From Diadema setosum (lineage: Eukaryota > Echinodermata > Echinoidea > Diadematoida > Diadematidae): a stretch of 64,000 nt of DNA. Under the pieces are notes generated by a model. That model did not search any database and had not been told where the DNA came from. It saw nothing but the letters and a program-made list of their open reading frames with translations. Both the position numbers and the translations under genes were made by a program. This document shows, one piece after another, positions 1-64,000 of this stretch (positions are counted from its first letter, which is position 1; every line of letters begins with the position of its first letter). The stretch covers positions 2,819,709-2,883,708 of the forward strand of contig CM067062.1 of NCBI GenBank assembly GCA_033980235.1, read 5' to 3'.

Positions 1-1145
1 CAAATACACTTTTTAACAATGAAAAGTCATGGAAATGATAGAAGAGGTTTAACTTTGCAAGATCTATGCAGTGGAGAGGGTGCACATAAAAATGGCAACC
101 CTGTGGTATGTGCCAAAAAATATTCCGGCAATATAAAATCATATAATGCGAATATGTAAATGTTCCAAACGTGTATGTCTTCAAAATGCCATCGTACCGT
201 ATAGCAAAGGCCCTTTTGTGTCCAAGAAATACAACTTATTAATAGAGGAGACATTGCTCTACAGTAACTATATTGTCAAAAGGGTGAACAGTCAAAATTA
301 ATCCCTTGGGAAGTGTCCAAATTCACACCTAAGCTCACGCCCTCTTGTTACAGAACGCATATATTAGCAACGCAAATACCGTTGTTCTAGCGTGAATGGT
401 TGTAAAAGTAGTCCCGGTAATACAGCAAATACAATTTTCATCGATGGGCAATAATGGAAATGATAGAAAAGACTTAACTTTACAAGATCTATACAGTGAA
501 GAGGGTGCGCATTATACGGCAACCCTGTGGGATGTGCCAAAAATACTCCACCCTCACCGCAATATAGAAAACATTATAATATCATATAACGCAAATATAA
601 TATATCTGTTCTAAACGTACGTGTTTTCGAAATTCCATTGTGCCGTATAGCAAAGGCACTTTTGTATCCAAAAATGCAACCAATTACTAGAGGAAGCATT
701 GCTCTACAATAACTACATTGTCAAATAGGTGAACATTCAAAGTTAATCTTTGGGGAGATGTCTAAATTTACACCTACGCTCACGACCTTTATTACAAAGT
801 ACGGATATTAGCAACGCAAAATACAGTTGTTCTAAGTAGGTCCGGCAATGCAGTAAATACACTCTTACATCAATGAAAAGTCATCGAAATGATGGAAGAA
901 GATTTACCTTACAAGATCTACATGATAAAGAGGGTGCTTATTGAAGGGCGACCCGGTGCCGTGTGCCCCCAAAATGCCCTTTGTAATCCTCTTGGCAATA
1001 TAGAAAACATATAATATCTTATAACGCGAATATATGTGTTTCAAACGTACATGCTGTCGTGCTTATAGCAAGGGCACGTTTGTTTCCAAGAAATGCAATG
1101 TACTGAGTAATCAATACAGATTGTCACATAGTTCTTTACCTCAAG
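1..1145. repeat. Three tandem copies of a ~424-bp repeat
   Basis: GGAAATGATAGAA-type blocks recur near 30, 453 and 877, each followed by an AACTTTRCAAGATCTAT-like block, a GTGCC segment, a TAGCAAAGGCAC-like segment and CAACGCAAATAC. The third copy is shortened after about 1100. No protein frame spans them. Confidence 0.8.
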
Positions 1146-1980
1146 TGTGACATCCATATTAGTATATTTTGATAAATAGAATACACAAGCAAAATGACAC
1201 TTGACAGATATGTTGAAATTGCACTCTCATTCCATTGCCTAAACCTGTTTCCGAAGCTCTTTCTCGTTGCCATGGAAACAATTTCATTTGGTGACCATGG
1301 TTACCCTAACAATGAGTTGAGTCATCTAGTGACTGGATACTTTTACTCGGCACCTACTTATTTGAAAGTTATTAAGCTTAATTTAAAACTATTTGCGTAA
1401 AAAGAATTACATTTTATAATTTAGGGTTTTTTCATGAAAGCGTTACCATGGCAATGACTATATTTCCTCCCTATTAACACACATGATTAAGACGGAAATT
1501 GGTTTGGCACTTCGCTGAAACCAACAAGACACATCAGAAAACATATATTTAGACATTTTTATTATATTTCAACAAATTAAATGAAAATTATGAAATTTTT
1601 TTTTTATTTCTCTACTACGTCAGTGTAAAGTTGCTATATAGAAACGCTATTGGTATGCGTACAACTCACCAGCTCAACTGAAAATTAGCATACTTGATGG
1701 CTGATGACCTGAGATACGTGAGAAATAGCATTACTGTAGGTAGAATCACTTCCTTTCCGAAATATTCCATTTTCATTATTAGAGATGTCGAAGTGACAAT
1801 TACTCTAGCAAAAATTGCAGTTCTTAAGAAGCCATTTTGATAACGTCATTTGAGCATGTTCCTATTAGATTTTTTTGGGGTAAATTTCATGTGGGATATT
1901 GTCAGGATATATACTTTTTTAAAATGTTAAAATTTGTTTGTTATACGATAGTTGCCAGTTGAGCCTTTTTTAAGCCACTT
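1146..1980. other. AT-rich stretch, no gene seen
   Basis: It contains a 68-codon frame without recognisable content and poly-T runs. I see no repeat boundary or exon here. Confidence 0.5.
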
Positions 1981-2830
1981 TTTGGCCATCGTCTGCAGGC
2001 CTAATAGGTAAGGGCTCTGAAACTTCAACACAGAATTTGAAAATTTATGCCATTTTTTTTTTCAGAATTGCAATTAACGAAACTGTTACTCCTCCTACAT
2101 TTGACAGTGGTATATAATTTTTTTTTTTTTTAAGTCTGACAGAGCTTGGTTGGGACTCTCAAAGTTTAATAAGCAATTCTACATTTGTAAATTATGCAAA
2201 TCTATACAAATGTATGCAAATGTGTGCATTTTTTCAAAAAAAAATGAGCGAAAACGCTACTTTTACAATTTTACAGTGGATTTTATTTTGCTTGTTTTAC
2301 CTGATATAGGACCTGGATGAGACTACCAAACCTTAACACAGAATACTGCAAATAATTTATTATGCATTTATGCAAATGTGTGCAATTTATATTTTTATTT
2401 TTTACAAAAATGCTATTTCGTTTAGACTTAACAGTTCGTTTTGATTTTTGCTTGTTTTATCTGATAGGGCTTGATTAGGGCAACCACAGTTCAACACAGA
2501 GTTCTGACATTCATTGATTATGCAAATTCATGCATATCTATATATTCAATAAGAATACAAATGAGCTTCCTCGACTTTTCACAATGGATGTAGATTTTCG
2601 TTGTTTTATTTAATGGCTATGTTTGGGATACGAAACTTCAACACAGAGTTCTGAAATTCATACATTATGCAAATTTATGCTACTGTTTGAAACTTTTTTT
2701 TTTCCGAAATTAATGAAAATGATACGTCTCCTTCATTAAACAGTGGATCTTGATTCTGGTTGTTTGATCTGATGAGGCTTAGTTGTGACTACCAAGCTTC
2801 AACACGGAATTCCGAAATTCACTAATTATT
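1980..2830. repeat. Diverged tandem repeat, ~160-bp unit
   Basis: The block CTTCAACACAGARTTCTGAAAT recurs near 2027, 2325, 2484, 2632 and 2787. Each is followed by TTATGCAAATTTATGCA-like sequence and preceded by a GTTTTATCTGAT-like segment. The period is about 150-170 bp. Confidence 0.75.
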
Positions 2831-4011
2831 CCTAAACCAAGTGACCTAGTGTCACTCATGATCTCGATGAAGACCCCTCCCCTTTCCCCTGGGGAAAATA
2901 ATCCAAATGATTGGTTTTACTCATCGGCGCCGCTACAGTTGGCAGTGGCGTTGACTACTTGTCAAATGATAAAAACAAAACAGGGGAGGAAAAAGGAGAA
3001 AAGGGAAAAAGGGTGAGGAAAGAGACGGCTTAAATAAATTCATTTATGAGTCATCTTGCCCAACCCTTTATCAAAATACACTTCGGTGCGGCCCCCATTT
3101 GAAATTTCGCCTCTTTTTTTTTTAATCTGGTGACTTCCCTCCAAACCAAATCTGAGTAACCCCTCCCCCCCCCCTCTCGTGGCCTCGCGAATGCTTCAAT
3201 TTTCCTTTTTCGGGAGTGTGTTTTCCCCCTTGCCCCCCCCCCCCCCCCCCAGGTCTCCAAGGGGGATACCCTAGGTATTCGCCCATAAACAAATATATTC
3301 TTCAGCTACAAAGATAGCCACTGAAGCTTGAGTGTAATGCTTTTTGGTCTATAATAGCACAAATTTCTGCCCATTTTCTTTGGGGGCTCCCCATAGGGGC
3401 CAATTTAATGCCCAACATAAATAACCTTAGGACAACACGCCCTAAGGATGATCCCCACCAAGTTTGAATGAAATTCGCCCAGTGGTTCTGGAGAAGGTGA
3501 AAATGTGTTCCTCCCCCCCCCCCCCCCCCGCTTGGCCCCCACCCCTTAAACTTTCACCCCGACCTAGGGGCCCAAGGGGCCATATTAAGTCTTGCAACTA
3601 TTCTCCACATATAACCTGCTGCATATAACGGTATCTACATACAGCATACCTAGACTGTATTGTTCTTGGGTTTGGAAAAGAGATATAAAGTTTACTCCTT
3701 TATTTTTCCCTTGAGGGCTCTCTCTCTGCCCCCCCCCCCCCCCGGGGGAGGGGGGGGGGCATCGAATGCTCCACATAAATAATTTGGGGTCCTTACCCCG
3801 GAAGGATGATCCCCACCAAATTTTATTGAAATTTGCCCACTGTTTCTGAAGGAGAAGACAAAATTGTGTGTTTGCCCCTTGGCCCCCACTCCTCAAACTT
3901 TCACCCTCTCGCTAGAGCCCAAGGGGGGTATCTTGGTTCTTGCCATAAACAAACCACATTCTTTATGATTATAAAGGTATCTACATACAACATACTGTAT
4001 AAACTGTACTG

Positions 4012-4925
4012 CTTTTTTTGATTGAAAAGATTTATTTCTGCATTTCATATTTTCTTTCAGAATAACAAAAATAACAAAGGCAGGTTCAATTACTCAAATA
4101 CAATTCTGAAAATTATTGACATATTACATAGTAAGTCATATTTTGTATGTAAAGACAAATGAAACGTTAAATAACATACAAAATGTTTATATGGCCAATA
4201 ATGACTTAATTCACAGTACAATACATATGATGCAGAGGGCCGCCGTTATAAGCCGTGCTTGAACAGACGGACAGCCAGAGTTAAATTACCATTTTTTATT
4301 GTAGTACTTGAACACTAATACAGATGGGCCATGTTAAAGTGCGTGTAAATCCAGTTTTATACAATTACTTAGTAAACAGGAGTGGTGCCTGTGAGTGCGT
4401 GTGCAGGTGATGAAGCGCGAAAGTGTTGATGGTCAGCACTTCTAAGAAAATGATTGGATATGTTATAATATGGGCGAAGGGTCAAGCAGCAGAGTAAAAG
4501 AGAAGGAAAAGGGGGTGGACCAAATATTGCCTTGTTGTTGAGTATAAGAGGTACATGTTTAATGATTACTGTACCGTATGATATTGTGCCAAGAAATATT
4601 TCTTTGTATTTGCCTTAAAGGAATAGAGAGATGTGCACTGCTTTTTGTGGAGAGGGAGTGAATTCCAAATATCAGGCCCGTTATGCCGAATTGATTTTTG
4701 AGCTAATAGGAGTTTAGGGTTATTCAAATGGAAATCATTACGATGGCGCGTGGGGTAAGCATGGACATCCCTGTTAAGGGAAAATGCGTTGTGGAAGAGT
4801 GGGAGTAGATTGTGCGTGTATTTGAACATAAATATTGCTGTTTGAAATTTGTGTATATCGTCAACTTTAAGAACTTTTAGTCTAAGGAATAATGGATCAG
4901 TATGTTCTAGATAATGTGAGTTGGT
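4012..4925 (-). mobile_element. CR1/L2-like LINE 3' fragment
   Basis: The 87-residue minus-strand frame 4566-4829 (HNLLPLFHNAFSLNRDVHAY, then TRHRNDFHL and GPDIWNSLP) is the C-terminal tail of CR1/L2-type reverse transcriptases. The 3' end at about 4012 has AATAAATCTTTTCAATCAAA on the minus strand. It is 5' truncated. Confidence 0.7.
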
Positions 4926-5127
4926 ACATATTCTTATTGCCTTTGGGTATGAAGAAGACGATTTTTAAAGTTTACCCCATTTCCCTAGGGGGCCCTCCCA
5001 CTGGATCCCCTGGAGGCGAAGTACTCCACGTGAACAACTTTGAGTCCTTATCCCCTATAAGGATGATTCCCACCAAGTTTGGTTGAAATTTGCCCACCGG
5101 TTCTGGAAGAGAAGATGAACATGTAAA

Positions 5128-6841
5128 GCCCCTGTCACACTTTGCCGGATAGACCCAACGCAAAAGAAACGGGCGAGATTTTTCTCATCCGTTGATCAAA
5201 TCGTCAATCCGGTGGACAAAGTGTAGATGTTCCGTTTAAGAGGAGCGTACATACACGGATTAGCGGCGGGACAAAACGCTCCTTTGGTGGCTGTGTACAG
5301 GACAGTGGAATGCGCTCAAACGCATGAGAAATGAATAAGAACTGCATGCCCACAGGACAGAACGCACGAGGAACAATGGGTGACACATTACACGTACATC
5401 GAACGTCAGAGAACCGTGTGTACGCGTTTTATGTACTCATGGACCTAAGTCGTTGTAGGTCCATGATGTACTGTAGATAGCCGTTCACGGTTCCATTTCT
5501 TGCAGCAATGGATGCTACAGGAGGCCCAACGGATGGAAACGCTTGGAAAACGACAAAGTAGGCCCTACAGTAAAGATACAGGAGAAAACGTATTATCTCT
5601 CAAACAGTTTCTGTGACATCATATTAATTGCATCACAGTCACATGACAGTGAGATGGCTAATGTAGATTGCCTAATGCTATTCGAACCTTGAAGTAATGG
5701 TTTTTTATTTTGATGGCTTCTACTCATTATCTCATTTTCAACTCAAAGTTTACCTGTGAATATCCAACAGGTTATCACAGCCGATGCCCATTCATATCGA
5801 ATACTCTTCATTGCCCCATGATTGCGATTCTGATCAAGGCTACCCTTTTTGCTGGTAAAACCTACAACTAGTGTATTAATTATGCATGCTTCCATATTTT
5901 TTCAGATCTCTGCAGTTCCTCAGTATTTACAACAATCTTACAACAGCCATGATAGTAAACTGACTGAAAATCTTGCTTGTCCGAAAGACTTGTTGTCCGG
6001 TCACAGATTGGTGAGAAGTTCCCCCAGCCAAGAAGATGATGGTCTTTCCGACATTGAAAAATATGATGCATTTTGCTTTTTTATGTGCCTCTCACCTTTT
6101 TCACCTGAAACACAACATTGGCATGGTAAATTGGGAGACTTTAATTAGCAAAGTAGTTCGAATATCGTACAAGCTTGGCTTTTTAGTGAGACCCTCCATT
6201 TCCATTCCCATCCTTGTACTATTCATTAGTATAATTTATATACCTTAAAAATGCAATATATGTTGTTACTCATGATCACATGTATTTTGTTAATTTGAAA
6301 TTACTACAAATATGTTCTGTTAATATATTGTATATGACTTTTCCCTGTTTAGGTAATGGAAATGAAAAATAAAGTTGAATTGAATTGAAATTGAATTTAA
6401 TTGTTTCGCCTTTGTGTCTATGACAATTGGTCGTACAAACCAAATTGCCTATGTCTCTCGGGACTAATCTGCCACTTCTTGGACCGCATCTGCCTTCTCT
6501 ATTGCTTGCTTTCCCTCCTCCAGGCGGCGATATACTTTTGAAGGGTCGTGTTGGCGTTTTGCAGCAACGGACTTTACAGGAGGCCTAGCAGATCGAAACG
6601 CAGGAGAAAACGTGCAACTATAGGACAATTAAGGGTCGGATCGCGCTATCCGTTTTTGGAGAGGAAAAACTTTGTGCATGCACAAAGTTTTCTGGTCGCT
6701 CTGACGAACATCGCGGGAAGACAAACGTCAATCCAAAGAATGAAAAGGACATGAAACACATTTAAACGGATATCAACGGATGGCAAAAATCGACCTTCGG
6801 TTCCCATGCGTTTGCCTTATCTGGCAAAGTGTGACAGGGGC
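5128..6841. mobile_element. TIR element with GCCCCTGTCACACTTTGCC ends
   Basis: The 19-bp end at 5128-5146 is perfectly inverted at 6823-6841. Left (5500-5600) and right (6555-6640) parts share GGAGGCCYARC and GGAGAAAACGT blocks. A LINE 3' fragment is inserted between them. The target duplication is unclear. Confidence 0.7.
5850..6412 (+). mobile_element. LINE 3' tail, plus strand
   Basis: It ends with GAAAAATAAAGTTGAATTG and a (TTGAA)n-like tail typical of L2/CR1 LINE 3' ends. The frames 5849-6148 and 6036-6248 upstream are not recognised as reverse transcriptase. Confidence 0.45.
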
Positions 6842-7548
6842 ATTATGTACGACGCACGACGCACGACGCACGACGCACGACGGACGGCAAACGAAAAACA
6901 ATCGCAATGGCTTGCTCACTCGAGCCTTGAGCTCGGGTGTGCTAAAAATGTGTCCTGCCTCTCTTAAATGTAGGACCATATCTACCTTAACTTATTGACC
7001 GCATACTTGCAACAATTGTCAAGCTCATCCATGGGTGTTTTAGTTCAGTTACCAAAATGTGCAGGTTGTCCAAAATGTGCAGGCAAATCCACTTTTAACT
7101 GCATATTTTGGAACCCGTTGATCCCATCAGGTATAGATACACTATCGGCACATTTTGGTAACAAATTCTTTTACCAAAATGTGCAGTTACCAAATGTTTC
7201 GGGGGTTTCACATCAATCCCCGTTCTTTTTGGAGGATTCTTGTGGGAAGATTTTAACATTACCCCTATATATTTCGGGGGAAAATATTAAAACACCTATT
7301 ACATTCAAACAATTATTTGTCGGGATTTTATCCCCGATTTGAGCCAGTGAAATACTTCTCTCCCTAAAAGTCGGGAATGAGCATGAGGTGCAGATGACCA
7401 CTTGACGGGTGGGGGGGGGGGGGGGGACATTTAATTTGCCACGGTGGCTTTTTATAGGGTGATATCGTTTCAAATGCCCTCAAGCTGTTGTTAGCGCCCA
7501 TACAGAAAAACAAGCGGGGCGGTTTCTCGCTGGTCGCTGCATGGATCC

Positions 7549-7676
7549 TAGCCTTTTGTCAAGGCCTTCTCGCTGTATGGTGAAGAGAGCCCAGCTGAGT
7601 GGGGTTGCGCGCTGTCGCGCTCGGTTGGGTTCGCTTCGCTCGCCCATTACAGCGAGAGGGCCTTGACAAAAGGCTA
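7549..7676. mobile_element. 128-bp MITE with 9-bp target duplication
   Basis: The ends TAGCCTTTTGTCAAGGCC... (7549-7577) and the inverted copy (7648-7676) pair over 29 bp with one mismatch. Both sides carry the direct repeat CATGGATCC (7540-7548 and 7677-7685). A 9-bp duplication fits Mutator-like or related transposons. Confidence 0.8.
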
Positions 7677-7689
7677 CATGGATCCCGTT

Positions 7690-8198
7690 TCACTGAACAA
7701 CCCTCTGCTGTCACTTTTCATGCGATACATTTTACGGAGGGTTTTGACAAAGGCTGGAATTCTCCTAAAGAAAGGAAGAAACAAACATAACATCCTTTGC
7801 ACGTTCATTCAAACAGACATTGCGCGTTCCACACTTTCCTTGATGATACACAATACCTGAAATGCTAAGAAATTAGCACTGAGGAGAACAATACAACTGT
7901 GATCAGATTAAACATCATCCTATTTCATACGAAACCTGTGGAAATGGAACTGTTGTCCTCATTATTTCTCGGGACACTTCTTCTTCTTTATACACAGTGT
8001 TTATATTCTTTCCTTGATGTTTTCGTTTTCCGATTCAACATCTTCGAAAAAAATAAGGTAAACCCGGGCTAAGCAAAAACATAAACTTTAAGTTCAGACT
8101 TTAGTTTAGCAGATATAGTTCTATCGTTCACTCCATTTTAAAGAATGCAATATGTGGGATGGGTGCTTTAAACCAGTGCTGTTGGCTTAACTCGGCAG
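7690..8198. other. Intron sequence before first visible NRF exon
   Basis: No coding similarity or repeat structure was recognised in this stretch. Confidence 0.4.
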
Positions 8199-8306
8199 GT
8201 TTCCTAAGATTGGACTGGGCGCCATTATCACCACGTGTATCGCCAGCTTTGTCACCACGGCTGCCATCGTCTGGAAGAACGACCTTCGACCAGGACAGTC
8301 GGACCA
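8199..8306 (+). CDS. NRF-6-like exon (first in window), transmembrane helix
   Basis: The acceptor is ...ctcggcag and the donor is GTGAGT. The exon starts with one nucleotide that completes the previous codon, then encodes FPKIGLGAIITTCIASFVTT, continues with AAIVWKNDLRPGQSD and ends with two spare nucleotides. It holds one hydrophobic helix (about residues 5-24) followed by a charged loop. In the family this corresponds to the helix just before the conserved YCRI.PYL segment. Neighbour context and phase with the exon at 12991 (CA + A = Gln) support it. The upstream exon (with the usual WYLANDMQF-like motif) was looked for in 1-8198 and not found. Confidence 0.75.
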
Positions 8307-8613
8307 GTGAGTCAAGTATATAATTACCGGATAATACATGCGCGCACACACCCGTACAGGCGCACACATTCTCGTAAGGCTCTTCAACAGGGGATATCGA
8401 TCATTATAGATTGCTGCCGAGAAAATTTGCATTATTTGTTTCTAAAACAAAAAAACAAACAAACAAAAACCCCCAAAACATACTTTTACTTGTGTTGTTT
8501 TCTGCTTTTATTTTTCATGAAATCCATGGTCAGCTTCCTTGAGAAGTCAACTGCCCTTTTTTTATACTATACAAATGAAAATTAATGTTCAATTTATTTT
8601 CATATTTTTTCTT

Positions 8614-8679
8614 AATTAGGCCAAAAAAAAAAGTGTTTGTTTGCCCTTAATTGTCAAAACCCAAAAGGGTCGGTAGGTC

Positions 8680-8740
<61 letters not shown>
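8614..8740. repeat. GGCC(A)n repeat end plus (TG)n microsatellite
   Basis: GGCCAAAAAAAAAA followed by GTGTTTGTTTGCCCTT starts the block; an inverted relative lies at 11720-11756. A T-run and about 13 TG repeats follow (8682-8738). Confidence 0.65.
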
Positions 8741-9384
8741 ATTCAGGGTACCCTTTTTTCCATGTCAATGCACTCAAAACTCCAAGAGATTCATTCAAAT
8801 TTACGTCTTGCCAGGGCCCGGTACGCGAGGCAGAAACGCTCACTGACAAACACTAAGAACGTTCATCTTTGTTAAATTTTGCAAACAGCTCCAAAAAAGT
8901 ACCTTCCAGTGAGATGCTGGCAACTGAACTCCAAACAGTTTTGGTGCCATGACAGCTGGTAACGGATGCTGCAAAAGTAGCCATCTTGTGAAGGGCTGCA
9001 CACTAACCCATTTTTTTCTGTCGGTCCGACCTGTCTCTGTCGGACCGGTAAATGCCCCGTTTACAATTTTTTACAGGTCCGAACAGAAAATTTACCGGTC
9101 AACAACGGCAACATAAAAAAAAACATTAAATGACTTGCAAACTTATTTCCTTGTTTTTTTATGGATGTACCCCCCCCCCCTCATGTACATTTTACAGATT
9201 AATTCTTTTTTTTTAACTTGCATTATTTATTGCACAAGAAATTTAAAGACAGGAACAAATTTGAATGTTTGTGAATTAGTGTAAAATGGTAATGAACAAA
9301 ATCAGATTGTATCAAATGCGTTTGTGACTTTTTCTAAACATCAGCGCACGAACTTGCTGCGTATACCTGCTCTTGGTGGTCAGT
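8741..9384. other. Intron sequence, nothing recognised
   Basis: Only short homopolymer runs were seen, such as poly-C near 9170. Confidence 0.4.
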
Positions 9385-10990
9385 TGGATTGCGATGATTT
9401 AATGAATTAGCTGTGATATTTTCTGATGCACGGGATACAAGGGGTTCTTTATTTTTCTCCCGATAATCTCTTCGCATTTGTGCATGCGTTCTTGAAAGGT
9501 ACACGACATACAGGGCCGAATTCGCAACCCTTTTTGCGCCCATTTCCACCTCAAATATAAGCGGGATTGTGACGATTTCATAAATTACTTCGGCTGTAAT
9601 ATTTTACGATGCACGCGCCAAAAGGGGTTGAAAATGTGTCCTTTATTTTTTCCCGATAAACTCTCCGAATTTCGTAAGTGCGTTCTTAAAAGATGTACCA
9701 CACGGCCGCATTCATGATACTTTTTTGCGCCTATTTCTACCTGAAATGTCAGCGGGATTGTGACGATTTCATAAATACTTCGGATGTAATCTTTTGTGAT
9801 GCACGCACCAGCTAGAATGGTTGAAAATGCGTTCTTTATTTTTATCCCCATAATATCTTCGCATTCCGTAAATGCGTTCTTAAAAGATATACGACACGGC
9901 CAAAAATCATGATTCTTTTTGCGCCTATTGTTTCCTCAAACTTCAACGGGATTGCGATGATTTTATGAATTATTATTCGGCTGTAATCTTTATGATGCAC
10001 GGGCCAAAAGGGGTTGAAAATGTGTCCTGTATTTTTCTCCCTATAATCTCTTCGCATTTCGTACATGCGTATACGACACGGCCGAATTTACGATCCTTTT
10101 AGCGCCTATTTCTACATCAAATATCAGCGGGAATGCGATATTTCGTCAATATTTCGGCTGTAATCTTTTGTGATACATGCACCAGAAGGGTTGGAAATGC
10201 GTTCTTTATTTTTCTCCCGATAATCTCTTCGCATTTGTGCATGCGTTTTCAAAACTATACACTGCATCAGGGCCGAATTCGAGATTCTTTTTGCGCCTAT
10301 TATTGTTTACTCAAATTTCAACGGGATTGCGAAATTTTCATGAATTACTACTCGGCTGTAATCTATATGATGCAAGCGCCAAAAGGGGATGAAAATGTGT
10401 CCTTTCCGCGTTCTTAAAAGGTATACGACACGGCCGAATTCACGTTCCTTTTTGCGCCTATTTCTACCTCAAATATCAGCGGGTTCGTGGCGATTTCATA
10501 GTACTTCGGATGTAATCTTTTGTAATGCACGCACCAGAAGGGTAAAAATGTGTTTTTTTATTTTTCTCCCGATAATCTCGTCGCATTTGTGCGTGCGTTT
10601 TGATAACCAACACGGCATGAATTCAAGATCCTTTTTGCGCCTATTATTTCCTCAAATTTCAACGGGATTGCGTTGATTTCATGAATTTTTATTCGGCTAT
10701 AATCTTTTATGATGCACGTACCAAATGTGTCCTTTATTTTTTTTTTTCTCCTCTATAATCTCTTCGCATTTCGTACATGAGCTTTTGAAAGGTGTACGAC
10801 GCGGCCGGCCGAATTTATTGTCCTTTTTGGGACGATTTCTACCTCAAATATGTAAGCGGGACTGCGATGATTTCATGATTTTTTTTTTCTTCCTAGTATT
10901 TAATATCTCTTCACATTTTGTGCATACGTTCTTAAAAAGTACACGGAAGGGCCGATTTCGTGATCCTTTTTGCGCCCATCTTCATTGTGA
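9385..10990. repeat. Satellite array, ~185-bp unit with alternating subtypes
   Basis: About nine units each carry TTTTTGCGCCTATT, a GCGGGATTGCGAYGATTTCAT block, CGGCTGTAATCTTTT, GATGCACG, and CCCGATAATCTCTTCGCATT. The GCGCC blocks lie near 9535, 9724, 9919, 10099, 10289, 10453, 10634, 10825 (degenerate) and 10967. Subtype A (TTCTACCTCAAATATCAGCG) and subtype B (TTCCTCAAATTTCAACGGG) alternate from 9724 on, implying a ~370-bp dimer. It sits inside an NRF-gene intron. Confidence 0.85.
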
Positions 10991-10999
10991 GATCATTCT

Positions 11000-11520
11000 G
11001 AACGAATGAAAATATTCATTTGTGAAATGACTGTGTAAAATGAAACTGAACGCAATCAGATCCATTTACTGTATCGCTGAATATCGAATATGTTTTTACT
11101 TTTCTAAAAATCGACACAAGTAAATTAGTTCTAACATGTCAACTGCCACGCTGCTGCGAAGCCGGGGACGGATCGTGAGTAAAATGACCCAGAAATGCGT
11201 GCGCTTCTAATTCTATCAATGCTTCTTGTCTGGCATGACCGCCGATCGCAAGCAAACGAAAAGCAGTTACACTGTACATGCTTTGCATTGCATGGCATGG
11301 CAGTGCGTGAGCAGCGCCAATGCGCAAGCTAGCGCGAATGTCGCCAGTGTGCAGCCCTGTACTAAGTGCATAATAATACACCTTGTACATGCATTGATTG
11401 GATTTCGTGCGCGTGCACGCATGTGAGCCAAAAAGGTAGCTACATTGTAGCATGCAATGCATGCTATAAAACGTAGCCTGTGGACCGACGCGGCCCGACC
11501 ACAATTACGACGGGTCGATC
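11000..11520. other. Intron sequence, no feature recognised
   Basis: Frames 11139-11504 (minus) and 11226-11426 (plus) overlap and show no family similarity. The region is rich in GCATGC-like words. Confidence 0.35.
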
Positions 11521-11654
11521 AGATGAAAAAAAAACAAACAAACATTTTTAGACTTTTTTTTATTCTTTCTCTAGCTTAAAATGGATAATTTTGGGTTTAA
11601 AACCATTCACAAATTTGTAGAAGATGAAATTTGTGGAAAAAAAATAAACTTGAA

Positions 11655-11756
11655 AGAGCAAAAAAAAAAAAAAAAAAAAAAAAACGCGACCCGAAATTTC
11701 CGTGATTTTCGGTCGGTCGCGAAGGGCAAACAAACCATTTTTTTTTTTTGGCCTTA
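11655..11756 (-). repeat. GGCC(A)n repeat end, inverted relative of 8614
   Basis: On the minus strand it reads GGCC, an A-run, TGGTTTGTTTGCCCTT, then CGACCGACC. It may be a separate MITE or the opposite terminus of a 3.1-kb element starting at 8614. Confidence 0.5.
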
Positions 11757-11765
11757 TTTTCCACA

Positions 11766-11935
11766 CATGACGTCACAATGTCTTGTAGTCTTCTCATCCA
11801 TCGATGGCACCACCAAGAGAATAAAAATTCCTGACTGTTCAACAGATCGTTCGATTTTCTTCAAACTTCGCTGATGTGTTCTATAATGCTACTGCATTCA
11901 CCCTCAATCCACATTTGGTTTCATTCCCCTTTATG
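11766..11935 (+). mobile_element. Half copy of the AGGACAAGTCC MITE
   Basis: TGACGTCACAATGTCTTGTAGTCTTCTC, CGTTCGATTTTC, TGTGTTCTA and CACCCTCAATCCACAT follow the order of the right arm of the MITE at 53791-54350. The end is diverged. Confidence 0.6.
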
Positions 11936-12990
11936 ACAAGACGGAGTAAACAACCAAACAAATTAATGTATATGCAAGGATAGTATATTCACACACTCTT
12001 GTATATGAATAATCAGCTTATGTTCACATTTCAACTCTTCTTTTTTCTCACTTAGATAGGTACTTCACTCGTTTTTAAAGCGAAATAATGCATGTAATAT
12101 GCTTGCCCTGCAATATCTTTTATTGATAATGTTATTAATACGCGCAAGTTATGCTCAGTCTATATAGGGAAAGGTGCATTCCACAGTCTTTTGCTAATCA
12201 CAATAGTACTTTACCAATGAGTGACAGAGAATGTCATTGGTAGAATTTTGGCTTGTTTCTTTTTTGTTTGAATCCAAGTAATGACGAAAAAAAAAAGTAC
12301 AAAACTTATCATAATATGTATGGCTCGGTATTAAGATATGCAATTTACCACATAATTGATGTTGAGGGTAAAAACTATCATGACTCAAAACAAGTCCACA
12401 TAGTGTACGTTTGCATTGCAAAATTTATTTAAGTCTTGTTTGTACTGTGTCAAGCAAAAGGTAGAACGTGTATACGATCTCATGGACTTTACAGAGACAA
12501 ATAAATGCATAGTCCATTGAAAGTTTTGAATCGTGTTCACAACTTCTATTGACGTGAAAATGTTGAAATCTAATCTTTGACATATAGCCATCCAAGTATG
12601 TATGCCGACAATGGTCACTTGAAAAATGAAATTTGATTGCATTTTGGAAGTTTTGGAGATTATTAAACATATAATTGTGGGGAATAGGAACTATGACACC
12701 ATTAGAGGGAATTTACAGGAATTTACTAATGTCTGTGCACCTGTATTGCAGAGGATTTAGTGGCGTTTTTCCAGAACATGCAGAATACTTACCAACTGAT
12801 GATTACCACTCCATCATCAGGGGCGGATCCAGGAATTCTGTAAAGGCCATAAGGGGGGCGCAGCTAATATATCTCCGGTGCCACTTCCGGGTTTCATTTC
12901 ATTTTTTCTTTTGATTTCTTTTGTTTTTAATGATAAATAAAGGGGAGGCGTGCGCCCCTCGAGCCCTCCTCTGGATCAGCTGTCACTGAG
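11936..12990. other. Intron sequence, nothing recognised
   Basis: AT-rich; the frames on either strand are short and unrecognised. Confidence 0.35.
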
Positions 12991-13105
12991 ATTTATGTCC
13001 ATGGTGTACGACAAACCGTACTGTCGCATCTCGTCTTACTTGTTAGGCATGGTGTTGGGATACCTCATGCAACGCATCGGGAAGAGGAAGATCACCTTAA
13101 ATTCT
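12991..13105 (+). CDS. NRF-6-like exon with YCRISSYLLG motif
   Basis: The exon encodes FMSMVYDKPYCRISSYLLG followed by MVLGYLMQRIGKRKITLNS. The YDKPYCRI.SYL.G..LGY signature is highly conserved in NRF-6-like proteins and marks the start of a membrane helix. I chose the acceptor at ...cactgag because it leaves one nucleotide that completes the preceding CA codon; the donor is GTAAGT after a full codon (phase 0). A longer reading frame runs upstream to 12950, but that part has no family similarity and lacks a matching phase, so it is treated as intron. Confidence 0.82.
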
Positions 13106-14420
13106 GTAAGTTCCTGGTCAGTCTTTATCAAACGATTTCTTTGCTTAAGTCACAGCATTTAATATCTCTAAGAACGACACAAGGCAGATAGATATGAAAG
13201 TGTCACTGATAGTAGTATTTATCCAACTCTAGATTATTATTTTCTTTTTCATAATTTGAAAATTTTCCTCTTTGCATGATTTTACTTTCGTTTTTTTTTT
13301 ACTGACCCTCCTTTTTCAATAAGTGAACGGCGATGCGGTGCAATTAACTCGCCAAAAGCATATGACCTCGAAGCCTCAATTGCATAAAACTGACAGCTTG
13401 TGTACGCAAAATCGCTGGGGAAGTGTTGCAAGACAATCGTAGTATCTCACCTCAGAAACCATGAAAATGATTAAATCTATACAGCAAATTGAAGATGACA
13501 CTATTCTCCTACTCGCAATCTTAGTTATTTTGGGTTTTACTGAGGATAAACCTGTGAAAATAACGTCGAAACTTAATTTAGCTTCCAAAACAGAAAATTT
13601 GGTCTCAAAACATTTTTTTTCCACATTTTCCTCCATTGCCCCAAAATTAAACTTCCGTATATGACTTACGGGTAGTATATCCATACTGAGTTCCAAATAT
13701 CTTTTCTGTATCATTTGGCGCACGGTTATGTCCAGAAAAAAAAAAAATCGAGATCACGGTCACTTGTGACCTACGTAAAATCTATAGCGTAAGCCATGTA
13801 AGCAGTACGCAGTCCGATGTATCGGACAGTTGAAGACACTTGAAGCACATTGCAGGATTCCTCTCTTGCCCACTCACCACCCTGTGGACCGAAACCGAAC
13901 CCTGACACCTCTAATTGGCTAAGTGTGCACTAACCAGTAGAGAACGCGTGCGCAGGAGGATGATCTAGTATTCTAGTTGTGCATGTCCAGTATTTTAGCA
14001 GACAAGCCAGCAATTCTGTTTCAGCTGTCTCCTAAAAGATGCACAGTTATATGCATCCCCCAGAGCACAAGATGGTGGGATGACATGTGTAATCACCCAA
14101 CCCCTCCCCCATCCCAATTTTAAAGGAAAAATATTTTCACTTCATGATTATGATTATCACTATTCATGTTCTTTTTCTTACAATCATTATAAGTTTTCCC
14201 GCCCAGTTTCGTCAGATTTGTATTCAAATTAACGAGAAGGCGTTCAAACTCACGTGATTTTTGTCAACCTTCTTGTCTCAAGGTTCATTTTAATTCTTTT
14301 TGATCATTCAGATTTCATGTCATTCTGTTTAGATTTATACTATTTCATTTAATTTCGAGGGAAATTCAAGTTAACGATGCAATGTGGCAATTAATTTTGC
14401 GCCGGGTGGATATAAAGGAA
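13106..14420. other. Start of the 22.7-kb NRF intron, nothing recognised
   Basis: Unstructured AT-rich sequence; a 115-codon minus frame (13376-13723) has no recognisable domain. Confidence 0.35.
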
Positions 14421-14423
14421 CCC

Positions 14424-14734
14424 GGGGCAAAGTGGACCAAAAATGTTTGTCCAGCTAAAACGGGAATTCAAAGCAGAGTAAAGAAAGATTTTTTGTTTAG
14501 ATTATTACCTGAGGACTACCGCTAACAAACGGCAGTAAAATTTGTTTTCAAATTCAGTTTTATCAATTACTGTGAATTTGAAAAAATATGAAAATTCCAC
14601 GTTGCCCCAGACCACTTGGGCAAAGGGGAATACAAAATGCAAGTCATGCAGCTTGCGTGGAAACGCACCAAACTTCATTTTACCTACAAGCCCATTAGTT
14701 AACATGTTCCACCTTGCCCCGTCCACTTTGCCCC
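14424..14734. mobile_element. MITE with GGGGCAAAGTGGAC ends
   Basis: GGGGCAAAGTGGAC at 14424-14437 is inverted at 14721-14734. A related TTTGCCCCGGG word occurs at about 21697. It is followed by a LINE-like tail (ATGGAAATAAAACC then a TTGAATTGAA run, 14840-14882). Confidence 0.55.
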
Positions 14735-15089
14735 AACCATGTATAATTTTTCCCAACATGCATCACTGTGACATCGGCCTGTATTTGCTAGCCCTGATAT
14801 CACAGTTTATGGAAACTTAAATTACTTTGTATTACTTTCTATGGAAATAAAACCATTTTGAACTCAATTGAATTGAACTGAAATCCATGCATCGTTGTTA
14901 CCATGGTTTTCGAGATACTATTTCAGATAAACATGATAATTTTGCATAAAATATATAATAATCAATTGTTGGTTTTGAGGTATGCAAAACAGATATTTTC
15001 CCTAAAGACACACATACAATCATTTATTTACACAACTCTGCTATGAAAAGATGGAGCATCCCTAGTGGGATCTTTTTCTTTTTTTTTTC

Positions 15090-18000
15090 TTTTTTTCCTT
15101 CCACAGGGTGTTTTATTTAAACACATTCAGAAAGTGACGTTTACAAATCATTTCTTAATACAAAACAGAATAAGAATTAAATGATAAATCAATCATCGAC
15201 AAAATGTGGCCTACTGCATTTATATGTAATATAACAAAATTTCTTGAACTTTTTTACAACATACAATTTATATTATTCTTTTTTTTTTCATTGGCAAAAA
15301 CAACCCTAAAAACACTTTTGGTGTTATATAATTTTGATTATCTGTTCAAAAACACTTCATGAATAAAGCCCATTTTTTCACAATTTTTTTTTCTCTACAA
15401 TTCATTTGACTTATACATTTTTTCCATCTCAAAATAACATTTTATCTCAGATATAATATGTTCGAATGACGGAACAGGTTTTTTTTAAAATTTCGCTAAA
15501 AAAAAAATCTCTTCTTACAACCATCATCATACAGTTTAATGCACTGTTGTTGACACCATAAGGTCCGAATAGCTTATGTTGGTTTGTAAATACAATTTGT
15601 TTATCTATCTTCAGAAGTAACCATCGCTCAAACTTATTCCATATATCATTTGAATAAGAGCATGAACAAAATATATGCATTATGGTTTCCTCACTATCAT
15701 TACAAAACGTACACTTTTTATCTGTTACAAAACCAAATTTTAAAAGAGCGTCTTTCATATATAATATTCTATTCATAATCTTAAATTGAAACCACCTCAT
15801 ATTAACATCAATAGTTGATTGAAAAGGAATTAAACAATATAAAGACCATGTTTCATCATCAAAAATCAACATACTACTCCACTTTACAAAACTGTTACAA
15901 TGTTTTGAATTGTGTCTTAGAAACGTTTGATAAATATCAGAACAACCTTTCTTGTGTTTTACTATTACATTCAAACCATGAGGAATAAAAGGTTCTGTCA
16001 TCTTCAACATGCAGTTTTTAGCAAATGATTGAATAGAAGTACACAATCCACATTGCTGAAGAAAGTTTGTATACCAAACTTCTTCTGAAATTCAAAATAT
16101 GAAAGAAATTTTCATAATCATTATCTAACATATCATTTATAGAACGTACACCTTTCTCACACCAAGACTTAAAATATAGTGTTGTTATTCATTTTTATCA
16201 AAGGATTATTCCAAAGAGGCTGACTTGCCAAATCGTCATTTGTATTAATTTCTAAAATTTTTGAAAAAGCCAGAAGTACCTCTTTCCAAAATCATTAAGT
16301 ATTACATTGGCATTTTTTTTTGTAGTACAGTATAATGATCCCATAAATAAATGAAATGATACTAATTGGGGCAAGAAAGAACGGAACATGTGGAACGTGT
16401 AATTTTCAGTCTGCGGATCACAAATAAACCTTCTAATCATGGATATTTTAAGAGATTTGGCATGCATAGAAATATCTATCATTTTTATACCACCATAACA
16501 ATATAAATATCTATCATTTTGATACCACCATAACAATATAATTGACACATTTGATTTCTATTTATTTTATCGGGTTTATTTCCCATATAAACGAATAAAA
16601 AGAACCATTTATATCTGTCAATGTTTTAAAATTTGGTTCGGGAAGTGATAACAACAAATAATTTAATTTTGACATCAATGATGATTTAACTACAGTAACT
16701 CTTCCTAAAACAGTAAGTGATTGTTTAGACCAGGAGGTCATTGTATTTGTAATATCTTTCATTTTTTCACGATAATTTTGTTCAACCATTTCATGTAATT
16801 TAACTGAAAATTCTATTCCCAGGTACCTAAAGTACCCACCCTGAAAAATCCAATCAAAATTACAATCTTCCAGTAATTTAATCTACAATTCCGTTTCTTT
16901 CCTATCCATATTATTTTAGTCTTTCTGGGGTTAATTCGTAAGTTCGATATGTTAGCAAAATTATCGAAAATCTCAAGATCATCTTTTAGATCTTGATCTG
17001 ATCCGTTAAGTGTTAAAAGTGTGTCATCTGCATATTGCAATACTTTAATTTTTTTCATTAATTTGCCACCCAACTACGGAATTCATGTGCCTAATCATAA
17101 TTCCAAGGATTTCACTGACCAATAGAAAAAGATACGGTAATGAGGGATCCCCTTGCCGACAGCCCTCTTCTATTTTGAATCTATCTGTACAATAACCGTT
17201 CAATAAAACACTGGAAAAAGCATTGTTATAAAACAATTGAACCCTTTTTTTCATAGATTGGCCGAAATTGAAAAACTCTAAAACTTTGAATAGAAACTTA
17301 GGAGACACGGAATCGAAAGCCGCAGTGGAGTTTTTCGAAATCAATTGAAAGTAACAATCCGGGTATATCATGTAGCTCTGTATATAAAAGTATATCATAC
17401 AGTAAACGAATATTTTCACCAATGTATCGACCTTCCAAAAATCCGGTTTGATTTCCATGTATCAACTATGATAACGATTTCTTAAATCTGTTTCCTATAC
17501 AACCAGATACCAATTTATATATTGCATTTAATAAAGAAATTGGACGCCAATTCTTTAAAAACTGTCGGGGTTGATTTGCTTTTGGAATTAATGTGATTAC
17601 TCTCAATATTTGTGCGGCTGACATTCTGTCCTGAAAAATAAGCATAATTTAAAGAATTTAACAGAAGATATTTAATTTCCTTCAAAAAAAAAATATGATC
17701 AAACTCCAAGGTAAAACCGTCTAATCCGGGAGATTTATTACATTTCATACTTTTTAACACAGAGTATACCCCTTCTTCATTTAAGGGACCTTCTAATGAT
17801 AACTATATTTGTCGTGATAATTTTGGGATGTCAAAAGATGACAATAATGAATCTAAATCTACATCTGTAGTTTCTTTTACTTCATACAAACAGGAATAGA
17901 AAGTAAACACTTCTTTCTGTATATCACACTGATTCGTAACAATATCACTTTCACGGGAGAGCTGACGAATTTGTCTGTTAACACTATTCTGTTTTTCCAA

Positions 18001-18481
18001 AGTTAAAAAATACTTTGAGGGCTTCTCTCCTAGTTCCAGCCACTTAATCCTGCTTCTCATTGTGATTCTTTCATTTTCTTTTGAGCGAAATATTTCCAAT
18101 TCTTCTTTCTGTTTATTAATTTCATCTAATATTTCACTTTTATCATTACATAATAATATTTTTTCTAAATCTTCTATGTTTTTCTCCAATTCCTTTTCTC
18201 TGTTAATATTTTGCTTTTTAATATGAGAAGCGTAAAGAATAGTTTCCCCACGTATTGTCATCATTAAAATTTCGAAAAATACCTGATCATTAACAGTAAA
18301 CTGACATTCACCAACTACATTGTCACTGTAATCAAACTGGACAGTTCCCTTTGCAAAAAATGTAATTGTATCTTTTATAATTTGTTTAGTTTTTGGGACA
18401 TATATTTCATCTTTCAATAAAGTATTATTAAATTTCCAAAACCCTGGTCCCCGTTTAAACTCATTTAAATTTAAACTTAAA
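15090..18481 (-). mobile_element. L1/Tx1-like LINE: reverse transcriptase and C-terminal part
   Basis: Read from right to left on the minus strand. 17803-18481 has FKRGPGFWKFNNTLLKDE and KWLELGEKPSKYFLTLEKQN. 17515-17760 has CNKSPGLDGFTLEF. 17045-17458 has AAFDSVSPKFLFKVL and EEGCRQGDPSLPYLFLLV. 16813-17073 has the catalytic LQYADDTLL. 15447-16046 is a zf-RVT-like domain (FKIMNRILY, KCTFC...ETIMHIFCSC). Frames are broken by shifts and stops between these blocks, so the element is a dead copy. The endonuclease part lies at 19780-20480, beyond a Helitron insertion. Confidence 0.85.
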
Positions 18482-19775
18482 CTAGAAATGTCGCTATGGC
18501 GACTGATGTCTCCGCCATAATGCATGATTCTCCCAATAGGTGTATGGTACAATGTCTTTACAATGTGTGATGACTGACAAAATATTGAAATGCCATGTTT
18601 GTCAGAAATATCTTGAATGTTCACATTCCTTGAACTAGGTTTGCTTTAATTGTCTAAGAGTGCAGGTACACGCATTTGGGGAAGTGAGGATTTTTACTTG
18701 ACTTCTGACCGATCCTTTTGTAAGTTTATACATTGAGTAATTTTCAAGGTATGAAGAAAGAGTGTAATTACAGTATAGAATAGATTTTTTTTTTTTGCAT
18801 TTAAACCTGGCCTTTGACCCTTAACCTTTGACCTTTGAGAGAATCTACATTAGGTAATACCTGTATATATCAAGTTTTAAAAATGATAAGGCAAGCATTG
18901 CATATAATACTAGTTAATAGGGGAAATAGTAAAATTTTGAGGAGTTCACCTTGACCTTAGACCCCTGACTAATGACCCATGACCCCTACATTCCCTAGAT
19001 AATCCCTGCCAGTCAGTACATACGTATGTACCAAGTTCCATGAAGATACATTGAACCATTTGCAAGAAAGTGAAATTGTAACATTCTCACTTAGCCTTTG
19101 ACCTTTTGACCTTTGACCTTATGACATGAAACTCTCTCTGGAGAATCTTTACGCAGTTGTACATGTCTACACTAAGTTAAAAAAATACCTTCGGACATTG
19201 CATGGATATGGGGGAAATAGCAACATTTTTAGCATTTGACCTTGACCTTTTGACCTTTGACCTCTTGCCAATGTCAGTAAAATCAAGTCTACTAATTGCT
19301 TCATGATACATCATCCTTGGACCAAATTTGGTGAAAGCTGCTTCATCCAGTTTTGAGTTATCACGTAAACAGTTAAATTTTAGGATTTGACCTTGATCTT
19401 TGATCTTTGACCTCTGTCCAATTTCACTCAAAAACTAATCAAATAATTGTCCCATCATACATCAACCTCGGACAAAGTTTGGTGAAATTTGCTTGATCCA
19501 GTCTTGAGTTATCGCGTAAACGGATACAATTTCATGATTTGACCTTGACCTTCGACCTTTGGCCGATTTCATCCAAATCTAATAAACTAATTGCCCCATC
19601 ATACTTTATACTTGGACCAAATTTGGTAAAATTCCAGTTAATATTACTCAAGTTATCGCGTAAACGAATGCGGACGGACGTATACGGACGTACGTACGGA
19701 CGGACGTAGGGACGGACGGACAACCCGAAAACATAATGTCTCCGGTACCACTTCGTGGCGGAGGCATAAAAAAAA
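18482..19775 (-). mobile_element. Non-autonomous Helitron/Helentron-like element inside the LINE
   Basis: On the minus strand the 3' end is the hairpin GTCGCCATAGCGAC, then ATTT, then CTAG (18482-18503), followed by T in the host. The other end reads TATGCCTCCGCCACGAAG (near 19765), and a related TCCGCCA block lies just inside the hairpin. The centre has about four ~150-bp units (GACCTTTGACC..., GGACCAAATTTGGTGAAA, GAGTTATCGCGTAAACG) and a (GGACG)n tract. The LINE frame resumes on both sides. Confidence 0.75.
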
Positions 19776-19779
19776 AAAC

Positions 19780-20480
19780 TTTAGCATGGTCAGTACGGTA
19801 ACCTGAAAAAATATCAGTATTATGAACTAACGAGAGCAATTCGGAGGGTATTTAAAAAAAAAAATCTACTCTACTTTGCTTAAAATGATTTGGTTGCCAC
19901 CAATTATAACATCTTTCATCCGGATTACATAAATTATTCTCCATGGATCACATAAACTTAAATCATTCTTCATTATATCTAATTGTTTTTTGGCCCTAGG
20001 GTTATACATGTACATAGTTATATGTGTCGAGGGTTGTATCCTGACTTAAATCGCCACAAAGGATGTAGTATGTGGGTTTTCAAAATCTAATATAATCTTT
20101 TGAAGATCAACAAAAAATTCAAGTTTGTCAGTATTCGGACCATATAAAGATATAAATGGCAATTTATATTAAAATAATTTCAAATCTAATTCCACAAAAT
20201 TTCCTGTTTTATCTATCTGAACTCTATTAACTTTAACTGGGATTGTATCTTTAAATAATATGGCAACACTTCTTGAATTTGAGGTATTACGTGAATGAAA
20301 ACATTCATCCTTCCATTCCTTAGGGATTTCTGCCTCAATGCTCGGTATAAAATGAGTATCTTGAATACAGCAAATACCATATTTTTTTTATTTCAGATAC
20401 GACAGAACATCTTGCCTTATTTGGCCACTCGCCAGGCCACGACAATTCATCGAAATAAATGTTACAATATCCTGCATGAG
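19780..20480 (-). mobile_element. L1/Tx1-like LINE endonuclease remnant
   Basis: The minus strand starts MQDIVTFISMNCRGLASGQI, then RQDVLSYLK, then GICCIQDTHFIP, VAILFKDTIPVKVNRVQIDK and an ILCGDL-like segment. This is the order of an L1 apurinic endonuclease (N-C-R-G-L, Q-D/E-T-H, G-D). It joins the reverse transcriptase at 18481 once the Helitron is removed. Confidence 0.75.
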
Positions 20481-21967
20481 ATAAATATACTTTCAGGAAA
20501 CGTGCAAAAGAACAACATGTGGAAGTAGTTTTCAAATGAATGATACACAATAGACTACAAAAGACATATAGCAAAACACACACGGAAGAGGGCGTGCTAA
20601 CCAAAACTCGGTTGCTTGCCCGAAGAGTCTCAAGCGACCCCTCAATAACGAATAAAAGAAAATTGACCCAAACGAAGCTCCTTGGGAATACCTACCCCAG
20701 AGTGCTTAGAAAACTGTTTGCAAACAAAAATAGTGACTTTAGAGTTTTGTCATGCATTAAATAGTTTGTATTTTTGTCACAAAAAAAAAAAAAAACATCG
20801 AGAGAACGGATAACCAACAATATGCGATATTTTTGCAAGTTGTCGCCATTATATCCCGGTACAGCAAATTACTATCATTCACAAAGAATATCAATTATTC
20901 AATCAACTTCACTCGTATCTTAACCACTCATTGTTATACTTAACTTTGTTCATCATTGCAGTATATTAAGCCTATTGCGAAAAGTAAAAGGGAGAGAAAA
21001 AAAAGGAAAAACAATAGCTGAGCAGAATGAGATGAAAAATCTTTACAGTATGAAGTTATATCAGCAATGGGTAAGAGACCTATCCGTGACCCTAAATACA
21101 TCATTGCCACGTTATATCATACGAAAGTTACAATGTCATACACCGTTTCAACAGTTTCAAAATATTACACCAGTTCCATGTGACGTAATATTATACATAT
21201 TCCCCTTACCTCAAACTTATGACTATTTCATACCATCGTACTCTTTCATACCACTGATAATGGGTTTTTTTACGTAAACATTGACAATCTCTACATTAAT
21301 AGTTATTTTCCTATTATTATTGCTGTTTTTTGTTACTAACGCGATCACGAATTAAGTAACATTCAACAAACGTCAAATAAATCAATTGATATTTAGCTCT
21401 CCCAGTGCCAGGCAGCGAAAAACATGTAGTTTTGAAATAACACAATACATGTGCTCATGACAACGAGAGGGCCACGGGAAGAGGGCCGTACATGGAACAA
21501 TGCGTGCATGATACACCAACCATGCACCAACCTCCTCGGATACACCAAGGAGGTACAACATATAGCCTACAGTCAAAAAAAGAAAAGAAAAGAAAAAAAA
21601 ATCCTCTCCATGTGGGATCTTGGTGCATGAGCTTTAGATTCAAGACTGAATATGTATAGGTTTAATGGGAGTGTTTCACTTGCCCTGTGTTCCTCTTTGC
21701 CCCGGGTTCCCCTACGTTCAATTTCGTCCCATAAGCACCAATTTCAATCTTAGAAATACAGCTTGGAACTTTAAGAATTCCAATTTATTTCACATAAACA
21801 AGCTCTGTTCTATATTTGACTCATGCCGCACTTATGCTAGTCAAATTCCAATTCCACTGCTAAAATCATTGAACTATATAATTTCCGCTTTATTTGCAAA
21901 TATTCATAATCCAGTTTCAATCATATTTTACGTATTTCTCTTCTTCCCAATCTGTCTTCTAGTTTAA
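20481..21967. other. Intron sequence, nothing recognised
   Basis: Frames 20975-21277 and 21665-21967 are unrecognised. It may include the LINE 5' region up to about 20640. Confidence 0.3.
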
Positions 21968-22799
21968 CCTTTCACACCGGGATTTGCGTAGAGTTGCGTA
22001 GAATTGCGTAGCGACTACGCCAAAATCGGCTGCGTACTCATGGAAAATAATTGTGATGATCCACGCAGGATCGGCGTAGTCCCGGCGTAGGGTTACTTTG
22101 TACGTATGGTTGCGTAAGAAGTGCGTATCGACGTAGTTTATTTGGCGCGTAGCGGGCGTAGAGTTGCGTACATAAATGAATGTCGGGCGTACAGGCCGCG
22201 TAGAGTTGCTTATGCCCCAGTCACACAGTGCTTTACGATGGGTTACGGCCGCCGCGGATAGATACGGATGAGTGGACGCAGGGGGACGCAGCGTGGACGC
22301 AGGCATCCGCAGTGACGTTCATGTAGACGTAACGGTCCATAACTCATCCGTACAGAAAGGCAAAATGACGGCGCCAAGCCTGAGGGACTCCATGGATGCA
22401 GACTTACGCAAGTAAAGGTAACCAAACTTTACTAGGCCCATCTGTAACTGAACGTAACTACCCGTAGCTTGGACGCAGACCATCCGAACAAAAAATTACC
22501 TCCCATCCGTTTGCGTTCGTTTACGTCCACCGAAAGTATCCGAAATTAACCGCAAGTTAACGTATCACAACAGTTTCGTCCGCTTTTTTGCGGACAGTAA
22601 TGAATGCTGCGGACGATTACGTCCTTACACGTTTTCCGTTTTCCACTCGCAATGGAACACAGATACTCATGGGAAGCCGCACAACTCGTGTTGCCAAGTT
22701 GCAGCGCATCTACCTGAAGGAATGCTACAACACAGTCGGAGCTGTGGAGAGGCAGAACCGCATGGTCAATCATCATTTTAGGTGGCACCCATATACACA

Positions 22800-24045
22800 T
22801 GATATCTTGGATCTTGGATAAGTAGACCTCCTAAACATCTCCTGTGGAGTTTTAACTGGAGGTTGCGTAGAGGGTGGACTTTCAGAGAAGGGATGAGAGG
22901 GAAGGGTCCTCAGACAGGGCATGTTTGAACTTAGGGGGGTCCTTTTGGGAAATAGTAGATGGAGCCAAGTTGTTCCATGCTTTTACAGTGCGTGGAAAAA
23001 AAGAAAACTTGTAGACATCAGATGAAGTTTGATCTATCGCAAACTGCTTGGTATGTCCCCTTCTTTCCCTTGTGAACTTGTTTCTAAGTATGTTATCGTA
23101 CTGTATGTCCAGGTGGCCATGGAGGATCTTGTACAGGCATGTCAGTCGATGTTCCTCTCGTCTGTCTTTCAGAGGGATCCAGTTTAATTTACTGAGGAGA
23201 TGCGTCACACTTATATCCCTCCCGTATGAACTGGTTACAAATCTTGCTGCCTGTCTTTGCACCTTTTCTAAAACTTGGATGTTTTTTACTGTATGTGGAT
23301 CCCAGGATGCCGAAGCGTATTCCAGATGTGGTCGGACCAAGGAAGTATACAGTTTCTCCTTAACAGAGGGGGAGCAGTAATGAAAATTCCTCTTTATGAA
23401 ATTAAGAGTATTCATTGCTTTAGAAGAGGCATGTTGAGATTGTTTATTCCATCGGACATCTTTCTGAATGTAGATTCCTAAGTAGTGGATTTCTTCTTTC
23501 TCCTCCAGCTTGACACCAAGTAAGCTATAATTCGGTCGGCCCGGAGTCGTCTTCCTGGATACTCGCATGGTTTTACATTTAGTTGGGTTAAAATGCATTC
23601 CCCATGTTTCTGACCACTTGGTCATGGTGTTAAGGTCAGACTGGAGGGCTACTTCATCCTCAGTTGAATTAACCTCTCTATAAATCAGGCAGTCATCTGC
23701 AAATAGTCTGGTTACACTTGAAACTTGATGGTGGATATCATTAATATATAAAAGAAAAAGATGGGGGCCAAGTACAGTTCCTTGTGGAGTTCCGCTCAGG
23801 ACAGGTTTCCACTCTGAACATTGCCCATTTATACAAACACGTTGTTGTCTCTGAGTTGGAAAACTTGCAATCCAGTTCTTGGTGTCAGATCGTATTCCAT
23901 AGTAATCCAGTTTCATGAGTAATCTGCAGTGCGGGATAAGATCAAAGGCCTTGGAAAAATCCAAGGTTATCATGTCTGTTGTTTTCTTTTTGTCAACATT
24001 GACCTTCGGTGCTGAACTTTTTTCTTGCACTCTTTGAATGTATAT
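22800..24045 (-). mobile_element. CR1/Jockey-like LINE, 5' truncated, intact RT frame
   Basis: A 382-residue minus-strand frame (22882-24030) carries TLDFSKAFDLIPH (motif near residue 22), SGTPQGTVLGPHLFLLYIND, the catalytic RLFADDCLIY near residue 110, KCKTMRVSRK, YLGIYIQKDVRW, HLEYASASWDPH and a C-terminus with FFPRTVKAWNNL. It starts within the reverse transcriptase, so the endonuclease and ORF1 are missing. The uninterrupted frame suggests a fairly recent insertion. The 3' tail at about 22800 has GATCCAAGATATC. Confidence 0.88.
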
Positions 24046-25149
24046 TTTTCGAAAAAGGCAATATTTTGGGTAGAGGATGGGGTGACAACATTTTAATCAC
24101 TTTTCTGGCCGGGGAAGGTGTGGGACAGCGATAAACTATATAAAATGAGAACGAATTTAGTATTTCTCTATAGTCTTACCCACTTTACGCTCCATGGAAT
24201 GTGTATTTGAAGAGCTTGCTTCCAAAAGGCGCTAAATCCAATTTTTATCGAACTCCATCTTTCGCATGATTCGAACAGATCTTTGTCATGTGCATATAAG
24301 GCACTAAAAAATTAATCAAAATTGTTTGAGGAATTATGAAAAAATCAAACATGAAATTCACGCTTTCAACCAAAAGGCGCTAAATCCATTTTTGCTTTCA
24401 ACCAAAAGGCGCTATATCCAATTTCTCTATTCCGGTCTCTGATTGGTCAGAGCACGCCAGCTACGGGTTGCTCTGACCAATGAGAACGTGCAACACGTAC
24501 TATTACACGCAGCGATACTGCACTACATAGTTCAATGGCAATTCTTCACGGTCATGGATCACTACCACTGTTGTCTGTAGTGCTGTACAGAACCATGGCT
24601 ATCAGTCGAAAGTACATGACAGTTTCATAATGGATGAAAGACCCAAGACTGCCGGTGATCTAAAAAGTGGTACGAAAAGTGGAAAAATGAAACAGTGTTG
24701 AAGAAATGCAAGGCTAAGCAGTGGAAATACAGCTGTGAAAGGTGAGTTTACTTATCTGTACGACGCCCAGATTAAGTCAGTCCCATATGTGCATCTTGGT
24801 GTTGGGACCGAGATGGGCATCATACTCTACTTTGAACATGTTGAGTTGATTTATGAGCAACGTAGAATGTCAAATTTGGGTTTTATTACGAATTTTATAA
24901 TTAATCATTCAATGGGATCAATAATCTGCTGGGGAAAATTGTGAAATGGGCCCCGACATGCACCGGCACCACAAACAGGGCTCGTCGTGCATCAATGTAA
25001 ATTAGACTATGTATTTTACGTGTTGGCTACCCACCAGCTAAATGTTTACCTGTAAATTTACAAGGGTGTAGTGTAGAGCTCTAACGTTAGAGCTCTATTA
25101 AATGTTAGTACTATATAATATGTTTTAGTAAATTAAACCTTTTGATCTA

Positions 25150-26320
25150 CGGGTTCTGCTCGACGATGCAATACCAAGCAAGGTAAATTTACTACTACTA
25201 GCAATGACTAGAGTCTAGGCCTATACTAGTAGCTACTACCAGATATTATAGGGTGGACTTACAGCAACAGGGCTGCGTGTGTATATTCACAGGGTAAAGT
25301 TACCGGTACTTTTTGGCGATGCAATACCAAGCAAGGTAAATTACCAGTACAGTAGGCCTACTACTAACGTATAGGGTGGACTTACAGCAACAGCGCTGTG
25401 TGTGTATAAACAGGGTACTTTTCGGCGATGCAATGCCAAGCAAGGTAAATTACTACTAACGTTACTAACATAGGGTGGACTTACAGCAACAGGGCTGCGT
25501 GTGTATAAACAGGCGAGCCGCTGTGAACCAATCCTGACATGCAGTGGTGGGGCCTATTTAACAAGTATGCCGTTAGTTTAGCGTAGGGTTGTATACCTAT
25601 GGTAAGAATAATCAAGGGTCATGAGGAAGTCTTTCCAAGGATAGAATGAAGGGCAAAATCATGAAATCGGCCCCACAGCAGTGTGCTTGCACTTGTGCAT
25701 TTAGCAATTAAGCAAGGTTAGGTTAGGGTTTAAGGTTAGGTTAGGGTTGTACTTATAGTTGAATTGGCTGTGGAATTAGTCGAGGGACATTAGGGAGTCT
25801 TTCCAAGAATAAAATATTACTTAAGACCAGAGAAAAAAAAAAAAAACGGGAGAAAGGGAGGACTATGCTGTGGAAATCGGCCCCGCCTCTGTATCAATTG
25901 CTCGTAAACACCGTTTGGTGGGGCCGCATTCACAAGTATTATACTGTGGAAGAAAGCCCCAACGCCGTGCTTATGTACCGATGAATGCCACACGGTGGGG
26001 CTGAATTCACGAGTATAAACAGGCGAGCTGCTGTAGTATTAGTACCGAATGGCAGTGGTGGGGCCTACTTCACGAGTATGCCAAATGAAGTGTATTGCTA
26101 CATTGTATGCAGTGGAAACTGGTCCTGTTGCTGTATCAATCATGCATATTAAAGTGTCGTTTGGTGGGGCCACATACCTCAGTATTAGCCCTGTATTGTG
26201 CAAGAAAGCACCATATTGAACACCACATGGTGGGGATGTAACAGGTACGTAAGCTGCCGTATTATTTAGTACTGATAATAGAGAGACAGTGGTGGGGTCC
26301 ATTTCACAAGTATATCACTA
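25150..26320. repeat. Minisatellite blocks
   Basis: At 25155-25520 GATGCAATACCAAGCAAGGTAAATTA and GGTGGACTTACAGCAACAGG recur three times at ~110-bp spacing. From 25540 to 26320 a looser repeat of GTGGTGGGGCC...CACRAGTAT recurs about every 70-130 bp. Confidence 0.7.
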
Positions 26321-26849
26321 ATTATCTGTTGAAGGAACTGTAATCAATAAATGAAGTTACCTTGACTCATTTTCTCAGTTAAGTTTTCTGTAGATCTACA
26401 GCGTGTAACTATTCAAGTCAGTCTATACAGTACTGCTTATGCTGTGTTGCAATGGTAATGACCTGGTTACCTACTTTTCTAACTGTTCGAATTGGTCTAT
26501 GCAGCATGGGTGCATTGCCCTGGTAATGATAGAATTAGATAGAGCCTGTCTAATATTCACTGATGGATCTTATAATCCTGATATGATTGCATTAGTGGGT
26601 TTTTTTATGGTTGTATTAAACATTAAAAAATTATGTTAAAAAATCTGTAAATCAAACTAGTCTCTTTCTTTTTGGTCTTTTAGTAGAGTAAGTGTTGCTC
26701 CAAATCACTATGGCTGTCTAGAAGCTATTGAGAAATGTATCAAAATTGGAAGTTTGAGGTTGTGTTTGCTACTCGTGGACAGATATTCTAAGCCATAGGT
26801 ATTAATTACTTTTGATTGAATTCTCTTATTCTTCTCTCAATTCAGGTTA

Positions 26850-27290
26850 ATGGCAAATCATCCTTGGAAGTCATACAACCTACAGCATATCTGCAAGCAG
26901 CAAGTGTCACTGAGCCGGCAAGACACCCAACGACCTGCCCAACTCCTCGTCACGCCCAATACATATGTCCCCCCAGGAGCAAACCTCCCAAGGAGGGAGT
27001 GGGTGTCATTAAATCGGATTCGAACCCGAGTTGGGCGTTTCAACGCAGCCGTGCATCGGTGGGAGCTACGCCCGTCAGCAGCCTGCCAGTGTGGTGCACC
27101 AGAACAGACTGCTCAACACATCTTGAGTGAGTGCCCTGATCTCCACCCTCCTGACAACATGGACCTGACACACCCTAATCCTGAGACTGTAACTTGGCTA
27201 CAACATCTGAGGGACGTTATTTAGCTGCCGCTGCCTCATACCATGGAGCTTGTGTATAGCTCCATGCTCATACGCAAGAAGAAGAAGAAG
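26850..27290 (+). mobile_element. LINE C-terminal fragment with CCHC-like end
   Basis: The frame 26850-27224 contains NLPRREWVSLNRIRTRVGRF, then NAAVHRWELRPSAACQCGAP and EQTAQHILSECP. This is the zinc-knuckle-like C-terminus of Jockey/R1-group LINEs (C-C-H-C). It ends with an (AAG)n tail at 27280-27291. Confidence 0.8.
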
Positions 27291-27291
27291 C

Positions 27292-28204
27292 ACACATCAA
27301 TGACATTTACCATGCCTTATACCAGGAGGGTGACAGGATGCATTCATAGCAGTACATGAAAGGCCAAGATTTCTTAAGTGAATCAGAGGATTGCGAGAAA
27401 TCACAGAGCTTATCGTTCATTTCTGAGCTCATGCGTACTGAACCAGACAACGGAACCATCACAGTGATCTTAATCTCATTGAATGCTGAATCAAGCTTTC
27501 TTGAGTACGCCGGTAGGTGCAATACGTCGTACTTCGAGTGGCTGTGTGTTTTTGACATCATTGAACGTAAGCTGAGAGGAGGAGAAAACATCCCTGGAAA
27601 ACAACATCAAGGTGATATTGTGTGCATTGAGGCGGTGGACAGGAATTGGGTGAGGGGCTGACCTAGTGGCCCGTGCTTTGAATGACTTCCTTTATATTGA
27701 ATACAGTGGACATCTCAGGCAATTAGGATAAAGCAACAGCAGTGGCCACCAATGATGAAGGGAACTCTGACTCGAGCTTATGGCAAGACATTATGATTCC
27801 TAGGGCAGGCACTTTAACTAGTTGAGATATTCTGCCATGGACTTGATGGTATGCATTTCATGCGGTAAACCTCCTGTTTTGGCTGTAAATGACTCAATTT
27901 TTACTTTTTAGAAATGAACATGGTAAGAAGACAAAAAAAAAGACATTGTGATTCACAGTACAGATGCCTAGATGTAGGCCTTATTGCTGTTGACTTACCT
28001 ATAAACAAAGAGTTTTGTCCACAGATGTGCTTTCATGTGCATCTGTTGCCTTCTAAATAAGTACAACAGTTTTAGCAAATTGACATTTTTTTTTAAACAG
28101 ATGTTTGGTTAGTCCAAATCAAAAAGCCTCCAGCAAAGCCTTGCGATGCTTTCAATAGTATTAATAGGTAAAGCATACAATGTGAGGGCTTATCATAGTG
28201 ATTT
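27292..28204. other. Interior of the 24209-28977 element, unrecognised frames
   Basis: A 101-codon plus frame (27356-27661) and a 94-codon minus frame (27307-27591) overlap here; neither resembles a known family. Confidence 0.3.
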
Positions 28205-31200
28205 GTTTTCATGTCTGTTGCAGTCAGATTTCTGCATGACAACCTGTATTTTATTTTCACCTGAAGTAAATACTATCAGTCAACATGATTTCACAATCTC
28301 TGCAAGTCCTCACTTTCCTTGAGTCACTGTACCTTCTGTATAGACTTTATGATATTCAGTGCAAAGTGTCATTAGGAGATCAAAGTATTTTATTTGTTGT
28401 TGTTGTTGCTGCTGCAGTTGTATTTTGCATGTGTGGAATGTATAATGAATAGGTGTACAGTATGCTGCTATTATGAGTAAAATTAAAAGCAGCATGCTGG
28501 GAAATATTTCACATTTTGATGTGTGTGTGTTTTGGTGCATTTGTGTGTGTATGTGTATGTGGGTGTGTGTTTGGGTGGGTGTGTGTGTGTGTGGGTGTGT
28601 GTGTGTGTGGGTATGTGTGGCTACTGTGATGTAAATTTATGCAGTTCTCTAGTATTTACCTGGATTGCACATTAATGACATTCCCTAATACCAATGTTAT
28701 TGAACAACTCAAAAGTATTTCTTCCAAAAGGCGCTAAATCCATGATTTCTTCCAAAAGGCGCTAAATCCGGAAAAATCTGAAATATAAAAATTCATAAAA
28801 AATAAATGGTGTGTGCAGGATTTTTTTAATGTGCATTTTTATTACCTACTGTGATGGCTCTTCCACTAGGAGCATAGAGCTAATGAATAAACAAGCTGTA
28901 ATATGTGTAATTAAAAAACATCAATTTACTCGAAAGTAGCCGGAATGGATTTAGCGCCTTTTGGTTGCAAGCTCTTCATTTCATTTTTTTTATATTGTAG
29001 TTGGGTGTGGGAGGGGTGTTTGACAGTCCAAAGGGCTTTTTTTTTTGGAAATTTAATAAGCAATGGTTTATCATAAAAATCTCCTTAACATAACCCAGTA
29101 AGTCATGAATATCGCTGCACAACCACAGCGTAACAACAGTTTGTTTATTCCATGACTGTAATATTCTCTTACTCTAATGTTTAACTTATCGATCTATATT
29201 GTATCTTATTTGCGGTATGATTTTGTTATGTATTCTTCACATTTATAATGTTTATTCATATTTGAGTTGCACAAATTAAATTCAAACTCTAAGTTCAACA
29301 TTTCATATATCTTTCATTACTGTAAAGCAAATTAAAGGAATACGAAATTTTCACAACTTGTACGTAATTCAATTTCAGTTTTCCCCAGTGTACAATGTAA
29401 GACAGTCCAATATGTGATAACCTTGCTGTCATAACACACTGACTTGGCAGGGATCGTCAGAGAAAACCATATTGTCCATAATTGTTTATAACAGTCTGTA
29501 ACTTTCCGTAACTATCCCAAAATATCCGCAACTCTCCTCAAGTGTTCAGAACTATTACCTGCCAATTCGTAAGAATATCCGCAAGTGGACGCAAGTATTC
29601 GCATCTGGTCGTATATAAGTCTGTCCGTATCGCCCGAATTTTTTCCCCGTATGTTTTGTACAAATTTTCTGGTGACAGCAAAGGATCCGCGGGAGTCCGC
29701 AGAAAAAAAAAAAGACTTTTTTGGACGTAACGCCGGACGCAGAGCATTGTGTGACTGGGACCTTACAGATGCGTGAAGTTGCGTACCGCGGGCGTATGCA
29801 CAAATTAATGAAACTGCAGAGCTACTTCAGCATAGCAAGTTTCTGCTTCTCATTTCATTCATTTATTGCCTGCTGTTCAAACACGATATGATTCGAGGTT
29901 AAATCCTTTGCTGGTACCTTCAGTATTCCAGCATTTAGCTGTCCTAGAAACAGCATTCGCATAAATACGAACGTTTTGCAAAAATAAGAAAAGAGAAGAA
30001 AATTAGATGTTGGAAGAATCAGAATTAAGAGGTATGTGGGTCAAATCTCGGATAGAGCGGCAACCAAGGGGGGGGGGGGGGGGGGGGCAATACAAACAAC
30101 TGATGAAAAAACTGCATGCCGACGATGTTTCTTCATTTATCAAATTCATGTTTTAAGTTTCAAGTTTATTTCATATTTCCACTTTCTCAGTGATGAGGTT
30201 ACAAAATGATTGACAATAAAAAAAGTACAAAATATATACACCCATATCTTATGTTTGAAAAAAAAAGACAAACAAACATTACACACAAATATAAATGGTC
30301 ATTGTCATCTGAGGATATCACAAATCAATGTCAGAAATATGATGGGGCCTACATAAAAGCAATGATGCTTGTAAAAACTGTAGGTTCCCGAATTTATAGG
30401 CAAATTTATGTGAATGGAGCCACAGGCGTCCAAATAACTCCTGACAGAAAATGCACCGAGAATTACATAATAAGATACAAATTTCAGGAAATCTTTAGAA
30501 CCTAGTTTCAAACTTGCTGTAATCTTCACTTGATCATTATGACCAGCAGCATTATCACGAAGTAACTTCAGGTTCGTGGAGACACAATGCCTATCTGCCA
30601 GACATGGAGCAACTGTAGCGTGGCAACACAAGCAGAGCAGCAAATGAGCAACGTAACTGCCTCATGTAGTATTTCAACTCGCCCCTAGGCAGAGTGCCAT
30701 GGGAAGATGAGATACCCATCATTAGATCAGTGTGACTAATTGCAGTAGCTTCCTCTACCTTGGGCATCCAAGCCACCAATAACATTATGAGACAACATTA
30801 TCTTTCGCCCGATTCTCCCTGTTGCTCCTCCAGAAATTTTCACTAGCCTGTCAACTTTATCTCGTTGAGTTTTCACTCATAACTGCTTGCGCTTAGCCAG
30901 GTTGATCACTATGTAACTGTAGCCTACCTTCCATCCCAATCTCCATTTTTTTTTTGTGTGTGTGTGTGTGTGTGTGTTTTTAATGACTGATACAGTAGCT
31001 TATTAGCCTCCTTGTTATAGTCTTCACAAGCCTTATCATAGAGCATCAAGTGTTGTTGAACCCACTTCATAATAACGTGTACCCTTTCTTGGTCAATGGT
31101 CTATTTCCTCTTCTTCGATGATTAGAGCTTCATTGCCAGATTAGTTCACAACTTCACACAGTGCTGGCGAATTGCATCTTGATCACTAGAGGCAAGCAAA

Positions 31201-31777
31201 TAATGAGCAGGAGAAGAAATCTTGCCCCTACCACAGTAATTTGCTCTTCCTTTTGCAGTTAGGCCTACAAAAGATATAATGAAGACTCGAAGAGCACAGA
31301 TACATTCACAAGCCATACAGAGTCCAGTGGGATGAATGATGATCATGTAGTTTTCAAACATGGATCACATTGAAATGCCAAATCCTCACCAATAATAAGG
31401 GTCCACGCAATGTCATACGCGAGCCCCATAAGTGCCTTCGTGTGCACACGGTCTGATGGCGTACTGTTGCATATAAATGGCGCACAGTTGCGTAGTGTTG
31501 CGTAGACTTGCGTAAAACCTGCGTATCAGCGCTCTACGCGCTTTTTGCGTACTTCAGTACATCTCGCGTACGTATTTTGCGTCCCTCGGCGTACTCTTCC
31601 GTAGAGCTGCGTACTCACAGCATACAGATGCGAAGTGTTGCGTAGTCACTACGCAACACTACGCAACTCGACGCAACTCTACGCAAAGCCCGGCGTAGAG
31701 TTGCGACTACGCCAAAATTAGCTGCGTATACTCATGAAAAATTATTATGGTGATACGCGCAGAAAACCCTTTATTAA

Positions 31778-32572
31778 GACCCGGTCCCACTGCACTTACG
31801 GATGCAAAGAGGATGTAAAACGTAAAAAAAACTCTTGCCATCCGTTGGAAAACGCTACGCATCCGCTGTGTACTCATCGCATACGTGTTTCATACGTTCT
31901 ATCCATCGAGCATCCGTCCACTGTGATTTCATCCACGCAAGAAGTTTTAAGCTGCTTAAAACTTTTAGAACGGATGAACTTTCCGCCGTGTACGATGTAA
32001 ATCCGCGACATACGAGCAACAAACATTGTATGTCCGTTATCATCCCGTAAACGTCCGCTGTATCCTCTCTGCATCCTCTGGGCATCTTCGCAACTCACAT
32101 CCCCTGCAGCTCAAAACGGTAAGAGGGAGGAAAGATATGGTACATGGAACGTCTATACATTGTTAATAGCACGGAAATAGAAAGGATGTAAGCGTCTGCA
32201 TCTCGTATCAAAGTATTCAGAACGGACAAAGCATTTGTTTCCGTTAGGCGTACGTGATGCATCAGCTTCATCCGCTCTGCATCCGCTCTTTCCGCTATGC
32301 GTCCGTTCCGCAATTATCTCCAGTAACCCCTTCGGAGCTGTCATCCACTTCCATCCGCTTTCATCCGCCAGGCTTCCGATGAACATCCGTTTCACATTAC
32401 CGCTACATACTACCCACGTCCGTTCTTTTTCCATTCTGTTTTCGCCAATTTTCACCAATTTTGTCAATTTCTGGAGCGGATGAAAGCGGATGGAGCCATC
32501 CCCGAAATTTTGCTCGTCCGCTGTGTCCTTTCTGCATACGTTTTGTGTCCATCGGCCAGTGGGACCGGGCCT
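31778..32572. mobile_element. TIR element with GACCCGGTCCCACTG ends
   Basis: The left end GACCCGGTCCCACTG follows TTAA (31774-31777). The right end is inverted (CAGTGGGACCGGGCC), followed by TTTA. The interior is packed with CATCCG and its inverse CGGATG. Confidence 0.7.
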
Positions 32573-32578
32573 TTAGGA

Positions 32579-32995
32579 CTGCACAAGCCCCCTCTCCTCT
32601 GAGAACAGGAACCTCAGTCGGAAGGCCTGGCTCAACAAAATGAAAGGAACAACAGCCTGCAGGCAGACTCACTAACATGCTGCCACTTTCATCTCATACC
32701 CCTGGCTCCGACCTCCCACGAATTAAGGACTGGTGTCACCTAAAACGACTCCGCACTGGAGTCGGGTGTTTCCAAGCATGCCTGCACCAGTGGATGCTTT
32801 CAGAGACAGACAGATGCGACTGCGGGGAAACACAGACAGCAGATCACCTGGTAGAGGACTGCACCATCCATCGCCTGGCGGGAGGATGGACTGCCCTCCG
32901 TAGCCTCACCCGTGCTGCCAGGTCCTGGCTGAAGGATGCAGACTTCACCGCATAGGACTCAAGTTGACAGATCAGATAGACCACAAGCAACAAGA
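32579..32995 (+). mobile_element. LINE C-terminal fragment
   Basis: The frame 32677-32955 reads LPRIKDWCHLKRLRTGVGCF, then QACLHQWMLSETDRCDCGET and QTADHLVEDC. It is a relative of the LINE C-terminus at 26850 but clearly diverged. It ends near (CAAGAAGAAG) at 32985. Confidence 0.7.
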
Positions 32996-35150
32996 AGAGA
33001 AGAGCACGACTGGCACAGTCCTGGCGTAGGATTACGTATGGTTGCGTAGGAAGCGCGTATCCACGTAGCGTATTTTGCGTATAGCGGGTGTATACGTAGG
33101 TCGGCCGGTGTATGCACAAATTAATAAAACTGCGGAGCTACTTCAGCACATAGCTTTCTGCTTCTCAGTTCACTCTTGCCTGCTGTTCGAACACGTAGCA
33201 ACGTATCACGGGGGAGGATACATTCTTTGCGACTACCTTTAATTCCTCAGCATTTTGGATGCCCTACAGATTCGCAGAATGTGAACGTTTTCAAGAACGA
33301 CAAAAAAGAAGAAAACAAGCTGTTTTGCAAGAATGAGGAGTGTTTGGGTCAAGCCTTAATTGTACTCAGCGTCGACTCATACAGCGGCAATATGAACGAC
33401 TAATGAAAGAACTACATGCCGAGGATTTTTCTCCATTAAAATGATCAATTTTATCCGGATGGCGGCACAGGCAATCAATGAACTCCTGACACGAATTGCA
33501 CTGAGAATTACAAAACAACATGCCAACTTCATGAAATCTGTGGAACCTGGAACTTGCTGTAACTTTGAGGTTTCTGACCACTGACATGACCTACAAGACC
33601 CTACAATATGGATTTTGATTTGCATATAAACATGTTGTCACCAAGAAACCTGCAAAAACCAGAAGTTTTTGTTTTACAGCTGTAAAAGTTTCTTCTCCAT
33701 TATCCTGCTAGCAATCATAGACGTTCACTACAGGTTCATGTAGGTGCCTACGTGGACATTGGATAGACTGGCTCTGGCTCTGATGCTGGGGTGTTCAACC
33801 AGAGCCCTTCAAGACAGCCATTGAGACCGAGACGCTGAACCGCCCTGCAGTAGACTGCCTGCCCAATGATGACCATGCAGCCACTTGACTACTTCCTTGT
33901 GGGAGATGACGCTCTTGCGCTGAGGATTTGGCTGATGAAGCCTCTGCCATTTTTCTACATGACTCATCAGCAGCGAGTGTACAAGTACATCGTTCTATAG
34001 GCTTCAAGAGCAAGACGAGTTGTAGAAAAAAAAAAAAAAAAAACGGTTTCAACCCCGTGCTGGCGAATTGTGTGCACCTTGATCACTAGAGGCATGTATG
34101 AACACAAGCAAGAGAGTTCTTGTTCCAATTGGCCACACCTTTTGTTCTTCCTCTTCGGCATTTTACAATTATCAATCCTATAGAAATAAGTGTCGAAGAG
34201 CACAGGTAAGTATCCTACCCTCACCAGCAATTCAGAGTCCAGTGAGATGAATGATATTAAGCAGTTTTCCAACATGGGTCAGGCATTTGAATGCCTAATC
34301 TGCACCTATAATAATAGGCTACGCAACTGTAAGCAACACTACGGAAATGTATGCCAGGTCTACGCAAGTCTACACAATAATATACTCCAGGTGCTCAACA
34401 CTACGCCATGACATAATGAGCACCAAAAGTTATCTGGTGTGAACGGGGTTTGGTGGCGTACTGTTGCGTATTGATGGGCACAGTTGCGTAGTATTGCGTA
34501 GACCTGCGTAAAATCTGCGTATCAGACGTCTACGCGGAAGGCACGCGAAAAAAAAAAAATGAACATGTTTAATTTTTTGCGTACATTTCGCGTACATATT
34601 TTGCGTCCCTCGGCGTACTCTTACGTAGAATTGAGTTCTGTAGTGTATAGTGACTACGCAACACTTCTCAACTCTACACAAAGCCCGGTGTGAAACCCCT
34701 TCAACGATCATCACGGCGGTACTGATGCGAATTCGAATGCTTTTCTCATGCAATTTTATAAATTTTAACGCGCTTTTTGCACGTTCATGTGAGAAAATCA
34801 TTAAACATATAAATGAAAAGAGAGAAGAAGTAAACAATAAGATACTGGAAAAGAATACATGGAATTTGAATGTAAATTATGTATGTTCTTGTGCTTTTGA
34901 ATATGTATACAAGTAAGATTAAGATGTCTGTTGGGTCCGGTTTATGTAATAATTCTAATTTAAATGAATGAAGTAGAGATTGACTTCCTAAAAACTAATT
35001 TGAGAGCTCGAAACAAGCTCAACAGGAGTGACTTCTTAATTTTATTGCAGAAATTTCAAATTCCACCTCACATTAACGAAATTGATGGCTCAAAAGCGAA
35101 ATCGTGTTCTGTAAAACGAAATTGACTCCTTTTCTTAAATTTGTGTTCAA

Positions 35151-35441
35151 TTGCTTATTTTAAATTTGATGACTGATAGACACGAAACTTATGATGTCAT
35201 TGAATTTGAATGCCCATTTTACGACTTTGATTGGCAAGAGTTTGAAATTTACCGGGAAATATCAAACAATGTTAAAAGAAAAACGTGTAAAAAGACCGTG
35301 CGCCAGACCACAGCTCCCAACTGTACAAACTGTGAAATTTCGATCAATAGGTTAATGAGGCGATTTGAGACAAGAAAAGAGGAGATATTCAGGTTCCACT
35401 TCGTCGAGCTGCAGTCGGTTGTATCGACTATATTGTCTTAA
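35151..35441 (+). other. Unrecognised 96-codon frame in NRF intron
   Basis: The frame encodes an acidic-then-basic peptide with a CxxC (NCTNC) and a Leu/Arg-rich end. It is 400 bp upstream of an NRF exon but has no splice-site match to it. It may be a transposon remnant; function unknown. Confidence 0.2.
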
Positions 35442-35852
35442 GCTCTCAGAGGGGAGTTTGAACTGCTTAGAACCGGCAAACAGATATATTGATAACATTT
35501 TGGTTTTCTTGGAAGGCATACAGGGATGGAAAACGTAATTCCTTGCCAGTTTCTCAACAAATTTTAAATAGTGCTATTTTCTCCATCTCGAATTGTGTGT
35601 GTTGGGGGGGGGGGGATGGAGGAGAGATACTTTTAGTGTCTCACGTTTTATTTGCACAACCAAATTATGATATATTTAGTATATAAAAATATCTAATACA
35701 AGTGGTTTATAATAATTACCTAACAGAAGGTTAAAACCTGAATCCTTATCTCAACCAAAACTGTACCATCATTTTAATATTAAAAAAAAATTTCTTCGGT
35801 TTGTATCTACTATAATGCTGTATATAAATTATGTATCGAACCGATTTTTCAG

Positions 35853-36030
35853 GGTGTTGTAGCAGGTGGATGGGCCACTGCTGTTATACTGTACACAGTG
35901 GTGATGTACTACGATGTTCATCGTGGTGTGTGGAGTTTAGCTGCAAGTGTCATGTACTATACATTCACCAAATTCACCTTAGCACTCGCCTTTGCGTGGA
36001 TCATATTTGCCTGTTACTATGGATACGGCG
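35853..36030 (+). CDS. NRF-6-like exon, two membrane helices
   Basis: The acceptor is ccgatttttcag and the donor GTGAGC. The exon encodes 59 residues beginning GVVAGGWATAVILYTVVMYY and ending with the helix LALAFAWIIFACYYGYG, plus one nucleotide. Two hydrophobic helices flank a short loop with VHRGVWSLAASVMYYTFTK. It starts in phase 0, matching the previous exon end 22.7 kb upstream, and leaves phase 1 for the next exon. The content fits the family, where W.LA.A..V........R..WSLAL.WII.AC..G.GG is typical. Confidence 0.85.
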
Positions 36031-37632
36031 GTGAGCAGAAATGATATTTCTTTATGTACATGATACAGACATAAGCTAACAGCTAAGCCACGTCTTGTAT
36101 AATTATAAACAGTCAACAACAAAAAAAAAAAGAAGAAAGTGAACACTTTTTCAAGTTTAGATTTCTCATAGAATATTTGGCTAAAAGTTGATGTATTATC
36201 ATATTGAGGGTAATTTAATTGGCTATCAACCTGGTAGGTCAATGAAAGGGGAAACCTAAGGCATGAGTGAACACCTTTGGTCTTCTCTTTCAAGGCACAA
36301 AAATAAAAAAAAACTGCAAGAAATGAACAAGTTGTCATTCATGCGTAAGTGCCCTTGAATATACAATAAGAACAAAAGACAAGTTTAACACAATTTGACT
36401 CAATAATTAAGTTGAAAGAATTAACATATTATGGTTTCTATAATAACTTTGAAGTCCAAAATATTAATGAAGGGTAAAAATGATGGGGAAGAAATAAGAA
36501 TCTTGTGTCAAATCCAATGTCAACTGACATAAGAGAAGAACCAATATCAACAGAAATGATCAAAAGTTGATTTTTTTTTTTCAAATTAAGAAAATTGTAG
36601 ATAATATTTGGCTCTAATGAATTAATTTTTTCTTAAATTCTAAAATTGCTTGATAAAAAGAATGAAATGAAAAATTATATTTATCTAATCATCTTTGTGT
36701 CATTAAGTTTGAGCAGAAAATTATTATCCCCTTTAATTCCAACAGTACATTTGTTTGGGGTTTTAAAGAGATTAAGAGAATAAAAACTTATTTTTGCTAT
36801 TTCATTCATGTCTCTACATTGCGTTAAACTTTTCATGTTTTTTGTGGTTATTTTAAAGGCATTGCGAATGAAAGAAAAATGCTAAATATTCCCATTTTTA
36901 CTTTTGTGCTTTGGATAACAAAAAGGAATGTGCTCACTCATGCGTAAAGTTTTCCTTTGCATTATCCTACTTGCTTGATAGCCATTTAAATGACCTTTGA
37001 TAAAATAATGGTATATGAAACATTGATTTTCATCGAAATCTATGAAAAATATGAACTCGAAAAAAAAGTTTTTTGTTTGTTTGTTTGTTTGTTTTTGTTT
37101 GTTTGTTTGTTTTTGTTTTTTGCTGAGTGTATTACATTTCCTGAATGAGTTAGCAAATAAGTGAAGCTAGAGGTTGGTCAGGGATGTTGGCTGTTGATAG
37201 GTTTGCTCGACATATTTTTAGATGGAATGTGAATACATGGGACGCCTTCAAACCCATCGGTAAAAGGTCCTGTTCTGTGAAATGCATTCTCTTTCTATAT
37301 ATTTCTCTTTTTTATTCGAAAGTATATTTTTGAGGCTGCGATGATGTTTACAAATTGCCCTTTTAACCTGCTGATAAAGATAGACAGCATAACTTTGTTT
37401 TTGATGCTAACATTTCTCTCCCCCAACCTCCCATCTTCTGTAATTATTGAAAGTTAGTGACAATTACATGTGAAAGGTAAACTTTAAATTGATGGGATAG
37501 CTCGTAAACTACGACTATATATGCATTTGCGTTGTTTGCTGGAGGCTTTCTCTGCTTATATCTGTGGTTTTATCTCTGTATATAGACTATATAGCTAAGC
37601 TTATTGTTTGTTCACGATTTTTGTTCCCACAG
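36031..37632. other. NRF intron, AT-rich
   Basis: Nothing was recognised except a (GTTT)n run at 37073-37120. Confidence 0.5.
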
Positions 37633-37775
37633 GAGTAGTCAACAATTTTCTGTCCTGGCGATTTTGGGCACCTCTTAGTCGACTTACATACTCTGCATAC
37701 CTCCTGCATCCGGGCCTGCAGTTTGTGTACGGATACGGCTTAGCCGTGCCAATCCACTGGTCTCTCTACAACTTC
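37633..37775 (+). CDS. NRF-6-like exon with LTYSAYLLHP motif
   Basis: The acceptor is ttttgttcccacag and the donor GTGAGT. The first two nucleotides complete a Gly codon with the preceding exon (GG split), giving GGVVNNFLSWRFWAPLSRLTYSAYLLHPGLQ and on to VPIHWSLYNF. The string W..W.PLSRLTY.AYL.HP is the strongest signature of NRF-6-like/acyltransferase-3 proteins and contains the conserved Ser-Arg-Leu-Thr-Tyr and His-Pro. It ends in phase 0. Confidence 0.9.
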
Positions 37776-37968
37776 GTGAGTATAGTTGAAGTCTAATACA
37801 TATTGGCACCCGTTATTATCGTTGTAAATAACACACTACCTGAAGAAAGCAAAAATCAGGAAATATATACGTTCTTTAACTGACTTATAGAGATATTTCT
37901 AACAATCTGAAAAATTCTTAAAAACTTACTCATGTAAGTTTGATCTTTCATTTTTCTCATCCTTCCAG

Positions 37969-38115
37969 GTCATTTTGGGTGCAGCATTCCTCTCACTGGC
38001 CTACGTTTGCGCCTTCGTTATGTGCCTCCTTCTAGAATTCCCTTTCATCAACCTTGGGAAGATGCTTATGACGGAAGTGAAAGGGGCCCGTGGAAATGGA
38101 AAACGCAGTCGATAA
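37969..38115 (+). CDS. NRF-6-like terminal exon and stop codon
   Basis: The acceptor is ctcatccttccag. The exon encodes 48 residues: a last membrane helix (VILGAAFLSLAYVCAFVMCL), then LLEFPFINLGKMLM, and a basic tail ending KGARGNGKRSR before TAA at 38113-38115. The E.P...LEK-like end after the last helix is the normal C-terminus of NRF-6-like proteins. No clear AATAAA was found in the 400 bp after the stop. Confidence 0.9.
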   Translation, partial: VILGAAFLSLAYVCAFVMCLLLEFPFINLGKMLMTEVKGARGNGKRSR

Positions 38116-38513
38116 AGGAATGACCCAAGAAATGAAATTATCCTCACTGCTGCGAAAAGTCGAATGAAATTAATGACTACTAAAAATATAGTTGCAATAA
38201 GCTGGTGTTCATAGTTCCACTTTGCGCATGAGCAGAAATAATATCACACAATATTTTATAGGCATGCTGCTTTTTAGATTTTTTTTTTAATGAGCCTCCG
38301 TAATGCGATAAGTATTCGTGTAATGATCATAAATAGTACTTGATGGCACATCTACCTGACAGCATGCAAGCCTCGTATTCGGCAGTATTGATAGAAAACG
38401 ACTAATTAATGCATTCAAACTAAAATGATGAAATAGATGCCTGCTGAAATGTGGATTTATTCCGGTCACCCGGTCAATAGACGCGGGTCTATTCTTTGTT
38501 AAAAATGAATTCT

Positions 38514-38804
38514 ACCCTCTAAAAAAATTCGAGTGAAAATATTCACTCTTAAAAGAGTGAATACAAAAACGAGTGAATTTAGAGTGAAATTTGAGTGAAT
38601 TTCGAGTGAAAGTGTTCATTTTCACTCGTTTTAGAGTGACGTGAGGGATCACTCCAAAATCTTCGAGTGATCCCTGAGGTCACTCCAAAATGAGTGAAAA
38701 TAAATTCACTCAAAATTCACGCCAATTTCACTCTAAATTCACTCTTTTTTGTATTCACTCTTTTAAGAGTCAATATTTTCACTCGATTTTTTTTTAAGAG
38801 AGTA
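38514..38804. mobile_element. Foldback MITE made of GAGTGAA repeats
   Basis: Nearly the whole ~290 bp is one inverted repeat centred near 38655. The outer arms read CCTCTAAAAAAATTCGAGTG and its inverse, with TA on both sides, fitting a Tc1/mariner-type duplication. GAGTGAA/TTCACTC words recur throughout. Confidence 0.8.
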
Positions 38805-39377
38805 TGAATTGTTACATGCGTATCTATTTCGGACTCGGTCGATGGTGTGCCAACTTCGTATAAATTCTGCTCAAGCGCACAAACCCGCCCAAACCGATCG
38901 ATAAATCGCCAAATGCCACACTGCCCACAATACAATGAAAGCGTTTCTCGAGATTCTGTTCCTGTTACATAAAGCCTGCATTTTACGTGGTGATTGAGTA
39001 GCAAGCGGTGTTCCCTACTGTATTTGCGTATAAATTCTAAGTTTCTGTCGCTGGTTTCTTTGCAAAACGTATGCCTCTACAGTAATGTAGATACTGGTCA
39101 TTTGAAGGAAAAACAGTCATACTCTGCTTTTCTAGATTTGTCATACAATTTATGTCAAAACAGAGCTTGACATTTTCTCTACAACTTTGCCAACCATATG
39201 TCCAACTTAACTTAAGTCTATTAAAGATAGGTAGATTTGAAAAAAAAATGACTACGCTACCATTAGTGTCTCGTAGTAACGTGGCACACAGGGGGGGGGG
39301 GGTTTCAACCATGGCACATAAAGAGTTAAAAAGGTGTGAAGTGCCGACAGACCAATTCGGTTTGGGTGCTGTTTTAA

Positions 39378-40014
39378 AGCCCCGGTCACACAGCACTCCG
39401 CGTCGAAATCATGTACAAAAAGTTATGAAAATCTGGTGACGTGGTCGTAAGTGGTATTTTTTTTGGTCAATTTTGGTTTGACCGTGCTTTGTACGGGATA
39501 TGGCCGTTGGCGGCTGTTCCACTGCTGAAGCACTGCCTAAGCACGGCTAACCACGTCCAGCCACGTGCACGTACGCGGAAAAATCCATGTCAGTGATAAG
39601 CCGCTAAACACACGCTATTTCCTGTGATACCAACGCGTAACATGCGTCAGATGACCGTGCTCTGCCCGTGACAGACCGCTAAACTTTCGCGTCTTACCCA
39701 CGTCTTACCGCGTGTCCCCAAGTTTTAATCACTCTGCCGGAACACGGATTATCACGTGTGTTTTACGTGTTTTGCACGTGTTTGCCACGTGTGCCGCCCG
39801 TGGTTGTCCGCGGAATAAAGTTTTGAGCAGTTCAAAACTTTTTACCGCGTCTGACGCCGTTCCGATTTTTCCCCGCGTCCTTCCACGTCTATAAATCGAC
39901 CGTAGCTCGTCTTAAACTCGACATCAACGCGAACAACATCGTCTGCTTCACGGGAGACCACTTTTTGACGTGTTTTGGTCGTGATTTAGCCGCAAAGCGC
40001 TGTGTGACCGGGCT
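39378..40014. mobile_element. TTAA-flanked TIR element with AGCCCCGGTCACAC ends
   Basis: AGCCCCGGTCACACAGC at 39378 is inverted at the right end (GCTGTGTGACCGGGCT), ending at 40014. TTAA flanks both sides (39374-39377 and 40015-40018). The interior is rich in CCACGTG, ACGTGT and CCGCG words. Confidence 0.85.
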
Positions 40015-40840
40015 TTAAGGTAATTACTATCTGGGGGCTTCGGAAGTGTGCCTAACAAAAGATAATTTATGCCCTGACATAGCAACGCACCTGGATCATT
40101 ACACAACCCATACAAAGTGCTTTTTGGTCTTTTTTGGAAGTCCCCCAGTTATGAACGGCATAAAGTTTAAGTGCTCTGAAGTCGGATTCACTTATAATAG
40201 CAAACCACCCCCTTGATTGCGTGTATACTCGATTTGGCATTGCCATAATCGAATAACTCCATGTTGCTTGAATACGTGATGATTCGACACTCATCCCAAA
40301 AATCTGACATTTCCTTTTCCACTGCCAGTCTTAAACTGACGAGGTTACTATATTTTTGTAGCATGTACCATAATCATATAATATGTTTTATAAAGTCCAT
40401 CAAAGTGTATAATATGTTTTTTAAAGTCCATTAAAGTGGCACATTTGCTCTCATTTCTTTTCCTTTCCTTTCTCCCCTTTTCCTTTTCTTTCTCTTTTCT
40501 TTTCTCCACGTGATAACTGGTGGAAAAGGTGCTGACATCCTTTCTGCAACAAAAAAAAAAATATTGCTAGTAGGAATTGAAAGGCATGTTGTACTCATAA
40601 CCTTCAGTGTGTTTACTTTAGGTGGTTTATTTACATTTACAATTAACATTTACATTTAGCTATGTAAGTATTATTCGTAATAGTACGCACGCACGTACAC
40701 AACACCTCTGGCTTCGAATTTTACTGATTTTTTTCTTCATTTTGATCTTCAACACGGACATATGGATCTTGAAAAACTTGTGGTCTTGATATCTACTACC
40801 TCAGGAAACTTTTTGTGTAAACTTAAACAATTTCTTAATC
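40015..40840. other. Intergenic, nothing recognised
   Basis: Contains a duplicated TATAATATGTTTTWTAAAGTCCA block near 40376-40434 and a CCTTTTCTTTTC-type pyrimidine tract. Confidence 0.4.
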
Positions 40841-42025
40841 ATGTCGTCCACAAAATCCAAGTCGAAAAAGAAGCTCCGAAACATCAGCGAGGCAGTAGAA
40901 GAGGTCACCATGGCTTCCATGGAATCTTCGCACCAAGATCCCGGGGACCAAACCCCGGAGAAAGAGGAGCAACACGTCAGCCTTATGCCAAAAGGCCCTT
41001 AACACTGTACAAAGTCTATGTGTTAAGGGCCTTTTGGCATAAGACCAACGAACATTGCTTACCTCTGGTGTTCAGCGGACCGAGTAAGAGACCAATTCCA
41101 ATCCAAACTCAGCTTCTGACATCCGAACAATGATCGTCACGAATGCCTTGTGATCCCCGGCTGTAATCAGCACCATTGTCGAGGCTGTTTATAATGGCCT
41201 CTACAAGAAGCTGGCGACTGACTTGCTGGAGCTCCAGAAGAGCGAACAAAGGATCGAACGTCTTGCTGCGACCTGTGACCAGCTGACAAAGAAGGTGAAA
41301 GATCTTGAAGCATCACTCGACGAGCAGGAGCAGTATTCGCGCCGCCAATGTTTGAGGATCTATGGCGTTCCTGAGAGCCACGGCGAAAACACCGATGACT
41401 TTACCATTTCTCTGGAAGCTAGATGGGTGTGAACCTGGACAAGCACGAACTCGACCGCAGCCACCGGATCGCCTCGAAACGCTCATTGGCCACAGCACCG
41501 TCTCAGTCTACACGTCCGAAACCGCTGATGGTGAAGTTTGCGAGATACAACTCGATGTTCGATGCCAAATCGAAACTGAAGGGATCTGGTATCGTCATTC
41601 GTTATCCGTATGGATTTTGGAAAAATTGTTTAACGGAATTTGCGATTATTCACCGATGATCAAATGATCAATTTGATCAAATTTTGAAGTATAATATTGA
41701 TATTGATAGATATGCAGTCGCCATTTTTATGGATTTATCAAAGGCTTTCGATGCTTTGTCTTCCAACTCCTTATAGTCAGGTGATCCCATCACTGCAAGC
41801 CCTTGAGGCTTTTACGGGTCACCTTTTTCTTTCACTTTACTTCACTTCTCTCTTCCTTTTTTTTTTAAAGTCTGACTTCTTTAAAAGTCTGACTTGTTGT
41901 TACTTTGTTATAATTTATTATGAGCTATGTCATCCCTTTGTGTATTATGTGCGAATTACGTTATATTTCGTCTTTTTTTAAACTGTTTATATTGTAAATG
42001 TGGAAAGAAATAAAGGAGAGTTCTA
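40841..42025 (+). mobile_element. Degenerate LINE: ORF1 and short RT remnant
   Basis: ORF1 starts at 40841 with a Ser/Lys-rich end (MSSTKSKSKKKLRN). After a break it continues at 41223-41432 with a coiled coil and EQYSRRQCLRIYGVPE, then shifts frame to 41423-41659 (DRSHRIASKR...VKFARYNSMFDAKSKLKG). This is the L1-ORF1-type RNA-binding layout. A fragment VAIFMDLSKAFDAL (41715-41757) is the start of reverse transcriptase motif A. AATAAA lies at about 42009. Confidence 0.75.
40982..41043. repeat. Perfect 24-bp inverted repeat hairpin
   Basis: Arms at 40982-41005 and 41020-41043 are fully complementary, with a 14-nt loop. It interrupts the LINE ORF1 frame, which stops inside the left arm. Confidence 0.85.
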
Positions 42026-42484
42026 TGCTCTCGGTCAGTCATCATTGATCATCATCATATAATACTGCAAAGTTAGAATGTTAAGTTGGCATGACATGTC
42101 ACAGGGATCAGTAATTTTTTGAATATGAAAAAATATACTGTCATACACTTCTGACAACTAGCTGTACGAGTCTGAACACAAATCTCTGTCCCTATCAGTG
42201 CCTATAAAGAATATATCGAGCAAATATCAAAATATTGAACAAGAATTTGACTATATAATTTCAAATCAAATAATCTTGTGCAGAGTTTATCAGATCCAAG
42301 TGATGTACATGTAAACGGGTTCGATTCTCGAATGAAAACAATCGGAATGTGGTGTTCCACAAGTTTGCTTGGTCTATTGCTTTTTACAACGGATTTTGCG
42401 CTAATGAATTGTCATTAGGTCTCAATATTGATAACACAAAATGATATCTTATACTTTTTAACAACTGTTTGGAAAAACTTCCAA

Positions 42485-42560
42485 GGGGTTATTTCATAAA
42501 GCTGTTCTTAAAGTTACGAACGACTTAACACGACTGGAACACGTTCTGATGTGCTATACT
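42485..42560 (+). mobile_element. Half copy of the TTTCATAAAGCTGTTC MITE
   Basis: TTTCATAAAGCTGTTCTTAA and ACGAACGACTTAA match one arm of the foldback at 49229-49388. Confidence 0.6.
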
Positions 42561-43435
42561 TTATATGCTATACTATACGAAATTTTGACATCGTCAGCTG
42601 CCTGATTTCGATATTCATAAGAAATGGTTGGAGAATGTTTTCTTTAAGAAAATGTAGACTTTCAAAATGTCAAATCTTCTTTATTTTTTATCCGATTTTT
42701 ATATTTGTATCGTTCTGTAGGGTACAAGTTTCTCTTTCTTTTGAAGTTTATTTTGGGGATGGGTATCCTCTTTTAGAAATTCCTTTACGTTTATTACATT
42801 TAGATATAAATTTAAAAAAAATATTTCTACGTGACAGAAAATAATTTGTTTGCACGCAGATGTATGCAATAACTTTTGTACTTACACCTGCACACGTGAT
42901 AGAGTAGTGCGTTCACTGACCTCTCTTCCTTATTCTCTTCTCCTCCTCTTCCTCCTCCTCTCATCTCCTCGTTCCTGGTTGTACTGTATTTTTTATTTTT
43001 TTTTTGTTCTTGTTCTTGTGTGTGAGTGTGTGCGGGAATCATAATAATGTGCGGGTATGGAAATGAACTCATCTTTATAGCCCTGTTTTTTTTTTTCTTA
43101 CCGTTTTTTTTTTTTTTTTTTGCGTCACAACCTGTACGTCCATCATGATTATTTTCCCAAATTTTATATCACGCGGCTTAATGAACAGTATCTGTACTAT
43201 AACATTACTTTATTCTATGTTTATAGCTTCTCGTATTTTGTATCAATAACTGTTTATGATATGTGTATTCATTAGCATAATATTTATGATAATGTATATC
43301 AATTTCAAATACTTTAACGGAGCATATTAACAATAGATTTGGATAAAGTTGGTAAAGTGTATACATGCATGTTCAATGGAGCATGTTTATATGGATATGT
43401 GTTCATATAGAAAAAAAATAGAGGAAAAGAAATCC
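42561..43435. other. Intergenic, nothing recognised
   Basis: AT-rich with T-runs (43085-43125) and a TCCTC-rich pyrimidine tract (42925-42970). Confidence 0.4.
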
Positions 43436-43439
43436 TTTT

Positions 43440-43615
43440 CAGCTTCCCCTATTCATGTTCATTTTCTATCCTTTTACGTGTGCGTTAGTGGTTGTGTGCA
43501 CGTGTATTTTGGAGTGTGTGTGTACTGTGTGTGTGTGTGTTATTGGGTATTACAAACATTTATTTTCTATCCATTTACGTACGTGTGCGTAAGTGGGTGT
43601 GTGCACGTGTATTTT

Positions 43616-43662
<47 letters not shown>

Positions 43663-43795
43663 ATGTGTTATTGGTATTACATTTACAATGTATTTTCTAT
43701 CCATTTACGTGTGCATAAGTCGTCGTGTGCACATGCATTTCGGGGTGTGTGTGTGTGTGTGTGTGTGCTATTGAGTATTACAGGCATTTATTTCC
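43440..43795. repeat. Three ~120-bp tandem units with (TG)n cores
   Basis: TTTTCTATCCWTTTACGTGTGCRTAAGT, GTGTGCACGTGTATTT and a (GT)n run, then TATTGGGTATTAC, occur three times. A further (TG)n run is at 44154-44178. Confidence 0.8.
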
Positions 43796-45273
43796 CTGGA
43801 CATTTCTATAAAATATTTGAGATAGATATTTATGATTTATTACATAGATTTTTGAGACACACAACAATTAGGGAGACAATTTGTGTATGATTTCAGCTAC
43901 CAGTATATTCTAACTCATGCAATCATGAGACTTTGCATAGTTAATCAATTACAGCTATTCACTTGGATGATTTTTATTATTACACTTTCAAGGGAATATG
44001 AAGAGACAGAGAGACAGAGAGAGAGAGAAAGAGAATTAAAGAAAAGGTTGACATGGAACTTCAGCAGGACTCAATGAAAAGGAGAAGCATGGTAAAGGTC
44101 CTCCTTATAGGTAAGAATTCTATATTCAGTGTTCTATATCCAGACAGAGAATTTGTGTGTGTGTGTGTGTGTGTGTGTATGAGACAGAGAGATAATATTA
44201 TACAAAATTACTTAACCAGTTCTCCCCCGCCCCCACACACACACAAACAATGCTGAGAAGGAAACACTGACAACAACGATTTTGAATAAATTTGTACTAT
44301 ACATGTACCTGATTCAAGAATTACCATGACTAATAATATCACATTTACCACATTTTGCATAATTTTCTCATTTTATTCAAAGTTCATTGACCAACGGATA
44401 GTGTAAAATGTGATACGAGTAATGTATTTGAACATTTCATATCAATGAATGAAAATTTGAGACATTTGATTTATCACCTTTGTAATATGCATCCTAATAT
44501 TTCACAAAGGTGCATAAAATATTCATGGCTCACACAATCCAAGTCACTTATCGATAAGAGACACCTTTAATCAAGGTCTCATCATTTCAGAATGTGTGCA
44601 GCATCATTGAACTTCAAAGCAGTCATGCAGTTGGTGGAGAAATCATTTGTAGTTTGACATTGATTTTTTATAATACAGTTCACAATGTTGCACATCACTA
44701 GACATATCTTTGGTTGGCGGTCATTTCTCAAACCAAGCAAAAACATCACGGTATGGGACATCATTATACATGTACAAACAAATTATGACACTGATTTTTA
44801 CATTTACATTTCATGCATACTACATTTGACTTCATACAACAAAAATATAATTTTTCTCTAAAGACAGTAAAGCTGGATATGGTAGCAGCATTATATTACT
44901 GCTTGCACAATTAAGGCATCATCCCTCATACAATAACTAGAGGAACACTCTAGGAGCAGACCTCCGCCAATCAGCCATAATTAAAAATATCACCATTTCA
45001 TAGGCAGTATCTCTTCAACACAAACAGAGAGATATAGGGACATCTACATGTACACAATACATCTGGTGAAAATTTGATTAATCATTGTTGAGTGGACTGG
45101 AAGACTAACCCACTGAGGACGTTTTGATTTTGCTACAACACGCATTTCCCATAGACACTTGCCCGAGTATACTCAGGACTCGTCCCCAACGGGTTAAGCT
45201 TATTTTATGCCCTTTACGATATCTTTAACTTCATGACCCTAAAATTAATCGTTCCTTTCTGACTTCAAAACAA
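43796..45273. other. Intergenic, nothing recognised
   Basis: AT-rich; a GAGAGACAGAGA run at 44005-44035. No gene seen. Confidence 0.4.
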
Positions 45274-46350
45274 ACAAGAGACCCGCGGGTCTAGCGCTCA
45301 CCTGAGTATCGCAAGTTCACCTTTCACGCAGTCACTAATCTAAATTATTCACAGCTCTACTAAAATTTGACCAGGCTTCTCAAGTAGAAGATGAAAATGT
45401 ACAATAAGGGCCGAAATTTTTAAAGATTCCTTAATTTGGGGGGATTGGGGGCCCCCAGGGGCCCTCTGGGTGGGGCATGGTGCCCATTTTGATAAATTGA
45501 GATCCTGACCCCCTAGGGATGCTACCTGCCAAGTTTGACGAAAATCCATCATAAGGTTTTCAGGAAGAAGATGAAAATGTACAATTCAGGCCCCCATTTG
45601 GACCTTCCCAACCCCCCCCCCCCCCCCCCACCCCCCTGCCCCCAAGAGGGGCACCCCTGGATTTGCTATGAACAAACTTGAAACTACAGTCATTAATGTA
45701 CTCACTCATAGTATTATCTTAGCTCTATAACTTCTGATTCTAGAGAAGATTTTTAAAGATTCATTTTGGGGGGTTTGGCCCCCCCCCCCCCCCCCCCCCC
45801 CCTGGGGCCCCTGGGTGGGGCATGGTGCCCATTTTAACAAATTGATATCCTAACCCCCTAGGGATGCTACCTGCCAAGTTTGGTGAAAATTGGTCATGGG
45901 GTTCTCAAGAAGAAGATGAAAATGTATAATTTAGGCCCCATTAGGACCCCTCCCCACCCCCCTCCCCTGGGTCCCAAGGGGGGCACCCCTGATTCTGCCA
46001 TGAACAAACTTGAAACTACAGTCATCAATGTACTAACTCATAGTATTAACTTAGCTCTATCACTTCTGGTTCTAGAGAAGAAGATTTTTACAGATTCCTT
46101 AATTTTGGGGGGCTTGGGCCCCCCTGGGGGCCCCCTGGGTGGGGCATGGTGCCCATTTTAACAAATTGAGTTCCTAACCCCCTAGGGATGCTACCTGCTA
46201 AGTTTGATGAAAATCGGTCTTGGGGTTTTCAAGAAGAAGATAAAAATGTAAAAGTTTACGCACGACGGACGACGGACGACGCACGCCGGACGCCGGACGA
46301 AGGGCGATCGCAATAGCTCACTTGAGCCTTTGGCTCAGGTGAGCTACAAA
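45274..46350 (-). mobile_element. Helentron-like non-autonomous element, AGACCCGCGGGTCT family
   Basis: The minus-strand 3' end has CTCAGGTGAGCGCTA followed by the perfect 14-bp palindrome AGACCCGCGGGTCT (45279-45292) and CTTGTTTG. The 5' end starts TAGCTCACCTGAGCC (about 46346), complementary to the subterminal block. Three internal units of ~350 bp (CCCCCTAGGGATGCTACCTG, GAAGATGAAAATG) and an (ACGACGG)n tract follow the layout of Helentron-associated repeats. Confidence 0.7.
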
Positions 46351-47747
46351 GGAAGGAATCTTCATCATTTGTTTACAGTTTTTTGCTTTGTTTTGTTTTG
46401 TTTTTGTTTTGTTTTAGGAGCAAAGAGTGAAGTAATATGGGAACTATTTATGGAGCATCATGAGATGCTTAATGAATTTAGCAATCATTTCAACAGATGA
46501 TGCAGTAAAAACTCCTTTTTCCACCTGTCACTTGAATGCTAAACCACACACCAAGGCTGATGAGCAGCCAAAGCTAGCAGACAAGGATTAAAAAAAAAAA
46601 GCCAAAGGTGTGAGATAGCATATTCAACATCAGTGCCGTGCTGATGATGAATATGATGTCTCAGTGAGACCACGGCCCAGGAGTTGTAGACCTTAACACA
46701 ACTACATGGGAAAGAGATACCATGGTGGTGAAGGTCTCCCTGCAATGAAGAGCCTTGCTTTGGAGATGAAGGTGATAGTTCAACCACAAAGAAAGACAGG
46801 AAAAAAAAAAGGTACAAACTGCCATGGCTGAAAAATAGATTCACAAGAAGGTCTGGCTATACAAAGTTCTGTTCAGCTGCTTGATTATTGATACCCTCAA
46901 CATCACTTTTGCAGTGAAACAAATACAAATGTATCTAGAAACAATCCATACATTTTTAAATAATTGTTCTTCTATTTTTCTTCAGATTACTTGGATATGC
47001 CAACAAAAAAAGAAAAAGAAGAAAAAAAAAAAGAAGAACCTTTCCAACCAAGATTCTGGTTGTGACCTCATCTGGCAATCATTAAAGTACTAACATGATT
47101 AACAAAAGACATTGGAATGCACCCTCCAAGAGACCGAGCATAACTTGCATGTTCCCTCGCCATGTCTTTTGTTAGCCAAATCAATATAACAGAAACATGC
47201 AAGTTATGCTGAGTCGTAACACACCTACCCTACATTGGCGGCAAGATTATAAAGTGAGCCATTGTAACCCCATTCCACCACCCCCATCCGAAAAAAAAAA
47301 GGCCTTAATATAAATTATACAATATGCGCTGCATCACAATGACTGCACTACTGCAGACTTTTGTATGATTTTGAATTCAGGTTTAAGAGGGTGGAGTCAC
47401 AACAATCTGATTTCCTTTGCTAGATGTTCGATGCCGCCAGTCCAAAATACACTTGAAGCATGTACCAAACTGGATCTGCCGTGCAGATAGAAAGACAATT
47501 GACTTGTGTCTCATTGCATAATCACAAGCCACTTTCTACAGAAGATTTGTCTTCGTGATGGTCATTACTTTTTCACCATCCCTACTTATAAAAGATAGGT
47601 GATATAATTTGGTAAAGGACACAGGGATGAGAGAATAGAAATTGGGCAAAAAGTGGTGAAATAAAGATGAAAATTACTGGACTGGGCATGCTCAGGCACA
47701 AATTTGATATATTGTTTGTTTGTTTGTTTGTTCATTTCCATCTGAGA
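46351..47747. other. Intergenic with small inverted repeats
   Basis: GCATAACTTGCATGTT (47138-47153) is inverted at 47194-47209, and an ACAAAAGACAT/ATGTCTTTTGT pair lies around it. There are also an (AAG)n-like run at 47003-47040 and (GTTT)n runs. No gene seen. Confidence 0.4.
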
Positions 47748-48630
47748 CTAGAAATGTCGCTACAGCGACTGGTTATACCCCCGCCAAACAACATTTCATA
47801 AGCTTTGGTCAAAACAACATTTCATAAGCTTTGGTCAAAAAACTGAGGAAGTAGTTAAATCCGCAAGATCTTTCCTTGATCTTCTGCCATTAATATGCCG
47901 TTACCATGGCAACGTACTTTCGGGTACTGTCGAAAAATGCGTCTTGCACATCTACAACCAAAGGCACACATCTGTACCAAGTTTCATGGAAATTGGGCAA
48001 AAACTGAGGAAGTAGTTTGCAACACAAAATTTTCCATCATTTTGGCTCATAATATGTGAGCTGTTACCATGGCAACATACTTTTTGTCACTGTCAAGAAA
48101 TGTGTCATGCTGACCTATATCCTAAGACAAACATTCAATATGAATTCCATGAGAATTGGAAGAACACTGATGAAGCAGTTTTGCCATGAAGCATTTTGCC
48201 CTATATTTTACCAATAACATGCCGTTACCATGGCAACGCACTTTTTGCCACTGCGGAAATATGTGTCTTGCACATTAACATATTCAGATGAACATCTGTA
48301 CCTAATTTCATAAAAATTGATCAAAAACTGTGGGAGGAGTTCGCGACGCAAGATTTGTACCCATTTTTTGCCCATAATATGCCGTTACCATGGCAACGTA
48401 CTTTTGGGTACTGTCAAAAAAATACGTCTTGCACATCTACAACCCAAGGCACACATCTGTGCCAAGTTTTATGGGAATCGGTTGAAAACTGAGGAAGTAG
48501 TTCGCGACGCAAGATTTGCAACGGACCGACCGCCCGACCGCTCGACCGCCCGACCGACCGCCCGACCTGCCCGACCGTCCGCTGATTCCTATATACCCCC
48601 TTCAAACTTCGTTTGGCGGGGGTATAAAGA
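47748..48630 (-). mobile_element. Non-autonomous Helitron-like element (TC...CTAG)
   Basis: On the minus strand it starts TCTTTATACCCCCGCCAAAC after host A. It ends GTTTGGCGGGGGTATAAC, hairpin GTCGCTGTAGCGAC, ATTT, CTAG before host T. Those are the Helitron 5'-TC, 3' hairpin, CTRR and A|T insertion features, with the Helentron-type subterminal inverted repeat. The centre has four ~160-bp units with GTTACCATGGCAACG and a (GACCGCCC)n tract. Confidence 0.82.
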
Positions 48631-48639
48631 TAGCTGGAT

Positions 48640-48945
48640 AACCCATATTCAGCTACGTTAAGCTGGTCTTCCATGGGGTCCAGTTGAATGTGAGGTGGGA
48701 CCACTTCACCGAGTTAAACACCTTGCTCTTTGCGATGAATAAATGAAGCGGGATCTTTCACGTGCATAAGTTGTTACTATCTCATACACGGGACCTCCAT
48801 TTCATGTCCTACCTGAGGGACAGAGTGTTTTGCCTCTTGATAGAGGGGACAGTATGATTGCACACAACATTGCTCAGTCCAGACTCGGGTCGAACCCGGG
48901 CCCTTAGGATCGTGAAGCAGAAGTGCTACCGACTGAGCCAACTCA
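48640..48945 (-). mobile_element. tRNA-derived SINE
   Basis: The minus-strand head (48940-48870) has box A-like TGGCTCAGTCGGTAGC and box B GGGTTCGACCC spaced as in a tRNA promoter. It is followed by a conserved core (GGGACCTC..., CACGTGAAAGATCCC) and a tail near 48640. The cloverleaf is degenerate, so it is not a functional tRNA gene. Confidence 0.65.
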
Positions 48946-49000
48946 TTGATAGATATATGTACCTATAAAGAATAATACTTGAAAATTATTCCATATCAGT

Positions 49001-49006
49001 TTTATT
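49001..49006 (-). terminator. Candidate ACOX3 poly(A) signal
   Basis: AATAAA on the minus strand about 540 bp past the ACOX3 stop codon. It is a candidate only; no other AATAAA closer to the stop was noted. Confidence 0.25.
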
Positions 49007-49228
49007 TCTGGGAATTAAATGGAAAAGTGATAAAACCGGTTTCCAGTATGGTAAGGCGTATAACACTTTCACATGATACAGCTCTGATTTACACTTTTGC
49101 ACAAATTTCTGGACGAGATTGACTTTTCTTTTATATGCTTTATCATGAAGTGAAATTTCATTTCGTTCAATAAATAAACATGCAAAATATAGTAAACATT
49201 ATGTTTACGTTCAAAATGAATCTTCTTG

Positions 49229-49388
49229 GCCCTGTTTCATAAAGCTGTTCGTAAAGTTACGAACAACTTACGAGTGACTGGTGATCAGTTCTGATTGCCA
49301 TAATTTCCATAATTTAGCACTAGAACTGATCACCAGTCGCTCGTAAGTTGTTCATTACTTTACGAACAGCTTTATGAAACATCCCCCA
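49229..49388. mobile_element. Foldback MITE in the putative ACOX3 3' UTR
   Basis: Arms of about 65 bp (left TTTCATAAAGCTGTTCGTAA..., right inverted and ending TTTATGAAACATCCC) pair with few mismatches. A half copy lies at 42485. Confidence 0.8.
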
Positions 49389-49543
49389 GATTGCTCAACA
49401 AGACAGCGACATCGAACATCGATCATCAAAGGCACAAATGCACCTGTGGAATTCTTTTGTACATCAATAGTTTGAATAATTACAGCCAGTTGGAACTCCA
49501 GCTATGAAACCTCCTTGATTGCAAGCTTGTAGCTGCATGTCAA

Positions 49544-49663
49544 TCATAGCTTGGCTGGGGCTAGCGAGCCAATCACAGGCTTGTCGAGGAACTCCTTCCA
49601 CCAATCAGGTCGCTGCAGGCATTCCGGGGTCTGGAGGATGGCATTGTACAGCCGCTTGTAGAT
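49544..49663 (-). CDS. Acox3: ACOX3 terminal exon with peroxisomal signal AKL
   Basis: The acceptor is ctctcacccacag; 120 nt including TGA at 49546-49544. It encodes IYKRLYNAILQTPECLQRPD and WWKEFLDKPVIGSLAPAKL. WW.EF...KPVIGSL is the family C-terminus, and the last three residues Ala-Lys-Leu fit the PTS1 consensus [SAC]-[KRH]-L for PEX5-dependent import into peroxisomes. The preceding exon ends ADGE in phase 0, giving ADGEIYK. Confidence 0.93.
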   Translation of the reverse strand: MYKRLYNAILQTPECLQRPDWWKEFLDKPVIGSLAPAKL

Positions 49664-50989
49664 CTGTGGGTGAGAGCGTCAGAAATTACCACTGTCATAT
49701 TAAGGAACTCTAATTAAAAGAAATGTTGTTTCACTTCTGTCATCCACTGCACCAAAAGGGAAGAAAACAATGGGAGTTCTTTCGCAGAGAACATTGCAAT
49801 CATTCTCAGTTTCATAGCTTGCAATTACCATGGCAACAGCTTAGCTTCACAACACTGATTTGTTGTTGCCTTGCTGCTACCAAAGCAAATCAAACATTTC
49901 TTTGGTACACAGTTTTGCAGTACTTGATTAAGATGTAAAAATGTATGTGTGTGTGTGTGTGTGTGTGTGGTTTTTTTTCAAATACCAGTAGTAAATTTGG
50001 ACCATTTATAAATTTTTTTTTCTCATAATAATGATACAAAAAAAAATAAAAACTTTTCCTCTGCACTTTTGACAGCTTCAAATGACATCTTTACGGGAGC
50101 TGCAATTATCCAAGATAAAGAAAGGATCATGTTTCGAAACGCTTCTAGAGTGGCATTTGCTAATGTGGTTTGAAATGCCATTCTCAGGGTGCTGCATCTA
50201 TCTAACCATCATCATATTGTGATTCGAGTGTTGTCATTGTGCAGCTGCTTTGCGCAGTGTGACCGTGGAAGCGGAGGTCAACTGAGGCCCGTGTTGTAGC
50301 CCGCAGGTTGTATATTATATGGAAATTGGCCTTGCCAGCTCTGAGATACAAAAGTGTTTCAAAATGACAATGCGTTTATATACTATCACAGACAGGCTGT
50401 GGTCATAATGCGTTTCAAAAAACCCTTTGAATGGCATTTCAAATTGGCGTTTCTCAGTGCGTTTGAAAACATGGTTGCATTTATCTACAACCCAAAAATG
50501 CCTCAAATATGTTTCGGATCGGGATGCTGCCTTAGAACATTTTTAGATAAACGCACCTTAAGATGACAGCAGGGACTAAATTATATCCTTGGACTGAAAT
50601 GAAAGCATTATTACCCTGGTACTTTAGTAAAATATACAATTATCAAATGATCAGTCAGTCTACAAGAGCCCACAGCCATACGTATATAATGAAGACTACA
50701 ACTCTACGAAGGCATCAAGTTTCCATTTTCAAACACAGAATGTAAATGTACAAAACGTATCACGCCGGATAAAGCAATATACATATTTAGCATATAACCA
50801 CATGATAGGCTGTGAAGTCAAGATGTATGATATTTACTAAATCCTGTTGAAAATGGAGGAAAACTACACAGCATGGCTTGTAATATGTATCAAAAGCTCT
50901 ATGGGAGTAAAAAGTATGAGATAACTACAGAGAACAATAAGATAACTGTTGCCCAGCAACTTCATTATTTGATCTCATCACTGTATTAC
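49664..50989 (-). other. ACOX3 last intron
   Basis: Contains a (TG)n run at 49944-49968. No exon or clear repeat boundary was recognised. Confidence 0.5.
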
Positions 50990-51062
50990 CTCTCCATCTG
51001 CACATCCAATGGGGGAGTTGAGGATGAAATCGGGCGGGGCCAGCACATCAACGAGCGCCACT
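50990..51062 (-). CDS. Acox3: ACOX3 penultimate exon, 3' part (after the insertion)
   Basis: It encodes [20 protein letters not shown] and ADGE, then the donor GTAATA. This directly continues the KDLKNEA of 52683-52764; VALVD..APPDF.L.SPIG.ADGE is conserved in ACOX3. The right border is the CACT target duplication (51059-51062) next to the transposon start at 51063. No precise canonical GT-AG pair at the borders would remove the insertion in frame: the acceptor AG is there, but the matching donor would be TG. Confidence 0.88.
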
Positions 51063-52678
51063 CTGCCCCCCCACGGAAGAAAGCAGTAACTGCATAGCTG
51101 CTGAGCTGAGATAAATGCGATTTTGTGTTTTTTGCAAATTCTTTAAAAACACAGAAACATTCAAAAATAATTTTGTGGTATGATTATGCACCATACCTAG
51201 TTGTCTAACAATACCTAGGAAAAAATTATGTTTCCGTTATTTTTTAAATGTTATTTAGAAAAATGCAGTTACTGCGGTGGCTCACCCTTGATTCTGGGTA
51301 GTTTCCCCACGGAAAAAAGCAGTAACTGCAGACGGCCAGGAGTCTGCTGTTTTCCCCATGGAAAAAAGCAGTAACTGCACATGTCACATGACCATAGGAG
51401 GAGAATTGTTACCACCACCAGGTTATAAAGTTCTTCTACTTTCTGGTTAGTCTAGATCTATAAGATCTAGGACCTATCGCTAGACCTAGACTAGGTCTTG
51501 TCGATTGAATGGCATTCTGTGTAAATATAAGGTAGACACCTATGTACCCTAATTGAACTTTGGAGTGCCTGGCCTGGCCCCTGACACATGACCGTGGACT
51601 AGACAATAAAGTCAAGTCTCTTCGTCTTAGATCCTAGTCGAACTCTGACGTTACACTTAAGCTAGACTAATGTTGTTACAGATCTATGCCCAATGTTAGT
51701 GCTAGACCTAGATCTATTACGTTAGATTAGGCCTACTGACATTTTGTCTAACACTAAACAGTTGACAATAGATTAGAATCTAGATCTAGGCCCCTACTCT
51801 GTAACGTTAGATCTGGTAGACCTATTTTAAACTTTAGGGCCTAGGCCTACATCTAACCTTAGACTAACGTTAGTGCATTAATACTAGTGCTCATCTCCCT
51901 TCAATATATTTTCAGCTCACCTAGATTTTCTGGTTCTGGCCAAAGCCATGGCTACCATGACTTTTCCTCTGCAATTCATGATAGATTTACAGGCATGCCT
52001 GGACCGCAGAAACTGTGTGACAGCATGGTTAGCACTGGCATGATCACTCAGACTGTACCAGACCTGCAATACTGTGCACGCCATGCAAGTGATGACTGTG
52101 ATGTGATGCAATGTTTAGCTAGTTACTGTATGCTGCAGAATTTATGCGCATGCAGCTGCTGCACGCGTATTCTGCACTCTGAGCGCGCTGAGTCTGCCAG
52201 GTTTGCTAGTCTCCAGAAAGAAGCTTTTTCTACAACTTGTCATATGATTCCCTGCGGGCAGAGTCAAGTTACTGGTGAAACAATCTTTTCATATCTACTC
52301 TCCTAAATTATGGGAGAAACTGCTGTTTACATTGTTTAGAAAAAAATAGTAGAACAAATAAATGGTATTAGGGGAAAAAATATACAGGAAGGACTATACA
52401 GAGTCTGAATGACAAAGACTAAATTGTTAGTTACTGCTTTCTTCCGTGGGCTTTGTTAGTTACTGCTTTTTTCCGTGGGGAAACTTGCAAAGTTGAATCA
52501 ACTGGATGCAGTTACTGCTTTTTGCAAAAGTGAAAAATTGTATTTTTGGTCACTTTCATTTTTCTTTTTGCAAAACTGACCTATTAACATTGGAGAGCAT
52601 TGGGTAAACTATTCATTTTTGCAAAAAAGTAAACATTCATAAAAATGTCAGTTACTGCTTTTTTCCGTGGGGGGGCAG
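51063..52678. mobile_element. DNA transposon inserted in ACOX3 coding exon
   Basis: The element is 1,616 bp and flanked by the 4-bp duplication CACT (51059-51062 and 52679-52682). Its terminal inverted repeat starts CTGCCCCCCCACGGAA and continues into a GCAGTAACTG core. The ACGGAAAAAAGCAGTAACTG core recurs near 51305 and 51354 in the left end and, inverted, near 52433 and 52459 in the right end, plus GCAGTTACTGC near 51264 and 52508. These look like subterminal transposase-binding repeats. One 139-residue plus-strand frame (51887-52306) is Cys-rich and unrecognised. No DDE transposase is visible, so it is probably non-autonomous. A 4-bp duplication fits Sola, Ginger or Academ type elements; the superfamily is not decided. 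Confidence 0.88.
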
Positions 52679-52682
52679 CACT

Positions 52683-52764
52683 GCCTCGTTCTTGAGATCC
52701 TTGCACAGAGCGAGGATTCCGTCCCGGATTGAGTGGGCGGGCTGCGGCCCAGAAATATACCCCC
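52683..52764 (-). CDS. Acox3: ACOX3 penultimate exon, 5' part (interrupted by transposon)
   Basis: The acceptor is ttttactctcag. The segment encodes (G)GYISGPQPAHSIRDGILALC followed by KDLKNEA, then runs into the inverted repeat of the transposon at 52678. Read into the element, the frame continues through Pro-Pro-His-Gly codons and stops within about 10 codons. Together with 50990-51062 it makes an uninterrupted 155-nt exon, counting the duplicated CACT once. The phase is right at both ends (2-nt start, phase 0 end). Confidence 0.88.
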
Positions 52765-52794
52765 CTGAGAGTAAAAGACCCATGGGATGAGAGG

Positions 52795-53034
52795 AATACT
52801 GTATACTTCATATATTTCGCGAGTCTAAATTTTTGCGAATTGGGAACTCCCGACGATTTCGCGAGTGGTTAAATTCGCGATCGTGAAGTCGTGTACTGAA
52901 CGGAGAAGTGTACCCGCGTATGTCACACTCATATCGGGATCAGAGTCAATATTTTTGCGCATCTTTAATTTCGCAAATAGCACCTGACTCGCGAAAATAA
53001 AAACCTCGCGAAATATTCGCCGTATACAGTACTT
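52795..53034. mobile_element. MITE with TACTGTATAC ends
   Basis: The ends TACTGTATAC...ATATTTCGCGAG are inverted at 53034. The interior is rich in TTCGCGA. Its left end is only 31 bp from the 5' edge of the split ACOX3 exon (52764). Confidence 0.75.
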
Positions 53035-53262
53035 TGGTTAGTGTATGATCTGGCCTTGCACGAGTTCCACAAAAATAACATACCGGGCAGTCATTACAAA
53101 CGAGGAAGAGACGTGACAAATGTGTGGAAGAGGAGAAGAGTCTGTGAGATGACTATTTTGAGTGCCAGTTGGCACAGAAAACCCAATTGAATTCTACACA
53201 CTTTCCACAGTACGTGGCACAGAAAGGGTTACTTGAGAGCAGATTACAACTGGGAAAATTAA

Positions 53263-53720
53263 AGGGGCATTCCAGACGATTTTCATAATTTCACATCACG
53301 TAGTACATAAATCAACATGCTCCACGTATAGATTTGTGGGATTGATTGTGGTCCTTGAGCAGAGAAATCAATACTTTGAAAAATCTGAAACAAATTACAT
53401 TGAACAGTGTTGATGACATAGGAGCCTCACATATTTCAGAAATGTAGCAGAGTAATTCCATTACAATACTGCTTGCTTAGCAAGTTCACCGGTGTAGAAT
53501 CTAAACATGCTTTCTTCTTTTGTTCTGCTTCCTTGAGCCCCAACTCATGCATTCTTATGGTGAGGCTGTCCTGTCATCATCCTTGTTCATTGCAATTTGT
53601 TATAAATTTTGAAAATGTTCTCTCATCCCAGTTGCTATTAATTCTGAAACTCTGTACTCAGTATGCCTAATTTATAGTTGTTCAAATATAAAAGTCTGAA
53701 AAATCATCCGGAGGTCTCCT
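53263..53720. mobile_element. TTAA-flanked MITE, AGGGGCATTCCAGACG family
   Basis: AGGGGCATTCCAGACGATTTTC follows TTAA (53259-53262). A diverged inverse (GAAAAATCATCCGGAGGTCTCC) precedes TTTA near 53724. Confidence 0.6.
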
Positions 53721-53790
53721 TTAGAGGTGATGGTCCAAGTTTGACCCCTTATGCACTTAGGCACTTATCATAGGTACAACTGTATCTTAA

Positions 53791-54350
53791 AGGACAAGTC
53801 CACCTTCATAGACATGTGGGTTGAGTGAATGCAGCAATATTAGTAGAACACATCAGTGAGAGTTTGAGGAAAATCGGACAGTCCGTTCAAAAGTTATGCA
53901 TTTTTAAAGTTTCTGATCAATCACGGCTGGATGAGAAGACTACTATAGCTTGTGATGTCACATGTGTACAACCATTTAAAGAAAGAATAAAGAAAATTTA
54001 ACATATTTCCATTTTTCTCACATAACAAAAGAACACTCGACTTCTCTCTTTCAGAGGGCAGGGGGAATAATATTACCCTTAACATACCACAGTAACAAGT
54101 CGAAGAAATGTGCACTTTATTTAAAAAGTAAAGTTTTGTTAAATTCTCTTTTTATTTTCCTTTTATTACTGTGCGCATGTGACATCACACACTGTAGTAG
54201 TCTTCTCTTCCAGCAGTGACTGTGCAGATACTTTAGAAGTTCATAACTTTTGAACGGATTGTCCGATTTTCCCAAAAACTTTCACTAATGTGTTCTACTA
54301 ATATTGTTGCCTTCACTCAATCCACATGCATATGAAAGTGGACTTGTCCT
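53791..54350. mobile_element. TTAA-type MITE, AGGACAAGTCCAC family
   Basis: AGGACAAGTCCACCTTCATA at 53791 is inverted at the right end, after TTAA on the left and TTAC on the right. The arms pair far inward (GTGATGTCACATG, CAAAAGTTATG). 11766-11935 is a half copy. Confidence 0.8.
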
Positions 54351-54372
54351 TTACTTGCACACAGCTGCTTAA

Positions 54373-55069
54373 CCCTTACTTACCTGGGCTATTTTGTGAG
54401 CTTAAAGTCCTGGGGGGGGGGGGGAAATTGGCATGCGAGTCACTCATGATGCAATCTATTGGGCTGTGTGGATAAATTTCATTAAATCGCTCTATTCTAT
54501 TTTATATGAATTAATTATGTTAATTTATGCATGAAATTAGAATTTGGCTGTAAATCATTAAATAAAGCCCCCAAACTTCAAAATTTTTTGCTTGAAGACT
54601 CTTTGGTAAATTCTGATTAAATTTAAGTTGAAAAAAAATTGGCATCAATTCTCATTTCTTATGTATTTTTTGTTTTTTAACTTTTTGTTTTTTACTGTTT
54701 TTTCAATGAGAATCATTGGCCATACCATTTCAATCATAAGAATCATAAAATTAATTGCTTTTAATCACTAAAAGTAAAAAAAATGATACAATTATGATAT
54801 TGAGATAGAAACCTAATTTGCATTGGTTTTGTACACAAAATGACGTTTTTGAGCAATTTTTGGTCTGACATGCACTTACATAATGTTGCGTAACTTCAGA
54901 ACCGCGTACCCGGACGTCGCAAATTTGGTCTTAAAAGTTGTGCAAGGCTTCAAGGTAAATTGTCACGAATCGCCGTGTGGATGGGTTCTCGCGTTGCGGA
55001 GATATCGCGCGAAGTATCGAGGGGGGGCCATTATGCCCCCCCCCCCCCCCCCCCCCCGGTAAGTTAGGG
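54373..55069. mobile_element. TTAA-flanked CCCTTACTTACC element (orientation 1)
   Basis: TTAA, then CCCTTACTTACCTGGG on the left; CCCGGTAAGTTAGGG, then TTAA on the right (54369-54372 and 55070-55073). The interior has GACGTCGCAAATTTGGTCT near 54913, shared with the inverted relative at 56598-57370. Confidence 0.8.
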
Positions 55070-55337
55070 TTAAGTCATGATGTAGCTATAAGGAATAACA
55101 GCACACCAGGACATCACTTTGAATACAGAACACACTATTTGTCTATACACAGGGAATCACCGAGTAAAACCATTCGGTACTTGTATCGTCGTTCATAACT
55201 TATTCTCATCAATTTCTTGAAAAACGAAGTAATGATTACCAGACCGCAAAATTAACGATATGCAAAAATGTTTGATGAGCAGCAATTTGTTAAAGTATCT
55301 ATTGCAAAATTTAACCCCTGACAGTAAATGAACACAC

Positions 55338-55473
55338 CTTGGTAAAGAGTAGCCATGTGCTTCTCCAGCCTCCAAAGACCATAGAGACTACAGAGCTTGG
55401 TCAGAACTGTCGCCTGCTCAGGGAGCAGATCGTTGGTCCTGATGAAGTCCGCAAAGCGAGACAAGAACGTCAG
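55338..55473 (-). CDS. Acox3: ACOX3 exon with LYGLWRLEKH
   Basis: The acceptor is ccgttgcag and the donor GTGTGT; 136 nt. It encodes LTFLSRFADFIRTNDLLPEQ followed by ATVLTKLCSLYGLWRLEKHM and ATLYQ, plus one nucleotide. FIE-LTFLSRF across the junction and LC.LYGLWRLEKH..TLYQGGY across the next match the family. It lies between two inverted copies of a TTAA-flanked element in the neighbouring introns. Confidence 0.9.
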
Positions 55474-55596
55474 CTGCAACGGTCGGAGAAAGAGACAAAC
55501 AGCACAGAGAGGAGAATAGACATTGTCATTTCCAATGTCTTGGAGCATGAGCGAGGTCGTCACAAACATACTGATAGAAATGATACATCTTAGTAT

Positions 55597-55900
55597 CTCA
55601 ATAGAAACACATTGACAGAAGTGCTATATCTTGGTAGAAAGATATTGAGAGAAGCAACATATTTTGGCAGAAACAGTACAAGCATATTGACAGAAATGAT
55701 ATATCTTGGCAGAAATGTAATGACAGAAAAGATATATCTTTCAGTTAGTAGAAATATATTGACAGAAGTAATATATCTTGGTAGAAATATATCAACAGCA
55801 GTAACATATCCTGGTAGCAACTTATGGACAGAAATTATATATCTTTGTAGAAATATACTGAAAGAAGTAATACATCTCGGTAGAAACATATCGACTCCCT
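55597..55900. repeat. Minisatellite, ~35-bp unit
   Basis: ATATTGACAGAARTAATATATCTTGGTAGAA recurs with variation about eight times. A second block of the same unit lies at 56195-56340, so the array is split by ~290 bp of other sequence. It is in an ACOX3 intron. Confidence 0.8.
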
Positions 55901-56356
55901 CGTTGCTAGGGGCGGAGTCTATCTGCAGCGCTAAATCAAAATCTTCAGACACATTTCTGTTTTGTTGACAGTGAGTTGGAAAATCATGGCCCAGAAAAAT
56001 GCTAATTGCTTGCCTTTCCTTTGATCATTTAGTTTAGAAATTTTGGCAGATGATAGATGAAACATTAGAGAACAACATCATGCCAACAACAGAAACTCAA
56101 TGGTTTTGACCGATTTTGATGATCTGACTTCAAACTCAATTTTATCGGCTCAGCTGTCAGTGACTTTCGGATCCTTTCGTTGTGGCGGGTCACATATATC
56201 TTGGTAGAAATGCAATGACAGAAATGATATATCTCAGTTGAAATATATTGACAGAAGTACTATATCTTGGTACAAACATATTGTCAGAATTATCATATCT
56301 TGGTAGAAATATTGAGAGAATTGATATATTTAGGCATAAACAAAGGCCTGAGGTAC

Positions 56357-56511
56357 CTCTATGAAGGCGATGGCCAATGTACGGCAGTGGAAGACTTGGC
56401 TTTCATTTCTAGCAGTGAACATATCATTTCCATCCATGAGCTGCTTTTGGAACTTCTGCCCACTCTCCCTCAGTAGGTAGACCACCAGCCACTGGTAGGC
56501 ATCCATGATAA
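56357..56511 (-). CDS. Acox3: ACOX3 exon with YLLRESGQK
   Basis: The acceptor is gtccccag and the donor GTACCT; 155 nt, 2-nt start, phase 0 end. It encodes VIMDAYQWLVVYLLRESGQK, then FQKQLMDGNDMFTARNESQV and FHCRTLAIAFIE. The pattern Y.WL..YLLRES.QK and ARN..QV.H...LA.AF.E matches the C-terminal helical domain of ACOX3. Confidence 0.9.
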
Positions 56512-56597
56512 CTGGGGACATAGACAATATATGACAGGGAAAAATAAAACTTCATAGTTTAAAGGGAAACTCTTTCCTACGCCATAACTGAATATAA

Positions 56598-57370
56598 CCC
56601 TATTCTAACTGGGGGGGGGGGGGTCAAATTGACCCCGCCCTCGACGTTTCGCGCCACGATTTCGCAACGCGCAAAGCTTTTGCCGCGTAACGACTTTCTT
56701 TCATTGAAGTCTCCCGCATATTTTGAGACCAAATTTGCGACGTCCAGATACATCGTTTTGAAGTTACATAATGTTTTGCATGGCATATGCATGTCAACCA
56801 AAAAACAACTCAAATTCATGATATCGTGTGCAAATCCAATGCAAATTGTGTTTTTTGGTTAAATTGATATGAATTAGATTATTTCAACTTTTAACCATTG
56901 AAATTAATCAATTCTAGTGTAGATAAGCCTGAAAAAGTGCCTGCAACAAGTTTTGGCAAAAAAAAACAATAGAAAACAAGAGATTGAAAAAACAATAAAA
57001 TACATAAGAAATTAACAAAACAATACAAAACAAAAGAAATTAATTTCAATTGAGCTATTGTTTTTACACGAAAATTGTTTGATGTGTCTTGAGGAATTCT
57101 GACACAAAAATATAGCAATTCTCCAGTCTTTTCAATGGAGTTATAGGTGAAAATATGATTTCATGCCCAAATTTGCATAATTAATTTATTAAAAATAGAA
57201 TGGCAATATTTTTCTATTGTATGATGATGTAATCTTGTAGTTGTCATCCAGCTCTATCTTCAGGCAAAATTTCGTGGTGATCGCGCGATCGGCGGCTGAG
57301 ATCTGAAGGGGGGGTCAAATTGACCCCCCTCAGTAAAAACTTGGTCTCAAATAGCCCAGTTAGAATACGG
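56598..57370. mobile_element. Relative of the 54373 element, opposite orientation
   Basis: CCCTATTCTAACTGGG on the left and CCCAGTTAGAATACGG before TTAA (57371-57374) on the right. The interior AGACCAAATTTGCGACGTC is the reverse complement of the word at 54913. Both ends have a GGGGTCAAATTGACCCC palindrome inside. Confidence 0.75.
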
Positions 57371-57873
57371 TTAAATAAAACAAACTTTCAAGTCACACTG
57401 ACAGAACAATGAAGATTTCAGTAATTCCACATATGATAAGACACCAATGCAGTCCGACTTTACTTATCTGGCCATCACTTTTCTGGATCTCTCTATAATT
57501 CAGATGAGAAATGGCACGCAATTGTCGTATACAGTATAAAGAAAATCTCTTGTTATATACTAGGCAATAAGAAAGTTCCTTATACTTTGCAAATTTGTTA
57601 CTAACTGAAAAGGCAAGATGAGAGAGAGATATTTCATATATTTTTCTCCCCTCTCAAACATCTGTATCGTATCTGTGCATCTTACCAGGAAAGGAGCTAA
57701 TACCAAATGAGTTTTATACTTTCAGCACCTTCAAGAGACAGCTTCAATATTACAACTGATCTATGAATCAATGCACTCCCTCATGAAACAGCTAATGAGA
57801 GCCTGCAATATATATTTCTTTTCTATCCTACTACAACAAAGAAAAAAAAAAACATGCACAGAGAATAACCCAC

Positions 57874-57978
57874 CTTTTGGATTCCTCACATCGGCATCTG
57901 GGAGAAATCTTTGGCAAGCGATCAAGTCAATGGAGTTCAGGAAGTCCACAGACCCCATCGGGGATGTCACCTTCTTTC
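57874..57978 (-). CDS. Acox3: ACOX3 exon with MGSVDFL
   Basis: The acceptor is tgctcacag and the donor GTGGGT; 105 nt. Two nucleotides complete a Gly codon. The product reads KKVTSPMGSVDFLNSIDLIA then CQRFLPDADVRNPK and leaves one nucleotide. The SP.GSVDFL segment starts the C-terminal acyl-CoA oxidase domain of ACOX3-type proteins. Confidence 0.85.
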
Positions 57979-58263
57979 CTGTGAGCAGAAATTTATCTTT
58001 AGTACTTCAAAATCCATAAAACATACTGGGGTAGTGAAAGTTCCAGAAATTTAGTTTCATCTTCTCTTCACATTAAAATGATGTAGTTGGATGATTCACT
58101 GTCAATTTCTTGGAGCTTCTTAATATTCCCTTTATATTTCTACACTTTTTTGAAGTCACGTTCTCATGTTTAAAGTTATAACACTGCTACATTTCTTCAT
58201 GTTATATATGTAGAATGTATACCTTGCAATGATACCTCTGTTCTTATTCTGTTGAAATCTGAA

Positions 58264-58264
58264 A

Positions 58265-58317
<53 letters not shown>

Positions 58318-58396
58318 GTCAGTCAATCAATCAATAAATCAATCAATCAATCAATCAGTCAGTCAGTCAATCAATCAACCAATCAATAAATCAATA

Positions 58397-58441
<45 letters not shown>

Positions 58442-58457
58442 GTCAATCAGTCAATCG

Positions 58458-58501
<44 letters not shown>
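58264..58501. repeat. (AATC)n microsatellite, ~238 bp
   Basis: Almost uninterrupted AATC units with AGTC and AATA variants, in an ACOX3 intron. Confidence 0.95.
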
Positions 58502-58502
<1 letters not shown>

Positions 58503-58999
58503 GTTCATGTTATGTATTTTACAATCCAGTAACCATGCACTGGAGATTGAACATTCACAATGCAGTGGACATACTGGAAAAATGAAAGCTGGTGACAAAG
58601 ACAGAGACTACAAGGAGACCCATTCTTGCTGACACTTGACCTTATGGCTGAAAATACTGTTCTGGTATCTATAGAGTACATGTAGTTGAGCATTTGAGCA
58701 TAAAACAAATCACCCCCTGACAACTGAACTGGGTTAAAATGACAAGGCAAATCTTTTGGATTGGTATGCTTGCACAAAATCAAAGTATGCTACAACTGCG
58801 GACCACCACCACAGCCTTGAAAAACGTGCCCTGGTAAACAAACATTACAAGTGATGTATATTAAAGGATCTATCTTCTTGGCAAAGGCAGAAGATAGGCC
58901 TATATTAACTACTGTATACAGACATTTTCAGAGACCCCAACAAACAAGAAATGGCACCCAGCTGTCACTCTGCTGGTAGCAGAACAGACTCCTCCTCAC

Positions 59000-59122
59000 C
59001 CTTCTGTAGCCTGAGAGCCATAGCCAGGAGATAGTTGCTCGTCTGCTGAAGCAGGACGTTGTTGTCGCCCTCATACGTACAATTCGGATCGTTATCATCC
59101 CTCAGGACACCAAATCTGTTTA
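59000..59122 (-). CDS. Acox3: ACOX3 exon with catalytic glutamate (TYEGD)
   Basis: The acceptor is cactctgcag and the donor GTGAGG; 123 nt. The first two nucleotides complete a Val codon, giving [20 protein letters not shown], then [21 protein letters not shown]. The Glu of TYEGD is the expected catalytic base that takes the alpha proton of the acyl-Co[16 protein letters not shown] is characteristic of ACOX3 rather than ACOX1. It exits in phase 1. Confidence 0.93.
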
Positions 59123-59743
59123 CTGCAGAGTGCAAAAGAATCAAAATACAGGCAACTCCTATTAAAAATGAAGTTCTTGGGACCAGCAGTTTTCTTTTGT
59201 TCTCATGTTATATCAAAATTTCATTTTAGACAAACGAACAGAGTATAAACAAGTATATGATACACAAATATGATATTTTGGGGACCTGAATTACTTTGTT
59301 GTTAAAAAAAATTATTTATGACTGTGTTTGTTGTAATGGCAGCACCCTGTAGTTACTACTGATTAAAAAAAGAACCAAAAAATTGTTGTTAGTTTCATTC
59401 ATTCAGGGTAGCCTCTGGTGTTAGCATTGCTGTTCTAGAGGGCCCTTTCTCTATCATTACCCCAGCATTGCCAGGTACCCATTCACACACATAGGTGGGA
59501 CAGAGTGGGTATTGAAATACATTTCGTCCAAGGATGACTATGTAACATGCACTGTACAAATGTATGCAGAATTTGAGCACGGGATATGCTGTTTACAAAG
59601 TTGTGTTTCCACTATAAAACTCAGAATTTAAACTAAAAATTCCCATTCTTCTAAAGTTGCATTCTGTCACTGTTCTATCACCCTTGTACTGAATGTAAAG
59701 AAATCTGATAAGTGAGACATTGCATGAACCACTGACAATATGG

Positions 59744-59833
59744 CATGGAAACCATCAATGACGTCTTGCCCAACATGGAAACCATCAATGACGTCTTGCC
59801 CAACATGGAAACCATCAATGACGTCTTGCCCAA
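59744..59833. repeat. Three identical 30-bp tandem units
   Basis: CATGGAAACCATCAATGACG plus TCTTGCCCAA repeated three times without differences, in an ACOX3 intron. Confidence 0.95.
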
Positions 59834-60032
59834 CAAGAAAATTTTAAACTCCAGAGCACTATGGAGGAAAAGTAAGTAAACATAATTAACATTTCAGACT
59901 AAATCTTACAGAGCAATGACTACAGTACAGTCAAAGCATTAAAAAAAAAAAAATCTTTTTTACACATCCACCATGAAACTACTTTGGCCACTACGTAACT
60001 AAGGAGTCCCTAACAAGTTCCATCAGACTCAC

Positions 60033-60153
60033 CCCAGAGGTAGCCGTGACCCCCGCAGGCCTCCCTACACTCCTGGATACAGTCCCTGGCTAACCAGCTG
60101 CTCATAGGTTTGCTGGCAGAACTCAGCACGTGTATCTCCTTGCCAACCTCAAG
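60033..60153 (-). CDS. Acox3: ACOX3 exon with [11 protein letters not shown] motif
   Basis: The acceptor ends ...gtaatag and the donor is GTGAGT; 121 nt, phase 0 in and phase 1 out. It encodes [20 protein letters not shown] then [21 protein letters not shown], where the last Gly or Val codon is completed by the next exon. CGGHGY is the acyl-CoA oxidase signature that lies by the flavin and substrate site. Confidence 0.93.
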
Positions 60154-61200
60154 CTATTACACACACAATTAAACAGGGGAACTTTGTCATTTAACAAAGA
60201 CATATAAAAACCATAATAACCTTGTTATCTCAGGGTATAAAAAAACAAAACAAAACAAAAAACATATCAAGAGATAGGAACTGCAACTTGAATAAAAGAT
60301 GGGTTTCTTAAATCTGGCCTCTTTACAAGACTCCACTGTGCACACATATGAAAATAAATGAAAAGAAACTGTTACTGGCTATGTCAACAAATATTAGAGA
60401 ACATTATTATAGCGATAAGACTGAACTTTTAGATAATGTGTCTTCGGTCATTTACTTTCTTATACTGCTGATTTCAAACATTTGAATTTAAAATCAGCAA
60501 ATTACAGCGAGCTAAGTGCAAAAGGGTGTTAACTCCAAAGACTGTTGTGTGTCAGAACCTGTCTGGTCCTCAGTTCATGATATGCAGGCTGACTAAAGTA
60601 AATGAATAGCCAAGCAGTCACTTGCATCTTCTTTCTTTAACATAGACACACCAGTAGTTTTTCCTGTAGCAGTATTTACAGATCTCATATTGTGTTGTTG
60701 TTTTTTTCTATTATAATCTCCAAATGCTGCACTTTGAGACATGAATGCAATCATGAATCATGTTGAGTCATACATTAAAAAAAATAAATAAATATGGGAC
60801 ACACGAATGTCAACGAAATTAAGAAAAGTACAGAAACATCAACAAATAACTCATTCTCAGAAATCTGTCCACGGCTTTGGTCATTGCACATCACTTTCTA
60901 TCACAAACCACATACAATTTCATAATGACCATTCAGAACTGAATACAAGAAAATAGAGAGTCATTGATAAACAAAGCTACAACTGTTTTCCTGTACTAAA
61001 GCCATGCAAAAGCTGTGATGTTAATGCAGCTACCGTAAATGGTGCAAAAATGCTTCTATGTTTCCTTTGCTAAGCACTATACATGGAAAAAAAAGGAAGA
61101 TCTCCATACAATTCCATCTATATTCATTACATAACTATTCTCATTACTGAACCTGTGTTCTTCTTTTCCTTGAGATCAACACTGTACCCTGTGTACTCAC

Positions 61201-61323
61201 AGCATTGATATTCTTGTCTCCTTTTGCCACGGCACTGCGGAAACGAGCGAGCTGCTCCCCCAAGTCCCTGCTGAAGCGGTGGACAACGTATGCAGCTGCT
61301 ATGTATGGAAGCAGTCTCCATTG
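61201..61323 (-). CDS. Acox3: ACOX3 exon QWRLLPYIAA
   Basis: The acceptor is ctcattggcag and the donor GTGAGT; 123 nt, 41 full codons. It encodes QWRLLPYIAAAYVVHRFSRD followed by LGEQLARFRSAVAKGDKNINA. The QWRLLPY.AA.Y segment is diagnostic for ACOX3-type oxidases, and the following region corresponds to the linker helix before GKEIHAL. Confidence 0.88.
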
Positions 61324-61961
61324 CTGCCAATGAGAGGGGGATCAATTATTATTATTTCTTTTTTAACACAAAATATATATTGACATATCTAGTGCATTCA
61401 GAGTCAATTTCTCCCAGGTACTAGTCGCTTCTTGGTTACACGATGCAACTAATGACCCTTTTGCAACTGATCGGCAAACTGTCCTACATCAACGTAAATA
61501 TGCCATATGATAAGATATGATACGATACGATGCTTATTTAAGTCGATGTAGGGCAATTTGTCAATCAGTTGCAATGAAAACATCTCGACGGAAGAATTTC
61601 ATGAATTTGAATAATGACCCTCTGTTCATAAAATGTAGTGGGTTCTGAAACAGATGAATGGTAACAAACAACTAATGCTACAAACAACTTGTTAGTATTT
61701 ATTGTGAGGTTGTTTTACCTGTCTTCACAAAAAAAAAACTGGGATGAACCAAGGGGATCTTATCTTTAATACTCAATTATAGATCACTGTATGCTGATAT
61801 CTCCATCATTCTAAATCAATTGCAGCTACATCAATGAACACAAACATACTTCTATGACAGAAATTGGTTCCCAACCTTTCTAGATTTGAATGTTCATTAT
61901 TCAGTTTCCTTATCATGTATTTTCTCATTACCTTATTTCTTCTGTCACCGAGATTCCTTAA

Positions 61962-62342
61962 AGGGATTGTACAGTTTTGGTTGAGACCTAATTTCAGGTT
62001 TCAAACATTTTTTGGTGAGATAATGAGAAACCTCTTGTGAAAGATGAAAGAGCATGTAATTCCATGAGGAAATCAACGTTTATTTGATGAAAATTTGTTT
62101 TGAAATGGCTGAGATATCCAAACAGAGCAATTCTAATAAAGTGTGGGACTCACATTTTATTATGATCACTTTGTTTTACTTTGTTTTTGGATGTTTCAGT
62201 CATTCCAAACCCGATTTTCACCAAATAAACTTTGAATTCCCCTTAAAATGGTATGCTTTGTACTATTTCATAAGTGTTTTCTTGGTATCTCGCAAAAAGT
62301 TAAAAGCCCAATTCTCAGCTCCACCAATACTGTACCATCCCT
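61962..62342. mobile_element. TTAA-flanked MITE, AGGGATTGTACAG family
   Basis: AGGGATTGTACAGTTTTGG at 61962 is inverted as CTGTACCATCCCT at the right end. Perfect TTAA flanks are at 61958-61961 and 62343-62346. Length 381 bp. Confidence 0.85.
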
Positions 62343-62894
62343 TTAAGAGAATCCATTAAAACAGGACTATGACTAAAAAGGCACTCTGACAGTGCAGACC
62401 TTTGCAAAGCAGCTATTTTCCACCAATGATCTTGCTTTTCCATAGACATCAGTGATTTCCACCCATACATATGCATGCTGAAAAATCGCCCGATTTCCCA
62501 GTATAGAAGCCTTTGTTACGTCATAAAACCCTCAGCTACGCGGTGCGCCTCGCTCTAGCAGAAAGCGCGTATGAAAACTTATAAAATGCGCAGCTTGAAC
62601 TCCCATGTTAATTGACCCTGCCTGCTCAAATATCAAAAATTCTTCATAAAATGTATAAAAATTTCCAGATTACAACCAAAATTTAATCATATGTTCCTTG
62701 TGTCATTCTCAATCTTTCCTGTAAGTTTCGTCCAAGTCCATGCACAACTTTTTAGAGTTATTTCGCACACGGACAAACAAACAAACTAACAAACAAATCA
62801 ACAAACAAATGGTAATGAAAACATAACCTCCTCCCTTGGTGGAGGTAATAAATGAGACCTAACATTGTCACTGGATTGCTACAGGATGCCTGAC

Positions 62895-63077
62895 CTGCAT
62901 CTGGTATTCCAGCACGGGGAGCTCTTCATCGGGCGTTGGTCCAAACTGTCTCCTGGCAGCAGAGTACCTCACAGCGATGGCGATGGCCATTTTTAGGTTG
63001 CAGGCGGCCATGGCAGTGATACCTACCCTGCCACCAGACAGGGCCGCTAGGGATGCAGCGAACCGCTCCTTGGGGTC
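62895..63077 (-). CDS. Acox3: ACOX3 exon (5'-most in window)
   Basis: The acceptor (minus strand) is ttttctag and the donor GTCAGG; the exon is 183 nt, phase 0 at both ends. It encodes DPKERFAASLAALSGGRVGI, then the helix TAMAACNLKMAIAIAVRYSA, then ARRQFGPTPDEELPVLEYQMQ. The VRYSA.RRQFGP string is the conserved FAD/dimer-contact region of acyl-CoA oxidases. The codon after it joins directly to the next exon's QWRLLPY. The preceding exon was not found between here and 64000. Confidence 0.9.
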
Positions 63078-64000
63078 CTAGAAAACATCAAACAATCCTA
63101 CTCATCATCTTTCCTGGAAGCAGCACTTAATACATTTACAAGTTGTGTCTATGACCACTGACTGATGAAAAGGTCTGTAATTCATTATACACTAGTAGTA
63201 ATGCTCTGCACAAGGGTATTTCAACAATTTGAGGATGGGTTGATTTTGCTGCAACACACATTTCCCATAAACACCTGCCCGAGTATACTTGGGACTCATC
63301 CTCAATGGGCTAAAATACTTGTGTGAAATGAATTAAATCTCTCAGTCCAGTAACTCAAAATGCAATTAATATTCAATTGTGTAGAGGCAAGATGAAAATG
63401 GTAATGAAAGGGTTCAGTGAGCATGCATTGCATGTACATTGTGTACAAATCATTTTCCCAATACCGTACAGTATGTCCCCCCAAAAAATTACAATCAAAT
63501 TTTTGCATTGATAACACCCCATATGATTAAACTGTCTAAATGCTACTTCATGGTCTTAAAATATAACATCTTAGCTCTTTTTTTTGCAGAAAACCCCATT
63601 CAATTTGATTAAGCAGTCACAGAGAAATGTGGAATGTTGTAAACCATGTGGTGAGTCTGATTCTTCCAAGTTTAGCACTTATGATGCTTTTGTGTGTGAA
63701 AACAATAGACAGAACTTGGAGGGCAGAGATTCTTGACATCCTCTACAAAATTCCTCATTTCTCTTTGACCACTGAAGCAAATCGAATGGGGTTTTCTGTA
63801 AGATGTAGGCAATGACTTTTAGTTTCATACCCTGAATTTGCATTTGGATTGATTCACTATTTTTAAAGATATCATGACGGAGGGTCCCGTTGTAATTTTT
63901 TGGGGGGACATACGGTATTATCATCCAGTCAATCTTGTGTCAATTTGCTCTAGGCCTTGTTTCAGACAGAAGAAGGGGCACTCACTATCTGCAATACTGT
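63078..64000 (-). other. ACOX3 upstream intron, no exon recognised
   Basis: The exon that should precede DPKERF (with a TPFK-like end in the family) was not found; it lies beyond 64000. Confidence 0.5.

Follow-up and report, generated by a model that had tools for sequence, protein, structure and literature searches.

Transposon insertions in exons that retain intact ends are natural experiments on the removal of transposons from animal mRNA. Tc1 elements in exons of C. elegans were reportedly described by Rushforth and Anderson in 1996, and Zhao et al. (2026) is said to be the primary paper on SOS splicing. In passages of a review, SOS splicing of transposons is presented as cleavage and RTCB ligation (PMC13247085). 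Introners with terminal inverted repeats (TIRs) and 4-bp target-site duplications (TSDs) are also known, and according to sections of one study some of them add codons, 12 bp in the case of Aureococcus (PMC9860276). The words urchin and echinoderm are absent from the main text of that study.

The locus described here lies in a 64-kb window, by which we mean the whole stretch of DNA that was analysed, and consists of a coding exon of ACOX3 split by a 1,616-bp element. Like Tc1 in C. elegans exons and the substrates of SOS splicing, the element is a TIR transposon in a coding exon whose ends are able to pair in RNA; unlike them, it is another element from another phylum and is known here from DNA sequence alone. 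With the DNA-transposon-type introners (PMC9860276) it shares a short TSD, TIRs, insertion into a coding exon, and in-frame splice-like sites near its ends. However, the splice-like sites of the element are weak and none restores the protein exactly, one copy was seen, and its length of 1,616 bp exceeds the family medians of 30–654 nt given in sections of the same paper. The account that we consider probable as a whole is that a TIR transposon inserted into ACOX3 and broke it, giving a recent and likely segregating allele. An event of this kind is ordinary and common, and there is little new in the insertion as such. With its exact borders and conserved frame, it is well suited as a natural test of RNA-level excision; if no healing takes place, it is an ordinary loss-of-function allele of a peroxisomal oxidase.

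The exons of ACOX3 were located by tblastn with the proteins of Diadema setosum, Apostichopus japonicus, and Acipenser ruthenus as queries. This search of the 64-kb window revealed one ACOX3 gene, whose nine exons lie on the minus strand between 63077 and 49544. The most 5′ exon in the window (62895–63077) corresponds to residue ~275 of the Diadema homologue P0002, and further exons were found at 61201–61323, 60033–60153, 59000–59122, 57874–57978, and 56357–56511, with the exon at 55338–55473 lying upstream of the split one. These positions were obtained from tblastn and splice sites. The boundary of the exon at 60033–60153 is less sure, its acceptor score being not above 3, and the exon at 57874–57978 gave the weakest match (tblastn E values of 0.001 to 3.7 with the three queries) and was placed with the additional help of the frame and splice sites. 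The split exon, likewise delimited by tblastn and splice sites, has a 5′ part at 52683–52764, preceded by the acceptor CTCTCAG, and a 3′ part at 50990–51062, which includes one copy of the TSD and is followed by the donor GTAATA. The coding part of the last exon (49544–49663; tblastn and open frame) ends in APAKL and a stop codon. The first ~273 residues of ACOX3 had no match in the window, which ends 923 bp past the most 5′ exon.

Among the matches listed (the best 120 of 1305), the best named homologue of the 396-residue query was an ACOX3-like protein of Diadema setosum, with 66% identity, and Apostichopus was the next among the named ones, with 58%. The last two exons were 80% identical to Diadema setosum ACOX3. 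From these named relatives the window is inferred to come from an echinoderm, probably a sea urchin. Pfam ACOX and acyl-CoA dehydrogenase domains were both found on P0002, the protein that was scanned in place of the window protein. Judged by its closeness to ACOX3 proteins and by its AKL-type tail, the gene is ACOX3.

When the element was left out and CACT counted once, the split exon was 155 nt long and joined both of its neighbours in frame. Its first 2 nt belong to a split Gly codon and it ends at phase 0 before GT, which confirms the 2-nt start and phase 0 end given in the preliminary description. The two halves of the exon meet at KNEAV|ALVD. We compared this site in 193 homologues, made up of the best 120 of 1305 from a first search and all 73 from a second one. 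The site was contiguous, with zero inserted residues, in 192 of the 193 listed homologues, so that the piece ending in KDLKNEA and the piece at 50990–51062 do adjoin each other in ACOX3 proteins, as had been claimed. The other homologue, P0170, is without the exon; it showed 93% identity over 28% of the query, in the last exon only. Two short frames, P0178 and P0180, from ENA contigs of 23 and 17 kb, respectively, carry the exon unbroken and extend into its flanks. No transcript of the same species was recognised among the 73 matches of the second homologue search, the closest being P0170. Because 192 of the 193 homologues do not have the insert and the exon is unbroken in P0178 and P0180, the insert is, within the reach of the compared sequences, found only in the lineage to which the window belongs.

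The nine exons, from residue ~275 to the AKL end, were otherwise undamaged: joined without the element, they gave 406 codons with no stop codon, ending in APAKL. The earlier statement that the flanking exons are undamaged was thus extended to all exons found. These results also bear on the explanation that this lineage can do without ACOX3, or has a duplicate of it, and that the insertion became fixed in a dying gene. Diadema setosum was the only urchin named among the matches listed (the best 120 of 1305, many of them nameless), in keeping with such a loss, but the 406 codons hold no other disabling change and a single ACOX3 gene was detected by tblastn in the 64-kb window. We regard the decay of a dispensable gene as highly improbable.

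The inserted element occupies positions 51063–52678 (1,616 bp) and was classed as a non-autonomous TIR DNA transposon from its TIRs, its TSD, and the lack of a Pfam match in the four ORFs scanned. It is flanked by two copies of CACT, the left one at 51059–51062 and the right one at 52679–52682 on the plus strand. A 30-nt inverted-repeat comparison placed the left TIR at 51063–51092 (plus strand) and the right TIR at 52649–52678 (minus strand), the two being complementary at 29 of 30 positions (97%). The ends of the element read CTGCCCCCCCACGG.../...CCGTGGGGGGGCAG. The borders are exact, because the inverted repeat does not continue past the 30-nt ends and the bases that flank CACT differ between its two copies. 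A 1,616-bp element with inverted ends and CACT on both sides in the ACOX3 exon had been proposed before, and the TIRs and the exact 4-bp duplication identified here sustain this proposal; the target-site duplication is intact, and the exon is a coding one. A rival explanation is an assembly error, a false join that placed the element in the exon. However, a clean 4-bp duplication together with exact inverted ends are marks of transposition and are unexpected from a mis-join, and an error of this kind appears exceedingly improbable.

A 24-nt end motif, searched with up to 3 mismatches, occurred six times in the window, always within the element, and did not occur in 100 shuffles. Three of these copies lie forward in the left part of the element and three reversed in its right part. 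Subterminal copies were located by the motif search at 51305–51328 and 51354–51377 on the plus strand (the latter with 1 mismatch), and at 52428–52451 and 52457–52480 on the minus strand (with 2 mismatches and 1 mismatch, respectively). Such a layout resembles the subterminal transposase-binding repeats of cut-and-paste transposons.

The coding capacity of the element was assessed on 4 of the 33 ORFs that overlap 51000–52750, with the curated cut-off of Pfam. None of these four gave a match above the cut-off (best E value, 0.16), and the longest frame, of 147 residues, had no protein relative at E ≤ 1 among 10 candidates. The candidate of a coding transposon was rejected on both grounds. No Rfam match was obtained in the window at gathering scores. 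No further copy of the element was found elsewhere in the 64-kb window, where the best hit was one 20-nt match with an E value of 0.30, and the 24-nt motif had 0 exact matches in viral_contigs, where copies from animals are expected to be scarce.

EnSpm/CACTA elements end in inverted CACTA-type termini, whereas CACT at this locus is a direct and not an inverted repeat, and this superfamily was rejected. Ginger1 elements, as characterised in part of PMC2836005, have the TSD CCGG or CCGT/ACGG and TGTNR ends; the element has the TSD CACT and ends in CTGCC, and Ginger1 was rejected as well. Repbase assigns elements of this sort by TSD length and terminal match, according to a portion of PMC4455052. 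In our case the TSD is exactly 4 bp (CACT), at one insertion. The element resembles non-autonomous TIR DNA transposons in its inverted ends, its short TSD, its subterminal end-motif repeats, and the lack of recognisable coding in the scanned frames, but differs from those of named superfamilies in that a single copy was seen and no transposase was found. These structural features are best accounted for by a non-autonomous cut-and-paste DNA transposon, which we do not assign to a superfamily. In the portions of the literature covered, on introners, urchin TIR elements, exon insertions that are spliced out, transposon superfamilies, polymorphic insertions in urchins, SOS splicing, and Tc1, nothing was found on this element.

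The effect of the insertion on the protein was deduced by translation. Reading on from KDLKNEAV into the element adds 8 foreign residues (LPPHGKKQ), after which the first in-frame stop codon (TAA) is reached at 52652–52654 on the minus strand, well in line with the earlier expectation of a stop within about ten codons. Read as DNA, the insertion allele loses 62 native residues including the AKL tail; of the earlier statement that about 65 residues and AKL would be lost, the loss of AKL stands and the residue count is corrected to 62. Skipping of the split exon leads to a frameshift and an early stop. An AlphaFold2 model of P0002 was built from 30 proteins and had a mean pLDDT of 76.8, with values below 50 for the last 54 residues. 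The insertion point falls after residue 621 of P0002, in a helix predicted at 599–627. The truncation would remove the end of the Pfam ACOX domain, because this domain spans 494–674 in P0002 and the insertion site follows residue 621. A stop codon upstream of the last exon junction is expected to elicit nonsense-mediated decay.

The preferred explanation, a transposon insertion that broke ACOX3, may be outlined as follows. A non-autonomous cut-and-paste DNA transposon, presumably moved by a transposase, would have inserted at CACT in the coding exon and left the 30-bp inverted ends and the 4-bp target duplication that are read in the sequence. The sequenced copy would thereby be broken, with 8 foreign residues, a stop, and 62 residues lost, among them the AKL peroxisome signal and the remainder of a C-terminal helix. 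The mRNA of the insertion allele would probably be decayed, because the last exon junction is a long way downstream of the stop. The insertion is probably recent and most likely a segregating allele, either heterozygous or rare, since the remaining exons identified in the window show no damage. Among the named relatives the closest shares no more than 66% identity, which leaves the insertion only loosely dated.

The routes open to the transcript make different predictions. Under the preferred explanation a decayed, truncated mRNA is expected; removal by the spliceosome would give a junction with about 27 additional nt, and SOS splicing a healed junction near CACT. That the insertion is tolerated through a healed transcript, be it by natural SOS splicing in an echinoderm or by an introner that adds nine codons, we consider rather unlikely, on the evidence given below for each route.

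Splice sites were scored with rough matrices, and the search for acceptors covered the terminal 400 nt of the element and the following exon. Exact spliceosomal removal was excluded for GT-AG sites, as none of the five registers reads GT..AG. Eight donor-acceptor pairs were in frame and stop-free. The neatest of them combines the donor GCA|GTAACT, 23 nt inside the element, with the terminal CAG acceptor, and leaves 27 nt (nine codons), while the highest-scoring in-frame pair leaves 105 nt. The best pair of any kind was equalled by 57 of 300 shuffles of the element.

These pairs permit an introner-like explanation, in which the spliceosome would cut out the bulk of the element through the GCA|GTAACT donor and the terminal CAG acceptor and add 23 + 4 = 27 nt, or nine codons, to the mRNA. 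An in-frame, stop-free pair does exist, and the known introners with TIRs and 4-bp TSDs offer a precedent. However, by the rough matrices the donor of the element scored 2.0, as against 4.2–9.8 for eight ACOX3 donors, and its acceptor 3.5, as against 5.6–8.0 for eight of the nine ACOX3 acceptors, the ninth being not above 3. The best pair without exon loss was matched by 29 of the 300 shuffled elements, and 235 of the 300 had some such pair. The nine added residues would land in the helix predicted by AlphaFold2, and none of the 192 homologues that hold the site carries such an insert. Because the sites are weak and about a tenth of shuffled elements are as good, we do not favour the introner-like reading, possible though it is, and removal through this particular pair seems very unlikely.

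Of the element ends (51070–51092 and 52649–52671), the one on the left in the transcript sense has no stop codon in any of the three frames before GTAACT is reached. As 23 + 4 nt is divisible by three, an exonic copy of this family would keep the frame if spliced at these sites.

Healing by SOS splicing would require that the inverted ends pair in the RNA, that the insert is cut out, and that RTCB ligates the exon parts into a near-normal ACOX3 transcript. Folding of 1,664 nt of the transcript strand showed that the ends of the element pair end to end, with a probability of 0.73–1.0 at 29 of 30 positions and 0 at the mismatch; 28 of the 30 were paired in the best structure. The 30-nt end duplex had an energy of −57.0 kcal/mol, while the minimum among 947 equally long random segments from the window was −21.5. 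The element contains neither AATAAA nor ATTAAA in its sense strand, which also agrees with this route. However, such pairing is expected of any TIR transposon with ends as long as these and gives no evidence of use. Because TIR ends of this length are expected to pass it, the test of shape makes SOS splicing possible but not likely, and we judge this route unlikely for ACOX3. The broken, probably segregating allele is still the explanation that we prefer.

Several other repeats were observed in the window. A MITE-like short inverted-repeat element with 27-nt arms, 85% complementary (TACTGTATAC.../...GTATACAGTA), was identified at 52797–53031; it lies in the intron before the split exon and starts about 32 nt upstream of that exon's first base. 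A 566-bp foldback at 53788–54353, in this upstream intron as well, has long inverted arms and 76% identity to its own reverse complement, and part of it recurs at 11762–11914 (75%). Six more foldback elements were found at 7543–7685, 38508–38810, 49233–49381, 61461–61574, 61952–62353, and 63467–63917. The last three are in ACOX3 introns, and none of the six overlaps the ACOX3 exons found. Near the start of the window (1–600), a stretch at about 30–90 recurs in diverged form near 450–510, which by eye suggests a tandem-like repeat. Two ACOX3 introns carry inverted copies, 67% identical, of a repeat of about 400 bp, at 54654–55049 and 56611–57012.
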